Positions 1 to 64,000 of a stretch of 64,000 nucleotides of DNA are shown here, one piece after another. How positions within the stretch are numbered: position 1 is the first letter of the stretch; every line of letters begins with the position of its first letter. The notes under the pieces were generated by a model that had not been told where the DNA came from, searched no databases, and saw only the letters and a list, made by a program, of their open reading frames with translations. Origin of the DNA: Geothrix sp. Its GTDB lineage: Bacteria > Acidobacteriota > Holophagae > Holophagales > Holophagaceae. A program made the position numbers and the translations under genes. Where the stretch lies: positions 989,905-1,053,904 of the forward strand of contig NZ_JAHRYQ010000002.1 of NCBI RefSeq assembly GCF_020622065.1. The letters run 5' to 3'.

Positions 1-1155
1 GGTGAAGGTGGACTTGGCCTTCACGCCGTGCGCCAGGGCCTGCTTCGCCACGCTGGCAGCCCGCTCCATGTCCTCGTAGCTGGAGTTGGTGCAGCTTCCG
101 ATGAGGCCCACCTTCAGCTCCTCGGGGTAGCCCTTCTCCCGCACGGCAGCCGCGAATCGGGACAGGGGCCAGGCCAGGTCCGGCGTGAAGGGGCCGTTGA
201 TGTGGGGTTCCAGGGTGCTGAGGTCGATCTCGACAACCTGATCGTACTGGCAGCCCTCGTCGGCCTTCAGGTGTCCGGCGAACCCCATGGCCAGCTCCGC
301 AATCTCGCCCCGGGAGGTGGCCCGCAGGTATTCCGCCATGCGGTCATTGAAGGGGAACAGGCTGGTGGTGGCGCCGATCTCCGCGCCCATGTTGCAGATG
401 GTCCCCATGCCCGTGCAGGAGATGGAATCCACGCCGGGGCCGAAGTACTCCACGATGGCGCCCGTGCCACCCTTCACCGTGAGGATGCCGGCCAGTTTGA
501 GGATCACATCCTTGGGTGAGGTCCAGCCCTTGAGCACCCCGGTGAGCTTCACGCCGATGAGCTTCGGCGCCTTCAGCTCCCAGGACAGCCCCGCCATGAC
601 ATCCACCGCATCCGCCCCGCCCACGCCGATGGCCACCATGCCCAGACCCCCGGCATTCGGGGTGTGCGAGTCGGTACCGATCATGAGCCCGCCCGGGAAG
701 GCGTAGGTCTCCAACACCACCTGGTGGATGATGCCGCTGCCGGGCCTCCAGAAGCCCAGGCCGTACTTGTCGCACACCGACGACAGGAAGTCGTAGACCT
801 CCTTGTTCTCGGTGTTGGCGCGAGTGAGATCCGGGCTGGAGCCCACCTCCGCCTGGATGAGATGGTCGCAGTGGACCGTGGAGGGAACGGCCACCTCGGG
901 CAGCCCCGAAGTCATGAACTGGAGGAGCGCCATCTGGGCGGTGGCATCCTGCATGGCCACGCGGTCGGGCCGCAGGTCGAGGTAGCTCTTCCCCCGCAGG
1001 ATCTCAGCCTGATCCGGGTGATCCAGGTGCCCGTAGACGATCTTCTCCGCCAGGGAGAGGGGCCGGTTCAGCCGCAGGCGCACCACCTTCAGGCGGGCGG
1101 CCATGCGTTCGTAGGCGGCCTTGACGAAAGAGGGAGTCGAGTCGATCTGGGCCAT
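1..1155 (-). CDS. Aconitate hydratase, mitochondrial type (C-terminus cut by window edge)
   Basis: Interconverts citrate and isocitrate through cis-aconitate in the TCA cycle, using a labile [4Fe-4S] cluster. The 385 visible residues carry the family motif [13 protein letters not shown] (about residues 62-74), and [11 protein letters not shown] near the cut end, which includes the first cluster-ligand cysteine. The order and spacing match mitochondrial-type aconitase rather than AcnA/IRP1 or AcnB. The start is the ATG at 1155, preceded by an AGGAGGG ribosome-binding site about 7 bases upstream. The remaining roughly 370 residues, with the other cluster ligands and the swivelling domain, lie to the left of the window. 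It is divergent from the carbohydrate genes that follow. Confidence 0.95.
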
Positions 1156-1513
1156 GGCAAAACCCTCCTGGCATCGGCAGTGTAGTCCCGATTGCGGAGA
1201 GCCGCCTCGAAAGGACTTGGCGGAACACCCGTCAAATTCCTTAGGCGGAAGAGGGTTTCGCGCGCACCATGGAAGGGTGGATGTCCTGGACAGCCATTCG
1301 GATTCTTCCGGCCCAGGGCATGGCCTTTCCAGCCTGGGAACCACCCCGGGGGCTCCATGAAGCATGCCGCCAAGCCGGTTCCGACCACGAACCAGGCGGG
1401 GGATGGTCGGTGCCATCCCCGCGAGGCTCGGCAGATTCTCGGCGGCCCGCCCTGCGCGGTTCGGAATGGGCAACCGCCCGAACAGCTTTAGCCCGCCTGA
1501 AGGAGGGAGCTCG
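1156..1513. other. Divergent intergenic region
   Basis: This 358-base gap separates the aconitase and glycosyltransferase starts. It should hold both promoters. I see a TACACT hexamer about 35 bases upstream of the aconitase ATG but no good -35 partner, and no convincing sigma-70 pair for the plus-strand gene. No RNA gene or repeat is visible. Open frames that extend the glycosyltransferase upstream into this region lack a ribosome-binding site. Confidence 0.4.
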
Positions 1514-3793
1514 ATGGATGCCACCCCACCCCGCATCGCCTTCCTGGGCGGCTATCTCCCAAGGCTCTGCGGCATCGCCACCTTCACGCACGACCTCTGC
1601 GAGGCGGTGGCCGCCGCCGCGCCCGACTCGCAGTGCTATGCCGGGGCGATGAACGACCGCATCGAAGCCTACGACTACCCTCCCCGTGTGCGCTTCGAGT
1701 TGGATGAGAAGGATCTGGATTCCTACCGGCGCGCCGCCGATTTCCTGAACTTCAACAACGCCGATGTCCTCTGCGTCCAGCACGAATTCGGCATCTACGG
1801 GGGGCCCGCCGGCAGCCACCTGCTGGCCCTCCTCAAGGAAGTCCGGATGCCCGTGGTCACCACGCTCCACACCGTGCTGCGCGATCCGAACCCGGCCCAG
1901 CGGAAGGTGATGGAAGAGCTGATCCGGCGCAGTGATCGATTGGTGGTGATGGCCCGGAAGGGTGCGGAGATCCTTCGTGAAACCTACGGGGCGCCCGACG
2001 CCAAGGTGGAGATCATCCTCCATGGCATTCCGGACATGCCCTACCTCGACTCGAGCTTCTACAAAGCCCAGTTCGGTGTCGAAGGTCGGACGGTGTTGCT
2101 CACCTTCGGCCTGCTCGGGCCCGGCAAGGGGATCGAATATGCCATCGAAGCCCTGCCGGAGATCGTGAAGCGCCACCCGAATGTGGTCTATCTGGTGCTG
2201 GGAGCCACCCACCCCCATCTGGTCGCCCGCGACGGGGAGAGCTACCGCCTGGGTCTGGAGCGCCTGGCCGAGGACCGCGGGGTGAAGGACCATGTCATCT
2301 TCTACAATCGCTTCGTATCGCTGGAGGACCTCAAGGAGTTCATCGGCGCCACGGACATCTACCTGACTCCCTACCTCAACGAGGCGCAGATCACCTCGGG
2401 CACCCTCGCCTATGTGTTTGGCGCGGGCAAGGCGGTGGTTTCCACGCCCTACTGGCACGCCCAGGAACTGCTCGCGGAGGATCGCGGGATCCTGGTCCCC
2501 TTCCGCGATCCGCAGGCCATCGCCCAGGGCGTGTGCGCCTTCCTCGACGACCCTGACTGCCTGAGGCGGACGCGGGAGAAGGCCTACGGGCTCGGGCGCG
2601 CGATGATCTGGCCTGCCGTGGCGCAACGGTACCTCGAAACCTTCCAGCTCGCCCGCACGGAGCGCCGGGCCGCACCAAGATCGGCCTTCGCCAACTGGAC
2701 ACTCGCCAGCCGACCCTATGACCTGCCTCCGCTGCGGCTGGATCATGTCGTGCGCATGAGCGATGCCACCGGCATCATCCAGCACGCGTCCTTCAATGTG
2801 CCGAACTACCACGAGGGCTACTGCACCGACGACAACGCCCGGGCCTTCATCCTGTGCAACCTGCTGGATGAACTCGGGGGCCGGCCCCCTTCCGAAAACC
2901 TCGACCGGCTGGCCACAAGCTATCTGGCCTTCCTGTCTGCCGCCATGAATCGTGAGACCGGCCGGTTCCGAAATTTCATGAGCCACGGCCGGAGCTGGCT
3001 GGAAGAAGCGGGGAGCGAGGACAGCCACGCCCGGGGCCTGTGGGCCGTGGGCACGGGGGCCGGGCGCTCCCGCAACGCGGGTCACCGCCGGCTGTCCGCC
3101 CATCTCTTCGAGCACGGGTTTCCCGTGCTCGAAGCCTTCTCCTCCCCCCGGGCCTGGGCCTTCGCCCTGCTGGGCATCCAGGAGTACCTGAGCGCTTTCC
3201 CGGAGCAGGCGGAGGTGAAGGCACTGCGCGAAGGTCTGGTACAAAGGCTCGTGAGTCTCTGGAAGGGCTGCGCGACCGAGAACTGGCCTTGGTTCGAGTC
3301 GACCGCCACCTACGACAATGCTCGCCTCTGCCAGGCCCTCATCCTCGGCGGTCCTTCGACTTCTAATCCGGAGGCCCTGGAGATCGGGCTCAGGTCCCTG
3401 CGTTGGCTCACCTCCATCCAGAAGACGCAGTCCGGTCACTTCCGACCCATCGGCTGCAACGGCTTCTACGAGCGGGATGGCGCCCATGCCTATTTCGACC
3501 AGCAGCCGGTGGAAGCCCAGGCGATGGTCTCCGCCTGCCTCGCCGCCCACCGGGCCACCCGGGACGAGTCGTGGCTCCGCGAGGCCAAGCGCGCCTTCGA
3601 ATGGTTCCTTGGCCGCAATGATCTCGGCCTTCCCCTCTACGATTCCAGCAGCGGCGGCTGCGGGGACGGCCTGCACCAGGACCGGGTCAGTGAGAACCAG
3701 GGGGCCGAATCCACGCTGGCCTTCCATCTTTCACGGGCCGAAATGAACTTTGCCGAACATTCAATCGAAGCCCTGCCGGACAATGCCTCATGA
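1514..3793 (+). CDS. GT4-type glycosyltransferase with C-terminal (alpha/alpha)-like domain
   Basis: A 759-residue two-part protein. Residues 1 to about 400 are a GT-B retaining glycosyltransferase: an N-terminal IAFLGGYLP...[10 protein letters not shown] segment, a second Rossmann half beginning [16 protein letters not shown], and the donor-site region [20 protein letters not shown] with [13 protein letters not shown]. The remaining 350 residues contain [15 protein letters not shown] and repeated helical segments that look like an alpha-toroid glycosidase-type fold, which I cannot assign. The start is the ATG at 1514 after GAAGGAGGGAGCTCG. Its stop overlaps the GH130 start by 4 bases (ATGA), so the two are probably co-translated and act on one glycan. 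Donor and acceptor cannot be read from sequence. Confidence 0.85.
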
Positions 3794-5247
3794 CCCCCAT
3801 CCCCCTCCGCCGCCACGAGACGATGCTCGTTCCCGAAAGCGCCAGGGTCATCATCCGGCCCTTCATTCCGTCCAGCTCCCACCGCGTCACCACCATCATC
3901 GGCCGCGCCCTCGCCTTGAGCGAGGAGGAGACTGAACGCGACCTCCAGACCGTCCTCGCGGAGTTCGATTCGCGTCACCTCGACATCGAGACCCCGCTGC
4001 TGGCGAATTACGACCGGGTGCTGCCCCACATCTTCACGCAGCGGCCGCTCTCCCATGCCCGCAAGCTCCTCATCGGAGCACTCTTTTCCGGGGAATACGC
4101 GCTGGAATCCGCGGCGCTCTTCAACCCCTCCATCGTGGCCCACCCTGATCAGAGTGGTGTGCCCACGGGGGCCCTGCGCTTCATCATGAGCCTGCGCGCC
4201 ACCGGCGAGGGGCATGTGTCCTCCATCGAGTTCCGCACCGGCCTCATCGCCGCCGATGGCGGCCTCCAGCTGGACCCCATTTCGCGCTTCGTCTCTCTGC
4301 CGGAGATCGCGCCCAACCCCAGCTACAAGAAGACGGCCTTCATCGTCAAACTGCACGAGATGGGATTCGACAACGGCCACACCACCGCCGTGATGGCGCC
4401 GCTGGCGGACCGCTTCACCCGAAGCGATCTGAACCGCAGCCTCCTCGCCATCCGCCGCGAGACCCGGCCGCTGACGCAGGATCTGAAGAACGCCCTCCGA
4501 TGCATCCAGTGGCTCGCCGACTCCAACTACGAGATGAACTTCGCGCCGACGCTCGCCGTGAGCGAGCGGGTCATTTTTCCCGTCTCGACGAATGAGAGCA
4601 ATGGCATCGAGGATGCACGCTTCGTCCGCATGGTGGAGGACGACGGTTCCGTGATGTATTACGCCACCTATACGGCCTACAACGGACACGCCATCCTTCC
4701 GCAGCTCATCGAGACGCAGGATTTTCTCCATTTCCGGGTGCTGACCCTCAGCGGCACCGCCGTGCAGAACAAGGGTATGGCGCTGTTCCCCCGGAAGATC
4801 GACGGCAGCTACGCCATGCTGTCCCGGCAGGACGACGAGAACCTGTTCATCATGTTCTCGGACAATCCCCACTACTGGAGCGACTCGAAGGTGCTCCTCC
4901 GGCCCGCGGAGATGTGGGAGTCCGTGAAGATCGGCAACTGCGGGTCGCCCATCGAAACCGAGGCCGGCTGGCTCGTCTTGACCCACGGTGTTGGTCCCAT
5001 GCGCAAATACTGCATCGGTGCGGCCCTGCTCGACCTGCAGGATCCGACCCGGGTCATCGGCCGCCTGCGGGAGCCCCTCCTGGGACCCGAGGGCGTCGGC
5101 CGGGAGGGCTATGTCCCCAATGTCGTCTACAGCTGCGGATCCCTGCTGCACGGCCGGGAGCTCATCCTCCCCTTCGCCATGAGCGACCGGGCCACCACCA
5201 TCGTCAGCGTTCCCCTGGACGACCTGCTGGCCGCCTTGAAGGCCTGA
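3790..5247 (+). CDS. Glycoside hydrolase family 130 protein (mannoside phosphorylase/mannosidase type)
   Basis: A 485-residue five-bladed propeller enzyme of the GH130 type, the family that phosphorolyses or hydrolyses beta-mannosides. Supporting segments are FNPSIV, the GIEDARFV motif that carries the catalytic Asp region, YTAYNG and GNCGSPIETEAGWLVLTHG. There is no signal peptide, so it is cytoplasmic. It is longer at the N-terminus than the classical phosphorylases (about 100 extra residues). Coupling to the preceding glycosyltransferase by an ATGA overlap suggests synthesis and turnover of the same intracellular oligosaccharide. Phosphorylase versus hydrolase cannot be decided here. Confidence 0.85.
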   Translation: MTPIPLRRHETMLVPESARVIIRPFIPSSSHRVTTIIGRALALSEEETERDLQTVLAEFDSRHLDIETPLLANYDRVLPHIFTQRPLSHARKLLIGALFSGEYALESAALFNPSIVAHPDQSGVPTGALRFIMSLRATGEGHVSSIEFRTGLIAADGGLQLDPISRFVSLPEIAPNPSYKKTAFIVKLHEMGFDNGHTTAVMAPLADRFTRSDLNRSLLAIRRETRPLTQDLKNALRCIQWLADSNYEMNFAPTLAVSERVIFPVSTNESNGIEDARFVRMVEDDGSVMYYATYTAYNGHAILPQLIETQDFLHFRVLTLSGTAVQNKGMALFPRKIDGSYAMLSRQDDENLFIMFSDNPHYWSDSKVLLRPAEMWESVKIGNCGSPIETEAGWLVLTHGVGPMRKYCIGAALLDLQDPTRVIGRLREPLLGPEGVGREGYVPNVVYSCGSLLHGRELILPFAMSDRATTIVSVPLDDLLAALKA

Positions 5248-5355
5248 GGCGTCCTCCAGGACCCTGATTCCAGTGCCCTGAACCGCCGGGGACCGGGAGC
5301 ATCGCCCGCCCTGGACGGGGTCTGCCGGAAAATGGCCATTCGCCCCTAAACCAAT

Positions 5356-5397
5356 TACGAAGATTTTCGTTGACGACTACGAAACTTATCGTATCTT
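5356..5397 (+). promoter_or_regulatory. Promoter with two BlaI/MecI-type operators
   Basis: Two dyads of the form TACGA-N6-TCGTA lie at 5356-5371 (last base T instead of A) and 5378-5393 (perfect), 22 bases centre to centre, that is two helical turns. They cover a plausible promoter: TTGACG at 5370-5375, 16-base spacer, TATCTT at 5392-5397. The BlaI-type repressor gene starts 31 bases downstream, so autorepression by side-by-side dimers is the natural reading. Confidence 0.75.
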
Positions 5398-5427
5398 TTC
5401 GGCATTCCCCTTCCGGAGCCCCCTCTC

Positions 5428-5811
5428 ATGCAGCCTTCCGTCCGCCCCACCGACGCCGAACTCGCCATCCTCCGGGTCCTCTGGGAGCGGGGGCCGAGCA
5501 CGGTGCGGCAGGTCTTCGAGGTGCTGTCCGCGGAGCGGGAGCTCGGCTACACGACGGCGCTCAAGATGCTGCAAATCATGGACGAGAAGGGCCTGGTCCA
5601 GCGGGATGCCACGGACCGCACGCATGTCTTCTCCGCCACCCAGACCCAGGTCGAGACCCAACGGACCATGCTCGATGATCTGCTGGACAAGGCCTTCGGG
5701 GGGTCCTCCTCGAACCTGGTGATGCAGGCACTCGCCACCCGCAAAGCCAGCCGGGAGGAATTGGCGGAAATCCGGAAGATGCTCGACCAGGCGGAAGGGA
5801 GGAGGCGATGA
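5428..5811 (+). CDS. BlaI/MecI/CopY-family transcriptional repressor
   Basis: A 127-residue winged-helix repressor. The segment PTDAELAILRVLWERGPSTV at the N-terminus is the family hallmark, followed by the recognition helix region GYTTALKMLQIMDEKG and a helical dimerisation tail. In this family the repressor is inactivated when a membrane M56 protease senses a signal. That protease is encoded immediately downstream with a 4-base overlap (ATGA at 5808). The double operator directly upstream supports autoregulation. No beta-lactamase gene is present nearby, so the target is probably not antibiotic resistance. Confidence 0.93.
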   Translation: MQPSVRPTDAELAILRVLWERGPSTVRQVFEVLSAERELGYTTALKMLQIMDEKGLVQRDATDRTHVFSATQTQVETQRTMLDDLLDKAFGGSSSNLVMQALATRKASREELAEIRKMLDQAEGRRR

Positions 5812-7964
5812 CCACGCTCCTGTCGCTCATGCAGTACCCCTTGGCCCAGACCCTGGGCTGGACCCTGATCCATTTCCTCTGGCAGGGGGCAGCCCTGGGC
5901 CTGCTGGCCTGGATGAGCCTCCTGCTCCTGCGCGGCGCCAGCGCCAAGGCCCGCTACGGCGTGGCCTGCGCCTTCCTGCTGCTCATGGTGGCCGCCCCCA
6001 CGGGGACCTTCCTGCTGCTTCAGCGGTCGGCGGCGGCCCTGGCCGAGCCCTTGCGGCTGAGCCTGGAGGCGGCCACGGCTCCGAGGCCGGGGACGATGGT
6101 TCCGGACGCGCCGTTGCCCGAGAGGATCAAGGCTGCCCTGGATTCGATCCTGCCCTGGCTGCTGGCTGGATGGGCCGCCGGGGTCCTGCTGCTGTCCACC
6201 CGGTTCCTGGGAAGCTGGGTCCGCGTACAGCGCCTGCGCCGGCTCGGCGCCACACCCGTCCCGGCCGAATGGCACCTGGTCGTGTCACGACTCTGCCGGG
6301 ACCTGAAGCTCGCCCGCGCCGTACGGCTGCTCCAGTCTGCTGCAGTGGAAGTGCCCACGGCCCTGGGCTGGCTGCGCCCCGTGATCCTGCTGCCCGCCTG
6401 CGCCTTGTCGGGCCTGGCGCCCTTGCAGCTGGAGGCCATCCTGGCGCACGAACTGGCCCACATCCGCCGGGGTGATTTTCTGGTGAACCTGCTCCAGTCC
6501 CTCGTCGAGGTCCTGTTCTTCTACCATCCCGCCGTCTGGTGGCTGTCCGCCCGCATCCGCGCCGAGCGTGAGCACTGCTGCGACGATGTGGCCGCCGAGC
6601 TCTGCGGCGATCCCCTGATCCTGGCCCGGGCCCTCGCCGACCTCGAGGCCCTGCGGGAGCCCGCCGCCACATCCCCTACTCACCTGGCCCTGGCCGCCAA
6701 TGGAGGCTCCCTCATGCATCGCATCCGCCACCTGCTCCAACCCTCCCTGCCCATCCCCGGCGGGGTCCGCGCCACGACCCTCGTCCTGCTGGCGGCCTCT
6801 TTGCTGGGCGCGGCGGGTGTCGTCCTCCAGGACAAGGACAAGGAGACCACCCCCAAGGGCGGCCCCAGCACCCGCGTGAAGGTCCTCGATGGCGACCGCC
6901 AGATGGATGTGCGCCTGAACGGCGAGGTCAAGCTCGACCCATCCGCCCAGGACCCCGTGGCCGTGCCCGGCGACGGCAGCTTCCGCATCGAAGAAAAGAA
7001 GGGTGGGAAGCTCCGGACCTATGCCGCCACGAAGGACAAGAAGACCTACACCGTGGATGGCCAGGAGAAGGCCCTGGACGCCGAAGGTGAAGCCTGGCTG
7101 CGCGATGCCGTGAAAGAAGCCGCCAAGGCGCAGGCAGGACGCGACAAGGCCCGCCGCATTGAGATCCACACTCGGCACCTCGAGGACCGCACCCGGGATA
7201 TGGAAGCCCGCGAGCGGGAGCTGGATGCCCGCTCGCGCGACATGGAAATCAGGACGAAGGACCTGGAACACCGCGCCCAGGGCATGACGCCGGAAGAGCG
7301 CGCCAAGCTTCAGACGGAGGCCGATCGGCTGAAGGCCGAGGGTGAACAGCTGAAGGTCGAAGGGGAACGCTGGAAGGTGGAGGCTGAACGCCTCAAGGCC
7401 GACCCGGAGATGCAGGCCCTCATCGCCAAGGCAGAGGCTGAGGGCCACAGGGTGCATGTGGAAGTTCGCAAACATCAGGACGGTCCTCCAGGGACCGTGG
7501 TGATCCGGCGCCACGAGGACGGCAAGGGTGTCGTGGAAAAGCGGCTGAAGGTCATCCAGAAGGGCGGCGACCCCAAGGAAGGCGGCACCTGGGCCTTCAT
7601 CGGGCCGGATGCTTCCGACGAGGAGACCGTGATCGTCGAAGGCATGGACAAGGAGGTCCGCATCCCGCCCATCCCCATGCCCCGGATGCGCTTCAAGCGC
7701 TCGGCGCCGGATCCGGGAGTCGATCCGCAGGTGGAGATCCGGGCCCTACAGTCGGCCATGAAGTCGATGCAGAAACGCCTCGATCAGTTGCAGAAGCAGA
7801 TGGCCATGGCACCGAAGACCCCCAAGGCGACGAAACAGCCCCGGCTGGCACCCATGACGCCCATGACACCCATGGCGCCCCTGCCGCCGCCTCCGCCCCC
7901 ACCGCCGCCCGCGCCGGAGGCTCCCCCGGCCCCGCCCACGCCGCCCGCGGAACCCCCTCACTGA
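5808..7964 (+). CDS. M56-family membrane metallopeptidase (BlaR1-like) with coiled-coil and proline-rich tail
   Basis: A 718-residue protein. The N-terminal 330 residues have several membrane helices and the zinc site HELAHIRRGD (HExxH), as in BlaR1/MecR1. The classical C-terminal penicillin-sensor domain is absent. Instead there is a charged region (about 340-430), a strikingly periodic coiled coil (about 440-545) built from repeated D/E-R-x-R-D-M-E units and K-A-E-G-E/K-V-E-G-E units, and a tail ending in a run of prolines. It overlaps the repressor gene and presumably relays an envelope signal to it by proteolysis. The signal is unknown. Confidence 0.88.
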   Translation: MTTLLSLMQYPLAQTLGWTLIHFLWQGAALGLLAWMSLLLLRGASAKARYGVACAFLLLMVAAPTGTFLLLQRSAAALAEPLRLSLEAATAPRPGTMVPDAPLPERIKAALDSILPWLLAGWAAGVLLLSTRFLGSWVRVQRLRRLGATPVPAEWHLVVSRLCRDLKLARAVRLLQSAAVEVPTALGWLRPVILLPACALSGLAPLQLEAILAHELAHIRRGDFLVNLLQSLVEVLFFYHPAVWWLSARIRAEREHCCDDVAAELCGDPLILARALADLEALREPAATSPTHLALAANGGSLMHRIRHLLQPSLPIPGGVRATTLVLLAASLLGAAGVVLQDKDKETTPKGGPSTRVKVLDGDRQMDVRLNGEVKLDPSAQDPVAVPGDGSFRIEEKKGGKLRTYAATKDKKTYTVDGQEKALDAEGEAWLRDAVKEAAKAQAGRDKARRIEIHTRHLEDRTRDMEARERELDARSRDMEIRTKDLEHRAQGMTPEERAKLQTEADRLKAEGEQLKVEGERWKVEAERLKADPEMQALIAKAEAEGHRVHVEVRKHQDGPPGTVVIRRHEDGKGVVEKRLKVIQKGGDPKEGGTWAFIGPDASDEETVIVEGMDKEVRIPPIPMPRMRFKRSAPDPGVDPQVEIRALQSAMKSMQKRLDQLQKQMAMAPKTPKATKQPRLAPMTPMTPMAPLPPPPPPPPPAPEAPPAPPTPPAEPPH

Positions 7965-7985
7965 TCTGAGGTTTCTTCGTTCCGC

Positions 7986-8014
7986 GAGAAGGGCCCGCCA
8001 TGCGGGCCCTTCTC
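7986..8014. terminator. Bidirectional hairpin terminator
   Basis: A perfect 13-base-pair stem (7986-7998 with 8002-8014) and a 3-base loop lies between the convergent M56 peptidase and helicase genes. The last bases of the helicase stop codon fall inside the stem. No long T-tract follows. Confidence 0.7.
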
Positions 8015-10061
8015 ACAGCTGGTGCAAGAACGCCTCCACCCGGTCCCAGTCCCGCGTCACGGGAAAGGGCGGCAGGGCGGCGCGGACCTGGGCGGCGTAG
8101 CGCTTGCCCAGGCGGTCCTCGCTGGGCAGCATGAGGCGCGGATCCAGCACCGCCACCACGCCGCGATCGGTGCGGGTGCGGATGAGCCGGCCGATGCCCT
8201 GCTTCAACTTGAGCGTCATCTGGGGCACCTGGATGCCGATGAAGCCGAGGCCGTCGCGCTGGGCGTCCGCCTCGCGGATGCGGGCCTGCAGCACAGGGTC
8301 GTCCGGGGGCGCGAAGGGCAGCGCGGAGACCACCACCAGGCTCAGCGCCTCGCCGGGCAGATCCACGCCCTGCCAGAAGCTGGCGAGGCCCAGCAGCACC
8401 GCCGAGGGCGTGGCGCGGAAGCGGTCCAGCAGCTGGGTGCGGGAGAGGCCATCGCCCTGCACGAAGAAGGTGAGCTCGGGTAGCGCGTCTTCCAGTCGCG
8501 GCCGGAAGGCCGCCAGCATCTTGCGGCTGGTGAAGAGCAGCAGGGCCCGGCCCCGGCTGGCCCGCAGCATGCGCTCCATGGCCGCGAGCGAGGCCTCGAT
8601 CCAGGCCGGATCGCCCACCCCCCCGCCGCCCGCGCGGCGTTCGGGCAGGCCCGGCGGCACGAAGAGCAGGCCCTGGGCTTCAAAGTCGAAGGGGCTCTCC
8701 ACATGCTCGGCGACTTCCACCTCCGGCCGCGTGAACCCCAGGCGCAACCCCAGGCCGTTGAAGCCGCGGCCATCCCGCAGGGTGGCGCTGGTGAGGATCA
8801 CGCTCTCGAAGCCGCGGCGCACATGCTGGTGGAAGAATGGCCGGACATCCACGGGGTTCGACTTGAAGTGGACGAGGTTCGGCCCCTCCCGGTTGAGGGT
8901 GGAGACCCAGCCTTCGGGCTGGGCGAAGATCTGCTCCATGCGGGAGAAGGCCGTGCCCACCCGCTCCGCGAGGCGCATCCACAGGGGGTTCTCGGGGTCA
9001 GCCGAACCGAGGCGGCGCGCCTCCATCCACAGGGGGTGCCCCGCCTCCACCCAGGCGCCCACGGCATCCGCCAGGGCCTTCATCTCGGGGCCGGGACTCA
9101 GCAGGGGCAGCACGCCGCCTTCGAGCGGCACCCAGGCGAGGATGTCGGTCCAGGCCCGCTCCCAGGGTTCCAGCAGGGCCGCCAGACCCGCGCCCTGCCC
9201 CTTGGCGGCGTCCCGCAGATCCGTGAAGAGCAGGTTCATGGCGCGGCTGGACCAGGCCTCGGCACAACTCTCGGTGAGCTGTTCCTCCAGGTCATGGGCC
9301 TCGTCGAGGATGAGCACGGGCGCGTCGGGCAGCACCTGGCCGAAGGCGGATTCCCGCAGCACGCGGTCGGCCAGCAGCAGTGCATGGTTGACGATGATGA
9401 GGTCGGCCTCGGCCACCTCCGCCCGCAGCTTGGTGAGGAAGCAGTCCTCGTAGCGGGGGCACTGGCGGCCCGTGCAGCGCTCGGCCCGGGCGTTGATCTT
9501 GTCCCACAGCGGCGACTCGCCCTCCCCGAAGCGGCCCAGCCCCTCGCGGTCCCCGTCCTGGGTCTCGCGGGTCCAGCGCTGCAGGGCCAGCCAGAGCTGC
9601 TGGTCGGCCCGGCTGAACTCCAGGTGGGCGTCCGTGGAGACGGCCTCCCAGGCCGTGCGGCAGAGGTAGTTGGCGCGGCCCTTGGCCAGCACGGCCTTGA
9701 TGGGTCGGCCCAGGATGCCCGCCGCCCGGGGCACATCCTCTTCCAGCAGCTGGCGCTGGAGCTGCTTGGTGCGGGTGGCCACCAGGATGGGATGGCGGCC
9801 GGCGGCCAGGGCCGGGATCAGGTAGCCCAGGCTCTTGCCCGTGCCCGTGCCGGCCTCCACCGCCTGAATCACGGCCTCCGGCCGGGCGTCGGGCTCGCCG
9901 CCCCCGTCGCGCCACTTCTGGAAGCGGGCGGCGCCGTCCACCACGGCGTTGTGCACCAGCTCGGCCATGCGCCGCTGGCCGGGCCGGTCCTCGGCCCCGG
10001 GGAAGCAGGCGAAGATCCGGCCCTCCGACGGGGCGAAGTAGCGGTCCATGGGATGCGCCAT
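8013..10061 (-). CDS. DinG/XPD-family ATP-dependent DNA helicase
   Basis: A superfamily 2 iron-sulfur helicase of the DinG/YoaA type, about 682 residues. Visible motifs are Walker A EAGTGTGKSLGYLIPA, four clustered cysteines between about residues 125 and 185 (C-RTAWE ... CTGRQCPRYEDC) expected to hold a [4Fe-4S] cluster, the DEAHDLEEQL box, SATLRDG, and the C-terminal QGIGRLIRT motif. These helicases unwind R-loops and forked DNA during repair. I chose the ATG at 10061; an in-frame ATG at 10133 abuts the rlmH stop and would add 24 unconserved residues, and one at 10049 is also possible. It is downstream of rlmH on the same strand. Confidence 0.92.
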   Translation of the reverse strand: MAHPMDRYFAPSEGRIFACFPGAEDRPGQRRMAELVHNAVVDGAARFQKWRDGGGEPDARPEAVIQAVEAGTGTGKSLGYLIPALAAGRHPILVATRTKQLQRQLLEEDVPRAAGILGRPIKAVLAKGRANYLCRTAWEAVSTDAHLEFSRADQQLWLALQRWTRETQDGDREGLGRFGEGESPLWDKINARAERCTGRQCPRYEDCFLTKLRAEVAEADLIIVNHALLLADRVLRESAFGQVLPDAPVLILDEAHDLEEQLTESCAEAWSSRAMNLLFTDLRDAAKGQGAGLAALLEPWERAWTDILAWVPLEGGVLPLLSPGPEMKALADAVGAWVEAGHPLWMEARRLGSADPENPLWMRLAERVGTAFSRMEQIFAQPEGWVSTLNREGPNLVHFKSNPVDVRPFFHQHVRRGFESVILTSATLRDGRGFNGLGLRLGFTRPEVEVAEHVESPFDFEAQGLLFVPPGLPERRAGGGGVGDPAWIEASLAAMERMLRASRGRALLLFTSRKMLAAFRPRLEDALPELTFFVQGDGLSRTQLLDRFRATPSAVLLGLASFWQGVDLPGEALSLVVVSALPFAPPDDPVLQARIREADAQRDGLGFIGIQVPQMTLKLKQGIGRLIRTRTDRGVVAVLDPRLMLPSEDRLGKRYAAQVRAALPPFPVTRDWDRVEAFLHQL

Positions 10062-10133
10062 CCGACCAGTGTGGAACAAAGGCGGAAAAAGGGCGAATGG
10101 GCTTTGGGGGAGGCTGGCCGCGGAGGGCCCCAT

Positions 10134-10592
10134 TCACTTGTGGTAATGCTTGCCCCGGAGAATGGTGAACGCCCGGTAGAGCTGCTCCAGGAGCATCACC
10201 CGGCTCAGTTCGTGGGGGAAGGTCAGAGGCGACAGGCTCAGCTGCTCCCGGACCTCCGCCTTCAAGCCGGGATCGAAACCGTGGCTGCTGCCCAGGGCGA
10301 AGGCCAAGCTGTCGCCCCGGTCCATGCGCTCGCCCAGCCACTTGGCGAGGGCCTCGCTGTCCCGGAGTTTTCCCTCCGGCGTGAGGAGCACCGGGCATTT
10401 CACGGCCTTCAGCTTCGGACGAAGGCGCTCGGCCTCCTCCCGCAGCTGGCGGGCCGGATCCCCCTTACCCTCGGTCAGTTCCGTCACCTCCAGCCGCGCA
10501 AAGGGTCGGAGCATGTCGAGGTAGTGGCGCTCCAGCTCCCGGCAGGGATCCAGCCGCAGGCGTCCGAACGCAAGGAGGGAGATGGGATACAT
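10134..10592 (-). CDS. rlmH: 23S rRNA (pseudouridine-1915-N3)-methyltransferase RlmH
   Basis: A SPOUT-fold methyltransferase of 152 residues that modifies helix 69 of 23S rRNA. It shows the family's AFALGSSHGFDP glycine-rich SAM loop and the C-terminal signature EQLYRAFTILRGKHYHK, which reaches the active site in the dimer. Length matches the family (about 155). It is divergent from the lipoprotein gene at 10683, with 90 bases between. Confidence 0.95.
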   Translation of the reverse strand: MYPISLLAFGRLRLDPCRELERHYLDMLRPFARLEVTELTEGKGDPARQLREEAERLRPKLKAVKCPVLLTPEGKLRDSEALAKWLGERMDRGDSLAFALGSSHGFDPGLKAEVREQLSLSPLTFPHELSRVMLLEQLYRAFTILRGKHYHK

Positions 10593-10682
10593 GATCCTAT
10601 TGTGATGAATTTCCCTTGGCAGCCTAGCGGGTTGGCTCCACCATCCTTGTCATCCTGACCATCCCGTCCCGGAGGTAGTTTC

Positions 10683-11291
10683 ATGCGTCGTTCTCTCGCA
10701 TTGCCCCTCGCCAGCCTGCTCCTGTTACCCGCCTTCATCGGGTGCGGCGGCGACTCGATTCCCACCACCGCGCCCGCCGCGGCGAAGGAGCCCGCCGACA
10801 TCCTCTACCACCTGCAGTACCTGGTGGTGCGCAAGGACTACAAGCACGCCGCCCTCATCGCCCCCATCACGCCGGATGTGGTCTACCCCTCCGCCATGCA
10901 CTTCCACAAGCAGGCCAAGGAGCTGGGCATCACCCTCACGCCCGAAGAGCTCAAGGGCCTGGGCATCGAGCACCTGGCCGCGCGGCTCGACGAGCTGCCG
11001 GGCGGTCCCACCGACGACTACCCGGTGAAGGACGCCCGCCTGGCCTTCAATGCCGGCCTCTATCGCCTGCTGAAGGGCATCACGGACAAGTCCTGGGGCA
11101 AGATGCGCCACATGGGCATCACCGACAACTCCGCCGCCCGCCAGTTCGGGTCCTCCACCATCGTGAAGGACATGGCTCTCGGCTTCGATGGCACGAAGGT
11201 CCTCACCGTCAGCTGCCTCAAGAAGCCCGATGGCACCTGGGGCGTCTCCTACCTGCGCTATGAAGTGGCCCTCAAGAGCCTGAAGCAGTAG
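10683..11291 (+). CDS. Putative lipoprotein of unknown function
   Basis: A 202-residue protein with a lipoprotein signal sequence: MRRS, a hydrophobic stretch, then AFIGC with Cys21 as the probable lipidated residue. The mature part starts with a low-complexity TTAPAAAKEPA linker followed by a mixed helical domain (ILYHLQYLVVRKDYKHAALI) that might act as a small envelope binding domain. I do not recognise the family. A GGAGG ribosome-binding site precedes the ATG. A G+C-rich hairpin follows. Confidence 0.75.
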   Translation: MRRSLALPLASLLLLPAFIGCGGDSIPTTAPAAAKEPADILYHLQYLVVRKDYKHAALIAPITPDVVYPSAMHFHKQAKELGITLTPEELKGLGIEHLAARLDELPGGPTDDYPVKDARLAFNAGLYRLLKGITDKSWGKMRHMGITDNSAARQFGSSTIVKDMALGFDGTKVLTVSCLKKPDGTWGVSYLRYEVALKSLKQ

Positions 11292-11309
11292 GCCCTCCCG
11301 CTCTTTTGC

Positions 11310-11341
11310 CGCGCCCCGGAGTCCACGGATTCCGGGGCGCG
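11310..11341 (+). terminator. Hairpin after lipoprotein gene
   Basis: An 11-base-pair perfect stem (11310-11320 with 11331-11341) lies 18 bases after the stop. There is no T-tract, so terminator activity is uncertain. Confidence 0.45.
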
Positions 11342-11402
11342 CTATGCTTGGGCCGACGCTTGGGCCGGCCGCCGCAGGCCCGAGCGGACGCAGGGGGTTC
11401 CC

Positions 11403-12650
11403 ATGACCGGGGCCATGAACCTCTTCGACAGTGTCAGCCGGCAGTTCGATGAGGCCGCCGACATCCTGGGGCTCTCCCAGGACATCCGAGAGCTCCTCAA
11501 GATCCCCTACCGCGAGATCACCGTCGCCATGCCCATCCGCATGGATGACGGCACCCTGAAGGTCTTCAAGGGCTACCGCGTGCAGCACAACGGCGTGCGC
11601 GGCCCCCAGAAGGGCGGGCTCCGCTTCCACCCGGACCTGGACCTGGACGAGGTCCGCGCCCTGGCCAGCCTCATGACCTGGAAGACCGCCGTGGTGAACA
11701 TCCCCTTCGGCGGCGCCAAGGGCGGCATCCAGTGCGATCCCGCGAAGATGTCCCAGCATGAGTTGGAGATGCTCACCCGCCGCTACATCTCCAAGCTCTC
11801 CATGGTGCTGGGCCCCACGCGCGATGTGCCGGCCCCGGATCTGAACACCAACGCCCAGACCATGGCCTGGGTGCTGGACGAATACGGCCGCAAGAACGGC
11901 TACCAGCCCGCCTGCGTCACCGGCAAGCCCGTCGAGCTGGGAGGCAGCCAGGGCCGCGAGGCAGCCACGGGAAAGGGGGTGGCCCTCTGCACCCGGGAAG
12001 CCTGGACGAAGGTGCTGGGCAAGGAGCTGAAAGGGGCCCGGGTGGCCCTCCAGGGCTTCGGCAATGTGGGCGGCTTCGCGGCAAAATTCCTGGATGAGAT
12101 GGGGGCCCGGGTGGTGGCCGTGGCCGACCGCGGGGGCGCCGTCCGGCGAACCGAAGGCCTGGAGGTGGCCGCCCTTTCGGACCACGCGCGGCGCCACCAG
12201 GGCACCGTGGCGGGCTTCCCCGGCGGCGAGGCCTTCGATCCGGCGGCGATCTGGGCCCAGCCCTGCGATATCCTCATCCCTGCGGCCCTGAGCGGGGTGC
12301 TGACCCAGGCCACGGCGCCGGCCGTGACGGCCCGGCTGATCGTGGAGGGCGCCAGCGCCCCCACCACGCCGGAGGCCGACCGGATCTTCCGGGACAAGGG
12401 CATCCTCCTGCTCCCCGACATCCTCGCCAATGCCGGCGGCGTCATCGTCTCCTACTTCGAGTGGGTGCAGAACCTCCAGCAACTCTTCTGGACCGAGGCT
12501 GAGGTCTTCGAGAAGGAGGAGAAGATCCTGCTCCAGTCCTTCCGGGATGTGCAGGAGCGGGTCCAGCAGCACGGCTGCACCTGGCGCGTGGGCGCCCTCG
12601 TCCTGGCCCTGGGGCGCGTGACGAAGGCCAATGCCTTGCGTGGCTGGTAG
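11403..12650 (+). CDS. Glu/Leu/Phe/Val dehydrogenase (glutamate dehydrogenase, GDH2-type)
   Basis: A 415-residue amino-acid dehydrogenase. The substrate-site motif GPQKGGLRFHPDLDLDEVRALASLM, split here as GPQKGGLRFHP, contains the catalytic-lysine region with PFGGAKGGI following. The dinucleotide fold carries GFGNVGGFAA (GxGxxG). Length and motif spelling match the hexameric NAD(P)-dependent glutamate dehydrogenases of thermophiles and Gram-positives rather than the NADP-specific type at 34884. The ATG at 11403 follows a CAGGGGGTTCCC stretch; an ATG four codons later is an alternative. It probably links glutamate catabolism to 2-oxoglutarate. Confidence 0.93.
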   Translation: MTGAMNLFDSVSRQFDEAADILGLSQDIRELLKIPYREITVAMPIRMDDGTLKVFKGYRVQHNGVRGPQKGGLRFHPDLDLDEVRALASLMTWKTAVVNIPFGGAKGGIQCDPAKMSQHELEMLTRRYISKLSMVLGPTRDVPAPDLNTNAQTMAWVLDEYGRKNGYQPACVTGKPVELGGSQGREAATGKGVALCTREAWTKVLGKELKGARVALQGFGNVGGFAAKFLDEMGARVVAVADRGGAVRRTEGLEVAALSDHARRHQGTVAGFPGGEAFDPAAIWAQPCDILIPAALSGVLTQATAPAVTARLIVEGASAPTTPEADRIFRDKGILLLPDILANAGGVIVSYFEWVQNLQQLFWTEAEVFEKEEKILLQSFRDVQERVQQHGCTWRVGALVLALGRVTKANALRGW

Positions 12651-12784
12651 GTGCCTTCCCATCAAGCTTTGCATTACGGATGAGAATGGGTGCCTTTCCC
12701 GGCTGGCCTTTCCTGACCCGGGCTGGGAAAATCATCCGTTGGGCTGGTGGGGGCGTCCCGAAGAAGACCGGCCGCGGAGGATCC

Positions 12785-13840
12785 ATGTCCAAGAAGAACA
12801 TCGTGCATGTGGTCGGCACGGGCACCATCGGCGAACCGCTGATCGGCCTGCTGACGGAATACAAGAAGGAACTGGGCATCGACGAGGTCACCTTCCACAA
12901 GAACAGTGTCAGCGACCGGCCCAAGGTGAAGGCCCTGCTGAAGCGCGGCGCCAAGCTCGTGGTGGACGCGGACAAGGTGGAGGGCTTCAAGGCCTGGGGC
13001 ATCGAGCCCGCCATGCTCCACGACCAGGCCCTGGACGAGGCCACCGTGGTCATCGACTGCAGCCCCAAGGGCATGGACATGAAGGAGAAGTTCTACACGA
13101 AGTACGAGCACAACACCAAGGGCTTCATCGCCCAGGGCAGCGAGTTCGGCTTCGGCACCATGTATGCCCGCGGCATCAACGACGAGGTGCTGAAGGGCAG
13201 CGGCCAGTATGTGCAGGTCGTCAGCTGCAACACCCACAACCTGTCCTGCATCATCGACACCCTGGCCCTCAAGGAAGGCGCCGACAACCTCGTCGAAGGC
13301 AGCTTCGTCTGCATGCGCCGGGCCAACGACATCAGCCAGGTGAAGGACTTCTGCCCCGCTCCCCAGGTGGGCACCCACAAGGACGGCAAGTTCGGCACCC
13401 ACCACGCCCGCGACGCCTACCACCTGTTCCAGACCAAGGGCCTGGAACTGAACCTCTTCAGCAGCGCCGTGAAGCTCCCCACCCAGTACATGCACAGCCT
13501 CTGGTTCGACCTGCGGCTCAAGCGCCCCACCACCCTCGAGGCCCTCAAGGCCCGCATCAAGGCCAACGACCTCATCGCCATCACCGAGAAGAAGGACGCC
13601 AACACTGTGTTCTCCTTCGGCCGCGACCAGGGCCACTTCGGCCGCATCCTCAACCAGACCGTGATTCCCCTCAGCACCCTCACCATGCCCAGCGAGACCC
13701 GCGTGGTGGGCTTCTGCTTCACCCCCCAGGACGGCAACAGCCTGCTCTCCAGCGTGTCTGCCGCCCTGCGCTTCATCCACCCGGACGATTTCGAGCAGCG
13801 CATCCAGGTGCTGAAGCCCTACTTCTTTGATGAAGTGTAG
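12785..13840 (+). CDS. Type II (archaeal-type) glyceraldehyde-3-phosphate dehydrogenase-like protein
   Basis: A 351-residue Rossmann dehydrogenase. N-terminal HVVGTGTIGEPLIGLL is the NAD(P)-binding turn. The catalytic region reads VVSCNTHNLSC, compared with the SCNTTGL of archaeal GAPDH, retaining the nucleophilic Cys. FVCMRRANDISQVKDF and THHARDAYHL align with the archaeal-type RRGADP and SHHGPDV segments. Bacterial GapA hallmarks (ASCTTNC) are absent. The start is the ATG at 12785 after GGAGGATCC. It stands alone with a strong terminator behind it. Whether it acts in glycolysis, gluconeogenesis or on another aldehyde is not decided by sequence. Confidence 0.85.
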   Translation: MSKKNIVHVVGTGTIGEPLIGLLTEYKKELGIDEVTFHKNSVSDRPKVKALLKRGAKLVVDADKVEGFKAWGIEPAMLHDQALDEATVVIDCSPKGMDMKEKFYTKYEHNTKGFIAQGSEFGFGTMYARGINDEVLKGSGQYVQVVSCNTHNLSCIIDTLALKEGADNLVEGSFVCMRRANDISQVKDFCPAPQVGTHKDGKFGTHHARDAYHLFQTKGLELNLFSSAVKLPTQYMHSLWFDLRLKRPTTLEALKARIKANDLIAITEKKDANTVFSFGRDQGHFGRILNQTVIPLSTLTMPSETRVVGFCFTPQDGNSLLSSVSAALRFIHPDDFEQRIQVLKPYFFDEV

Positions 13841-13845
13841 GGTCC

Positions 13846-13899
13846 CGAATCGCGGCGCGATTCGAGTTGTCAAACGGGCCCGCAGTGCGGGCCCGTTTT
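13846..13899 (+). terminator. Tandem hairpins with rho-independent terminator
   Basis: An 8-base-pair stem (13846-13853/13857-13864) is followed by a perfect 12-base-pair stem (13872-13883/13887-13898) with an AGT loop and a run of four T. It terminates the GAPDH-like gene. Confidence 0.8.
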
Positions 13900-13928
13900 G
13901 ATGGAATGCTTTTCCTGAACCCACGGGG

Positions 13929-14414
13929 ATGCCCATGCAGATCACGGCCCACTACACCCTAACCCCCGCCGAGGCCCTGCGGGGCACCCGGACCTTCAAG
14001 CTGCTCTGGTACGCCGTGTCCGTGATCTCCGGCCTCGTCCTGATCCTGCTGGGTCTGGTGGGCACCCAGGCCTCCCAAGGCCAGCAGGGGTTCAGCATCT
14101 TCATGATGCTCAACGGCCTCCTCTTCGTCGTCCTTCCCGAAGCCGTCCTCCGCTGGGCCCGGCTGCGCCGGGGTGCCCAGGCCTACACGCCCATGGAAGT
14201 GAGGCTCGACGACGACGGCCTCACCCTGAGCACCGACTCCGCCGAGGGCAGCCTCCCCTGGGCCGCCTTTGCGGACATCCAGCGGCGCAGCGGGTTCTGG
14301 ATCTTCCGCATCAGCCGGTCGCAGGCCGTCCTGGTGCCCGAGCGGGCCCTGGGGGCCCCCGCGGGCGAAGACCTGGAGGCCTTCCTGCGGGAACGGAAGC
14401 TGCTGAAGCGATGA
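13929..14414 (+). CDS. YcxB-like membrane protein
   Basis: A 161-residue inner-membrane protein. Residues 1-20 (TAHYTLTPAEALRGT) precede two hydrophobic helices (about 27-45 and 58-77), and a C-terminal cytoplasmic beta-domain contains DDDGLTLST, LPWAAFADIQR and an ...QAVLVPERAL strand. This layout matches YcxB/YcxB-like proteins of unknown function. The start is ATG 13929, or ATG 13935 two codons on. Its stop overlaps the next gene by 4 bases. Confidence 0.8.
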   Translation: MPMQITAHYTLTPAEALRGTRTFKLLWYAVSVISGLVLILLGLVGTQASQGQQGFSIFMMLNGLLFVVLPEAVLRWARLRRGAQAYTPMEVRLDDDGLTLSTDSAEGSLPWAAFADIQRRSGFWIFRISRSQAVLVPERALGAPAGEDLEAFLRERKLLKR

Positions 14415-14989
14415 GGCTCCAGGGCCCCGTGGATCTTGCGGCCCGCGCCCTGCTGGGCCAACGGCTGGTGCGCGAGGGCGTCACGCTCCGCATCACGGAA
14501 GTCGAGGCCTACGGCGGGCCCGGAGACAGCGCCAGTCACGCGCGCCATGGCCGCACCCCCCGCAACGCGCCCATGTGGGGTCCGCCGGGACATGCCTACT
14601 TGTACTTCTGCTACGGCATGCACTGGATGCTGAATGTGGTGACCGGGCCCGAAGGCGAGCCTTCCGCCGTGCTCATCCGCGGCGCGGAAGTCCTTGAGGG
14701 GCTGGAGACGGTGCTGGCGCGGCGGCGCGCCAGCCAGGCCACGGCCCAGCTCTGCGCGGGGCCGGGCAAGGTCGCCCAAGCCCTGGGCCTCGACGGAACC
14801 TTCGGCGGCCACGACCTGCTGATCCCCGGCGGCCTGGAGCTGCGCCCGGGGCCGCCGCCGGTCCGGGTGCTCGCCGGCCCCCGCCTCGGCATCGCCTTCG
14901 CCACCCCCGGGGACCAGGCCCGCCCCTGGCGCTTCGCCGACGCGGACAGCCGGGCCGTTCTCCAGCGGAAGGCCCTCGATCCGGGCTAA
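14411..14989 (+). CDS. mpg: DNA-3-methyladenine glycosylase (AAG/MPG family)
   Basis: A 192-residue base-excision enzyme that removes alkylated purines. The family pattern is clear: ARALLGQRLVREG, ITEVEAYGGPGDSASHA (catalytic Glu within TEVEAY), the RNAPMWGPPGHAYLYFCYGMHWMLNV block with the intercalating Tyr, and LCAGPGKVAQALGL. It is translationally coupled by ATGA to the YcxB-like gene. Confidence 0.94.
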   Translation: MRLQGPVDLAARALLGQRLVREGVTLRITEVEAYGGPGDSASHARHGRTPRNAPMWGPPGHAYLYFCYGMHWMLNVVTGPEGEPSAVLIRGAEVLEGLETVLARRRASQATAQLCAGPGKVAQALGLDGTFGGHDLLIPGGLELRPGPPPVRVLAGPRLGIAFATPGDQARPWRFADADSRAVLQRKALDPG

Positions 14990-15010
14990 CCTTCACCCCA
15001 GGAGGCCGCC

Positions 15011-15214
15011 ATGCCCTATGTGAACATCCGCATCACCCGCGAAGGCGCCACTTCCGAGCAGAAGGCCCGGCTCATCCAGGGTGCCACCCAGCTCCTGGTG
15101 GAGGTGCTCGGCAAGAACCCCCAGACCACGGTGGTGGTCATCGACGAGGTGGAGACCGACAACTGGGGCATCGGCGGAGAGTCCGTCACCGTGCGGCGAA
15201 AGCGAGGGCAGTAG
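15011..15214 (+). CDS. 4-oxalocrotonate tautomerase-family enzyme
   Basis: A 67-residue protein starting MPYVNIRIT, so that after Met removal Pro1 becomes the catalytic base characteristic of the family. The segment VVVIDEVETDNWGIGGESV matches the C-terminal strand region. The length is typical of the small hexameric members. A GGAGG site precedes the ATG. The natural substrate is unknown; it is not in an aromatic degradation cluster. Confidence 0.88.
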   Translation: MPYVNIRITREGATSEQKARLIQGATQLLVEVLGKNPQTTVVVIDEVETDNWGIGGESVTVRRKRGQ

Positions 15215-15224
15215 CCCCCGGGGC

Positions 15225-15253
15225 TTGTGCATCCCCCCGCCCCCCACCATACT
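15225..15253 (+). promoter_or_regulatory. Probable ssrA promoter
   Basis: TTGTGC (15225-15230), an exact 17-base spacer and CATACT (15248-15253) form a reasonable sigma-70 promoter about 55 bases upstream of the mature tmRNA 5' end. Confidence 0.45.
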
Positions 15254-15308
15254 CAACCTCCGCTTCAACTGAACCCTCGAGGGGGCGAAGGGGAGCAACA
15301 CCACACAC

Positions 15309-15700
15309 GGGGGTGACCGGTTTCGACAGGTCGTGATCCGGGTGTCCGGTGCAGGCGGGGGTTGGACGGCTGGCCCCCTCATCAAGCCGCCCACATCAAA
15401 CTGCCAACGATAACTTCGAACTGGCTCTCGCTGCCTAGGGCAACCTAGGCTCCGAGCGAGTACTCGCGATCTCTGGGTAGCGGGCTCGTTAAACCTCCGA
15501 AAGGGTGGCTTCGGCCTGCCGGACGGAGGCACCAGATAGGCTGCCGCGACGCCCCCTGACGGCGGCCGAAATCCAGGAGGCAAGCGTCCCGAGCGGCTCG
15601 TCCGTTCCCCGCCGGGAGGCTCCAAGAACGGACCAAGCCTGTGGATGAACCGCCAACCGGCATGTCTTGGACGTGGGTTCGACTCCCACCACCTCCACCA
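15309..15700 (+). ncRNA. ssrA: tmRNA (SsrA), one-piece
   Basis: Transfer-messenger RNA that rescues stalled ribosomes. The 5' end GGGGGTGACCGGTTTCGACAGG-type sequence (first base 15309) pairs with CACCTCC near the 3' end, giving a seven-base-pair acceptor stem with one G-U. The T-arm GTGGGTTCGACTCCCAC and encoded CCA finish at 15700. The tag frame resumes at GCC 15403 and ends with TAG at 15436-15438, encoding ANDNFELALAA, which ends in the ClpXP-type degron LAA. The 392-nt length is usual. SsrA genes are known integration targets, and foreign-looking DNA follows directly. Confidence 0.97.
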
Positions 15701-15747
15701 AACAAAGGGACCCGTGAGGGTCCCTTTGTTTGGTGGAGGTGGTGGGA
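15684..15747 (+). terminator. 30-bp perfect inverted repeat / ssrA terminator
   Basis: Bases 15684-15713 and 15718-15747 are perfect reverse complements with a GTGA loop. The inner part (AAAGGGACCC stem) is a normal hairpin terminator. The outer part is an inverted copy of the last 17 bases of the mature tmRNA, so the 3' end including CCA would be sequestered in the primary transcript. Confidence 0.75.
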
Positions 15748-15810
15748 AGCATAAGATCGCCAAATGGACACCTTATGCTTCCTAATCTGGTACGGACATT
15801 TTACGCTTCC
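15745..15810. repeat. Transposon-end-like short repeats
   Basis: Three copies of a GGAAGCRTAARRTgtCC-type repeat lie at 15745-15763 (plus), 15764-15782 (minus) and 15792-15810 (minus). The two minus copies are direct repeats 28 bases apart; the first is inverted to them. Multiple short repeats of this kind form transposase binding ends in some IS families. No transposase gene is present, so this is at most a remnant. I cannot name the family. Confidence 0.4.
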
Positions 15811-15862
15811 CAACCATCCTGGTGGCACTGGGATGACTGGACCAATTGCCCCGACCAAAGGC

Positions 15863-15986
15863 CTCTTACGAGTGAAGCGAACCGGCCCCGCCTGCACCGA
15901 GGCGCGGAGCGGAGCCGAGAAAGCGAGAAGCTGAGAGAGAACGGAAGGCAATGCAGGCGGGGTCCGAGTTGAGCTGAGGGTTAGAC
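15863..15986 (-). other. Integron attC-like recombination site
   Basis: Read on the minus strand, 17 bases after the ester cyclase stop comes GTCTAAC (15986-15980), an exact RYYYAAC R'' box. A 5-base spacer and an L''-like GCTCAACTCGGA follow. The imperfect palindrome is anchored by CCCCGCCTGCA (15886-15896) and its exact complement (15952-15962). The far R' end reads GTAAGAG rather than GTTRRRY, two mismatches, so that side has decayed. The total of about 124 bases is within the attC size range. Confidence 0.6.
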
Positions 15987-16002
15987 GCCACGAGAACGAC
16001 AA

Positions 16003-16410
16003 TCAAGCTTTCGAAATTTGGGCAATGGCCCCGTAAATATCGGCACTTCCCCAGTGTTCAATGTATTTACCATCTTTCACATGCACGATGTCGGTTACTT
16101 GTATGAGGATTCGTCTGCCAGTCTTGGCATGACCAAAGAACGGCCCGGAATGTGTACCTTCGATGGTTTTTCGAGTGGCAACCTTACCGTTTTCTTCAAG
16201 CTGATCATGAATCAAAACTTTGATATCTGTGAAAGCTTGGTGAAGGACATTGGTGAAGAATGCTGCAAATCCATCTGGTCCTTTTGAGACCCCAGGCGGT
16301 GCTGAATGGTTAATGAATTCTGGTGAGACGAGATCGGAGAAGGCAACCATATCGAGGTTTTCGATGACTTCGTGATTGAACCTTTTGACGACTGACTTGT
16401 TCTTACTCAT
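16003..16410 (-). CDS. SnoaL-like ester cyclase family protein (cassette gene)
   Basis: A 135-residue NTF2-fold protein. MSKNKSVVKRFNHEVI, LVSPEFINHSAPPG, DGFAAFF, and the C-terminal ILIQVTDIVHVKDGKYIEHWG follow the SnoaL-like polyketide/ester cyclase pattern with its His/Asp-lined cavity. Substrates are not predictable. Base composition differs from the surroundings: 28 of 60 bases are G or C in 16021-16080, whereas neighbours are mostly above 60 percent by eye. I start at the ATG at 16410; an upstream frame to 16482 crosses the putative cassette boundary. Confidence 0.82.
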   Translation of the reverse strand: MSKNKSVVKRFNHEVIENLDMVAFSDLVSPEFINHSAPPGVSKGPDGFAAFFTNVLHQAFTDIKVLIHDQLEENGKVATRKTIEGTHSGPFFGHAKTGRRILIQVTDIVHVKDGKYIEHWGSADIYGAIAQISKA

Positions 16411-16438
16411 GTGAATGCTCCAATGGGGGGCAGCTAAC

Positions 16439-16840
16439 TTCAAATTGGACGGCGGGGACGAAGGTATTCGTAATTCGCCCAATCCGGTTTTGAGGAGAGT
16501 GTAATTACTGATTTTACCGAGAAGGTATTGAACGGGGCATATTGGATACCCAAACCTGAGGTCCGGCAGGACAGGATGAAGTGGCTCAGGATTTCGGAGC
16601 CCGAGTATCAGCGCAAGGTCGGAGCTTCATCAGCTACCAGCAAACGCACCTCGGCAGGTCCACTACCTGGCCCTCCCGCCATTCGCTCACCCCGAAGATC
16701 CGCCGCAATGACGCCACGGCCCTCCGGAGGTCGGCGGCCCTCCCTTTTTCGAAGGAGGAACCGCATGGCCTAGATATCCACCTCCCGCTGTCCCAGGTGT
16801 TGAACGAGGCTGAAGAACCGAGAAGCGTTGAGAGTTACTC
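16439..16840. other. Intergenic region between cassette and kdpE
   Basis: About 400 bases with no supportable gene. The left end is AT-rich and may be the remainder of a second attC or its flank. From about 16580 the composition returns to that of the chromosome. Short open frames here lack ribosome-binding sites and family resemblance. No terminator for kdpE is evident. Confidence 0.35.
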
Positions 16841-17536
16841 CTATTCATCGGTCCGCAGGCGATAGCCAACACCCGGTTCGGTCTGGAGATAGGTCGGTCT
16901 GGATGGATCGACTTCCAGTTTGTGCCGCAGTTGGGTCATGTAGACGCGCAGGTAAAGCGGCTGGGCCGCCGCGACGCCACCCCAAACTTCCTTCAGCAGC
17001 TGCCGCTGGGTGACCACTTTGCCCGCGTGGCGGATCAGGGTCGTGAAGAGTTTGTATTCCAAGGGCGTCAGGTGGATCTCCTCTCCCGCGACCCATACTT
17101 GGCGCTTGCCCAAGTCGACGCGCCAACGATCCAGCAGGAAGACCGGATCGGACTGGGAGCTCGGATCCGCGTGGCGCAGGGCCACCCGGACCCGGGCCAG
17201 CAATTCGCTGGTGCCGAATGGCTTGGTGAGGTAATCATCCGCACCCAGGTCCAGGGCCTTCACTTTGTCGGCCTCCTGACCCCGGGCCGAAATGACGATC
17301 ACGGGAATCCGACTCCACTCCCGCAAGCGGGCCAGCACTTCCAGCCCATCCAGGTCGGGTAGGCCGAGGTCCAGCAGGATGACCTGGGGCTGGTGCTGGG
17401 CCGTCTGTTCAAGCCCCTCCCTGGCCGTACCGGCCTCAAGGTAACGGTAGCCACCGCCCTCAAGCGCGACCCGGAGGAAACGCCGCATCTGAGGTTCGTC
17501 CTCCACGAGCAGGACAAGCGGGGCCGGAGCGGTCAT
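16841..17536 (-). CDS. kdpE: KdpE, OmpR-family response regulator
   Basis: A 231-residue response regulator. The receiver domain carries acidic pair EDE near residue 12, phospho-acceptor Asp56 in VILLDLGLPDLDG, and KPF lysine. The C-terminal winged helix has HLTPLEYKLFTTLIRHAGKVVT and ends EPGVGYRL, typical of OmpR/PhoB and KdpE. The ATG at 17536 overlaps the kdpD stop (ATGA), ruling out the longer upstream frame. It activates the kdp operon when phosphorylated by KdpD under potassium limitation or osmotic stress. Confidence 0.95.
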   Translation of the reverse strand: MTAPAPLVLLVEDEPQMRRFLRVALEGGGYRYLEAGTAREGLEQTAQHQPQVILLDLGLPDLDGLEVLARLREWSRIPVIVISARGQEADKVKALDLGADDYLTKPFGTSELLARVRVALRHADPSSQSDPVFLLDRWRVDLGKRQVWVAGEEIHLTPLEYKLFTTLIRHAGKVVTQRQLLKEVWGGVAAAQPLYLRVYMTQLRHKLEVDPSRPTYLQTEPGVGYRLRTDE

Positions 17537-20220
17537 GAACCTTCCTCCGGCAGGGACGGCGGCGCTCCCAGGGGCAAGGTGACCAGGAACTGGGCCCCGC
17601 CTTGGGGGTGGTTGACCGCCTGAATGCGCCCTCCATGGGCCGTCACGATGCCTTTGCAAATGGCCAGGCCCAGGCCGGCGCCGGGGCGGCTGGCGGCGGC
17701 TTCGCCCCGGGCCAGCTTCTCGAAGATCCGCTCCGCTTCACCTTCGGCGATGCCCGGCCCTTGATCCGTCACCGAGATGGTGAGGGTGTGCTGGGTCGTC
17801 CAGACCTTGATGTCCACGGGAGATCCGGCCGGGGAATACTTCATGGCGTTGTCCAGCAGATTCATGAGCACCTGCTCCATGAGGACCGGGTCCATGGAGA
17901 CGAGAGGCGGAGCCTCCGGAAGGTGAATCCTGACACGGGCGGCATCTGAACCCAATTCCCGGCGGTTGAGCACGGCCCCGATCAACTCCTCCACGGGGAT
18001 CCATTCCGTTTGAAGGTCGAGCGCCCCCGACTCCAGGCGGGTGATGTCGAGGAGGTTGCTGACCAGCCGGTGCAGACGCTGGGCCTCCTCCTGGGCCGTG
18101 GTCAGCAGGTCCCGGCGGGTGGATTCCGGCAGGTCGGGGGTCTCCAGGGCGGTACTGACGGCACCCGTGATGACGCCGAGCGGGGTCCGCAGATCATGCG
18201 AGACGGAGCTGAGCAACGCATTTCTCAGGCGTTCCTCGTCGGCGCGTCGGCGATCCGCATGACTCTGCTCGGCCAAAATGGCCCGCTCCAGGGCCAGGGC
18301 CGTCTGGTTGGCGAAGGCTTCCAGCAGCTGGTGCTGATCCGGCTCGCTCCACTGGGGCGCGCCATCGGGCAGAACCCCCATCACCCCCAGGGTGCCGCGA
18401 GTGCCCCGAAGGGGCAGGTAGGTGGCGCGGGCACCGGGCAGCGTCAGCGTCCCGAGGCCCGCGGGCTCCCCGTGTTCGAAAACCCACTGGGCCACCCCAT
18501 GTTCCTGGCTGCTCAATGGAAATCCCTGGGAGTGGACGAGGGCAGCCAGGCTTCCACTGGGTTCCGGCAGGAGGACCACCGCATGGCTATGGAACTGGTT
18601 CGCCACGGTCTGGATGGCGGTCGCCACGAGGGCCGTGGAGCTGGCGCTCTGGGCCAGCTCCTGCCCGAGCCGGTAGAGGGCCTGGGTGCGCTGTTCGCGG
18701 CTTCGGGCCAGGCGGGCCTGGGCCTTGATCCGCTCGGTGAGGTTTCCGATGACCACCCCCACCAGCAGCATCACCGAGAAGGTTCCCACATGGCGGAAGT
18801 CGGAAACGACGAAGGTGAAATAGGGTGGGATGAAGATGAAGTCGAAGGCGGCCACGCTCAGCAGGGAGGCGAGCAGCGAAGGCCCCCGACCGAACCGGGT
18901 CGCCACGATGAGGATCCCCAGCAGGTAGACCATCACGATGTCGGCCAATTCCGCGCGCCGGAAGACGAGCCCCGCGACGGCCGTTGATACGGCGACCGCC
19001 AGGACGCTCAACAGGTAGTTCCGCAGCGGGCTGGTAATGTGAGATCGCAGGCTGGGTTTGGGGTTGGAGGCCACGGCTTCGCCCGTGATGACATAGATGT
19101 CGATATCGCCGCTGGTCCGGATCAGGTCATCCACCGGAGAGCCTGTCAGCACATCGAGCCAGCGAGAACGGGTGGGCTTCCCCACCACGATCTTGGTGAT
19201 GTTGCGGTCCCGGGCGAAGGCCAGGATGTCTTCCTCCGCCCGTCCGCAGCCTTCGAGAACGACCGTCTCCCCCCCTAGTTTCTCCGCCAGCCTCAGGTTG
19301 GCCTCCACCCGGCTGCGTTCCTCCTCGCTGAACCGGAGATGCCGGTGTGATTCCACATAAAGGGCGATCCAGGAGGCTCCGAGAGCGCCGGCCATTCGGC
19401 GGGTGGCGCGGATCAGCCGCTCGGAGAGGCCATCGGGGCCCACGCAGACCAGCAGCCGTTCACCCGCGGCCCAGGTTTTCCGAATGCCCTCGGATTCCAT
19501 GTAGCGCCGCATCTGGACATCCACATTCTCCGCGGTATGGCGAAGGGCAAGCTCCCGAAGTGCCAGGAGGTTCCCTTTCCGGAAGAAGTGATCTCTCGCA
19601 TGCCGGGCCTGATCGGGCAGGTAGACCTTCCCCTCCTTGAGGCGAACCAGCAGATCATCCGGCGACAGATCCACCAGTTCAATCTCATCGGCCCGTTCGA
19701 GGAGTGTGTCCGGAACATTCTCGCGGACGATGATGCCCGTGATCTGGGCCACCACATCCTTGAGGCTCTCCAGGTGCTGCACATTCATGGTGGTGTAGAC
19801 ATCGATGCCCGCATCCAGCAGCTCGAGCACATCCTGCCATCGCTTTGCGTGGCGGGAGCCCATCACATTGGCATGGGCCAACTCGTCCATGAGGATCAGG
19901 CTCGGCCTTCGCGCCAGAGCCGCCTCCAGATCGAACTCCGGAAGAAACTGGCCGGAATACGCGAGCTCCTTCCGGGGAAGCACCTCGAGGCCCTCGATCA
20001 GGGCGGCCGTCTCGCTGCGGCCGTGGGTTTCCACCACACCGATGACCACATCCGCCCCTTCTGCCCGGCGCTCCTGGGCCTCGGAGAGCATGGCGTAGGT
20101 CTTGCCGACACCGGGCGCCGCCCCGAAGAACACCTTCAGCTTCGCACGCTGCTGGATGGCCTCTGCCTCCTGCACCTGTCGGAGCAGCTGATCGGGGTCG
20201 GGCCGGCGGGGTTCGGGCAT
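17533..20220 (-). CDS. kdpD: KdpD, potassium-sensing histidine kinase
   Basis: An 895-residue membrane sensor kinase. Order: KdpD N-terminal domain with Walker A GAAPGVGKT (residues 33-41) and GVVETHGR; universal-stress-protein-like domain (about 250-370, containing VVGKPTRSRW); four membrane helices (about 400-500); GAF-like segment (about 525-640); HisKA with SVSHDLRTPL (His about 675); HATPase with NLLDNAMKYSP and GLGLAI. Full length for the family. It is followed by kdpE with a 4-base overlap and preceded by kdpC after 41 bases. Confidence 0.97.
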   Translation of the reverse strand: MPEPRRPDPDQLLRQVQEAEAIQQRAKLKVFFGAAPGVGKTYAMLSEAQERRAEGADVVIGVVETHGRSETAALIEGLEVLPRKELAYSGQFLPEFDLEAALARRPSLILMDELAHANVMGSRHAKRWQDVLELLDAGIDVYTTMNVQHLESLKDVVAQITGIIVRENVPDTLLERADEIELVDLSPDDLLVRLKEGKVYLPDQARHARDHFFRKGNLLALRELALRHTAENVDVQMRRYMESEGIRKTWAAGERLLVCVGPDGLSERLIRATRRMAGALGASWIALYVESHRHLRFSEEERSRVEANLRLAEKLGGETVVLEGCGRAEEDILAFARDRNITKIVVGKPTRSRWLDVLTGSPVDDLIRTSGDIDIYVITGEAVASNPKPSLRSHITSPLRNYLLSVLAVAVSTAVAGLVFRRAELADIVMVYLLGILIVATRFGRGPSLLASLLSVAAFDFIFIPPYFTFVVSDFRHVGTFSVMLLVGVVIGNLTERIKAQARLARSREQRTQALYRLGQELAQSASSTALVATAIQTVANQFHSHAVVLLPEPSGSLAALVHSQGFPLSSQEHGVAQWVFEHGEPAGLGTLTLPGARATYLPLRGTRGTLGVMGVLPDGAPQWSEPDQHQLLEAFANQTALALERAILAEQSHADRRRADEERLRNALLSSVSHDLRTPLGVITGAVSTALETPDLPESTRRDLLTTAQEEAQRLHRLVSNLLDITRLESGALDLQTEWIPVEELIGAVLNRRELGSDAARVRIHLPEAPPLVSMDPVLMEQVLMNLLDNAMKYSPAGSPVDIKVWTTQHTLTISVTDQGPGIAEGEAERIFEKLARGEAAASRPGAGLGLAICKGIVTAHGGRIQAVNHPQGGAQFLVTLPLGAPPSLPEEGS

Positions 20221-20261
20221 GGGGAGGCTATCGCAGCGCAGTCACCGCAGTGTCCTGCCTT

Positions 20262-20849
20262 TTACCTCAGCTCTGCTAGTGCCAGATTCAGCTTGAGGAC
20301 ATTCACGCGGGGCTCCCCCAGGCAGCCGAGCTGCCGGCCTTCCGTGTGAGCGGCCACCAGCGCCCTCACCTGCGCGACCTCCAGTCCGCGGGCCCGGGCG
20401 ACTCGGGGGATCTGGAATTCGGCCGAGGCCGGGCTGATGTGGGGATCCAGGCCGCTTCCTGATGTAGTGACCAGGTCTACCGGCACGGGGCCCGTGGCCT
20501 GCGGATCGGCGGCTCGGAGGATTGCCATCCGTTCTTGGACGAGCTTCCCCAGCGCCGGGTTGCTGGGGGCCAGGTTCGACGCGCCGCTGTTGGCCGCGTT
20601 ATAGGGAAGCGGTTTTCCTGCGGCATCCACGGTGGCCGAGGGGCGGCCCCAGAACTCTCCGGGCGAGCAGAAGGATTGGCCGATCCACTCTGAGCCGAGG
20701 ACACGGCCATCCTTGGTGATGAGACTCCCTGCGGCCTGACGGGGAAACAGAAGCCGGGCGAGCCCCGTGACCACCAGGGGATAGGCGATTCCCGTCAGGA
20801 GGCTCAGCGCCAGGAAGGAGATCAGGGCCGGTCGTAGTTGCAGGTTCAT
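20262..20849 (-). CDS. kdpC: KdpC, potassium-transporting ATPase accessory subunit
   Basis: A 195-residue subunit with one N-terminal membrane helix ([21 protein letters not shown] split by its conserved Gly/Tyr/Pro) and the conserved [36 protein letters not shown] and [11 protein letters not shown] segments. KdpC is thought to raise ATP affinity of KdpB in the complex. The gene starts 10 bases after the kdpB stop. Confidence 0.96.
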
Positions 20850-20858
20850 GGGTGAGCC

Positions 20859-22949
20859 TCAGGCGGCAAGGTGAAGGGTGACGAGCAGCCAATCGATGAG
20901 CTTGATGCCCACGAACGGAACGGCGAGGCCGCCGGCGCCGTAGAGCAGCAGGTTGCGCTGAAGCAGTTGGGCGGCTCCCACCGGCCGGTAGGTCACGCCG
21001 CGGAGCGCCAGCGGAATGAGCACGACGATCACGAGGGCATTGAAGATCACCGCTGAGAGGATGGCGCTCTCCGGGCTGTGCAGCCGCATGATGTTCAAGG
21101 CTCCCAGGGCGGGATAGGTGGCGACGAAGGCCGCCGGGAGAATGGCGAAGTACTTGGCCACATCGTTGGCGATGCTGAAGGTGGTCAGCGATCCCCGGGT
21201 CATGAGCATCTGCTTGCCGATTTCGACGATCTCGATGAGCTTGGTGGGGTTCGAGTCGAGGTCCACCATGTTTCCGGCCTCCTTGGCCGCCTGGGTGCCG
21301 CTGTTCATGGCCACGGCCACATCGGCCTGGGCGAGGGCCGGTGCATCGTTGGTGCCGTCGCCCGTCATGGCCACCAGCCGGCCGCCGGCCTGGTACTCCC
21401 GGATGAGCTTGAGCTTGGCTTCGGGGGTGGCCTGGGCCAGGAAATCGTCCACGCCCGCCTCGGCCGCGATGGCAGCGGCCGTCAGGGGGTTGTCACCGGT
21501 AATCATGACGGTCTTGATGCCCATGCCGCGCAGTTCGGCGAAGCGCTCTTTGATGCCGCCCTTCACGATGTCCTTGAGTTGGATCACGCCCAGGGCGCGT
21601 GGTCCTTCCGACACGACGAGCGGAGTCCCTCCCGCCGTGGATACCTGGTCGACGGCGCGTCGCACATCCTCCGGAAACCTGCCGCCCAGGCCCTGAACAT
21701 GGTCCTCGATGGCCGACGCCGCACCTTTGCGGATCTGGCGGTCGCCCAGATTGACCCCGCTCATCCGGGTCTGGGCCGTGAAAGGTATGAAGTGGGCGTC
21801 CAGGGCGTGGAGATCCCGCTCGCGAAGACCATATTGTTCCTTGGCCAGGACGATGATGCTTCGTCCCTCGGGTGTCTCATCGGCCAGGGAGGAGAGCTGT
21901 GCGGCATCCGCGAGATGCTCCGGCTCGATGCCTTCCGCCGGAATGAACGCCACAGCCTGCCGGTTACCCAGGGTGATGGTGCCGGTCTTGTCGAGCAGCA
22001 GCACATCCACATCCCCCGCCGCCTCCACGGCTCGGCCGGATGTGGCAATGACATTGGCCTGAATCATGCGATCCATGCCAGCGATGCCGATGGCACTCAG
22101 GAGCCCGCCGATGGTGGTGGGGATGAGGCACACCAGCAGAGAGACGAGAACCGTCAGACTCACCGGGTGGCCCTGGCCCGCCGCCCGGGTGGCGTAGATC
22201 GAGTAGGGCAGCAGGGTGGCCGTGGCCAGGAGGAAAATGATCGTGAGTCCCGCGAGAAGGATGTCCAGCGCAATCTCATTGGGTGTCTTCTGGCGTTTGG
22301 CGCCTTCCACCATGGCGATCATGCGGTCGAGGAAGCTCTCGCCGGGGTTGGAGGCGATGCGGATGAGCAGCCAGTCCGAAAGCACCAGGGTTCCTCCTGT
22401 GACAGCGGAGCGATCCCCGCCGCTCTCCCGGATCACCGGTGCGCTCTCGCCCGTAATAGCGCTCTCGTTGACGGTCGCGACGCCCTCCACGACCTCGCCA
22501 TCTCCCGGGATCGTCTCGCCAGCCTCCACGAGCACGAGATCGTCGATGCGCAATGCCGTAGCGCCGACCATCTCGGAAGGTCCTGTCCGGTCCTTCCCGA
22601 GCAGCCGGCGGGCCTTCACATCCTTCTTCGATTTCCTGAGGGAATCCGCCTGGGCCTTGCCCCGACCTTCCGCCATGGCCTCGGCGAAATTGGCGAAGAG
22701 CAGGGTGAACCAGAGCCACAAGGTGATGGCCAGGATGAAGGAGGGCCGCCCCTCGCCATGGCCCCCCAGTGCCTGGATCCACAGCCCGGTGGTGAAGGCG
22801 CTGCACACCCACACCGTGAACATGACCGGATTGCGGAGCTGATGAAGCGGATTGAGCTTCCGGAAGGCGTCGACTGCCGCCCGGCGCACGATGAGGGATT
22901 TGAAAAGGGGGCGAGCCTGGATGTCCTGCCGGGAATGGGAAACCACCAT
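20859..22949 (-). CDS. kdpB: KdpB, P-type ATPase catalytic subunit
   Basis: A P1A-type potassium pump subunit of about 696 residues. Visible motifs are the TGES actuator loop (ITGESAPV), the phosphorylation site [35 protein letters not shown], and the hinge motif [25 protein letters not shown] segments match KdpB. The start is uncertain. The ATG at 22949 has AAGGAGG only two bases away; the adjacent GTG at 22946 would have better spacing; an ATG at 22961 is also in frame. A longer open frame to 23045 overlaps kdpA and is unlikely. Confidence 0.96.
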
Positions 22950-23010
22950 GCCCTCCTTCATGAGGGTTCGGTTATCGAGACAAGGGAATGTGAACCATCC
23001 ATGCCGCACC

Positions 23011-24708
23011 TCAACGCAGGGACAGGTGCTCGGCGATGGGGCCAAGCGCCAGGGCTGGGATGAAGGTCAAGGCACCGACCAGAAGCACCACCCCGATCAG
23101 CACGCCGACAAAAAGGGGCGTGTGGGTGGGCAGGGTCCCGAGGCCTTCGGGTGTGTGCTTCTTCTGGACAAGGGATCCAGCCATCGCCAGAACCGGCCAG
23201 ATGACGCCGAATCGGCCCAGGAGCATGGCGATGGCGAGTCCGTAGTTGTAGAAGGGGGTGTTGGCATTCAGCCCGCCGAAGGCGCTTCCGTTGTTGTTGG
23301 CGGCGCTGCTCCAGGCGTAGAGGATCTGGCTGAACCCGTGAGGCCCCGGGTTGCTGACGGAAGCGGTGGCCGCAGGCGACAGCACGGAGATGGCGGAACC
23401 CATCAGCACCGCGGCGCAGGGGAGGAGGATGGCGAGGGCCGCCATCTTCATGTCGAAGGCCTCCACCTTCTTCCCCAGGTATTCCGGGGTGCGACCCACC
23501 ATCAGCCCGCTGATGAAGACGCCCACCAGAACGAACATCAGCATTCCGTACAAACCCGAACCGACACCTCCGAACACCACTTCGCCAAGTTGCATGAGCA
23601 GCATGGGGACGAGTCCCCCCAGGGGGGTGAAGGAATCGTGCATGGCATTCACGGATCCGTTCGAGGCGGCGGTGGTGGCCGTGGCCCAGAGGGCCGACGC
23701 GCCTGCACCGAAGCGGACCTCTTTGCCCTCCATGTTGCCGCCGGTCTGTGAAAGGGCTGCGGCTTGAGTGGCGCCCGCGTTCGACAGGGACGGATTCCCC
23801 TTCAACTCTGCCTGTGTGCAGACGGTCAGGGCCAGAATGAAGATGGCGCTCATGGCCGCAAGGAGGGCCCATCCTTGGCGGCGGTCCTTGACCAGGCGTC
23901 CAAAGGTGACGCAAAGGCCGGCGGGAATGAGCAGGATGCTCACGGTTTGTACGAAGTTCGACAGGGGCGTGCTGTTCTCGAATGGATGCGCACCGTTCAT
24001 GCCGAAGAAGCCTCCCCCGTTGGTCCCCAGCATCTTGATGGCGACCTGGGAGGCGGCTGGCCCCATGGCCAGGACCTGCCCGCCGCTGGTGTGGACATAG
24101 GCGCTGAAATTCTGGATGACACCTTGGGATACCAGGAACAGGGCGAACACAAACGACAGGGGCAGGAGGATATAGAGGGTGCTTCGAACCAGGTCCACCC
24201 AGGCATTGCCCAGGCCCGTCGCGTTTCGCCGAGTGATTCCCCGGATGAACGCCGTCAACACGGCCATGCCCGTGGCAGCAGACAGGAAGTTCTGCACGGC
24301 GAGGCCCAGCATCTGGGTGAGGTAGCTGAGGGTGCTCTCGCCGCTGTAGGCCTGCCAATTGGTATTGGTGATGAAACTCACAGCCGTGTTGATGGACAGA
24401 TCGGTGGCGACATTGCCCATCCCTTCAGGATTCAGCGGCAAGGCTGCCTGGGTCTTCAGCAGCAGGAACACGGCGCCAAGTCCGATCAGCTTGATGAGCG
24501 TGATGGACCAGGCATAAGCCTTCCAGCCCATGTCCTCCTGAGAACGGAGGCCCATGGCGCGATACATTCCACGCTCCACCGGGCCCAGCAATGGATGCAG
24601 GAAGGTCCGATCCCCCTCCAGGACTTTGGCCATGTGGGCACCCAGCGGGAAGGCCAAGGCGAGAAGGACGACCAGGAAGACGAGGTTCTGGGCCCAGGCG
24701 TAGCTCAT
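23011..24708 (-). CDS. kdpA: KdpA, potassium-binding channel-like subunit
   Basis: A 565-residue polytopic subunit, the potassium-selective pore. The repeated selectivity-filter loops are recognisable: [32 protein letters not shown] and [13 protein letters not shown]. About ten membrane helices. Its ATG overlaps the kdpF stop (ATGA at 24705-24708). Length agrees with E. coli KdpA (557). Confidence 0.97.
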
Positions 24709-24797
24709 TGGAAGGACTCCGGGCTGAGAAGGGCGAAGGCGAGGTAGGCGAGCAGGCCCAATGCCAGCAGGGCGGCGATGAACAAAGCAGGTGTCAT
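24705..24797 (-). CDS. kdpF: KdpF, small stabilising subunit
   Basis: A 30-residue single-helix peptide, [20 protein letters not shown] then [10 protein letters not shown], with the ALLxxxLLAYLxxALLxPE pattern of KdpF. In other bacteria KdpF stabilises the KdpABC complex in the membrane. It precedes and overlaps kdpA by 4 bases, the standard position. It is too short for most gene callers. Confidence 0.92.
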
Positions 24798-24810
24798 GGC
24801 TGCTCCATGG

Positions 24811-24990
24811 TTAGTCCCCAAAGCATTGAGTGAGGAGCCAGGCCACCAAGGGGAACCACATGATTGCCAAGGCCAAGACCACCTCCCCTATTCGTTTCGA
24901 GTCGTGAGACCCCATCTCCAGTGCAATCCGGGTTCCCAACCACCCGATGAAGGCGGCGAGAGGGGGGGACCACGGCATGAGCAGGCGCAT
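24811..24990 (-). CDS. Unknown 59-residue membrane ORF between porin and kdpF
   Basis: This frame runs from ATG 24990 to TAA 24811 and encodes two probable membrane helices: MPWSPPLAAFIGWLGTRIAL and, after a charged EMGSHDSKRIGE loop, VVLALAIMWFPLVAWLL. It sits 15 bases after the barrel-protein stop and 13 bases before kdpF, filling the gap exactly, with G/C-rich third positions like its neighbours. There is no clear ribosome-binding site (CCCCTCCCC upstream), so translation would depend on coupling. I do not recognise a family. Confidence 0.45.
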   Translation of the reverse strand: MRLLMPWSPPLAAFIGWLGTRIALEMGSHDSKRIGEVVLALAIMWFPLVAWLLTQCFGD

Positions 24991-25005
24991 GGGGAGGGGC
25001 CAAGA

Positions 25006-26358
25006 TCAGAGCTTCACAAGCAGGGCCAGGTTGATACGGCTTTCGGTCCGGCGGAGATCGGGCGCCCAGCCAGCCACGGTAGAACCCAGAGGGCCCTGAT
25101 TGCCTCCCGGAGGTGTGACGCCGTTTGCTCCGGCGAAATAGGGCACGCTGGCACCACGCCTGTTGAACTCGCCGCGAAAGGTGATGTATGGACTGGGCAT
25201 GAAATCGTAGGTCACCGAGTAATCCCATGCATGGAAGGGATCACCCGGGTTGGCCGTGAAATAGGGGGTTCCCGAGGCCGCGGTGGCCCCGTTGACTGGG
25301 GGCACCAGGACAAGGTACCGGCCGGGGTTCGTGATGGCGCCGCCGCCGATGGTGATGGCATGGCGGTCGTGGGCGAACCAGAACCGGTTGTAGAGCATCC
25401 AGCCGGCAAAATACTGCTTGGGCTCGGCCGCAGTCCCCGAACGACTCACTCCGCCGCCCTGTTCGTCACCCAGGTCGAAGGTGAATGTCGCGGCCATCTT
25501 GCTCAGGAGGGACTCGGGCTGGTCGTAGTACTTCCATTGGATGCTGTTGTCCGTGTGGCGGCGGGTGCGTTTCGGGTTACCCGGCGTGTCCGCGCCCAGG
25601 AAATAGTTGTTCGAGATGACATTCAGGCTGCCCGTTGGGCGCCAGTTGAGGGAGGCGCCGATGCCGGGGGTGTTGTTGAAGGTGTTGTAGGACTGCCAGC
25701 CGTTGATGAGCCAAAGCTCCAACTTCAGCTTGTCCGTGGGGAAGACCTGGAGGCGCATGCCGTTGAAGAACCAGGGCGTGTTGGCGGAAACATACGAGGG
25801 CTGGTAGGCCCAGTTGTCGAAGTTGTAGTAGCTGAAGAGGCCGATGTAGGACATGAAGATGCCCGCATCGAGGTTGATGCCGTTCATCACATCCCAGTGG
25901 TATCCCCCGTAGGCCTCGGAGAGATAGCGGTAGGCGTTGTCCGCCTGCCACTGGCCCCGGGTCGGGCTTGCGTCATTGCGGGGCGTCATCGTGGAGTACA
26001 TCCCGAACTGCGTCATGATTCGGCCCCGGACATTGTCCCAGTGGAAGTCTCCGCCGAGGCCCACCTGCTGCACCTGGATCTCATTGGTCCGGCCTGTCTC
26101 GCAGGAACCCACGAGCGTGTGGTCCTGCGGGTGGTTGAAGCTGTAGATCGCGTTGACATCGGCCCGGAATTCGCCCGTGAAATACTTCGAATCGAGCACG
26201 GCCTCCTTGGTGCGGGCATTCCCATTGAGCCAGGTGAAGTCGGCGAAGGCGAAGGGCTCCGCGGCCTTTGCTGGCCCGGGGCCGACAGGAGCTGGAGATG
26301 TAATCTGAGCCAGCACCGGCAAGCCTGCCCATGCACACAGGAGAAGAGAGGCTTTCAT
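25006..26358 (-). CDS. Outer-membrane beta-barrel protein (porin-like), kdp-linked
   Basis: A 450-residue secreted barrel. Signal peptide MKASLLLCAWAGLPVLAQ is followed by alternating aromatic/hydrophobic strands (FAFADFTWLNG, YGGYHWDVMNGINLDAGIFM, LNVISNNYFLG) and ends in SRINLALLVKL, a typical barrel C-terminus. It resembles the BBP2/OmpL-like porin group. It is the first gene of the minus-strand series leading into kdpFABCDE with no promoter-sized gap, so it may provide an outer-membrane route for potassium uptake. That function is inferred from position only. Confidence 0.8.
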   Translation of the reverse strand: MKASLLLCAWAGLPVLAQITSPAPVGPGPAKAAEPFAFADFTWLNGNARTKEAVLDSKYFTGEFRADVNAIYSFNHPQDHTLVGSCETGRTNEIQVQQVGLGGDFHWDNVRGRIMTQFGMYSTMTPRNDASPTRGQWQADNAYRYLSEAYGGYHWDVMNGINLDAGIFMSYIGLFSYYNFDNWAYQPSYVSANTPWFFNGMRLQVFPTDKLKLELWLINGWQSYNTFNNTPGIGASLNWRPTGSLNVISNNYFLGADTPGNPKRTRRHTDNSIQWKYYDQPESLLSKMAATFTFDLGDEQGGGVSRSGTAAEPKQYFAGWMLYNRFWFAHDRHAITIGGGAITNPGRYLVLVPPVNGATAASGTPYFTANPGDPFHAWDYSVTYDFMPSPYITFRGEFNRRGASVPYFAGANGVTPPGGNQGPLGSTVAGWAPDLRRTESRINLALLVKL

Positions 26359-26409
26359 CGAGGCTCCAAGCCTGGCTCACCAGCCAGTCGAAGCAGAATG
26401 AGCTTCAGG

Positions 26410-26449
26410 ACATTAGGGCGGCGTTAGGGTTTGGACGCGCGGCGTTAGG
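26410..26449 (-). promoter_or_regulatory. Putative KdpE-type operator and promoter
   Basis: CGGCGTTAGG occurs at 26419-26428 and again at 26440-26449, 21 bases apart on the same DNA face. On the minus strand these direct repeats (CCTAACGCCG) lie just upstream of a TAATGT -10 candidate (26415-26410) with no good -35, the layout of an OmpR/KdpE-activated promoter. The barrel gene starts about 50 bases downstream. Confidence 0.5.
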
Positions 26450-26524
26450 ATTTTGTTAATACCTCACGCGGCGACGGGTGATCCTCGAAAGATCCCTCTG
26501 TCTAGGCCGCCTGAAGGATTCCGG

Positions 26525-27109
26525 TCACTTCGGTTGTCCATGACCTATTGCGCGCCGTCCCTCAGAGGCGAGTCCTTCACGGCCATCCGTGGCATTCATC
26601 CAGTCCTGCAGGAACCCTCGGCTGCCCGCCCCAATGTTGCCGTGGGCGTCAAGCAGCCCTTCTTTGGCAGGAATGAAGGCTTCCGGTTGGCCGAGCGTGG
26701 GCACATCCAGGTGCGCGAGGACATTGCGCAGATGCTGCTGCGCAAAGGGGGTACCAATGCTGTCGATGGCAGGCGCCCAGCACCCCTGCGGGCTTGCCCG
26801 TCCAGGCGCTTTGGCCGTACGGGCGCGAGGCATGGTCGATGGCATTCTTGAGGACACCGGGGATCGAACGGTTGTATTCCGGGGTTACGAACAGCAGGCC
26901 TTGGGCTGCGGCGATCTCGGCCTTCAAGCGCAGTACCAAGGCGGCCTGATGGGCATCATCCTCCTCGCTATAGAGAGGCAGATCCTCGATCTCCACTTGC
27001 TTGAATACGAAATCGGACGGCGCCAATTTGACGATGGCGTTCGCAGCTTGCGGTTGAAGGACTCCTTGCGCAGCCTGCCGACGATCACGGCGATGGGGTA
27101 GCGGCTCAT
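26525..27109 (-). pseudogene. NADPH-dependent FMN reductase, frameshifted
   Basis: Homology to NAD(P)H-dependent FMN/azoreductases is spread over three frames. Frame 1: MSRYPIAVIVGRLRKESFNR from ATG 27109. Frame 2: APSDFVFKQVEIEDLPLYSE and FVTPEYNRSIPGVLKNAIDH, including the flavin-site PEYNxSIPGxLKNAIDxxSR motif. Frame 3: SIGTPFAQQHLRNVL and on to the end. The first break looks like loss of one G after the RKL codons (about 27052); the second is near 26770 after PAGVLGA. A flavin-binding enzyme cannot be made from this sequence as written. Real decay and sequencing error are both possible. Confidence 0.8.
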
Positions 27110-27334
27110 GTCGGACTCCCCTGTGGTCTATGAACGGTGGATGGTGAACTCGACCCATGGGCGGTACAGCGTAGAAGCTAGGTTGTAGCGACAGACGGGC
27201 AATGGGTTGCGATTGACTTTGGCATCTGCTTTTTACATTTCACAAAGCGGTGTCCTGCACCCTGCCGGAGCGCCTGGCTGGTGGTTCGCTCAAATCCCAT
27301 CGGCCCTCGTATGCTGGGGCCCGAGGAGGAGCCC

Positions 27335-27751
27335 ATGCGGCGTGGGATCGTCAAGCACTACACCCGTGACGGCGTCACCATCGTCTGGCGACCTGGTGTC
27401 TGCATTCACGCCCGCCGCTGCTTCCACGGCCTCCCCGCCGTGTTCGATCCGTCTCGCCGCCCCTGGGTGGACTTGGATGCGGCTGACCTGGAGCAGATCC
27501 TCGATCAAGTTTCGAAATGCCCCTCCGGCGCGCTCAGCATCAAGCGGAACGAGGTTGGGCCGCCCCCGGTCGGTGTCCGGGCCGAGCTGGTGCCGGATGG
27601 TCCCCTGGTCCTCCGCGGAGAACTGACCCTGGCGCTGCCGGATGGCGGTGAGCAGGCCTGCGTGGGGACCACGGCTTTCTGCCGCTGCGGAGCCTCCGGG
27701 CGGAAGCCCTTCTGCGATGGATCGCACCGGCAGGTGGCCTTCAAGGGTTAG
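27335..27751 (+). CDS. Iron-sulfur protein: (4Fe-4S)-type domain plus CDGSH domain
   Basis: A 138-residue cytoplasmic protein. Residues 1-70 are a divergent ferredoxin-like domain (VWRPGVCIHARRCFHGLPAVF ... VSKCPSGAL, keeping Cys residues of an Fer4_19-type domain). The C-terminal part has FCRCGASGRKPFCDGSH, the CDGSH-type [2Fe-2S] ligand set (three Cys, one His). Likely electron transfer or cluster handling. The start is ATG 27335 after GAGGAGGAGCCC; an upstream ATG at 27311 is less likely. Confidence 0.88.
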   Translation: MRRGIVKHYTRDGVTIVWRPGVCIHARRCFHGLPAVFDPSRRPWVDLDAADLEQILDQVSKCPSGALSIKRNEVGPPPVGVRAELVPDGPLVLRGELTLALPDGGEQACVGTTAFCRCGASGRKPFCDGSHRQVAFKG

Positions 27752-27768
27752 CCAGGACCCGCGGCCTT

Positions 27769-28353
27769 CTACTTGGCCGTAGTCGGCTGGACCTTCGTGA
27801 ACTCCGTGTCGATGATGATCATCACTTCATCACTGATGCCGACGGGGTCGAAGGCAATGCCGAATGCTTTGCGGCTTACCGTGAGGGTGGCAGCCAAGCC
27901 TCGACGAGTACCGCCCCAGGGGTCCGTGACCGCCTTGGTCGGTCCCACCACATTTAGCACCACGGACTGAGTCACGCCCTTCATGGTCAGGTCGCCGGTG
28001 ACCTTCAGCTTGCCCGGGCCCGCGTGGCTAACCTTGGTCGACTTGAATGTCATGCTCGGGAACTTGGCCGCGTCGAAGAAGTCCGGGCTGAGCAGGTGTT
28101 TGTTGCGTGCCGCCACCCGGGTGTCGATGGAAGTGACATCGATCGTGACCTCGACACTTGATCGGGTGATGTCCTTTTCATCGATCTTGATCTGACCCTC
28201 CGTATGCCCGAAATCGCCGCGGACGGTGCTGATCAAGAGGTGCCGCACCGCGAAGGACGGCCGCGTGTGGTTGGGGTCAATGGTCCAGGTGCTTGTTTGG
28301 GCCAAGATCGGGAAGGCGACAACGGACAGAACGGCCAGGACAAGTCGTTTCAT
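27769..28353 (-). CDS. YceI-family periplasmic lipid-binding-fold protein
   Basis: A 194-residue lipocalin-like protein. Signal peptide MKRLVLAVLSVVAFPILAQ; then STWTIDPNHTRPSFAVRHLL, GDFGHTEGQI, SIDTRVAARNKHLLSPDFFD and FPSMTFKST, all YceI signature segments. YceI proteins bind polyprenyl/amide lipids in the periplasm. The ATG at 28353 follows AAAGGACC; upstream extension is unlikely. It lies 65 bases downstream of the secreted SnoaL-like gene on the same strand. Confidence 0.93.
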   Translation of the reverse strand: MKRLVLAVLSVVAFPILAQTSTWTIDPNHTRPSFAVRHLLISTVRGDFGHTEGQIKIDEKDITRSSVEVTIDVTSIDTRVAARNKHLLSPDFFDAAKFPSMTFKSTKVSHAGPGKLKVTGDLTMKGVTQSVVLNVVGPTKAVTDPWGGTRRGLAATLTVSRKAFGIAFDPVGISDEVMIIIDTEFTKVQPTTAK

Positions 28354-28418
28354 GGATGGTCCTTTCGCGACAACACGGCACCCGTGGGGAATGGATTGGA
28401 AATTCGAGTCCGGATTCA

Positions 28419-28985
28419 TCACTGCGCCAGGCCGAGCTGCTTCATGAAGGCCTGGTTGTCCCAGAAGAGGTATTCCTCATCCATGGTGCCGCCCTTCCAG
28501 TGGCCCACGGTGGACATCATGAGCTTGAAGGCCTTGCCCGTCGGTGCGATGGTCTTGCCGTCGCCGATCGGCATGGGCTGGGTGAAGGTGCCTTCCATCA
28601 CGCCGATGACGCTGGTCCACTCGCCCTGGGTGATCTTCACGGGATGGACCTTGATGTGGGTGTCCGGGGCAAAGACGAACATCGGCTTCAGCTCGGCGAT
28701 GTGCGCCTCGAGCCCCTTCGTCGTATGCCCGTCCGGGTAGTGCACGAGGATGTCCGGGGCGTGGCTCTCCGGGAAGCGATCCCACCTCTGGTTCGAGTAC
28801 ACATCGAAGTCCAGCGTGTCGAACTTGGCAAGGTGGGCCCTGCCCAGCTTCTCCGCCGCCCGGTAGCGGGAGAGCTCGGAAGGCGCCGCCTTGGCAGCAG
28901 ATTCCTGGGCGCCCAGCGCGCCTTGGAGCAGCGCGCCGGCCACCAGGACGAGGACCCTGCGACGGAGGTGGGTGAGAGGGGCCAT
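28419..28985 (-). CDS. Secreted SnoaL-like ester cyclase family protein
   Basis: A 188-residue protein with a signal peptide (RRRVLVLVAGALLQGALGAQ) and an NTF2-like domain: SHAPDILVHYPDGHTTKGLEAH split by the family's His/Asp positions, DTHIKVHPVKITQGEWTSVIG, and TVGHWKGGTMDEEYLFWDN. The family includes polyketide cyclases, but most members have no known substrate. The periplasmic location separates it from the cassette-borne homologue at 16003. It is probably co-transcribed with yceI. Confidence 0.82.
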   Translation of the reverse strand: MAPLTHLRRRVLVLVAGALLQGALGAQESAAKAAPSELSRYRAAEKLGRAHLAKFDTLDFDVYSNQRWDRFPESHAPDILVHYPDGHTTKGLEAHIAELKPMFVFAPDTHIKVHPVKITQGEWTSVIGVMEGTFTQPMPIGDGKTIAPTGKAFKLMMSTVGHWKGGTMDEEYLFWDNQAFMKQLGLAQ

Positions 28986-29310
28986 AGGTCACATCCTTGG
29001 TTGGTTTGATTTGATGTATTGGCGTATCAAGATGGGTAGCCACGGCGGGGGGCGCCACTTTTTTTTGGACGCGGGGATGGAGCCCCCTTCGTATTGAAGG
29101 CGGATCCCATCAACTTGATGGAAGCCTTGGGGTCACCGGCGGAACGGCGAGCGCCAACCTTTGCACCAAGGGGACATGAGCCATGGCCCGGAACCTGCTC
29201 CGCCTAGATCAGACACGCCCGGGCTCAGCCCTGGGGATCACGAATGACCGGGGTTCCTTCCTGATCGGGGAGACAGCACCGTCTGACAGCAGGCCCCCCT
29301 GGAGTGACCC
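28986..29310. other. Intergenic region with a palindromic motif
   Basis: 325 bases between divergent units. It contains TTGAT-N10-ATCAA (29011-29030) and the perfect 15-base palindrome CCATCAACTTGATGG (29108-29122), part of which recurs upstream of the 31637 gene. No RNA gene or coding frame with a ribosome-binding site is visible apart from the small ORF that begins at 29311. Confidence 0.4.
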
Positions 29311-29430
29311 ATGAACCGACAGGCTCCCAGTTCCCGATTTTCCCTGCTCGCGCTTGCGGCCTGCAGGGCGGTGGCCCGCACCCACGAGTCCCACGAGACC
29401 CGAATGCGGGGCGGGGACCGGCATCGATGA
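29311..29430 (+). CDS. Small putative lipoprotein (39 aa)
   Basis: ATG 29311 to TGA 29430, preceded by TGGAGTGACCC. It encodes MNRQAPSSRFSLLALAAC followed by a hydrophilic His/Arg-rich tail; LAAC is a canonical lipobox with a 17-residue signal. The general plan (tiny lipoprotein, charged tail) recalls entericidin-like peptides, but sequence similarity is not evident. A second small lipoprotein-like ORF lies at 31637 in the same gene series. Confidence 0.5.
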   Translation: MNRQAPSSRFSLLALAACRAVARTHESHETRMRGGDRHR

Positions 29431-29522
29431 GCCGCTTCTCGAATGACAACCACCGAACCGCTGCGGGCCGGCGACGGGGACTGTCCGTCCTGCGCCTGCA
29501 CAAATCAACCTTGGATGACCCC

Positions 29523-29747
29523 ATGCGCATGAACCTCACCTTCGCGGCCGGCCTGATCGTCATCGGCATCGCAGCCATCATGTACCAGGGCATCACCTTC
29601 ACGACCCGCGAGACCGTGGCCGAGCTGGGAGCCATCCATGTGACCGCGGATCGGACTCACGCCGTTCGGTGGCCGCCCATCCTCGGGGCCGCGGCCATTC
29701 TCGGCGGTCTGGGCCTGCTGCTGGTGGGAAGCAAGCGGACACCCTAG
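29523..29747 (+). CDS. Small two-helix membrane protein
   Basis: A 74-residue protein: helix 1 LTFAAGLIVIGIAAIMYQG, a loop TFTTRETVAELGAIHVTADR, and helix 2 PPILGAAAILGGLGLLLVG. The FTTRE...ELG...VTA pattern is common to a family of uncharacterised bacterial membrane proteins. The ATG at 29523 is used because the conserved part starts two residues on. An in-frame ATG at 29427 overlaps the small lipoprotein stop (ATGA) but adds an unconserved basic stretch. Confidence 0.75.
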   Translation: MRMNLTFAAGLIVIGIAAIMYQGITFTTRETVAELGAIHVTADRTHAVRWPPILGAAAILGGLGLLLVGSKRTP

Positions 29748-29756
29748 GAGATCGAC

Positions 29757-29822
29757 ATGCCCGGGAGTTTTCCAATCGCCATGGTGGTGCTGATGCTCCA
29801 GCAGATCAGCGGCCGCCCTTAG
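29757..29822 (+). CDS. Possible 21-residue peptide ORF
   Basis: ATG 29757 to TAG 29822 encodes MPGSFPIAMVVLMLQQISGR plus P. Its support is an AGGAG at ideal spacing and its position 9 bases after the previous stop and 13 bases before the barrel gene start. Composition is hydrophobic. It could be a leader that couples translation rather than a functional peptide. Confidence 0.3.
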   Translation: MPGSFPIAMVVLMLQQISGRP

Positions 29823-29835
29823 CCAGGCCAGCGCC

Positions 29836-31476
29836 ATGGACGACCGATCGTCACACCTCCGCTGGCTTGGAGTTTGGATGGTTCCCGCGACGGCGAGCCT
29901 GGCCTTCGCGGCTGCCTCCATGCCGCGGGCCTGGCAGGGCTACGAGGCCAGCCAGGCCCGCATCGGGCGCATCGTCGTGGACATCGGTGATGTTTTCGAC
30001 CTCAGCAAGCCCGACGAGAACACCTGGATCGGCCGAACGGCCAACCATCTTCACGCCTCCACGCGGGAAGCGGTGATCCGTCGGGCGCTCCTGTTTTCCG
30101 AAGGGGAGCGGGTGCACGAGCGGCGGATCTATGAGACCGAGCGACTGCTGCGCGCCCTGCCCTTCGTCAAGGATGCCCACATCGATCCCGAGGTTCAGCC
30201 CGATGGAACCCTCACGGCCCGCGTGCGGGTCCGCGATGCCTGGACCACCCAGATCAATGGGGGCTACTCCCAGGTGGGCGGCCAGCGGGCCATGGACTTC
30301 GGCCTCGACGAGAAGAACTTCATGGGCAGGGGCAAGAGCGTCGCCTTCGACCTCTCGAAGGATCACGAGCGCAGCACCTGGGGCCTGGCCTACGGCGACC
30401 CGCAGGTCTTCGGCAGCCGCTGGACCCTGGCCCTCCACACCCAGTACCTCACCGATGGCTACACGCGCAGCCTGAAGCTGGAGAGACCCTTCTTCGCCCT
30501 GGACACGCCCTGGTCCACGGGGGCCTCGCTGTCCCAGATCCACGCCAGCCTCTACCTGTACGATCAGGGCAAGCAGGTGTTCCAGGCCCCCTTCATCCAG
30601 GATGAGATCCGCCTGATGGGCGCCAAGGCTGTCTATGCCGCCAATCATCGGGCGTGGCGGCTGGGTTTGGCCCTGCATCGCGCCGACACCACCTATGGCT
30701 CCATCACCAGTACGGCACTCCCCGGCCCTCTCCTCGCGCCCACCCTGACCAATCGCCGCCTGCGAGGTCCCGCCCTCACCCTCTCCACCCAGAAGGATGC
30801 CTTCGACAGCTTCCTGGATCTGCAGGGCATGGACACCCCCGAGGACTACAACCTGGCCTGGAATGGCGATGCGGAGCTGGGAACCTACAGTCGGGCCTGG
30901 GGCTCCTCCCTGGCTGCCCCGTTCTTCAAGGTCCAGGCCGCCCGGGGCTGGTCCAGCTCCAGCGAGGACCTCACTCTAGTCGCCCTCTCCTGGGATGGTC
31001 GGCGGCCCGCCACAGGCCTGGAGAACAGCCACCTGGGTGTTTCGCTGATCCGATACCACAAGCTGGCACCCGACCACATCCTGGCGGGCATGGTGACCGT
31101 GGACCGGGCCCAGCGACCCGATCCCGAGACCTGGTACTACCTCGGCGGCGATCAGGGTCTGCGAGGGTTTCCGAACCAGCTGCACCCGGGAGATGCCCGG
31201 TGGACCGCCTCGTTCAACTACCGGCTGCTGACGGATCAGCGGTGGTGGGGCCTCGTCCGACTGGGCTACAGCGCCTTCGTGGATCTGGGTTCGGTGCGCC
31301 GCCTGGACGGGCTGGGCTGGTCCCGCACCTACTCGGATGCGGGTCTGGGGCTCCGCCTGGGCAATCTGAAGAGCAGCTTGGGTCGCGTCATCCTGCTCAG
31401 CGTGGCCGTGCCCTTGAACCGTGAGCCCTACCAGGCGCGCTGGCAGTTCACCGTCGGCAACGCCATGCGCTTCTGA
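29836..31476 (+). CDS. Omp85/BamA-superfamily outer-membrane protein
   Basis: A 546-residue protein with an N-terminal hydrophobic signal (LGVWMVPATASLAFAAASM), one POTRA-like domain (about 40-130: REAVIRRALLFSEGERVHERRIYETERLLRALPFV in pieces), and a 16-strand-type barrel. Loop 6 motif GLRGF (about residue 450) and the terminal Phe (GNAMRF) are Omp85 hallmarks. A single POTRA distinguishes it from BamA (five) and TamA (three), resembling short surface-antigen or patatin-associated forms. It may insert or secrete envelope proteins from the small lipoprotein cluster around it; that is inference. Confidence 0.85.
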   Translation: MDDRSSHLRWLGVWMVPATASLAFAAASMPRAWQGYEASQARIGRIVVDIGDVFDLSKPDENTWIGRTANHLHASTREAVIRRALLFSEGERVHERRIYETERLLRALPFVKDAHIDPEVQPDGTLTARVRVRDAWTTQINGGYSQVGGQRAMDFGLDEKNFMGRGKSVAFDLSKDHERSTWGLAYGDPQVFGSRWTLALHTQYLTDGYTRSLKLERPFFALDTPWSTGASLSQIHASLYLYDQGKQVFQAPFIQDEIRLMGAKAVYAANHRAWRLGLALHRADTTYGSITSTALPGPLLAPTLTNRRLRGPALTLSTQKDAFDSFLDLQGMDTPEDYNLAWNGDAELGTYSRAWGSSLAAPFFKVQAARGWSSSSEDLTLVALSWDGRRPATGLENSHLGVSLIRYHKLAPDHILAGMVTVDRAQRPDPETWYYLGGDQGLRGFPNQLHPGDARWTASFNYRLLTDQRWWGLVRLGYSAFVDLGSVRRLDGLGWSRTYSDAGLGLRLGNLKSSLGRVILLSVAVPLNREPYQARWQFTVGNAMRF

Positions 31477-31636
31477 GGGTGAGCCCCCCTCCCTCCGGAC
31501 TGAAGGATGGGTCCTTCATCTTGATGGAAGAAATCACCCCTGCCTCGACCCCGAGATGACTTAACCACTTATAAATAGCGCCTTAGGAAATGGCCTGAAT
31601 CGTGCGCAGAGAGACTCCACCCAGAGGAGTCCTGCC

Positions 31637-31804
31637 TTGAGCGTGCCCACTACCCTCGTCCGCCGAGTTGCATTCGGGCTTGCCTGGCTGACGGGCCTCG
31701 CCCTCTTCAGCCTGCAGTTTGCCTGTCGCTCGACCCGCGAGGGTCGGCAGGCGAGCCACCGGGTCGACACCTCCATGCACCCTCCCAATCCCACCCCGTT
31801 CTAG
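31637..31804 (+). CDS. Small lipoprotein-like ORF with TTG start (55 aa)
   Basis: TTG 31637 to TAG 31804, preceded by GAGGAG seven bases upstream. The product has a basic start, a hydrophobic segment VAFGLAWLTGLALFSLQFAC and a charged tail RSTREGRQASHR. The cysteine position suggests lipidation, although Phe at -2 is atypical. A TATAAA element at 31570-31575 could be its promoter. The next gene begins 8 bases after its stop with its own AGGAG, suggesting an operon from here to the response regulator. Confidence 0.55.
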   Translation: MSVPTTLVRRVAFGLAWLTGLALFSLQFACRSTREGRQASHRVDTSMHPPNPTPF

Positions 31805-31812
31805 GAGCCACC

Positions 31813-32091
31813 ATGACGATCCACGAGATTCCCCTGATCCAGTCCCGCCCCACCCCGAATCCCCAAACTCCCCCCCCGGGGCTGGATCCCCAGATCGGCG
31901 ACACCCCCAAACCACGGGAGACCACGGCCTCTAAGAAAGTCGATGACCTGTCCCGCCACGAGTCGAATCACGACCTGCCCCCGAAGCACGAGCCCAAGCT
32001 CAATGCCCGCGAGAAGGACCGTGGCTCCGTCAAGCCCGGTGGCACGCCCGGCAGGGATGACCAGACGCCGCTCGACACGACGAAGAAGTAA
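31813..32091 (+). CDS. Disordered hydrophilic protein (92 aa)
   Basis: The frame starts ATG 31813 after TAGGAGCCACC. The product is rich in Pro, Lys, Asp and His (PTPNPQTPPPGLDP, SKKVDDLSRHESNHDLPPKH) and lacks hydrophobic core or signal, so it is probably intrinsically disordered, in the manner of desiccation or stress proteins. No family recognised. Conservation of the reading frame is supported only by its start site and its operon position. Confidence 0.6.
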   Translation: MTIHEIPLIQSRPTPNPQTPPPGLDPQIGDTPKPRETTASKKVDDLSRHESNHDLPPKHEPKLNAREKDRGSVKPGGTPGRDDQTPLDTTKK

Positions 32092-32163
32092 CCCATCACC
32101 CGCGCCCCCGGCAGGCGAATTTCTTCCGTCCGCCGGGCCTCCGCCCTTTTCTTTGAGGCCCCC

Positions 32164-32451
32164 ATGTTAGAGCACCGCAAGAACTATGAAAGCCAATTGG
32201 AGGCGCAGTTGGCGCAGTGGAAGGCCGATATCGATGTCATCAAGGCCAAGGCCAGCCGCGCAGAAGTGGCCGCCAAGGTTCATTACGACCAGTCCATCGA
32301 TCACCTTCAACGCCTCCACGAGGATGCGGGCCACCGGCTGAGCAGCCTCAAGGAGGCGAGTGAGGAGGCCTGGGAGAGCCTGAAGCTGGGTACGGAGAAG
32401 GCCTGGACCCGCTTCAGTTCGGAATTCCACCGGTCCAGCGAGAAGCCTTGA
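32164..32451 (+). CDS. Coiled-coil stress-type protein (95 aa)
   Basis: An all-helical protein with heptad-like spacing: NYESQLEAQLAQWKADIDVI, AKASRAEVAAKVHYDQSIDH, LSSLKEASEEAWESLKLGTE. The pattern (QLxxWxxxID.L.AKA... AWxxLKxGxExAW) matches the sll1863-type coiled-coil stress-response group. Cytoplasmic. Located between the disordered protein and the PRC-barrel gene. Confidence 0.78.
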   Translation: MLEHRKNYESQLEAQLAQWKADIDVIKAKASRAEVAAKVHYDQSIDHLQRLHEDAGHRLSSLKEASEEAWESLKLGTEKAWTRFSSEFHRSSEKP

Positions 32452-32530
32452 ATTGTCTCCCCCTCAAGGCCTCAAGGCCACCAATCCTTGAGGCCCGTCT
32501 TTCCATTTCATGCGTCCCAGGGGCAGTGAC

Positions 32531-32899
32531 ATGAGCCAGCTCATTCTGTTTTCCAATTCGCCCGTGAAAGCTTCCAGCATCCTCGGCACCCGTGTGGTGG
32601 ACATTCATGCGGAGACGCTGGGCAGCATCAAGGAGATCGTCCTCGACCCCCGGACCGGCCGAGTGGCCTATGTGGTCATGAGCTTCGGGGGCTTCCTCAG
32701 CCTGGGGGAAAAGCTGTTCGCCATTCCCTTCAGTTCCTTCGAGTACGACCTGACGAACAACCAGTATGTCCTCCAGGTTCCCAAGGACCGGTTGGAGCGG
32801 GCCCCCGGCTTCGATGCGGACCACTGGCCTTCGATGTCGGACGAGAAGTGGAACCGGGATCTCCACACCTACTACGGCCACTCCCCTTACTGGGAATAG
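32531..32899 (+). CDS. PRC-barrel domain protein
   Basis: A 122-residue protein starting MSQLILFSNSPVKASSILGT. A single PRC-barrel follows: GTRVVDIHAETLGSIKEIVL, GRVAYVVMSFGGFLSLGEKL and FAIPFSSFEYD. Such proteins are common in stress-induced operons and may bind partners or RNA. The ATG at 32531 follows GGGGCAGTGAC; an upstream in-frame ATG at 32510 is less likely. Confidence 0.88.
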   Translation: MSQLILFSNSPVKASSILGTRVVDIHAETLGSIKEIVLDPRTGRVAYVVMSFGGFLSLGEKLFAIPFSSFEYDLTNNQYVLQVPKDRLERAPGFDADHWPSMSDEKWNRDLHTYYGHSPYWE

Positions 32900-32976
32900 G
32901 CCGGATTCCGGGCCGGGCCAAGCCGAAAGGCCCCCCGGCTCCACTCATCCTCTGCACCCCTTCCGGAGTCTTCCTG

Positions 32977-33252
32977 ATGAGCCAGAACCCGCACCCATCC
33001 GCCCTCCCATCCCTGATCACATTCCTGGTGGGCGCAGCACTCGGCGCCGTTGTGGTGGCCCTCACCACACCCAAGTCGGGTCCCCGCCTCCGCCGAGACT
33101 TGAAGGGCCTGGCCAACCGAGGCCGGGCTCGCGGCCATCGGGTCGCCAGGGAGCTTCTCGGGCCTGATCCACGGCCGCGCCGAACCTATGTCTGGCATAC
33201 CCCAGACGCGAAGGGCGGCCACCCGATCTCGGTGGACGATCTGCCCGGCTGA
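32977..33252 (+). CDS. YtxH-like membrane-anchored protein
   Basis: A 91-residue protein: one N-terminal membrane helix (LITFLVGAALGAVVVALTTP) followed by a TPKSGPRLRRDLKGL segment typical of YtxH/gas-vesicle-like stress proteins, then a basic tail. A GGAG site precedes ATG 32977. Members are induced by general stress in other bacteria. Confidence 0.75.
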   Translation: MSQNPHPSALPSLITFLVGAALGAVVVALTTPKSGPRLRRDLKGLANRGRARGHRVARELLGPDPRPRRTYVWHTPDAKGGHPISVDDLPG

Positions 33253-33277
33253 ACCGGGCCAGAAGAGAGGATCCACC

Positions 33278-33442
33278 ATGCGAGCCCTCGCCGATCATGG
33301 CCCCGGGAAGAAGGCCTTCAAAGAACGGCCGACTCCCGTCCTCACGGTCGCTGCCAATGCGGGGCCTCGCGAATGGGCCCGGGTGGTCGTACGGCGGAAT
33401 GGGCAGCCGACCAGTCATCCCGTCACGGGCCGGTGGCCATGA
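33278..33442 (+). pseudogene. N-terminal remnant of zinc-type alcohol dehydrogenase
   Basis: A 54-codon frame whose first 22 residues, MRAL.DHGPGKKAFKERP.PV in pattern, match the N-terminus of medium-chain zinc alcohol dehydrogenases (MxALxYHGPGKKAxxxxPxP). After that the similarity stops and the frame continues with unrelated sequence to TGA 33442. The catalytic and cofactor domains are missing. It retains a ribosome-binding site (AGAGAGG) and overlaps the next gene by ATGA, so it may now serve as a translated leader. Confidence 0.6.
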
Positions 33443-34548
33443 TCAAGCTCTCCGAGATCCTCCAGGGCAAGATCCTCATCGTGGACGATCAGGAGGCCAA
33501 TGTCCTCCTGCTGGAGCGCATGCTCCGGGATGCAGGATACGGTTCCCTCAGCTCGACCATGGACCCGACCAGGGTGCGTGACCTGCATGCCCAATGGGCC
33601 TACGACCTGATCCTCCTGGACCTCCGGATGCCGGGGATGGACGGCTTCCAGGTCATGGAAGCGCTTCAGCGGGACGCCCCGGGCGGCTACCTGCCCGTAC
33701 TGGTCATCACCGCCCAACCGGATCAGAAGCTGCGGGCCCTCAAGGCCGGCGCCAAGGACTTCGTGACCAAACCCTTCGATCTCGCCGAGGTCCTGGCCCG
33801 GGTCCACAACTTCCTGGAGGTGCGCCTGCTGCATAAGGAGCTGGGCCGGCAGAACGAGGTGCTGGAACAGCGGGTGGCCGAGCGGACCCTGGAGCTGCAG
33901 CACAGCTACCTGGAAGCCATCTTCTCCATGACCCGCGCCGCGGAGCATCGGGACAAGGAGACCGGTGCCCATGTCCAGCGCATCAGCTACTACTGCCGGG
34001 AGTTGGCTGGCGTGCTGGGCATGGATGAGGCGTTCATCGACCAGATCTTCTTCGCCAGTCCCATGCATGACATCGGGAAGATCGGCATCCCGGATCAGGT
34101 GCTGCTCAAGCGGGGCAGCCTCTCCCTGGATGAGTGGGCCCTCATGCGGGAGCATCCCCGGATGGGCTCGGACATCCTGGGGAACAGCCTCTCCCCCTAC
34201 CTCAAGATGGGGGCCGAGATCGCCCTGTATCACCATGAACGCTGGGATGGCAGCGGATACCCGAGTGGCGCCAGGGGGGCGGTGGTTCCCTTGGCGGCGC
34301 GGCTGATGAACATCTGTGATGTCTACGATGCCCTGCGCAGCCGTCGCCCCTACAAGCCCGCCCTCGACCACCCGACGGTCATGACGATCATCACGCAGGG
34401 GGATGGCCGGACCCGTCCTGGCCACTTCGACCCCATGATCCTCGATGCCTTCCGAAGCCATCACCACCGCTTCCGGGACACCTTCCATGCCTTTGCGGAG
34501 ACGGAAGGTGGTCCTGGGCTGGCAGCTGGCGAGGCCATGCACTTCTGA
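33439..34548 (+). CDS. Response regulator with HD-GYP c-di-GMP phosphodiesterase domain
   Basis: A 369-residue protein. Receiver: KILIVDDQEAN, Asp61 in DLILLDLRMPGMDG, and KPF. A linker helix (LLHKELGRQNEVLEQRVAER) leads to the HD-GYP domain: HVQRISYYCRELA, PMHDIGKIGIPD and HHERWDGSGYP, with all canonical residues present. It probably degrades cyclic di-GMP in response to a partner kinase, which is not encoded adjacently. It is the last gene of the plus-strand envelope/stress series and is coupled to the ADH remnant upstream. Confidence 0.95.
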   Translation: MIKLSEILQGKILIVDDQEANVLLLERMLRDAGYGSLSSTMDPTRVRDLHAQWAYDLILLDLRMPGMDGFQVMEALQRDAPGGYLPVLVITAQPDQKLRALKAGAKDFVTKPFDLAEVLARVHNFLEVRLLHKELGRQNEVLEQRVAERTLELQHSYLEAIFSMTRAAEHRDKETGAHVQRISYYCRELAGVLGMDEAFIDQIFFASPMHDIGKIGIPDQVLLKRGSLSLDEWALMREHPRMGSDILGNSLSPYLKMGAEIALYHHERWDGSGYPSGARGAVVPLAARLMNICDVYDALRSRRPYKPALDHPTVMTIITQGDGRTRPGHFDPMILDAFRSHHHRFRDTFHAFAETEGGPGLAAGEAMHF

Positions 34549-34883
34549 GCATCTTTCATCTCACCACTTGATCGATGGGGCCCCTCAGGATCGGTACCTA
34601 CGACGGCCCCGGGGTGAGATTCCCTTCGGAGAGCCGCTTGACATTCCGTCAAACAATCGAATCAAATCCCCGCTAATAGCCCCCGATTTAGTGCTTCCCA
34701 TCACCTCTTGAGACCTGCCCCTCCCCGGGTCCGGCTCCTGCGGCTAGAGTCATGTCGTCCTGTTTCCGGCCTTTGAACCATGCCGCGCGGCCTCGGGACG
34801 GGCACCGCGGACCTTCCCTTCATGCCCCCTTCCGACCGGTGCTCCGGCGCCGGTTTCACCCCCCTTCCTTCACCGGAGGAACC
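34549..34883. other. Intergenic region upstream of gdhA
   Basis: 335 bases. TTGAC-N5-GTCAA at 34638-34652 includes a perfect TTGACA that could serve as a -35, but the -10 at the right distance is poor. A shift to AT-richer sequence at 34640-34700 marks the likely promoter zone. A frame open from 34752 into gdhA has no ribosome-binding site and I treat it as untranslated leader. Confidence 0.35.
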
Positions 34884-36233
<1,350 letters not shown>

Positions 36234-36249
36234 TTCCCGTTCTTTCCCG

Positions 36250-36293
36250 TACACAGAAAAGGGGGGCCGCATGCGGCCCCCCTTTTCTGTGTA
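36250..36293 (+). terminator. Strong hairpin terminator of gdhA
   Basis: A 21-base-pair perfect stem (36250-36270 with 36273-36293) with a two-base apex and an internal A4/T4 tract. It lies 16 bases after the gdhA stop and 34 bases before the next start. Confidence 0.85.
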
Positions 36294-36327
36294 GATCGCT
36301 ACACTGCCTGAAATCGCCGGGGCCCCA

Positions 36328-39300
36328 ATGATCAGCCGCGAATTCAACGAGATCTTCCACAAATACGCCACGGACAAGGAAATTTTCCATGACCTGATGC
36401 CCCTGCGCGCGCGGGAGATCCTGCTGGTGGCGCCGGCCTTCGACGCCTTCACGCTGGAGCAGGACGGCCTGCTGACGGAGATCCTCTTCGAGGGGTACTA
36501 CCAGCTCAACATGAGCAACCCGCCGCGGGTGACCAATGTGTCCACCGTCGATGAGGCCCTGGAAAAGTGCGCCAGCCGCCACTTCGACATGATCATCGTC
36601 ATGAGCCGCCTGGGCCAGGGTGGCCACATCGAGCTGTCCCGTGCCTTGCGCAAGGCCGACGCCAAGATCCCCATCTACCTCCTGCTGAACGACAATGTGG
36701 AGGTGGGCGTCATGGACCGGCGGCGCCAGGATCTGCTGCGCCACTACGACCAGATCTTCGTGTGGAACGGCAACTCCGAGATCTTCATGGCCATGGTGAA
36801 GTTCATGGAGGACAGCGCGAATGTCCTCAACGACACCCGGGTCGGCCTCACCCGCGTGATCCTGCTGGTGGAGGACAGCATCCGCTACTACTCGCGGTAC
36901 CTGCCCATCCTCTACAGCGAGATCCTCAAGCAGACCACGCGCCTGGCCAAGGACCAGAATGTGGACCGCATGGCCCGCACCCTGGCCATGCGCGTCCGGC
37001 CCAAGGTCATCCTCGCCACCTCGTACGAGGAGGCCATGGCTTTCTGCGACCAGTTCCAGGACTGCCTGCTCTGTGTGATCTCCGACCGCAAGTACCCCAA
37101 GGGCGGTGTGCTGGACCGAGAGGCCGGCATCAAGCTGATCCGCGCCCTCAAGGAGCGGATCCCCGACCTGCCCACCCTGCTGCAGTCCTCGGATCCCCTC
37201 AAGGAATCCTGGGCCACGGCCCTGAACAGCGGTTTTCTGAACAAGAACTCGTACACGCTGGGCGCCGAGCTTTCCAGCTTCTTCTACGAGCGGCTGGGCT
37301 TCGGCGATTTCATCTTCCGCGACAAGCAGGGGGCCGAGATCGCCCGGGCCACCAACATGGAGGACCTGCGGGAGAAGCTGCGCAGCGTGCCCGTGGAAAC
37401 CCTGGTCTACCACGCCTCCCGCAACCACTTCTCGGCGTGGATCATGGCCCGCGGCGAGGTCCAGGTGGCCAAGGTGCTCGCCAAGTTCCGCATCTCGGAC
37501 TACCGCGACCCCGAGGAGATGCGCACCTTCCTTATCAATGTGGGCGACTATGTGCAGCGCATGAAGACCCTCGGGAAGGTGGTGCCCCTCACGGACTCCA
37601 CCCCCAAGGACGAGCCCAACATCCTCCGCCTGGCCGCCGGGTCCATGGGCGGCAAGGGCCGCGGTGTGGCCTTCACGCACTCCCTGCTCTCGCGCCTGGA
37701 CCTGGAGAGCCAGATCCCCGGGGCGACCATCCGCATCCCGCGGTCGGCGATCATCGGCACCGGGGAGTTCACGGACTTCATCAACCGCCACGACCTCCGG
37801 CAGATGCTCCAGGAGGAGGCGGACGACGATGTCATCAAACGCCGGTTCCTCGCAGGCTCCCTCACCCCGGAGCTGATGGCCAAGCTGCGCCTCTTCCTTG
37901 CCAAGCACGCGACGGTGCCCCTGGCCGTGCGCTCCTCGGGCCTGCTGGAGGACAGCCTCTCCCATCCCTTCGCGGGCCTCTACAACACCTTCTTCCTGCC
38001 CAACAACCACCCGGATCCCGCCGTGCGGGAAGCGCAGCTGGCCGAGGCCATCAAGCTGGTGTACGCCTCCGTCTACTCCAAGGCCTCCCGCTCCTACTTC
38101 CAGGCCATCGACTACAAGATCGAGGAGGAGCAGATGGCCATCCTCATCCAGGAGGTGTCGGGCAGCCGCTTCGGCGACCGCTTCTATCCGCACCTCTCCG
38201 GGGTGGCCCAATCCTTCAACTACTACCCCGTGGCCTACACCCAGCCCCAGGACGGCATCGCCAACATCGCCGTGGGCCTGGGCAAGTATGTGGTCGAGGG
38301 CGGGAAGGCCTACCGCTTCGCGCCGCCCTACCCCGAGATGGACATGCTCCCGCCCAAGGAGCAGCTGCGCACCACCCAGAAGCACTTCTATGCCCTGGAC
38401 ATGAGCCGGACCTCCGTCGACCTCTACGGCGGCGAGGATGGAACCCTCCTCCACCTCGACATTCAGGAAGCGGAGAAGGACGGCGCGTTGCACCACTGCG
38501 CCTCCGTCTGGGACTGGAACGACGACCGCATCCACGATGGACTCGACGCGCCGGGGCCGCGCATCGTGAACTTCCGGAACATCCTCAAGTACGATCAGTT
38601 CCCCCTGGCTCAGATCCTCCAGCGCCTGCTCGAGCTTGTCCGGGAAGCCATGGAGACACCCGTGGAGATCGAGTTCGCGGTGAACCTCGATCCCGACCCC
38701 CAGACTGGAAAGCCCACCTTCACCCTCCTGCAGATCAAGCATCAGCTGCTCGAGAGCGGTGATGTGAACCTCTCGACGGCGGACCTCGATCCGGCGGAGC
38801 TCTTCCTCTTCTCGGAACGCTGCGTGGGCAACGGCATCGTGGAGGGCCTGCGGGACATCGTCTGGGTGGACCCCGAGGGCTTCGACAAGTTCGAGACCCC
38901 CGCGCTCGCCGCGGAACTGGAAAAGCTCAACGACCGCTTTCGGGCGGAGGCCGGGAAGTATGTCCTCCTCGGCCCCGGGCGCTGGGGCAGCAATGACCGC
39001 CACCTGGGCATCCCCATCCAGTGGTCCATGATCTCCTGCGCCCAGGTGATCGTGGAGTACGCCATGGAGAACTTCCAGGCGGACGCCTCGCTGGGCTCCC
39101 ACTTCTTCCACAATGTGACTTCGCTGAACATCGGCTACTTCACCGTGCCCTACCCCCGCGGCTCCAGCCTCCTGGACTGGGATTGGCTTCGCCGGCAGCC
39201 TGAGATCTGGCGCTCGGGCTGCCTCGTCCACAGCCGGGTGGAGGCCCCCGTCCACATCGTCATGGACGGCCGGCGCAGCGCCTCGGCGATCTTCAAGCAG

Positions 39301-39342
39301 GCGCCCCAGCCCGTTCCGCCGGAGGCCGAGGACGGGTTGTAG
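36328..39342 (+). CDS. PEP/pyruvate-binding ATP-grasp protein fused to receiver-like domains
   Basis: A 1004-residue cytoplasmic protein. Residues 25-165 form a receiver-like fold (EILLVAPAFD ... HFDMIIVMSRLG) that lacks a usable phospho-Asp. Residues 170-340 form a second one with VILLVEDSIRYY, Asp in CVISDRKYP, SSDP and FLNKNS, which could be a functional receiver with a long insert. A linker follows. Residues about 430-1000 are a PEP synthase/PPDK N-terminal (ATP-binding) domain with GSMGGKGRG, VPLAVRSSGLLEDS and ILIQEVSGSRFG. The phosphohistidine swivel domain and the PEP-binding barrel of true PEP synthase are absent. Function unknown; an ATP-dependent phosphotransfer under signal control is possible. 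Confidence 0.8.
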   Translation: MISREFNEIFHKYATDKEIFHDLMPLRAREILLVAPAFDAFTLEQDGLLTEILFEGYYQLNMSNPPRVTNVSTVDEALEKCASRHFDMIIVMSRLGQGGHIELSRALRKADAKIPIYLLLNDNVEVGVMDRRRQDLLRHYDQIFVWNGNSEIFMAMVKFMEDSANVLNDTRVGLTRVILLVEDSIRYYSRYLPILYSEILKQTTRLAKDQNVDRMARTLAMRVRPKVILATSYEEAMAFCDQFQDCLLCVISDRKYPKGGVLDREAGIKLIRALKERIPDLPTLLQSSDPLKESWATALNSGFLNKNSYTLGAELSSFFYERLGFGDFIFRDKQGAEIARATNMEDLREKLRSVPVETLVYHASRNHFSAWIMARGEVQVAKVLAKFRISDYRDPEEMRTFLINVGDYVQRMKTLGKVVPLTDSTPKDEPNILRLAAGSMGGKGRGVAFTHSLLSRLDLESQIPGATIRIPRSAIIGTGEFTDFINRHDLRQMLQEEADDDVIKRRFLAGSLTPELMAKLRLFLAKHATVPLAVRSSGLLEDSLSHPFAGLYNTFFLPNNHPDPAVREAQLAEAIKLVYASVYSKASRSYFQAIDYKIEEEQMAILIQEVSGSRFGDRFYPHLSGVAQSFNYYPVAYTQPQDGIANIAVGLGKYVVEGGKAYRFAPPYPEMDMLPPKEQLRTTQKHFYALDMSRTSVDLYGGEDGTLLHLDIQEAEKDGALHHCASVWDWNDDRIHDGLDAPGPRIVNFRNILKYDQFPLAQILQRLLELVREAMETPVEIEFAVNLDPDPQTGKPTFTLLQIKHQLLESGDVNLSTADLDPAELFLFSERCVGNGIVEGLRDIVWVDPEGFDKFETPALAAELEKLNDRFRAEAGKYVLLGPGRWGSNDRHLGIPIQWSMISCAQVIVEYAMENFQADASLGSHFFHNVTSLNIGYFTVPYPRGSSLLDWDWLRRQPEIWRSGCLVHSRVEAPVHIVMDGRRSASAIFKQAPQPVPPEAEDGL

Positions 39343-39408
39343 CCAGGGCCCTCCATCCCCATGACCTTCCAAGGTTTCCTTCCGTTAAAGTGGAAGCTGG
39401 AGGGGCCC

Positions 39409-40023
39409 TTGATCCACCATCCCGGCAATGTATTCGTGGTCTCCGCCCCATCGGGGGCGGGCAAGTCCACGCTGGCCCAGCGGCTGGTGCAGAGCGTGCC
39501 GGACCTGATCTTCTCCATCTCCTTCACCACGCGGAAGCCGAGGCCGGGCGAAGTCGATGGCCGGGACTACTTCTTCATCGACGAAGACCGCTTCGACGCG
39601 ATGGTGCGCGAGGGCGGCTTCGTGGAGTGGGTGCAGGTCTACGGCCACCGCTACGGCACGGGCCGGGACTGGCTGAACGGCGTGCTGGCCACGGGCCTGG
39701 ATGTCCTGCTGGACATCGAGACCACGGGCGCCCTGAACCTGCGGCGGGCCATTCCTGATGCCCGCATGATCTTCATCCTGCCGCCCTCAGCCGCGGCCCT
39801 GGAGCAGCGCCTGCGCAGCCGCGGCAAGGATTCCGACGAGCAGATCGGCATCCGCATGCGCCACGCTCGGCACGAGATGGAGCTCTACCACGCCTACGAC
39901 TACCTGGTGATGAATGATGACCTCGAGCTCGCCTACCGGCAGTTCGAAAGCATCGTCTACGCCACCCGGACCAGCCGGGAGCGCATGGCCCCCGTGGCCC
40001 AGAGGATCCTGGAAGGCTTCTAG
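39409..40023 (+). CDS. gmk: Guanylate kinase
   Basis: A 204-residue enzyme making GDP from GMP and ATP. P-loop VVSAPSGAGKSTL, FTTRKPRPGEVDGRDYFF (GMP site), GGFVEWVQVYGHRYGT, and the lid R residues in RLRSRGKDSDEQI. I place the start at TTG 39409, which has TGGAGG five bases upstream and gives the family's usual short lead MIHHPGNVF. The ATG at 39361 lacks a ribosome-binding site and adds 16 residues. Confidence 0.94.
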   Translation: MIHHPGNVFVVSAPSGAGKSTLAQRLVQSVPDLIFSISFTTRKPRPGEVDGRDYFFIDEDRFDAMVREGGFVEWVQVYGHRYGTGRDWLNGVLATGLDVLLDIETTGALNLRRAIPDARMIFILPPSAAALEQRLRSRGKDSDEQIGIRMRHARHEMELYHAYDYLVMNDDLELAYRQFESIVYATRTSRERMAPVAQRILEGF

Positions 40024-40066
40024 CCCGGAGCAGGGGTATCCTGGAGGCATTCTCCCCGGGAGCCTC

Positions 40067-41647
40067 ATGGCCCGTTTCGTCAAGCGCAATTGGATGTGGA
40101 TGGTCATGGCGGTCACCGTCGCCGTGGCGGGCCCGCTGCTGGCCCGGACCAACGGTGAGGGCGCGCGGCAGCGCAGCCTCGAGACCCTGACCGAAGTCAT
40201 GGATCTGGTGCAGAAGCAGAGCCCCGAGCCGCCCGCCCCCCGGCAGCTCACCCACGCCACCATCCAGGGCATGCTGCACACGCTGGATCCCCACTCGAAC
40301 TACATGGACGAGAGCGAGTTCCGCCTGCTCCGCGAAGAGCAGAAGGGCTCCTTCTTCGGCATCGGCGCCATCATCCAGCAGCACGACCAGGGCATCGCCA
40401 TCATCAGCCCCATGAAGGGCGGCCCGGCCGAGCGCCTGGGCGTGCGCTCCGGCGACATCATCAAGGAGATCGACGGCGCCAACACGGAGGGCATGAGCTC
40501 CAATGCGGCCCTCCAGAAGCTGCGCGGCGAAAAGGGCACCCTGGTGGAGATCGCCGTCCAGCGCACCGGCGTCCCCGACCTGCTCCGCTTCTCCATCCCC
40601 CGGGCCGAGGTGCCCACCAACAGCGTCTACTACAGCTTCATGCTGAACCCCACCACGGGCTTCATCCTCATCAAGGACTTCGGCGAGACCACCTCGGAGG
40701 AGTTCGAGAAGGCCGTGACCACCCTGAAGAAGCAGGGCATGAAGCAGCTCATCCTCGACTTGAGGCAAAACGGCGGAGGCGTGCTCGATGCGGCCATCGG
40801 CATCTGCCGCCAGCTTCTCGGCCCCGACCAGCTCATCGTGAGCCAGAAGGGCCGTGACGGCCGGGACGAGAACCAGACCCGCACCAGCAAGGGCGCCCAG
40901 CTCGACCCGTTCCCCCTGGTCATCCTCATCAACCGGGGCTCGGCCAGCGCCAGCGAGATCGTCACCGGCGCCGTGCAGGATCACGACCGGGGCCTCGTCG
41001 TGGGCCAGACCAGCTGGGGCAAGGGCCTCGTCCAGAGCGTGGTGACCATCAACCGCTCCCGGGGCCTCCTGCTCACCACGGCTCGCTACTACACGCCTTC
41101 AGGCCGCAGCATCCAGCGGGACTACACGCACGGCCTGGACGACTACTACAATCCCGAGGACGAAAAGGACACCAAGCCTCAGGGACCGGCCTTCAAGACC
41201 GACCTGGGCCGCACGGTCTACGGCGGGGGCGGCATCAACCCCGACTACTCGATCCCCTCCGTCAAGTTCAGCGACTTCATGGTCAACCTCCGCTTCCGCC
41301 ACTCGGCCTTCTTCCGCTACGCCGTGCACGAGAAGGAGCACTTCGGCATCAAGCCCGGCCAGCATGCGGACGAGATCGTCATGGCCCGCTTCCGCGCCTG
41401 GGCTCTGGAACAGAAGCTGCCGATCACCGATCAGGAGTGGGAGGCCAACCTCGCCGCCATGCAGGAACAGCTCTCCATCGAGATGCAGAATGTGGCCTTC
41501 GGCATCGAGGCGGGCTTCAAGATCCAGTGCGAGAAGGACCCCGCCATCCTCCGGGCCCTGGAGGTGATGCCGGAGGCCGAGGCCCTGCTCCACAAGAAGC
41601 AGCTCACCACCCGCGCTACCCCCACGACGGTCGCCACCCTCCGCTGA
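40067..41647 (+). CDS. S41 carboxy-terminal processing protease (CtpA-like)
   Basis: A 526-residue exported protease. Signal/anchor WMWMVMAVTVAVAGPLLA; N-terminal helical region; PDZ domain (about 95-175: GIGAIIQQHDQGIAIISPMK, AERLGVRSGDIIKEIDG); protease core with ILDLRQNGGG, catalytic Ser in RGSASASEI and Lys in GQTSWGKGLVQ; extended helical C-terminus of about 100 residues. It degrades or trims periplasmic proteins. The PDZ and Ser/Lys dyad match C-terminal processing proteases. It follows gmk by 43 bases. Confidence 0.93.
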   Translation: MARFVKRNWMWMVMAVTVAVAGPLLARTNGEGARQRSLETLTEVMDLVQKQSPEPPAPRQLTHATIQGMLHTLDPHSNYMDESEFRLLREEQKGSFFGIGAIIQQHDQGIAIISPMKGGPAERLGVRSGDIIKEIDGANTEGMSSNAALQKLRGEKGTLVEIAVQRTGVPDLLRFSIPRAEVPTNSVYYSFMLNPTTGFILIKDFGETTSEEFEKAVTTLKKQGMKQLILDLRQNGGGVLDAAIGICRQLLGPDQLIVSQKGRDGRDENQTRTSKGAQLDPFPLVILINRGSASASEIVTGAVQDHDRGLVVGQTSWGKGLVQSVVTINRSRGLLLTTARYYTPSGRSIQRDYTHGLDDYYNPEDEKDTKPQGPAFKTDLGRTVYGGGGINPDYSIPSVKFSDFMVNLRFRHSAFFRYAVHEKEHFGIKPGQHADEIVMARFRAWALEQKLPITDQEWEANLAAMQEQLSIEMQNVAFGIEAGFKIQCEKDPAILRALEVMPEAEALLHKKQLTTRATPTTVATLR

Positions 41648-41659
41648 AGCGAGGCCCCC

Positions 41660-42817
41660 ATGGATGTCACGCTCCCCGAGCATGTTGAAGCCCTGCGCCA
41701 GGAAGTGCGCAGGTTCGCGGAAAAGGAGATCCGCCCCCATGTCATGACCTGGGACGAGGCCAAGACCTTCCCCATGGCCGTGGTGAAGCAGCTGGGTGAG
41801 ATGGGCATGATGGGCATCATCTTTCCCGAGGAGTACGGCGGCGCCGGCATGGGCTACCTGGAATACGCCGTGGTGGTGGAGGAGCTCTCCCGGGTGGACG
41901 GGTCCGTGGGCATCACCATCGCCGCGCACAACAGCCTGTGCAGCAACCACATCTTCGCGATGGGCAGCGAGGCTCAGAAACAGAAGTATCTGAAGCCCCT
42001 CGCCAGCGGCCAGGCCCTCGGCGCCTGGGGGCTCACCGAGCCGGGCTCCGGCAGCGACGCGGGTTCGCTCCGCACCTCCGCCAAGAAGGAAGGCTCGCAC
42101 TACATCCTGAACGGCACCAAGACCTTCATCACCCACGGCACCGTGGGCGACATCTTCGTGGTGATGGCCCGCACCCGCCCCGCCGAGCCCGGCCGCAGCA
42201 GCGCCGACGGCATCAGCGCCTTCGTGCTGGAGAAGGGCATGAACGGCTTCCGGGCCGGCAAGCAGGAGAACAAGCTGGGCCTCCGGGCCAGCGACACCTC
42301 CGAGCTGATCCTCGAGGATGTGAAAGTGCCCGAGGCCAACCTTCTGGGCGAGGACGGCCTGGGCTTCAAGCAGGCCATGAAGACCCTCGACGGCGGACGC
42401 ATCAGCATCGGAGCCCTGGGTCTCGGCATGGCGCAGGGCGCCTTCGAGGAGGCCGTGCGCTATAGCAAGATCCGCTACACCTTCGGCAAGCCCCTGGCCG
42501 ATCACCAGGGCATCCAATTCAAGCTGGCGGACATGGGCACAGAGATCGAGGCCGCCCGCCTGCTCATCTACCGCGCCGCTGGTCTGAAGGACCAGGGTCT
42601 GCCCTACGCCAAGGCCGCCAGCATGGCCAAGCTCTACAGCTCCGAGGTGGCCTGCCGCGTGGCCAACGAGGCGGTGCAGATCCTCGGCGGCTACGGCTAC
42701 ACCAAGGACTACCCGGTGGAGAAGTACTACCGGGATGTGAAGCTCTGCACCATCGGCGAAGGCACCAGCGAGATCCAGCGCACCGTCATCGCCCGCTACC
42801 TGCAATCCGAATACTGA
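41660..42817 (+). CDS. Acyl-CoA dehydrogenase (short/branched-chain type)
   Basis: A 385-residue FAD enzyme introducing a trans-2 double bond in acyl-CoA. Motifs: [34 protein letters not shown] (FAD/substrate signature 1), KTFITHG, and the second signature [16 protein letters not shown] with catalytic Glu in [14 protein letters not shown]. The position of that Glu fits SCAD/butyryl-CoA-type rather than isovaleryl- or long-chain enzymes. It starts 12 bases after the S41 gene and touches the S9 peptidase gene. Confidence 0.95.
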
Positions 42818-42831
42818 TGTCCGGAGTACCC

Positions 42832-44838
42832 ATGAAGACCCCGATCCTCCTTCTCGCCGCGGCGCTGCCCCTGCTGGCCAGCCGCCCCCTCCAGGTGGAT
42901 GACCTGTTCAAGGTCAAGCGCGTCACCGAACCCCAGCTGTCGGCCTCCGGCGACCTGGCCTACCAGGTGGGCGCCGTGGACTTCGCGGCCAACAAGTCCG
43001 TGAGCCGCATCTGGTTCAAGCCCGCCGGCGGCGAGGCGAAGGAACTGGAGCTCGGCCCGGGCAGCCAGAGCCGCCCCCGCTTCAGCCCCGACGGCAAGCG
43101 GCTGGCCTACCAGTCCGGCGGCCAGGTGTGGGTGGTGGACCTGGGCACGAAAGCCAAGCACCAGGTCACGAAGCTGAGCGGCAGCGCCTCGGGCCAGGTC
43201 TGGAGCCCGGACGGCAAGTGGCTGGCCTTCCTCAGCACCACCGTCCCCAGCGGTGTCGATGCGGAGAACGCGGCCTACCTCAAGGCCAAGGAGGCCTCCA
43301 AGGTCTCGGGGCGCCTCTATACGACCCTGAGCTACCGGCACTGGAACGAGTGGAAGGATCCCCAGCAGGTGAGCCACCTCTTCGTGGTGCCCGCCGACGG
43401 CAGCGCCGCGCCCCGGGATCTCACGGCCGGCTTCACCACCGATGTCCCAAACTACGCCGATGTCTCCGCCGGAGATGGCTTCGCCTGGGCGCCAGACGGC
43501 AAGGCGCTGGCCTTTGAATCCGCCCCCGAGCAGACCAAGGCCACCAGCACCAACGGCGAGATCTACGAGGTGGCCTTCACGGGCGGCCCCGCGAAGCTGC
43601 TCTCCACCAACAAGGCCATGGACAACTCGCCCCGCTACTCGCCGGACGGCAAGTACCTGGCCTGGCGCGCCCAGCGCCGCCCCGGCTTCGAGGCCGACAA
43701 GTGGGAACTCTGGGTCATGGATCGGGCCACAGGCCAGGTGGTCCGCACCACCCAGGCTTTCGACCAGAGCTTCGGCGACTATCAGTGGCAGGGCCAGGAC
43801 CTCGTGGGGACTTCCGAACAGCAGGGCCACACGGACCTCTTCCGCTGGGACGGCAAGGCCCTCCAGCGCCTCAGCACGGGCCTCCACATCGAGGGCTTCG
43901 CGCTGGCCAAGGGCCAGGCCATCGTCGTCTCCACCAGCCTCACCACGCCCCAGGACCTCTACACCGTGGACTTCAGGACCGGCAAGGCCGTGCGCGCCAC
44001 GACGCACAACGAGGCCCTGGCCAAGGACCTGAGCCTGAACCCCGGCGAAGAGCTGTGGATCGATACCGTGGCCGTGGACGGCAAGCCCGCCAAGACCCAC
44101 GCCTTCGTGGTGAAGCCCGTGGGCTACGACCCCAACAAGACCTATCCCGTGGCCTTCGTCATCCACGGAGGCCCCCAGGGCGCCTGGGCCGATGCCTGGC
44201 ATCCCCGGTGGAACGCCCAGGCCTGGGCCGGCCGCGGCTTCATCACGGTGCTGCCCAATCCCCGCGGGTCCACGGGCTTCGGCCAGGCCTACACGGACGC
44301 CATCAGCGGCGACTGGAACGGCGCGGTCATGACCGACCTCATGAGCACCCTGGATGCCGTGCTCAAGCAGTACCCCAACGCCGATGCCAAGCGCGTGGTG
44401 GCCGCCGGCGGCAGCTATGGCGGCTACGCCGTGAACTGGATCTCCGGCCACTATCCCGAGCGCTTCGCCGCTTTCGTGACCCACGCCAGCATCTTCAACA
44501 CCGAGTCCATGCAGCTGGGCACCGAGGAGCTCTGGTTCCCCCACTGGGAGTTCAAGGGCTGGCCCTGGGAGAGTGCCGAGACCAAGGCCCGCTGGCAGTC
44601 CCAGAGCCCCAGCAGCGCCATCGCGAAGATGACCAAGCCCATGCTCGTCATCCACGGCGAGCTGGACTACCGCGTGCCCGTCACCGAGGCCTTCCAGCTC
44701 TACAACACCCTCCAGGTGCGGGGCGTCCCCAGCCAGCTGCTCTACTTCCCCGACGAGACCCATTTCGTGGCCAAGCCCCAGAACAGCAAGCTCTGGTATG
44801 AGACCGTGCTCGGCTGGTGCGAGCGCTGGACCAAGTAA
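42832..44838 (+). CDS. S9-family (prolyl oligopeptidase-type) serine peptidase
   Basis: A 668-residue secreted peptidase. Signal peptide MKTPILLLAAALPLLAS, a seven-bladed beta-propeller with repeated SPDGK motifs (RFSPDGKRLAY, WSPDGKWLAF, YSPDGKYLAW), then an alpha/beta-hydrolase domain with HGGPQGAW (oxyanion), nucleophile in GGSYGGYAVNW, Asp in HGELDYRVP and His in DETHFV. It resembles dipeptidyl/acylaminoacyl peptidases. The ATG at 42832 has GGAG six bases upstream; the ATG at 42817 overlapping the previous stop is the alternative. Confidence 0.94.
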   Translation: MKTPILLLAAALPLLASRPLQVDDLFKVKRVTEPQLSASGDLAYQVGAVDFAANKSVSRIWFKPAGGEAKELELGPGSQSRPRFSPDGKRLAYQSGGQVWVVDLGTKAKHQVTKLSGSASGQVWSPDGKWLAFLSTTVPSGVDAENAAYLKAKEASKVSGRLYTTLSYRHWNEWKDPQQVSHLFVVPADGSAAPRDLTAGFTTDVPNYADVSAGDGFAWAPDGKALAFESAPEQTKATSTNGEIYEVAFTGGPAKLLSTNKAMDNSPRYSPDGKYLAWRAQRRPGFEADKWELWVMDRATGQVVRTTQAFDQSFGDYQWQGQDLVGTSEQQGHTDLFRWDGKALQRLSTGLHIEGFALAKGQAIVVSTSLTTPQDLYTVDFRTGKAVRATTHNEALAKDLSLNPGEELWIDTVAVDGKPAKTHAFVVKPVGYDPNKTYPVAFVIHGGPQGAWADAWHPRWNAQAWAGRGFITVLPNPRGSTGFGQAYTDAISGDWNGAVMTDLMSTLDAVLKQYPNADAKRVVAAGGSYGGYAVNWISGHYPERFAAFVTHASIFNTESMQLGTEELWFPHWEFKGWPWESAETKARWQSQSPSSAIAKMTKPMLVIHGELDYRVPVTEAFQLYNTLQVRGVPSQLLYFPDETHFVAKPQNSKLWYETVLGWCERWTK

Positions 44839-44853
44839 AGAGCAAGGCTGAAC

Positions 44854-44899
44854 CACCAAGGCACCAAGAACGGCATCGCCTGTTCTTGGTGCCTTGGTG
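44854..44899. terminator. Hairpin of CACCAAGG-type repeat between convergent genes
   Basis: 18-base-pair perfect stem (44854-44871 with 44882-44899), 10-base loop. It lies between the convergent S9 peptidase and folK genes and probably ends both transcripts. The arm is made of near-tandem CACCAAG units, and a further CTTGGTG follows. Confidence 0.65.
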
Positions 44900-44911
44900 T
44901 CTTGGTGCTGA

Positions 44912-45382
44912 TCAGTTTCTTGGGATCACTCCGCCGCATGCCCCGGGATCGGACAGCGCACGCCAGGGTTCGAGGACGAAGGGCCGGCTGAAGGCGCGGG
45001 GATGGGGCAGGTCCAGGCTCAGCTCGGGACCCAGCGCGCGCAGGTCCTCCGGCGCCGCCCAGGTCCAACTTCCCGGCGGACCGTCCGTGGTGATGAGATC
45101 CAGGTCCAGGGTGCGGGGCGCGTTCCGTCCGGCGCTGCGATCCCGCCCCTCGCCCAGCTCCAGGCGCAGCAGGGCCTCCAGCAGGCGGCGAGGGTCCGTC
45201 TCCCCCGTCACCAGGACCGCCACGGTGTTGAGGTAGGCGGGCCCCCGACCGGACTCGTCCGGCGTTTCCATCACCAGGGGCGAAGGCACCACCGGGCCGA
45301 GCGTGCGCAGAGCGGCCAACCCCGCCTCCAGGTGCGCCCGGCGGTCACCGAGGTTCGAACCGAGCGCAATGACGGCCTTCAT
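44912..45382 (-). CDS. folK: 2-amino-4-hydroxy-6-hydroxymethyldihydropteridine pyrophosphokinase
   Basis: A 156-residue folate-pathway enzyme transferring pyrophosphate from ATP to the pterin. MKAVIALGSNLGDRRAHLEA, GPAYLNTVAVL, and the RNAPRTLDLDLIT signature (Mg-binding Asp pair) identify HPPK, followed by LPHPR. It is the last gene of the operon with queC and queF and begins 8 bases after the queF stop. Confidence 0.95.
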   Translation of the reverse strand: MKAVIALGSNLGDRRAHLEAGLAALRTLGPVVPSPLVMETPDESGRGPAYLNTVAVLVTGETDPRRLLEALLRLELGEGRDRSAGRNAPRTLDLDLITTDGPPGSWTWAAPEDLRALGPELSLDLPHPRAFSRPFVLEPWRALSDPGACGGVIPRN

Positions 45383-45390
45383 GGGGGCGC

Positions 45391-45804
45391 CTACTGCTTC
45401 GTCCCGTGTTCCGCCACGACGACGGTCCGGATGCCGCCGCGGATGAGGAAGTCGCCCTCGATGCGCATCCACTGGGGTTGAAGGGCCGCCACCAGATCGT
45501 CGAGGATCTGGTTGGTGACCGCCTCGTGGAAGGCGCCCCGGTCGCGGAAGCTCCAGAGGTAGAGCTTGAGCGACTTGGATTCCACACAGAGCTGGTCCGG
45601 CTGGTAGAGGATGCGCAGCTTCGCGAAGTCCGGCTGGCCCGTGAGCGGGCAGAGACAGGTGAACTCCTCCGTCTCGAAGGTGATGGTGAAGGGCCGTCCC
45701 GGCCGGGGGCTCACGAAGGTATCGAGCTTCCCCGTGGGCCGCGTGACCACGAATTGTGGCAGCTGTTCGGGGAGGGAGGCTTGGGGGCTCTTCTTGATGG
45801 CCAT
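45391..45804 (-). CDS. queF: NADPH-dependent 7-cyano-7-deazaguanine reductase
   Basis: A 137-residue short (unimodular) QueF that reduces preQ0 to preQ1 for queuosine. Motifs: ETEEFTCLCPLTGQPDFA, with the active-site Cys, ESKSLKLYLWSFRDRGAFHE and the C-terminal GGIRTVV. The start is ATG 45804 with AAGG upstream; GTG 45810 overlaps the queC stop (GTGA) and is possible. It follows queC, the preceding pathway step. Confidence 0.96.
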   Translation of the reverse strand: MAIKKSPQASLPEQLPQFVVTRPTGKLDTFVSPRPGRPFTITFETEEFTCLCPLTGQPDFAKLRILYQPDQLCVESKSLKLYLWSFRDRGAFHEAVTNQILDDLVAALQPQWMRIEGDFLIRGGIRTVVVAEHGTKQ

Positions 45805-45806
45805 GG

Positions 45807-46505
45807 TCACACCTTCAGGGAATCGGGGATGAACGCGTACGGAATGGGATCGGGGAATCCCGCTTGCTGGAAGCCCCGCAGCCGCAGGTGGCAGGAGTCG
45901 CAGTGACCGCAGGCCTCCTGCTCGCCCTGGTAGCAGGACCAGGTGAGGTGCAGCGGCGCGCCGAGCTCCCGGCCCTTCGTCACGATCTCGGCCTTGCGGA
46001 GGTGGAGGAGCGGCGCGTGGAAAGCCAGGTTCGTCTCGGGCCTCGTACCCAGGTTGGCGGTCTGCTCGAAGCTGCGGAGGAAGGCCTCGCGGCAGTCGGG
46101 ATAGCCGCTGCTGTCCTCCTCCACGAAGCCCACGAAGATGGCCGTGGCGCCAAGCACCTCGGCCCAGCTCACGCAGGTGGCCAGCAGGTGCGCGTTGCGG
46201 AAGGGCACATAGCTCACGGGCACACCGGGCCGGTCCAACTCCCCTTCGGGCAGGGCGATGGAGGCGTCCGTCAAGGCAGAACCGCCGATGGTCTTCAGGG
46301 TGTCGAAGCCGATGATCAAGCGCCGATGCGCGGGCACGCCGTAGAATTCGGCAATGTCACGGAAGGCCTGCTTCTCGCGCTCCTGAGTGCGCTGCCCGTA
46401 GTCGGCGTGGAGCAGGGCCAGCTCGAAGCCCTGGGCCTTCGCCATGGCGGCCGTCACGCAGGAATCCATGCCGCCAGAGAGGGAGACCACGGCGAGTTCA
46501 GGCAT
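45807..46505 (-). CDS. queC: 7-cyano-7-deazaguanine synthase
   Basis: A 232-residue ATP-dependent amidotransferase-like enzyme making preQ0. N-terminal SLSGGMDSCVTA (PP-loop), YVPFRNAHLLATCVSWAEVL, GFVEEDSSGYPDCR, and the zinc ligands in TWSCYQGEQEACGHCDSCHLR. Residue 46505 ATG is chosen because it begins the PP-loop strand; it overlaps the acyltransferase gene end by 8 bases. Confidence 0.96.
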   Translation of the reverse strand: MPELAVVSLSGGMDSCVTAAMAKAQGFELALLHADYGQRTQEREKQAFRDIAEFYGVPAHRRLIIGFDTLKTIGGSALTDASIALPEGELDRPGVPVSYVPFRNAHLLATCVSWAEVLGATAIFVGFVEEDSSGYPDCREAFLRSFEQTANLGTRPETNLAFHAPLLHLRKAEIVTKGRELGAPLHLTWSCYQGEQEACGHCDSCHLRLRGFQQAGFPDPIPYAFIPDSLKV

Positions 46506-47217
46506 GGGAGATCCCTTCAGCCCAGGTTTCCAGAAGATCCATCTCCCGCTGGAGCCGCACGGCCTCCGCAGTGTCATCCGCCTTCGGCGGAATCTGGTAC
46601 GGCCTTCCGTACTTGATCACGCAGGTGGCGAACGGAAACGGGATCACCATGCGGTCCCAGGTCTTCAGTTGGAAGCTGTGGTCGAAGGCCAGGCTCACAG
46701 GCACGATCCAGGCGCCGGTCTTGCGGGCCAGGGCGAGGGTGCCAGGCTTCAGCGCCATGAGGGGGCCCCGGGGGCCATCGGGCGTGATGCCGAAGTCCCA
46801 GCCCTGCTTCACGGCCTGGATCATCCGCACCAGGGCCTTGGCGCCGTCGTCGCTGGCGGTGCCCCTCACCGCATGGATGCCGAACCAGCGCCAGGTGGCC
46901 GCGCTGCGCTCGCCATCCTTGCTGTCGCTCGACAGGATGGCCACGCCCCGCACCTCGCCGGCGGCGTTCCGGCGGCGGAAGGGATAGGCCAGGGGCATCA
47001 TGAAGAGGCGCCGGTGCCAGAAGCTCAGGATGACGCGTTCATCCCGGGCCACGAGATCCTCGACGGCCTCGAAGCCTTCGCGACGCACCCGCAGGGTGTA
47101 GGACCAGAGCTTGGTCATCCCCGCCACCAGGAAGGGCACCGCGCGGAAGGCAACCCACACCGAGACCGGTGAGCCCAGGGGCCGCCCCCGGCCGGCGATG
47201 GCCACGCGAACGGCCAT
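46498..47217 (-). CDS. Lysophospholipid acyltransferase-like protein (DUF374)
   Basis: A 239-residue protein. ERVILSFWHRRLFMMPLAYP, ILSSDSKDGE, GITPDGPRGPLMALKPGTLALA and SLAFDHSFQLKTWDRM are the DUF374 LPLAT features, HxRR replacing the usual HX4D region. The family is assumed to acylate lipid A-type or glycerol lipids at the inner membrane. Its ATG (47217) overlaps the hslO stop by ATGA. Confidence 0.88.
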   Translation of the reverse strand: MAVRVAIAGRGRPLGSPVSVWVAFRAVPFLVAGMTKLWSYTLRVRREGFEAVEDLVARDERVILSFWHRRLFMMPLAYPFRRRNAAGEVRGVAILSSDSKDGERSAATWRWFGIHAVRGTASDDGAKALVRMIQAVKQGWDFGITPDGPRGPLMALKPGTLALARKTGAWIVPVSLAFDHSFQLKTWDRMVIPFPFATCVIKYGRPYQIPPKADDTAEAVRLQREMDLLETWAEGISHA

Positions 47218-48050
47218 CAGGCCTCCCCTGCCAGCAGATCCTCGCGGGTGATGGGATAGAGGGTGCCGCAGTAATCGCAGCGGACCTCGAGGGGCCCGGG
47301 CTCCTTGAAGAGGTCCGCCTTCTGGTCGGCGGGGAAGCGGCGCAGGGTCTCCAGCAGGGCCTCCCGAGTGCATCGGCAGCGGTAGAAGAGATCCGAGGAG
47401 GCCAATTCCTCGACGCCCTCCCCCTGGGAGACCCAAGAAGCCAGGAAGCCCGGCGTACGCTCCCAGAAGGGCACCACCTCCAGGCCCTCGATGGCCTGGA
47501 CCAGCCGGGCCAGGCGGGCGGGTGGGCAGTCCGGCAGCGGTTCCACCAGCATCCCCCCGGCCTCGCCCGTGCCCGGGTCGCACCAGAGCGTGAGGCTGGC
47601 CTGGATCTGCTCCGATTGCTGAAGGTAGTGCTCCACCTGGATCTGAATCCCACCCTCGACCAGGGGCAGGTGCCCCACATAGGGCTGACCCGAGGTGTTG
47701 GAGCGCATGACCTGGAACACGCCGGGCCCGGCGATCCACGACGGGGCCTCGGGCTTCCCCAGGTCGAGCACACCCCGGATGGTGCCGTCGGGCCAGCAGT
47801 CGGTCACCACGGCCTTGGCACGACCCGAGCCCTTCACCAGGAGCTGCAGGCGCTCGGCGAAGAGGGTCCGCCCCTGCAGCAGGGCCGTGGCCGAGAGCAG
47901 CTCCGTCAGACAGGCACAGGCCTCCGGATCCAGGTGGGGATGGGCGCGCCGGACGCCATCCCACAGGGGGCTGGCATCCAGCGAGGACAACCGGACCTGG
48001 TGGTCCCGCGTGAGGGCCCTGGTAACCTGGGCCTGGGAGCGATCCGCCAT
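47217..48050 (-). CDS. hslO: Hsp33 redox-regulated chaperonin
   Basis: A 277-residue chaperone activated by oxidative unfolding. The C-terminal zinc switch is intact: CRCTREALLETL then CDYCGTLYPI (C-x-C and C-x2-C). The N-terminal substrate domain shows GTIRGVLDLG, GQPYVGHLPL and HYLQQSEQI. The ATG at 48050 is two bases after the M2 peptidase stop. Confidence 0.95.
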   Translation of the reverse strand: MADRSQAQVTRALTRDHQVRLSSLDASPLWDGVRRAHPHLDPEACACLTELLSATALLQGRTLFAERLQLLVKGSGRAKAVVTDCWPDGTIRGVLDLGKPEAPSWIAGPGVFQVMRSNTSGQPYVGHLPLVEGGIQIQVEHYLQQSEQIQASLTLWCDPGTGEAGGMLVEPLPDCPPARLARLVQAIEGLEVVPFWERTPGFLASWVSQGEGVEELASSDLFYRCRCTREALLETLRRFPADQKADLFKEPGPLEVRCDYCGTLYPITREDLLAGEA

Positions 48051-48052
48051 GC

Positions 48053-49849
48053 TCAATCCCATCCGATCTGCCGGCCCTTGTTCTGCTGCTCCAGCCAGGC
48101 CATCAGGGGCTTGAAGTAGTCCATCATGGCCCGGGTGGACAGGTCCTCGCCGGTGGCCTCCTTCAGCACCTTCCGCCAATCTTCCGTGGCGCCCTTGGCC
48201 AGGATCTTCTTCAGGAAGGCGCCGACCTCCTTGTTCCCCGCGTAGTTGCAGGCGCGGGGATCCTGGTGGAGGATCTTCCGGGCGATGTGGTCGTGCATCT
48301 GGAACTTGAAGACCGTGGCCCAGCCGTAGCTGTAGTAATAGGCGGGATTGTCGTTGATGTGGGTCTTGGTGGCGGCGTCGCAGAACTGCTCGCCGCGGGG
48401 GCTCGGCGGCTCCACGCCCTGCAGGTCGCGCACCTGCTTCCACCAGCGCGCATTCATCTGGTCCGCCGGCATGCCGCCATAGAACTCGGCCTCCCACTCG
48501 GGCATGGTGCCGCACGCCCAGTACATGAAGGGGATGGCCACCTCGAGCGCGTCGTTGAGCAGCACCTGCATCTGGTCGACCTTGTAGTCGGCCGGCAGCA
48601 CGCCTGCGCCCTTGAGGTAGGGGATCTGCCGGGTGGCCATGGCGATGAGCTCGCCCACGCCCTCGTGGAAGCTGGGGTTGGCCCCGTCCCGCAGGAGGGG
48701 CGGCACATTCGGGTTGGTGTAGCTCATGAAGTAGTAGCCGTGGCCCAGCTCGTGGTGCACGGTCTCGAACCACTGGGCGTTGGGTTCCACGCTCATGAGC
48801 GAGCGAATGTCCTTGTCCAGGTCCAGGTGCCAGCAGGAGGCGTGGGCGTTCTTCTTGCGGGGATCGCCGGCCTTGACGGGGTAGAGGTCGGACTTGACCC
48901 AGAAGCTGGCGGGCAGCGCCTCAAAGCCCAGGCCCGTGTAGAAGGCCTCGGCGGTCTTCACGATGCGTTCGGGCTGCCAGCCCTTGAAGTAGGGATCGAA
49001 GTCCACGGCACTGACGAAGCCGGTCCAGTTCTGGCTCCAGCGGTTGTTGATCCAGTGGGCGGGAATGGCCTTGGGCACCGGCTGGCCGTACTTTTTCGCC
49101 ATCTCGTACTTCACCCAGGTATGCAGCTGAAGGTAAAGGGGCTTCAGCTCCGCCAGGAACTTCCGGTTGAAGGCCGCCATCTCGTCCTTGGTCAGCCCGT
49201 AGCGGGCCACCTGGAGCGCGAAGTAGTCGGGGTAGCCCAGCTCCTTGGCCACCCCGTTGCGGAGGTCCCGCAGACGCACCAGGCCGTCCTTCAGGGGAAG
49301 GCCGATCTCCTTGCTGGCCTCCCACCACAGCTGGCGTTCCGCCAGGTCGCGGCTGGAGGAGAGCTTGTTGTCGATGTCGTTGGCGGTCACGGGCTTCCCG
49401 GCCACCTTGAACTGGAACCCGTTCATGAGCGAGATCTGTTTCGTCTCCGCCTCGATGCGGTCGGCCACCAGCTTGGGCTGGGTCATGGGGCCCTCGGCAC
49501 CGTAGGGCATGAGCAGCACGCGTTCCAGCTGCCGCACCGTCTTCTCGTCGAGCTGGGCGCGGTGCTTCAGGAGCTCCTTGGCCTCGGTGATGACGAGGGG
49601 ATTGCCGTTGAAGGCGGCGAAGGCCTTGCCCGCCCACTCGGCGGCGGCATCGTGCTCGGGCTTCACATCCGTGGCCGCCGCCCAGGTGGCCTCGGAATTG
49701 ACATAGTAGAGCGCCTGGTAGCCCGCATTCACGAGCTTCAGGAAGCGGTCCGCCCGTTCCTGGTACTGGGCCTGCACGGGAGCGGTCATCTGGGCCACCA
49801 GGGGGATGCCTAACGCCAGGCTGGGGATCAGGGCTGGAAGGATGCGCAT
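48053..49849 (-). CDS. M2-family peptidyl-dipeptidase (ACE-like)
   Basis: A 598-residue exported zinc peptidase. Signal peptide MRILPALIPSLALGIPLVAQ. Helical N-terminal half, then HASCWHLDLDKDIRSLM, zinc motif ETVHHELGHGYYFMSY (HExxH), third ligand Glu in SFHEGVGELIAMA, and Tyr/His-rich HINDNPAYYYSYGWAT near the active site. It removes C-terminal dipeptides in the periplasm. It is first in the operon that continues with hslO, DUF374, queC, queF and folK, an apparently mixed-function unit. Confidence 0.95.
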   Translation of the reverse strand: MRILPALIPSLALGIPLVAQMTAPVQAQYQERADRFLKLVNAGYQALYYVNSEATWAAATDVKPEHDAAAEWAGKAFAAFNGNPLVITEAKELLKHRAQLDEKTVRQLERVLLMPYGAEGPMTQPKLVADRIEAETKQISLMNGFQFKVAGKPVTANDIDNKLSSSRDLAERQLWWEASKEIGLPLKDGLVRLRDLRNGVAKELGYPDYFALQVARYGLTKDEMAAFNRKFLAELKPLYLQLHTWVKYEMAKKYGQPVPKAIPAHWINNRWSQNWTGFVSAVDFDPYFKGWQPERIVKTAEAFYTGLGFEALPASFWVKSDLYPVKAGDPRKKNAHASCWHLDLDKDIRSLMSVEPNAQWFETVHHELGHGYYFMSYTNPNVPPLLRDGANPSFHEGVGELIAMATRQIPYLKGAGVLPADYKVDQMQVLLNDALEVAIPFMYWACGTMPEWEAEFYGGMPADQMNARWWKQVRDLQGVEPPSPRGEQFCDAATKTHINDNPAYYYSYGWATVFKFQMHDHIARKILHQDPRACNYAGNKEVGAFLKKILAKGATEDWRKVLKEATGEDLSTRAMMDYFKPLMAWLEQQNKGRQIGWD

Positions 49850-49895
49850 GGGGGCTCCAGGGAACCCTCTATTGTGCCTTCGGCCGACGGGATCG

Positions 49896-51029
49896 TCAGC
49901 AGGGGATCAGGATGGTGAAGTTCGACCCGAAGCCCAGCTGGCTCTGCGCCCGGATCTGGCCCCGGTGGGCGGCCACCAGGCGCTGGACGATGGCGAGGCC
50001 AAGCCCTACGCCCCTGGCGGCGTCGCTGCGCTCGGCCTGACGGAAGGGATCGAAGATGAAGGGCAGGTCCCCCGCCGGGATGCCCCGGCCTGTGTCGATC
50101 ACCGACAGCCTCAGGAAGCGCATGCCGGCCTCCACGCCGGATCCGAACTCGACTCCCGCCTCCACGCGCACCGCCCCGGCCCGGGGCGTGAACTTGAAGG
50201 CGTTGTCCACCAGGTTGACCAGTGCGCGGTCCAGCTTCAGGCGGTCTCCCTGGATCACGGGCAGGCCCTCGGGAACGGCCGGCTGGAACTCCACCCCGGT
50301 GGCGGCGGCACGCAGGTTGTACGGGGCCAGCAGGGCCGACAACCAGGAAGTCGTGTCGATCTCCGAGAACTCCATGGGGAGCTGGCCGCTCTCGCTGCGG
50401 TAGATCTCCAGCATCTCGTCGAGCAGCGTCTTGATCCGGGTGCAGGATTCCTCCGCCTTCTCGATGGCCTCCTCGCGAACGGTCCCGCCGTTTTTTATTT
50501 TTTCCAAGACGAGCCCCAGCACCGTGAGCGGCGAGCGGAGGTCGTGCACGAGCATGGAAGTGAAGTTGGTTTTGAGGGTGTTCACCTCTTTCAGCTTGAG
50601 GTTGGCGTCCACCAGGTTCTGGTTCTGGATCTCCAGCTCGCGCTGCAGGCGGCCGAGGTTCACCTGGTGCTCCACCCGCACCAGCACCTCCTCAGCGCTG
50701 AAGGGCTTGGTGACATAGTCCCGCCCTCCCACATGGAAGGCCTTCACCTTGTCCAGCGGATCGTCGAGGGCGCTGATGAAGATGATGGGGATCCGCTGGA
50801 GCACGGGATCCGCCTTGAAGGCTTGGCAGGCCTGGTAGCCATCCATGCCGGGCATGTTCACATCCAGCATGACCAGCTCCGGCGGGTGGCGGCGGGCCGC
50901 CTCGAGGGCCATCGCCCCCGAGGGGACTGCGCGCACCCGGTAATTCCGCTCCCGCAGGACGGCACTCAGCAGGTCCAGATTGTCGGGGTTGTCGTCGACG
51001 ATGAGAATGTCGCCTTGGGGCACCAGCAT
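49896..51029 (-). CDS. Response-regulator/histidine-kinase fusion
   Basis: A 377-residue soluble protein: receiver at the N-terminus (ILIVDDNPDNLDLL, Asp56 in ELVMLDVNMPGMDG, DYVTKPF), a coiled linker (LQRELEIQNQNLVDANLKLK), HisKA with SMLVHDLRSPLTVLG and HATPase (NLVDNAFKFTP, GRGIPAGDLPFIF, GVGLGLAIVQRL). It has no membrane segment and no output other than kinase activity. ATG 51029 follows GAGGAGGGA; ATG 51047 overlaps the upstream kinase stop (ATGA). It likely receives phosphate from, or works beside, the hybrid kinase upstream. Confidence 0.92.
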   Translation of the reverse strand: MLVPQGDILIVDDNPDNLDLLSAVLRERNYRVRAVPSGAMALEAARRHPPELVMLDVNMPGMDGYQACQAFKADPVLQRIPIIFISALDDPLDKVKAFHVGGRDYVTKPFSAEEVLVRVEHQVNLGRLQRELEIQNQNLVDANLKLKEVNTLKTNFTSMLVHDLRSPLTVLGLVLEKIKNGGTVREEAIEKAEESCTRIKTLLDEMLEIYRSESGQLPMEFSEIDTTSWLSALLAPYNLRAAATGVEFQPAVPEGLPVIQGDRLKLDRALVNLVDNAFKFTPRAGAVRVEAGVEFGSGVEAGMRFLRLSVIDTGRGIPAGDLPFIFDPFRQAERSDAARGVGLGLAIVQRLVAAHRGQIRAQSQLGFGSNFTILIPC

Positions 51030-51043
51030 GGTCGTCTCCCTCC

Positions 51044-53644
51044 TCATCCGTTCAATGCGTCGAGCAGTTCCTGGAGCTTGTAGGCCTTGAGCAGCTGGCG
51101 CAGACCCTCGGCGACGGGATCGGCCCCCAACTGGCCCACCAGGGCCAAGGCGGCCTCGGTGTCTCCGATCAACACCGCTTCCTTCAGATCGGCGCGCCAA
51201 GTCGCGGACTGAAGATGCAGGCAGTCCAGCAGGGCCCCGGGCGGCGACAGCCCCACCTCGGGTTCCCGGGTCAGGAAGCGGAGGCCGAGCAGGCGGCCCG
51301 CCAGCTCGAAGAGCTGCGACTCCCGGAAGGGCTTGCCCATGAAGTCGTCGAAGCCTGCCTTGCGCAGGGTCTCGCGATCCAAATCGATGACGCTGGCGGA
51401 GATCGCCACGATGAAGGTGTGGGGCAGGTTCTGCTCCAGCTCCTTCCCCCGGATCACCTGGAGCGCTTCGAAGCCGCTCATCCGGGGCATGCGGAGATCC
51501 ATCCAGAGGAGCTCCGGCCGGTGGCGCTCCCAGAGTTCCACGGCCTCGGCGCCATCGGCCGCGCTGTAGACCTGGAACCCCACGGAACCCAGCAGCCGGG
51601 CCAGCAGATCGCGGTTCTCCAGCCGGTCGTCCACCACCATCATGGAGACCTTCCGCTGGCCGGGCTCCAGGCCGACCACCTGCCCCCGGTCCTCCAGCTC
51701 CAGGGGCGGCTCCCCTTCGGGGAGAGGCAGGCTGAAGGTGAAGCAGCTGCCCTGCCCCACCCGGCTTTCCAGGGCGATGTCGCCCCCCATGAGGTGCACC
51801 AGGGATCGGCTGATGTGCAAACCGAGCCCCGTACCCTCGGCGTTCCCGGCCTGGCTGCCTGCCTGGAAGAAGGGCTGGAACAGCTGGCGCTGATCCTCCT
51901 CGCTGATCCCCGCCCCCGTGTCCGTCACGCTGAAGGCGGCCCGACCCGCCGCGTAGCGGGCGCTCAGGGTGACGGATCCCTTGGCCGTAAACTTGACCGC
52001 GTTCCCCACCAGGTTCACCAGGACCTGGCGCAGCTTGGCCTCGTCGCCCTCCAGGTAGGCCGGGAGGGAGGGGTCCGCCTCCAGTTTCAGCTCGAGCCCC
52101 TTGGCCTCGGCCCGGATCCGCTGCAGGTCCACCAAGCCCTCGATCAGGGTGAGGGGGCGGAAAGATCCCAGGCGCAGCTCCAGGCCCCCGGATTCTATCT
52201 TGCTGAGGGACAGCACATCGTTGATCAGAGAGAGCAGATGCTCGCCGGCCGACAGGATGCGCCCGAGCTGGTCGCGGTCCTCGGGGCTGCGCTCCGTCCG
52301 GCGATTCATCAACTGGGCGTAGCCGAGGATGGCGTTCAGGGGGGTGCGGAGCTCGTGGCTCATGTTCGACAGGAAGGCGCTCTTGGCGTGGTTCGCGGCC
52401 TGGGCTCGGGCCTCGCTGGCCCGGAGTTCGGCCTCCAGGACTTTGCGTTCCGTCAGATCGGAGCCGATGCTCAGGAATCCCACCCGCTCGCCCCGGGCCC
52501 CGCTGATCGTCGAAAGGGCCACCAGCATGGGTACGCGCCGCCCGTCCCGGGTCAGGAAGGTCCACTCCCGCTGATCGGGACCCGCCTCCGTGAGCAGCCG
52601 GATCACTTCAGTTCCCGAGGTCACCGGATGACCCAGCTGCCTTGAGAGCACCCGGGCGCAGGCCTCCATCTCCTCCGCGTCGACCCAAGGCGCAGCCGTC
52701 TGGCCGACCATATCCTCGGCCCGGAAGCCCAGGAGCTGTTCCGCGTAGGGATTGAAGCGCCGTACGGTGCCGTCGTTGTCGCGGGCGATGATGGCCACCT
52801 GGGCGCTGTGGAGCACGGCCCGCTCGCTGGCTTCGCGCTCCGCCAGGGCGTGGATGGTGTCCCTCAGCCGCGCAATCATGCGGTTCAGCTCCCGCCCCAT
52901 GTCGGCGAGCTCGTCCCGACCGCCGATGTGGACCCGGACTTCCAGGTCACCCTCGGCCGCCCGACGCACCTGCTCCACCATCCGCCGGATGCTGCCGGAC
53001 AGGTCGCGGGCGATCCGATAGCCCAGCACCAGGGCTGCGGTCAGCCCCCCCAGGATGGTGATGTAGGACCAGGTCCGCGTCCGCCAAGCCCGCGCCGACA
53101 TGGCCTCCACGCTGCGCTGGGCGGCGTCCTCCTGAACCTGGACGAGGCCGGAGATGAGGCTCGTGAGGGGCAGGATCTGAGGCAGGAGATCATCGTCCAC
53201 GAAGCGCCCGAGGGCCGGCAGCCGGTCTTCCGCCAGGAGCTGCTCCAGGGTGTCCAGATCCCTCATCAGGTAGGTGGAGAGGGCATCCACGCGGGCCACG
53301 GTTTCCGGGTTCGACAGGTCCCGGGCGGTGGCCTTGAATGCGGCCCACTGCTCCCCCGCCTCCCTCCGCGCAGCCCGGACCTGGGCCAGGCCCTCGGCGG
53401 GTTCCAGGGTCCCGCCCCGCACCTGACGGGCCGCGAAGAGGATGCGGATGCTGTAGGCGTCCGACACGATCTTGAGCTGACGCACCGGGACCATGCGCTT
53501 CTCGAAAATGCGCAGGGCCTGGTTCTCTTCGTCGTGCAACACGCCGAGCTGGATCAGGGCCAGCCCCGCGAGGATGCCCGCCACGATGCTGTAGCCGAGC
53601 CAAAGCTTGGCGGCAATCCGGATTCGACTCAGGAAGGAGACCAT
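51044..53644 (-). CDS. Hybrid sensor histidine kinase (4HB-HAMP-PAS-HisKA-HATPase-REC-Hpt-like)
   Basis: An 866-residue membrane kinase. Helix 1 (LWLGYSIVAGILAGLALIQL), periplasmic four-helix-bundle sensor (about 35-190), helix 2 (WSYITILGGLTAALVLGYRI), HAMP (RRAAEGDLEVRVHIGGRDEL), PAS (FNPYAEQLLGFRAEDMVG) with PAC (ERVGFLSIGSDLTERK), HisKA SNMSHELRTPLNAILGYAQ, HATPase (NLVGNAVKFTAKG, GTGLGLHISRSL), receiver with LLWMDLRMPRMSGFEAL, and a C-terminal helical tail that may be a degenerate Hpt. Start ATG 53644 has only a weak GGATG upstream. Divergent from the ModE-type regulator. Confidence 0.92.
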   Translation of the reverse strand: MVSFLSRIRIAAKLWLGYSIVAGILAGLALIQLGVLHDEENQALRIFEKRMVPVRQLKIVSDAYSIRILFAARQVRGGTLEPAEGLAQVRAARREAGEQWAAFKATARDLSNPETVARVDALSTYLMRDLDTLEQLLAEDRLPALGRFVDDDLLPQILPLTSLISGLVQVQEDAAQRSVEAMSARAWRTRTWSYITILGGLTAALVLGYRIARDLSGSIRRMVEQVRRAAEGDLEVRVHIGGRDELADMGRELNRMIARLRDTIHALAEREASERAVLHSAQVAIIARDNDGTVRRFNPYAEQLLGFRAEDMVGQTAAPWVDAEEMEACARVLSRQLGHPVTSGTEVIRLLTEAGPDQREWTFLTRDGRRVPMLVALSTISGARGERVGFLSIGSDLTERKVLEAELRASEARAQAANHAKSAFLSNMSHELRTPLNAILGYAQLMNRRTERSPEDRDQLGRILSAGEHLLSLINDVLSLSKIESGGLELRLGSFRPLTLIEGLVDLQRIRAEAKGLELKLEADPSLPAYLEGDEAKLRQVLVNLVGNAVKFTAKGSVTLSARYAAGRAAFSVTDTGAGISEEDQRQLFQPFFQAGSQAGNAEGTGLGLHISRSLVHLMGGDIALESRVGQGSCFTFSLPLPEGEPPLELEDRGQVVGLEPGQRKVSMMVVDDRLENRDLLARLLGSVGFQVYSAADGAEAVELWERHRPELLWMDLRMPRMSGFEALQVIRGKELEQNLPHTFIVAISASVIDLDRETLRKAGFDDFMGKPFRESQLFELAGRLLGLRFLTREPEVGLSPPGALLDCLHLQSATWRADLKEAVLIGDTEAALALVGQLGADPVAEGLRQLLKAYKLQELLDALNG

Positions 53645-53701
53645 GGGCACATCCAGGGGTGGGTCCGACTGATGGCGTGGTTCGCCTTGCAGCATGACGG
53701 A

Positions 53702-53756
53702 AATCCCGAACGACGGGATTCGGTTTCCTGCGCGATCCGTGGATTCACGGATCGCG
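53702..53756. promoter_or_regulatory. Two palindromes in the hybrid-kinase/modE divergent region
   Basis: AATCCCG-N5-CGGGATT (53702-53720) and an 11-base perfect inverted repeat CGCGATCCGTG-GATT-CACGGATCGCG (53731-53756) sit between the divergent starts. They could be operators or an attenuator-like hairpin; there is no T-tract. Confidence 0.4.
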
Positions 53757-53798
53757 TCCCCGGGGGGATCATGGGGACGCGCCACCGCCGGAGCCCCC

Positions 53799-54167
53799 AT
53801 GTCCAAGCCCGCCCCCTCCCTCGATCTCCGCGTCCGGTTCTACCTGGGCGGCGAGATCGCCCTGGGCCCCGGGAAGGCGCACCTGCTGGAGGCCATCCAG
53901 GAGACGGGCTCCATCGCGGCGGCGGGGCGCCTGATGGGCATGAGCTACCGTCGGGCCTGGTTGCTGGTGGACACCATGAACCGCTGCTTCCGGGAGGCCC
54001 TGGTCGCCACCGAGAAGGGCGGGGCAACCCGGGGCGGAGCTACGCTCACGCCGCTGGGAATCAAGGTCCTGGCCCGGTACCGCAGCCTGGAGGCCAAGGC
54101 GGCCCGGGCAGCCGCGGCGGACCTGAAGGCGCTGACCACCCTGCTGTCGGGGCAGGACGGCCTTTGA
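53799..54167 (+). CDS. ModE-type winged-helix regulator, DNA-binding domain only
   Basis: A 122-residue protein corresponding to the N-terminal domain of ModE: VRFYLGGEIALGPGKAHLLE, IQETGSIAAAGRLMGMSYRRAWLL (helix-turn-helix), VATEKGGATRGGATLTPLGI. The molybdate-binding TOBE/MOP domains of full-length ModE (about 260 residues) are missing. Adjacent modABC and a ModE box 16-43 bases after its stop support a role in molybdate-dependent repression, though what senses molybdate is unclear. ATG 53799 follows CCGGAG. Confidence 0.88.
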   Translation: MSKPAPSLDLRVRFYLGGEIALGPGKAHLLEAIQETGSIAAAGRLMGMSYRRAWLLVDTMNRCFREALVATEKGGATRGGATLTPLGIKVLARYRSLEAKAARAAAADLKALTTLLSGQDGL

Positions 54168-54182
54168 CCGGGGCCTTTCGGG

Positions 54183-54210
54183 TCCGATATATTCAGTGGG
54201 ATATAGCGGA
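54183..54210 (+). promoter_or_regulatory. ModE box upstream of modA
   Basis: Inverted half-sites TCCGATATATTC (54183-54194) and GGATATAGCGGA (54199-54210; reverse complement TCCGCTATATCC) with a 4-base centre. The CGnTATAT arms agree with the known ModE operator of Enterobacteria. The modA start is 16 bases downstream, so occupancy should block transcription or initiation. Confidence 0.78.
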
Positions 54211-54225
54211 CCCCCGGAAGGTCTC

Positions 54226-54981
54226 ATGCCCCTCGCCCGACCCCCTCTGCTGCGCTGCCTCCTCCTCACCCTGTCCCTGGCCACCGCCGGGCGGGCGGGC
54301 GACTTGGTGGTCTCCGCCGCCGCGAGCCTTGCCGAAGCCTTCCAGGAGCTGGCCCAACGCCATGAAGCGCGGCATCCGGGCACCAAGGTCGTGCTCAACA
54401 CCGGCGCCTCGGACAAGCTGCTGCAGCAGATTCTCGCCGGGGCCCCCGTGGATGTGTTCGCTTCCGCGGATCAGACCGCCATGGACCGGGCCGTGGCCCA
54501 GGGGGCCGTGGATGCGGCCTCCCGCGCGACCTTCGCGGGGAACGCGCTGGTGATGATCGTCCCCCTCGAGGCACGGGGCCCCGCCACCCCGGCTGAACTG
54601 CTCCAGCCCCAGGTCCGCCGCGTGGCCATCGCCAACCCGGCCAGCGTGCCCGCAGGCCGCTATGCCCGTGAGGCCCTGGAGGCCCTGGGGCTGTGGCGGG
54701 CCGTCGAGGCCAAGGCCGTCTTCGGCCAGAGCGTCCGCCAGTGCCTGGACTACGCGGCCCGGGGCGAAGTGGACGCCGCCTTCGTCTACGCCACGGATGC
54801 CGCCATCCAGACTCGCAAGGTGCGGGTGGTCGCCACCGTGCCCACCCGCACCCCCGTCACCTATCCCCTCGCCGTGGTCACGGGCACCCGCCAGGCCGAG
54901 GCCGCCCGCGCCTTCGTGGCCCTGGTGCTCTCGCCGGAAGGCCGGGCGGTCCTCACCCGCTTCGGCTTCACCGCCCCCTGA
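54226..54981 (+). CDS. modA: Molybdate ABC transporter substrate-binding protein
   Basis: A 251-residue periplasmic binding protein: signal peptide LLRCLLLTLSLATAGRAG, then DLVVSAAASLAEAFQELA (ligand Ser residues), LNTGASDKLLQQI, GAPVDVFASAD, GNALVMIVPL, VAIANPASVPAGRYAREALE and the YATDA segment typical of ModA. ATG 54226 with GGAAGG upstream. Overlaps modB (TGATG). Confidence 0.95.
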   Translation: MPLARPPLLRCLLLTLSLATAGRAGDLVVSAAASLAEAFQELAQRHEARHPGTKVVLNTGASDKLLQQILAGAPVDVFASADQTAMDRAVAQGAVDAASRATFAGNALVMIVPLEARGPATPAELLQPQVRRVAIANPASVPAGRYAREALEALGLWRAVEAKAVFGQSVRQCLDYAARGEVDAAFVYATDAAIQTRKVRVVATVPTRTPVTYPLAVVTGTRQAEAARAFVALVLSPEGRAVLTRFGFTAP

Positions 54982-55688
54982 TGGATCGGGCCCTGATGGA
55001 CCAGGCATGGATCCCCCTGCTGCTGTCCCTCAAGGTGGCGGGACTGGCCACGCTGCTGGTGCTGCTGGCGGGGACGGCCCTGGGCTTCCTCCTGGCCCGC
55101 CGCCCCTTCCCCGGACGGGAGCTGCTGGACGCCCTCTGCACGCTGCCCATGGTGCTGCCCCCCACGGTGCTCGGCTACTACCTGCTGGTGCTGCTGGGAC
55201 GACGCGGAGCGCTGGGGGGATTCCTGGACCGCACCTTCGGGATCCAGCTCATCTTCACCTGGCAGGGGGCCGTGATCGCGGCCTCCATCGTCTCCTTCCC
55301 CCTGGCCCTCAAGGCCGCCCGCGCGGCCTTCGAGCAGGTGGATCCGCAATACGAGCGGGCGGCCCGTACCCTGGGCGTGTCCGACCTGGGCGTGTTCTTC
55401 CGCGTCACCCTTCCCTTGGCCTGGCGCGGCATCCTGGCGGGCACCCTCCTGGCCTTCGCCCGGGCCCTCGGCGAATTTGGCGCCACCCTCATGGTGGCGG
55501 GCAGCATCCCCGGCCGCACGCAGACGCTGTCCGTGGCGGTCTACGAGGCCGTGCAGGCGGGCCAGGACGGTCTGGCGACCACGCTGGTGATCGTGACCTC
55601 CACCACCTGCCTGCTGGTCCTCCTCGTCGCGGCGCGGCTGCTCCGCGGCCACGACGCCCGCAGCGCGGGGCGGGAGCCCTGGCCATGA
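54981..55688 (+). CDS. modB: Molybdate ABC transporter permease
   Basis: A 235-residue inner-membrane permease with five to six helices, starting MDRALMDQAWIPLLLSLKVA. TLPMVLPPTVLGYYLLVLLG, and the EAA-like coupling motif YERAARTLGVSDLGVFFRVTLP, followed by GILAGTLLAFARALGEFGAT split across the conserved ALGEFGAT. These are ModB hallmarks. It overlaps modA and modC. Confidence 0.96.
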   Translation: MDRALMDQAWIPLLLSLKVAGLATLLVLLAGTALGFLLARRPFPGRELLDALCTLPMVLPPTVLGYYLLVLLGRRGALGGFLDRTFGIQLIFTWQGAVIAASIVSFPLALKAARAAFEQVDPQYERAARTLGVSDLGVFFRVTLPLAWRGILAGTLLAFARALGEFGATLMVAGSIPGRTQTLSVAVYEAVQAGQDGLATTLVIVTSTTCLLVLLVAARLLRGHDARSAGREPWP

Positions 55689-56365
55689 AGCTGCGCGTGG
55701 ACATTCGGGGCACCCTGCGGGGCCGGGAGCGGCCCTTCCACCTGGAAGTGGCCTTCGCCACCTCGGCCCGGTCGCTGGTGCTGTCGGGCCCCTCCGGTGC
55801 TGGCAAGAGCCTCACCCTCCGCGCCATCGCGGGCCTTCTGCGCCCGGAGGCCGGGTGCATCCAGCTGGGCGAGTGCGCCTTCTTCGACAGCGCCACGGGC
55901 TTGCACCTCCCGCCCCAGGCCCGCGATGTGGGCCACCTCTTCCAGGACTACGCGCTGTTTCCGCACCTCACGGCCGCGGAGAATGTGGCCTTCAGCTTCT
56001 CGCGCACCTGGCGCCGCCCTTCCCGCGCCGCGCTGGCGCAGGCCCTGCCCTGGCTCGACCGTCTGGGCCTCGGGGGCTTCGCCGCGGCCCACCCGGGCCA
56101 GCTCTCCGGCGGCCAGCGCCAGCGCGTGGCCCTGGCCCGCGCCCTGGCTGCGAGGCCCCGCCTGTTGCTGCTGGATGAACCCTTCTCCGCCCTCGACCAC
56201 CGCATGCGGGACCGCCTGCGCCTCGAACTGAAGGATCTGGCCGCCCAGGAGAACCTGCCCCTGGTGGTGGTGAGCCACGATCCCGGCGATGCCGAGGCCT
56301 TCGGCGAGCACCTCGTCGAGCTGGAAGAGGGTCGCGTGGTCTCCGAGGAGACCTACCGAGCGTAG
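55685..56365 (+). CDS. modC: Molybdate ABC transporter ATPase (short form, no TOBE domain)
   Basis: A 226-residue ATPase: Walker A LSGPSGAGKSLTLRAIAGLL, Q-loop HLFQDYALFPHLTA, signature QLSGGQRQRVALARAL, Walker B LLLLDEPFSALD and switch VVVSHD. E. coli ModC is 352 residues with a C-terminal molybdate-binding domain; that domain is missing here and the protein ends right after the switch helix. Its end overlaps convergently with the S41 gene by 13 bases. Confidence 0.94.
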   Translation: MKLRVDIRGTLRGRERPFHLEVAFATSARSLVLSGPSGAGKSLTLRAIAGLLRPEAGCIQLGECAFFDSATGLHLPPQARDVGHLFQDYALFPHLTAAENVAFSFSRTWRRPSRAALAQALPWLDRLGLGGFAAAHPGQLSGGQRQRVALARALAARPRLLLLDEPFSALDHRMRDRLRLELKDLAAQENLPLVVVSHDPGDAEAFGEHLVELEEGRVVSEETYRA

Positions 56366-57432
56366 CGGACGGGTTCCGCCTCACCCTTCTCCACGCGGGC
56401 CAGGATGCCCTCCAGGCGCTTGCGGTAGTCGGGATCCTTCTCCCTCTCGAGGATGCCCCGGAGGATCGCCCCATGAGCCGCCTTCAGCGCCTCGGCGGCG
56501 GGCACGGCCAGGTCCGGTTTCACCCCCACACGCTCCCAATTGGTGCCGGTGACGGGGTTGATGGCCCGGCCCGTGGGGATGAAGGCGTTGAAACCATGCC
56601 CCAAAAGCACCGCGCCACCGGGATTGGCGCCACCGCCCGTGGTCTCGCCCACCAGGGTCGCGCGCTTCTGGGTCTGGAAATCGTAGGCGCACTCCTCGCC
56701 GCCGGAGAAGGTGCGGGCCGAGGTGAGGACATAGACGGGCTTCGCGTAGCGCGGGGCAACGGTCGCCGTGGTCCAGTACTGACGCGTCGTGTTTTTCGGC
56801 CGGTTGTAGATGGAGTTGAGGTGCCGGGTGTCGCCCTCCTCGAAGAAGTGGCTCACCAGGTAGGCCACGCTTTCGGGATCGCCGCCCCCGTTCTGGCGCA
56901 GGTCGAGGATGAGGGCCTCGGTGCCTGACAGGAGCGAGAGGGCCGCGGAGAAGGCCGGTCCCACGAACTCCGTGGGGCCGAAGCCCCGGATGTCCAGGTA
57001 GCCCACATTGCCCGGGAGCTGCTCCACCTTGGCGATGCCGAAGCCCCGCCGCTGGGAGAACTGCCGCATCTGCGCCACCTCGTCGCGCGTGGGCGGCTTG
57101 TCGTCATCGTCGCTCGCGGGCTTGAAGGCCGGATCGAAGCGCACCCGGAAGTGGCCGTCCCGGCCCGCCTCCCGCAGGTCCCTGGAGAGGGCTTCGGCGA
57201 AGGCCTGGGCCGTGACGGCGCCATCGTAGGCGCCCTGGGCCGCCTTGGCCTTCAGCGCGGCGCTGGTCGTCTCGGCGACCTCAGGGAAGACATAGCGGGC
57301 CTTCAGTTCCCTGGCGAGGGTCTCCACCACGGCTTTCCGCTGATCGGCCGTCACAGGGGGCGCGATGGGGGCGGCCTCCTGGGCGGCGAGGGTCAGGACC
57401 AGGGCAGGCAGGACGAACAGGGCGCGACGCAT
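56353..57432 (-). CDS. S41-family peptidase (IRBP/tail-specific type) A
   Basis: A 359-residue secreted peptidase. Signal peptide MRRALFVLPALVLTLAAQEA; helical N-terminal domain (RKAVVETLARELKARYVFPE); core with VGYLDIRGFG, ALILDLRQNGGG, catalytic Ser in SARTFSGGEECAY and GETTGGGANPGG, and the NPVTGTNWERVGVKPD end. No PDZ is obvious, unlike the protease at 40067. Paralogous to the peptidase at 58604. Transcription would start within the shared 36-base motif upstream (57481-57516). Confidence 0.9.
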   Translation of the reverse strand: MRRALFVLPALVLTLAAQEAAPIAPPVTADQRKAVVETLARELKARYVFPEVAETTSAALKAKAAQGAYDGAVTAQAFAEALSRDLREAGRDGHFRVRFDPAFKPASDDDDKPPTRDEVAQMRQFSQRRGFGIAKVEQLPGNVGYLDIRGFGPTEFVGPAFSAALSLLSGTEALILDLRQNGGGDPESVAYLVSHFFEEGDTRHLNSIYNRPKNTTRQYWTTATVAPRYAKPVYVLTSARTFSGGEECAYDFQTQKRATLVGETTGGGANPGGAVLLGHGFNAFIPTGRAINPVTGTNWERVGVKPDLAVPAAEALKAAHGAILRGILEREKDPDYRKRLEGILARVEKGEAEPVRYAR

Positions 57433-57480
57433 GGAACCTCCTGAGTCCTTCAGGTTTCGGCCGGGGGGCCGCCCGGTCTA

Positions 57481-57516
57481 GGCGGCAGGATGCCGGATGG
57501 CCGGCAGGTTGCCGGA
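57481..57516 (-). promoter_or_regulatory. Shared operator-like motif, copy 1
   Basis: Thirty-six bases containing TGCCGG-N4-CCGGCA-like half-sites, matching the copy at 59662-59697 at 27 of 36 positions. It lies 49-84 bases upstream of the S41 peptidase A start. Confidence 0.6.
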
Positions 57517-57518
57517 GC

Positions 57519-58529
57519 TTAGGGGCCCGTGCGCCGGATCCAGCTGGGGCCCCGATCCTCGCCGGTCCGCGGAATGCGCCGCAGGCCCCGGCCGTCCGGC
57601 GTCTGGAGGTGAATGTCGTACTCCCCGTCCACGAGGCCGCTGAAGGCGATCCAGCCGCCATCGGGGGACCAGGCTGGCGCGTAGGCCTTGCCCGCGAAGG
57701 GCAGGAAGGTGGGCGTCCCACCCGCGGCCGGGAGGATGCCGATCTGGGCACCCTCGCTCGTGAGGCGCTGGAAAGCGATCCAGCGGCCATCCGGCGACCA
57801 GGTGGGGAAGTAGTCGCCCGACACGCTGCTGGTGGGCGTCAGCTGGCGGGCCCCGGTGCCGTCGACATTCATCAGCCACAGGGCTGGACTGCCCTGGCGA
57901 TACGAGGTGAACGCGAGGCGCGTGCCGTCCGGCGACCAGGCGGGCGTGACATCGGGCGACATCATCGGGTCCCCGGCCTGGTGTGGCGTGAGGTTGCGCC
58001 GGTTCTCCAGACTCCGGCCCCGCAGATCCGCCGTGAAGATGTCGCCAGCCGGGTCCTCCAGCTGCGAGTGGAAGGCGAGGCGTGTGCCATCCGGCGACCA
58101 GGCGCCCTCCCGCTCAGTGGGGCTTCCGGGCGGCGACAGGAGGGCGGCAGGCCGGGCGAAGTCATCCACCAGCATCAGCTGTGCGGGGTCCTCCGCCGTG
58201 GGGATCGAGGCATAGACCAGCGTCCGGCCGTCGGGCCGGGCCTGGGGCCGGGTGCCTTCGTAGCCGGGACCCAGCACCTCCGGCTCGCCACCTTCCAGGC
58301 GAACCCGGTAGAGCAGGCGCCGGCCTTCAGGGTTCTGGCCGTCGAACAGCAGGTCGTAGGCGGCCGGCGGCCGGGGAGCCGGAGTCGGCCCACTCCTCTG
58401 GCCGGCGGCCCCCCCGCAACCTGCCACCGCGACCAGGCCAAGCAGCCCCGCCAGGACCCGGCGGCCGGCATCCGGGCCGGGGCCCCGGCGGAATCGGGAG
58501 GTACGGAGCGAAAGTCGAGGCAGGGGCAT
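57519..58529 (-). CDS. TolB-like beta-propeller lipoprotein
   Basis: A 336-residue lipoprotein: an Arg-rich lead, hydrophobic VLAGLLGLVAVAGC with lipobox VAGC, a Pro-rich linker, and a propeller with repeated SPDGT/SPDGR WD40-like (PD40) motifs: AWSPDGTRLAFHS, AWSPDGTRLAFTS, TWSPDGRWIAFQR, AWSPDGGWIAFSG. Propellers of this kind bind partner proteins or ligands in the periplasm. Located between two S41 peptidase genes on the same strand, so a joint role in peptide handling is plausible. Confidence 0.88.
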   Translation of the reverse strand: MPLPRLSLRTSRFRRGPGPDAGRRVLAGLLGLVAVAGCGGAAGQRSGPTPAPRPPAAYDLLFDGQNPEGRRLLYRVRLEGGEPEVLGPGYEGTRPQARPDGRTLVYASIPTAEDPAQLMLVDDFARPAALLSPPGSPTEREGAWSPDGTRLAFHSQLEDPAGDIFTADLRGRSLENRRNLTPHQAGDPMMSPDVTPAWSPDGTRLAFTSYRQGSPALWLMNVDGTGARQLTPTSSVSGDYFPTWSPDGRWIAFQRLTSEGAQIGILPAAGGTPTFLPFAGKAYAPAWSPDGGWIAFSGLVDGEYDIHLQTPDGRGLRRIPRTGEDRGPSWIRRTGP

Positions 58530-58603
58530 GGGATTCCTGGAACAGACAAATCGAGGGGGCCACTCAACCTCGCCGCAGCCGGAACGGCGCGGGCGGGAAG
58601 ACC

Positions 58604-59539
58604 TCAGGCTCTGGCCGCCGTGGCAGACAGTTTTTCCAGCGCTTTCTCCAGGGCCTTGTCCAGCGCCTGGTCCGCTGGGACCAGCACATCCGGTTGCACG
58701 CCCCCGCCCTCCCAGTTGGTGCCGCTGACCGGGTTCACCGTGCGCCCGACGGACAGGGACAACTCCAGGCCCTGCCCCACGGGGAAGAAGCGGTTCGGGT
58801 TGGCGCCGCCCTTGGTGCGCTCGCCGATCAGCACGGCCCGGCCCCGCTGCTGCAGGCCGTAGGCGAAGGCTTCGCCCGCCGAGAAAGTGGTGCCGCTCAC
58901 CAGCACATAGACCGGCACTTTGGTGAAGGCCGCGCGGGTGGAAGGACCTGCCCAGACTTCCATGGTCTCGTCCTTCCGGAAGACGAGGCTGTTCAGGAGC
59001 ACACGCTCGGGAAGGAAGTAGGAGGCCAGCAGCGCGAGGGCATCGCCGCCGCCGCGGTTCTCCCGGAGGTCGATGATCATCGCCCTGCTGCCGGCTAGCT
59101 GATCCATGGCCTGGTCGAAGAGCGGGCGGCTTTCGTCCGCCTGGAAGAACCGGTCCACCCGGAGGTAGCCCACCTCGCCCCTGAGGCGCTCCACCTTCTC
59201 GATGCCGTGTCGCCCCACGGGCTTGTCGAAGTTGGGGATCGCCTTCCGCACGCTCACATGCTTATCGCGGGTCAGATCCTTGAGTTCGGCGTTGACCCTG
59301 GCGATGAAGGCCGACCGCTCGGCGGACCCCTCGGCCACGATGGCCGAGGCGCGCTCACCCAAAGCTTCGGCGGCCCTGGCCGCCACATCCGCGAAAACAT
59401 ACTCGTCGCGGACCAGCTCGATGATCCGCGCAAGGGCCTGCTGCTGCTCCTGGCGGGTCAGGGGGGAATCCTTGGCGACTTCGCGCGCGGCGAGCCCGGC
59501 CACCAGGGCCGAGAGGATGAGGGTGGTTTTCAGGCGCAT
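58604..59539 (-). CDS. S41-family peptidase (IRBP/tail-specific type) B
   Basis: A 311-residue secreted paralogue of peptidase A: signal peptide TTLILSALVAGLAAREVA, N-terminal helical ALARIIELVRDEYVFADVAA, core with VGYLRVDRFF, MIIDLRENRGGG, catalytic Ser in SGTTFSAGEAFAYG, GERTKGGANPN, and NPVSGTNWEGGGVQPD. First gene of the three-gene minus-strand unit, divergent from the Lrp/AsnC regulator with motif copy 2 between them. Confidence 0.9.
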   Translation of the reverse strand: MRLKTTLILSALVAGLAAREVAKDSPLTRQEQQQALARIIELVRDEYVFADVAARAAEALGERASAIVAEGSAERSAFIARVNAELKDLTRDKHVSVRKAIPNFDKPVGRHGIEKVERLRGEVGYLRVDRFFQADESRPLFDQAMDQLAGSRAMIIDLRENRGGGDALALLASYFLPERVLLNSLVFRKDETMEVWAGPSTRAAFTKVPVYVLVSGTTFSAGEAFAYGLQQRGRAVLIGERTKGGANPNRFFPVGQGLELSLSVGRTVNPVSGTNWEGGGVQPDVLVPADQALDKALEKALEKLSATAARA

Positions 59540-59661
59540 GGGGCCTCCGTGGGAAAGGGAGTGGTCGAAGGGGGATGTGATGAACGACCCGGCCGGATTC
59601 CTCTAAACCGCTTCTCGGCCCGGCGGACTTCCAGGGTTCGCGGTTCGCCTGCCGCCGTGTA

Positions 59662-59697
59662 GACGGCAGGGTGCCGGAACACCGGCAAACTGCCAGA
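59662..59697. promoter_or_regulatory. Shared operator-like motif, copy 2
   Basis: Thirty-six bases related to 57481-57516, including the perfect palindrome TGCCGG-AACA-CCGGCA. It lies in the divergent region, 8 bases before the Lrp-type start and about 120 bases upstream of peptidase B. Confidence 0.6.
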
Positions 59698-59705
59698 ATG
59701 GGGAC

Positions 59706-60146
59706 ATGCCCAGGCCCGACCTTGACGACATGGACCGCCGCCTCCTCGCGGAGCTGGGAACCGACGCCCGCCTCACGCAGGTGGCCTTGGCGGCGCGGGT
59801 GGGCCTCTCGCGGTCGGCCGTGCAGGAGCGCCTCAAGCGCCTGGAGCGCGAGGGCGTCATTCTGGGCTACACGCTGCGCCTGGGCTTCGAGGCCAAGCCC
59901 GGTGTACGGGCCTACCTCCTGGTGCGCGGCAGCGGGCCCAGCCACGAGCGGGCCCTGCGCATGCTGGAGGCCTTCCCCGAGGTGCGGGTGGCCGACAGCG
60001 TGAGCGGAGACATCGATCTGGTGCTGCAGCTGGAGGCGGAGCACCTGGAGGACCTCAACCGCATCCGGGATGAGGTGGCCCGGCTCCCCGGCATCGCCTC
60101 CACCCAGACGCTGCTCGTGATGGCCCCGCGCTTCGACCGGCGCTGA
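59706..60146 (+). CDS. Lrp/AsnC-family transcriptional regulator
   Basis: A 146-residue regulator. N-terminal DDMDRRLLAELGTDARLTQV and helix-turn-helix AARVGLSRSAVQERLKRLER, followed by EGVILGYTLRLGFEAKPG and a RAM/AsnC effector domain (PEVRVADSVSGDIDLVLQLE). Members sense amino acids and often control amino-acid or peptide metabolism. Divergent position and the shared motif suggest it controls the S41 peptidase unit and itself. Confidence 0.95.
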   Translation: MPRPDLDDMDRRLLAELGTDARLTQVALAARVGLSRSAVQERLKRLEREGVILGYTLRLGFEAKPGVRAYLLVRGSGPSHERALRMLEAFPEVRVADSVSGDIDLVLQLEAEHLEDLNRIRDEVARLPGIASTQTLLVMAPRFDRR

Positions 60147-60180
60147 ACCGTTGAAATCGGTGAAGGCTGGCCTGAGGGGT

Positions 60181-61326
60181 TCAGACCGGTCCGAAGTTCA
60201 GCTTCAGTTCCACCCCATTCCGGCGAATGATCCAAATGTGTTGAACTCCAGAGGCCACCAGATCCTGGACCGCGCGCCGCGTAAGCATTGGGCCCTGGAG
60301 GCTGCCTACCTGGATCAGTTCATCACCAGGCTTGCATCCGGCCCTTTCCATGGCACTTCCGGGTTTCACCAGGAAGACCAGGAGCCGTGGTACACGGCCG
60401 TTCCGGTCCCACTGCAGGGGCAGATTCCGGTTGGACTCGCGGCGGATGGGCAGGTTTCCCGCCGCATCCTGAGAGAAGGTCAGGTGGTTGGTGATGAAAT
60501 CAAAGCAGACCGGTGCTGCCATCCAGACATCGACACCGATGCGGCCCATTTTGTCCTCGCTCTGAAAACCCACCGTTAGGTTGACCCAGGCCGAGGATCC
60601 AGCTTCCAGGCGGTTCACCATTACATCCGAACCTGCGACTAGGACCCCCGAGAGGCCCATGGATACGGTCGCCCCACCTTCCCCTTTGGGCTTAAGAGCC
60701 ATGGGAAGATCCACACCACCACTCATGCCGGTATCCACCGTAGCCAACACCTCCTGATTTCCGAGACGAATGTGGATCCAGGGACCGCCCGGGGACTCGG
60801 ACAAGGGAACCGCCACACCAGGACTGAAGTGATAACCCCACCAAATCAGGCGGTTGGTATTTGGATCGATTACGAATCGGGTGCCACGCAGAAACGACAT
60901 GCCCAGGATGCCGTCCACTGGTTGGTCCTGGAACCGTCCGATCTGGTTTCGGAGGTCCATGCGTGTGGCAAACACCCCATCTCGGATCACGGTGCCCACT
61001 TCCACTCGCTTTAACAGCACAGTCGGGGCCACGATGCTCTGGTTGGCGATGTCCTTAGCAGTGGTTTCAGTTTGGGGCTCGTCCCAGAAGAATTCGGAGG
61101 GCACGGACCAATCCACGATGCAGCAGCTGGCTCCTGTATCTAGCAGGAACCGGAAGGTCCTCGTGGTGTCCCAACTCTTCATGGAGTGGAGCGTCACCGA
61201 CACGATCAGAAGGCCACTCTCATCCTGGGTGATGGACGATACAGGGGCTTTCTTCCGCTCCTCTGCGGTGGCCGCAGGCGCAGCCATGGACAGAAGAAGC
61301 AGAAGCGCCAGTCCCTTTCCCAACAT
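60181..61326 (-). CDS. Secreted retropepsin-like aspartic protease with PDZ domain
   Basis: A 381-residue exported protein. Signal peptide MLGKGLALLLLLSMAAPAATA. Two aspartic-protease-type motifs, FLLDTGASCCIVD (about residues 60-72) and ATVDTGMSGGVDLP (about 195), suggest a pepsin-like pair or a tandem retropepsin fold. C-terminal PDZ-like segment LLVFLVKPGSAMERAGCKPGDE is followed by the terminal strand. The first motif is canonical DTGAS. It begins 12 bases after the gcvPB stop, without a good ribosome-binding site, so it may be a rider on the glycine-cleavage operon. Confidence 0.82.
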   Translation of the reverse strand: MLGKGLALLLLLSMAAPAATAEERKKAPVSSITQDESGLLIVSVTLHSMKSWDTTRTFRFLLDTGASCCIVDWSVPSEFFWDEPQTETTAKDIANQSIVAPTVLLKRVEVGTVIRDGVFATRMDLRNQIGRFQDQPVDGILGMSFLRGTRFVIDPNTNRLIWWGYHFSPGVAVPLSESPGGPWIHIRLGNQEVLATVDTGMSGGVDLPMALKPKGEGGATVSMGLSGVLVAGSDVMVNRLEAGSSAWVNLTVGFQSEDKMGRIGVDVWMAAPVCFDFITNHLTFSQDAAGNLPIRRESNRNLPLQWDRNGRVPRLLVFLVKPGSAMERAGCKPGDELIQVGSLQGPMLTRRAVQDLVASGVQHIWIIRRNGVELKLNFGPV

Positions 61327-61338
61327 AAGCGGCGCGGC

Positions 61339-62868
61339 TCAGCCCTTCGCCCACCGCAGCACGGGTTTGCGGGCGGCGGTGGTCTCGTCCATGCGCCGCA
61401 GGGGTGCGAGGGTCGGCGCCTGGTGCAGGGCCTCGGCGTCGGTCTCGGCCTCCTTCGCGATGGCGAGCATCGTGTCGCAGAAGGCGTCCAGCTCGCCCTT
61501 GTCCTCGCTCTCCGTAGGCTCGATCATCAGCGCGCCGGGCACGATCAGGGGGAAGTAGATCGTGGGCGGGTGGTAGCCGTGATCGATGAGGCGCTTGGCG
61601 ATGTCGAGCGTGTGGACATCGTGCTTGGCCTGCAGCGTGTCGCTGAAAACCACCTCATGCAGGCTCGGGGAATCGATGTGCAGGGCATAGGCGCCCTTGA
61701 GCCGGGCGCGGATGTAGTTGGCGTTCACGATGGCCCGCAGCGTGGCCTCCTTCAGCCCGTCCGAGCCGTGGCTCAGGCAGTAGGTGAGCGCCCGGACGAG
61801 GATGCCGAAGTTGCCGTAGAAGGTGTGCACCTTGCCGATGCTCTGGGGCCGCTTCCAGTCCCAGCGGTAGGAGTGCCTGGGCACCTCGCCCTCGCCCACC
61901 TTCACGGTGTCGCGCACCACGACGGGCACGGGCAGGAAGGGCATCAGGTTCTCGCCGCAGCAGACGGGGCCGGCGCCGGGACCGCCACCGCCGTGCGGGG
62001 TGGACATGGTCTTGTGGAGGTTCAGATGCATGACATCCACGCCGAAATCCCCAGGCCGGGCCACGCCCACCAGGGCGTTCATGTTGGCCCCATCCATGTA
62101 GACCAGGGCGCCCACACTGTGCAGGAGGTCGCTGACTTCCTTGAAGCGGTATTCGAAAACGCCCACGGTGTTCGGATTCGTGATCATGGCGCCGGCGATC
62201 TCGGTGCCGAGCTCGCTCACGAGCGTCTTGAGGCCCTTGCGGACCTTGCCATTCACAGGATCGGTCACATCGTCGAAGGCGATGGTGCCATCCGGCAGGG
62301 AGGGCAGCTCGACCACCTCATATCCGGCCATGGCGGCGGTGGCAGGGTTGGTGCCGTGGCCGCTGTCGGGGATGAGGATCACGCGGCGCTTGGCACCCTT
62401 GGACACATGGTAGGCCCGGATGAGCATGACGCCCGTCAGCTCGCCGGCGGCGCCGGCGCTGGGCTGGAGCGTGACGCCGGGCAGGCCGGTGATCTCCTTC
62501 AGCCATTCCTGGAGGGTGTAGATCATCTCCAGGTTGCCCTGCACCAGCGCATCGGGGGCCATGGGGTGGCTGTCGGTGAAACCCGGCAGGCCGGCGACCT
62601 TCTCGTTGAGCCGCGGGTTGTGCTTCATGGTGCAGGAGCCCAGCGGGTAGATGCCGTCGTCCACGCCGTAGTTCCACTTGGAGAGGCGCGTGAAGTGGCG
62701 GATGACCTCCACCTCGCTCAGCTCGGGCAGGGCGTCGAAGCCGCTGCGCTTGAGGTGGGTGGGACGCGTGTCCTTGGCCTCGGGCACATCGAGCTTGGGC
62801 AGATCCATGCCCCGCTTTCCGGAGACGGAGCGTTCGAAAGAGAGGGGTTCGCGCTGACGCAGAAACAT
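61339..62868 (-). CDS. gcvPB: Glycine dehydrogenase (decarboxylating) subunit 2
   Basis: A 509-residue PLP-binding half of the glycine cleavage P protein. GSCTMKHNPRLNEKVAGLPG, LQPSAGAAGELTGVMLIRAY, PDSGHGTNPATAAMAGYEVV, and the Schiff-base Lys in NLHKTMSTPHGGGGPG. The start is taken as ATG 62868 because GAGGAG is six bases upstream of it and abuts the ATG at 62874. It decarboxylates glycine and transfers the aminomethyl group to H protein. Confidence 0.96.
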   Translation of the reverse strand: MFLRQREPLSFERSVSGKRGMDLPKLDVPEAKDTRPTHLKRSGFDALPELSEVEVIRHFTRLSKWNYGVDDGIYPLGSCTMKHNPRLNEKVAGLPGFTDSHPMAPDALVQGNLEMIYTLQEWLKEITGLPGVTLQPSAGAAGELTGVMLIRAYHVSKGAKRRVILIPDSGHGTNPATAAMAGYEVVELPSLPDGTIAFDDVTDPVNGKVRKGLKTLVSELGTEIAGAMITNPNTVGVFEYRFKEVSDLLHSVGALVYMDGANMNALVGVARPGDFGVDVMHLNLHKTMSTPHGGGGPGAGPVCCGENLMPFLPVPVVVRDTVKVGEGEVPRHSYRWDWKRPQSIGKVHTFYGNFGILVRALTYCLSHGSDGLKEATLRAIVNANYIRARLKGAYALHIDSPSLHEVVFSDTLQAKHDVHTLDIAKRLIDHGYHPPTIYFPLIVPGALMIEPTESEDKGELDAFCDTMLAIAKEAETDAEALHQAPTLAPLRRMDETTAARKPVLRWAKG

Positions 62869-62878
62869 GGCCATCTCC

Positions 62879-64000
62879 TCAGACGGTGGCAGGGACGCGG
62901 GCCAGGATTTCGACGAGGCTCTCGATCATCCGGCGGGTGTGGAGTTCGGTGGCGCACCAGAGGATGCAGCCTTCGTATTCGGGGTAGAAGCGGCCCAGGT
63001 CCAGGCCCGGCAGCAGGCTCTCCGCGAGGCAGGCCTCCTGCAGCGCCGCCATGTCGCCCCGGTAGCGCAGCACGAACTCGTTGAAGAAGGGCGGGTCATC
63101 GACCGGCTCCATGTCCGGCAGCTCCAGCAGGCGCTGGCGCAGGTACTGGGCCTTGGCGGCGTTCTGCTCCGCCAGGCCGCGCAGGCCCTGCGGGCCCGCC
63201 AGCTGGAGGAAGATGTTGGCGCGCAGAGCCACGAGCCCCTGGTTCGAGCAGATGTTGCTGGTGGCCTTGTCGCGGCGGATGTGCTGCTCGCGGGCCGTCA
63301 GCGTGAGCACATAGCCCGTGCGGCCTTCCAGATCCTTGGTCTGGCCCACCACGCGGCCCGGGATCTCGCGCTTGTGGGCGTCCTTCACCGCGAGGAAGCC
63401 CAGGAAGGGTCCGCCGAAGGTGGGCTTGTTGCCGAAGGACATGGCCTCGCCGCAGGCCATGTCGGCGCCGGCCTTGCCGGGGGCCTCCAGCCAGCCGAAG
63501 GCGAAAGCCTCCTGGGTGACGCTCACCAGCAGGGCGCCGGCGGCGTGGACGGGGCCGGCCAGGGCCGTCAGATCCTCCACCGCGCCCAGGAAGTTGGGGT
63601 AGCCCACCATCACGGCGGCCACATCGCCATTCAGCTTCGCCTGCAGGTCGGCCAGGTCGGTGACGCCGTTCTTGAGCCCCACCTCCACCAGCTGGAGGTC
63701 GTCATGGGGCGCGAAATTGGTCTTGAGCACCTCGCGGTAGAGCGGGTGCAGGCCGCGGCTCACCAGGACGGTGTTGCGCTTCTTCGCCACGCGGACGGCC
63801 ATGAGGGCCGTCTCCACGCAGGCCGTGCCGCCGTCGTAGAGGCTGGCGTTCGTCACATCCAGGCCGGTGAGGTCGCAGATGAGGGTCTGGTATTCGAAGA
63901 TGTGCTGGAGCGTGCCTTGGCTGATCTCCGGCTGGTAGGGCGTGTAGGCCGTGAACCATTCCTGGCGGCTCACCATGGCGTCGATGGCTGAGGGCACGAA
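62879..64000 (-). CDS. gcvPA: Glycine dehydrogenase (decarboxylating) subunit 1 (N-terminus outside window)
   Basis: 373 visible residues of the companion P-protein subunit: SRQEWFTAYTPYQPEISQGT, YQTLICDLTGLDVTNASLYDGG split across the conserved ASLYDG, TSNICSNQGLVALRANIF split as NICSNQGL, and the C-terminal LPGLDLGRFYPEY. Family length (about 445) implies some 70 residues lie right of the window. It precedes gcvPB by 10 bases. Confidence 0.95.
   Translation of the reverse strand, partial: FVPSAIDAMVSRQEWFTAYTPYQPEISQGTLQHIFEYQTLICDLTGLDVTNASLYDGGTACVETALMAVRVAKKRNTVLVSRGLHPLYREVLKTNFAPHDDLQLVEVGLKNGVTDLADLQAKLNGDVAAVMVGYPNFLGAVEDLTALAGPVHAAGALLVSVTQEAFAFGWLEAPGKAGADMACGEAMSFGNKPTFGGPFLGFLAVKDAHKREIPGRVVGQTKDLEGRTGYVLTLTAREQHIRRDKATSNICSNQGLVALRANIFLQLAGPQGLRGLAEQNAAKAQYLRQRLLELPDMEPVDDPPFFNEFVLRYRGDMAALQEACLAESLLPGLDLGRFYPEYEGCILWCATELHTRRMIESLVEILARVPATV

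Follow-up and report, generated by a model that had tools for sequence, protein, structure and literature searches.

In the genome of a Geothrix species (RefSeq assembly GCF_020622065.1), we analyzed a window of 64,000 nucleotides and found beside ssrA what is, in all likelihood, a one-cassette array without an intI gene, in which a SnoaL cassette from the chromosomal integron of Geothrix lies on an ectopic copy of the attI site belonging to that integron. We favor this reading over an off-target insertion of the attG type, because the exact attI core occurred only at the heads of attC arrays and because the homology to attI extended over ~120 nt. The features of the locus are as follows (a slash marks a crossover point or cassette boundary).

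15309 to 15700, plus strand: ssrA (tmRNA), intact (ARAGORN; Rfam RF00023, 96.8 bits)
15738 to 15810, no strand assigned: solo Tn7-like transposon end, with TnsB-like sites at 15745 (minus), 15766 (plus) and 15794 (plus)
15863 to 15986, minus strand: attC site, a covariance model hit, with R'' GTCTAAC, L'' GCTCAAC and degraded L' and R'
15869 to 16437, minus strand: integron gene cassette of 569 bp, strict boundaries G/TTAGCT to the attC G
16003 to 16410, minus strand: SnoaL-like ester cyclase gene, 135 aa (Pfam PF07366, 111.6 bits, E 2.9e-32)
16434 to 16559, minus strand: putative ectopic attI copy, core CCGTCCAATTTGAAG/TTAG with the crossover G at 16438, plus an upstream module
16652 to 16795, minus strand: transposase remnant, putatively IS3-type by its ORF layout and sequence, between the attI copy and kdpE, 80% identical to the orfA/orfB junction of a transposase in another genome (G003)

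The cassette and its attC site

To score the attC site independently of itself, we used a covariance model (R1) made from 40 other attC sites, located elsewhere in the genome and in G. oryzisoli, with the window site and its orthologue omitted. The structure of the model comprised canonical R and L boxes and three extrahelical bases; 93.8% of the cells in the alignment of the 40 sequences were paired, and the last L-box pair showed compensatory change in 11 of them. The window site scored 131.8 bits (E 3.2e-29 for the whole genome and 6.2e-31 for the window), far above noise, and the next-best match in the window had an E value of 0.5. The site was also up to 93% identical to other attC sites in the genome. 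Together with a cassette-bounded counterpart in an array of G. oryzisoli, described below, this score bears out the original prediction, which had been made from the letters of the window and had called the interval a true integron cassette.

The anatomy is that of an attC, with R'', L'', L' and R' boxes and a foldable stem. The R'' box (15986-15980) is followed by the 5-base spacer CCTCA, the L'' box and a long imperfect stem, an arrangement that had been recognized correctly except for the distance from the ester cyclase stop to R'', which is 16 bases and not 17. The predicted GTTAGCT-like upstream boundary was found as G/TTAGCT at 16438/16437. The cassette begins with a regular G/TT boundary on the left, and its right junction in the window is G/TA. 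The other two boxes are degraded, in keeping with the relic that had been suspected: L' reads GGTTCGC against the genus consensus GGTTAGC, and R' reads GTAAGAG against GTTAGGC, with loss of the GTT triplet. When the recombining strand was folded, the R box was unpaired in the window attC and paired in five of five array attCs from this genome. However, the R box was open as well in the minimum-energy fold of the orthologous attC in the G. oryzisoli array, so the fold alone does not prove that the window site is locked. Judged from its boxes, the cassette is probably locked, because R' lacks the GTT triplet and L' is changed. The triplet at the right junction, GTA, falls outside GNT, the minimal junction motif for IntI1 (PMC10127599). 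Decay of a normal R' is a likelier origin of this junction than insertion into a GTA target, although the degraded R' could instead represent the original target sequence.

The ester cyclase gene has a GC content of 45%, compared with 66% for the window, and is present as a single copy in the genome. The block 15865-16438 recurs as a cassette within an attC array of G. oryzisoli SG189 (contig NZ_JAKZLB010000002; G006:C2:708526-709100) at 88% DNA identity, and the alignment ends at the cassette boundaries on both sides. The two encoded proteins are 94% identical, and the comparison with the array copy gave dN 0.03 and dS 0.71 (dN/dS ~0.04, NG86), which together indicate purifying selection on the gene. 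Beyond Geothrix, the nearest relatives of the ester cyclase in our genome scan came from Bacteroidota (42-51%).

attI-like cores at the heads of arrays

The attC model had 92 matches in the genome (E up to 0.01), nearly all of them in four arrays (contigs C1 and C2):

C2:621-638k
C1:846-861k
C1:1576-1596k
C2:1194-1197k

An intact IntI of 336 aa (463 bits, with the cut-off at 265) is encoded directly upstream of the first of these, 385 kb from the window cassette. The search for intI elsewhere in the genome that accompanied the original prediction was thus successful, and the description of the locus as a cassette without its integron has to be abandoned, since an intact intI and ~90 attC sites reside in the same genome. 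Three isolated weak attC-like matches (G000:C1:1562475, 59 bits; C2:402191, 44 bits; C1:1114569, 34 bits) are possible older remnants.

Copies of the sequence at 16434-16559 lie upstream of intI in three relatives; in this genome they also head two intI-less arrays, and several species have them within arrays. The homology and position of 16434-16559 fit a putative ectopic attI copy. The attI core, CCGTCCAATTYRAAGTTAG, was searched across the whole genome with up to 3 mismatches allowed. This yielded four matches in 3.35 Mb, all exact and each heading an attC array: C2:620759, which is the only one beside intI, C1:845582, C1:1576404 and the window. The fourth array is headed by a weaker core, in which 4 of 22 positions are mismatched. 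Thus, intI is missing from four of the five loci where attC arrays begin, and an attI-like core heads every one of these four, exact in three and weaker in one. Over 123-126 nt, the window copy is 78-80% identical to the head of the 1576k array and to attI-ended array units; the intI-adjacent attI of this genome resembles it mainly in the last 24 nt. In 25 genomes, a pattern related to the attI core had 14 matches, compared with 2 for a reversed control. An attC was present in the flank fetched for 12 of the 14; the remaining two were at or near contig ends, and only four of the 14 were beside intI. At three further sites in the genus (L094, L099 and L100), an attI-core-like sequence adjoins an attC but has no upstream attI homology; these may represent off-target insertions or, alternatively, attI copies that have eroded.

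The window locus is no complete integron, as intI does not adjoin the attI copy. Neither intI nor a clear remnant of it was found at 16400-16860, from the attI copy to kdpE (best tblastn E 0.1), and the locus holds one attC, in agreement with the predicted solitary cassette without a local integrase. The upstream module of the attI copy contains a TAAAAT box with a poorer partner hexamer than in the other copies, and it may represent a weak Pc; a sigma-70 promoter scan for Pc returned no site in the window copy. Expression of the cassette gene, if any, would probably come from this module or from kdpE read-through.

The attI-ended units mentioned above include a recurrent unit of 216 bp with fixed ends, which is closed by an attI-like sequence in place of an attC and lies in the main array at G000:C2:622069-622284 (L114). 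With this copy as the query, seven copies matched all 216 positions at 87-100% identity in five species (G000, G005, G006, G014 and G017). In G005 and G014, one copy starts at the crossover base in the attI next to intI, the point at which a cassette would be inserted. The unit has no evident ORF, and most of the copies read have a TAAAAT box 18 bases past TTGCC-type hexamers. Tentatively, and with less than even confidence, we propose that the unit, with its possible promoter, is a mobile docking site, which would move like a cassette and, when placed elsewhere, would seed arrays served in trans by the single chromosomal IntI; the ssrA locus would then be a stunted outpost.

The surroundings of ssrA

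The solo Tn7-like end lies 38 nt past the tmRNA and 52 bp from the attC. The order and spacing (21 and 28) of its TnsB-like sites match those of a transposon end beside ssrA in G022. Genes for a TnsA-TnsB fusion, TnsC and TniQ lie just downstream of ssrA in that genome (L065, C64) and in G007 (L054, C26), and similar Tn7-like ends occur beside ssrA in three more Geothrix species (L050, L057 and L059). The window itself contains no tns genes, and a second Tn7-like end was not found; a TnsAB homologue (52%) is encoded elsewhere in the genome, at C1:1465967. A trio of tyrosine recombinases was rejected as the origin of the hairpins next to ssrA, which are Tn7-like ends. A survey of Tn7 targets (PMC10293859) does not mention the tmRNA as an attachment site.

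Both flanks of the cassette were searched in 26 genomes for an empty site, and none was found. The ssrA-side flank had a single match, of 45 nt, to the transposon end in G010, and the other flank matched only attI copies and transposase; no full-length match to either flank was present in the genomes searched. With flanks that are not common to the other genomes searched, no relative offered a clean empty site. The relatives searched lack the gene beside ssrA, as the original prediction had envisaged, but they do not provide the uninterrupted interval that was to be compared.

In G018 (C16, L062 2058-2181), an attC with the orientation of the window site lies at a contig end, 123 bp from ssrA. 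Divergent integron-integrase-like genes were seen near ssrA in G019 (C1:166045, L063 10932-12152) and G012 (C7:169430, L058 18437-19402). The encoded proteins are 67-68% identical to the main IntI, and the stretches fetched held no attC near these genes. Given this divergence and the lack of a nearby attC, we did not use them to argue that an ancestral integron stood at ssrA.

Origin of the locus and its meaning

An ordinary vertical gene accompanied by a chance palindrome is scarcely conceivable here. The intact ORF is all that speaks for it, and it is refuted by the attC model E value (3e-29), by the cassette-bounded homology to the G. oryzisoli array and by the absence of the gene beside ssrA in every relative searched. 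For the last reason, the SnoaL gene was also ruled out as a vertical neighbor of ssrA, and no distant relative had the gene in the same place with conserved flanks. The off-target insertion raised by the original prediction would have IntI use an unrelated site, AAG/TAA beside ssrA, that resembles attI by chance. A cassette that stands alone, the non-consensus right junction GTAAGAG and the core-only sites of the genus (L094, L099 and L100) would fit such an event. However, attI-module homology in the left flank for ~120 nt goes far past a recognition core, and the GTA junction misfits the IntI1 motif (PMC10127599), so that we consider an attG-type event very unlikely and the left junction an attI copy.

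If the cassette does stand on an ectopic attI copy, its insertion there would be due to IntI supplied in trans or to a local intI that no longer exists. The 3' junction of the cassette would then have decayed (R' from GTTAGGC to GTAAGAG; A to C in L'), and because of this decay IntI would now be poor at excising the cassette, leaving the gene fixed. As to how attI came to ssrA, an old second integron may have lost its intI, the 216-bp attI-ended unit may have moved in, or the Tn7-like element, of which one end is left, may have carried the site. A version of the first of these, in which deletion through IS3 or Tn7-like activity removed intI and every cassette but one from a longer integron or array at ssrA, is a real possibility that nevertheless falls short of being probable. 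The cassette is flanked by an IS3-type remnant and a solo Tn7-like end, the attC near ssrA in G018 has the same orientation, and the genome has multi-cassette, attI-headed arrays that lack intI; on the other hand, no intI remnant persists between the attI copy and kdpE, the G018 array is cut by the contig end, and it would take a coincidence for a deletion to stop exactly at R'. Tn7 is a carrier of class 2 integrons, and the cassette might similarly have arrived as cargo of an ssrA-homing Tn7-like transposon whose transposase genes were later deleted. The position of the solo end between the tmRNA and the attC and the tns-bearing elements at ssrA in G007 and G022 agree with such an arrival, which we nonetheless regard as unlikely: no attC was present in the stretches fetched for the elements that relatives carry at ssrA, the window has no tns genes, and the other end was not found.

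Among known systems, the locus resembles a cassette of a sedentary chromosomal integron or a CALIN in its genus-family attC, its cassette boundaries, its ORF in cassette orientation and its lack of a local intI, with intI elsewhere in the genome. It departs from a CALIN in that its one attC is below the default of IntegronFinder 2, at least two (PMC9024848), and in that it retains an attI copy of its own, a feature that the definition of a CALIN does not include. As described in PMC12444791 and PMC12901181, which cite Loot et al. 2024, attG insertions likewise place cassettes outside an integron, but at non-classical sites, whereas the left junction in the window is an attI homologue over ~120 nt. 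The 216-bp unit is comparable to the Delta-attI-type cassettes of mobile integrons (PMC12901181), which also are closed by attI and not attC; unlike them, it has no evident ORF and carries a possible promoter, it occurs in five species in copies that are 87-100% identical, and related copies head intI-less arrays. Fixed-locus CALINs of Xanthomonas (PMC12444791) similarly comprise several scattered intI-less arrays with one intI platform kept per genome; the available portion of that paper makes no mention of attI copies at array heads.

The records available to our literature search included no integron study on Geothrix, the sole co-mention being of class 1 integrons in sewage; as far as that search showed, this genus of Acidobacteriota (Holophagae) is newly added to the integron literature. 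For specialists, the attI copies at ectopic positions and the attI-ended unit that recurs may be of particular interest. Cassette clusters that lack intI are usually attributed to the decay of an integron or to off-target insertion. The attI-like cores that head the intI-less array starts, four of five in this genome, predict that one integrase can serve several docking sites on the same chromosome.
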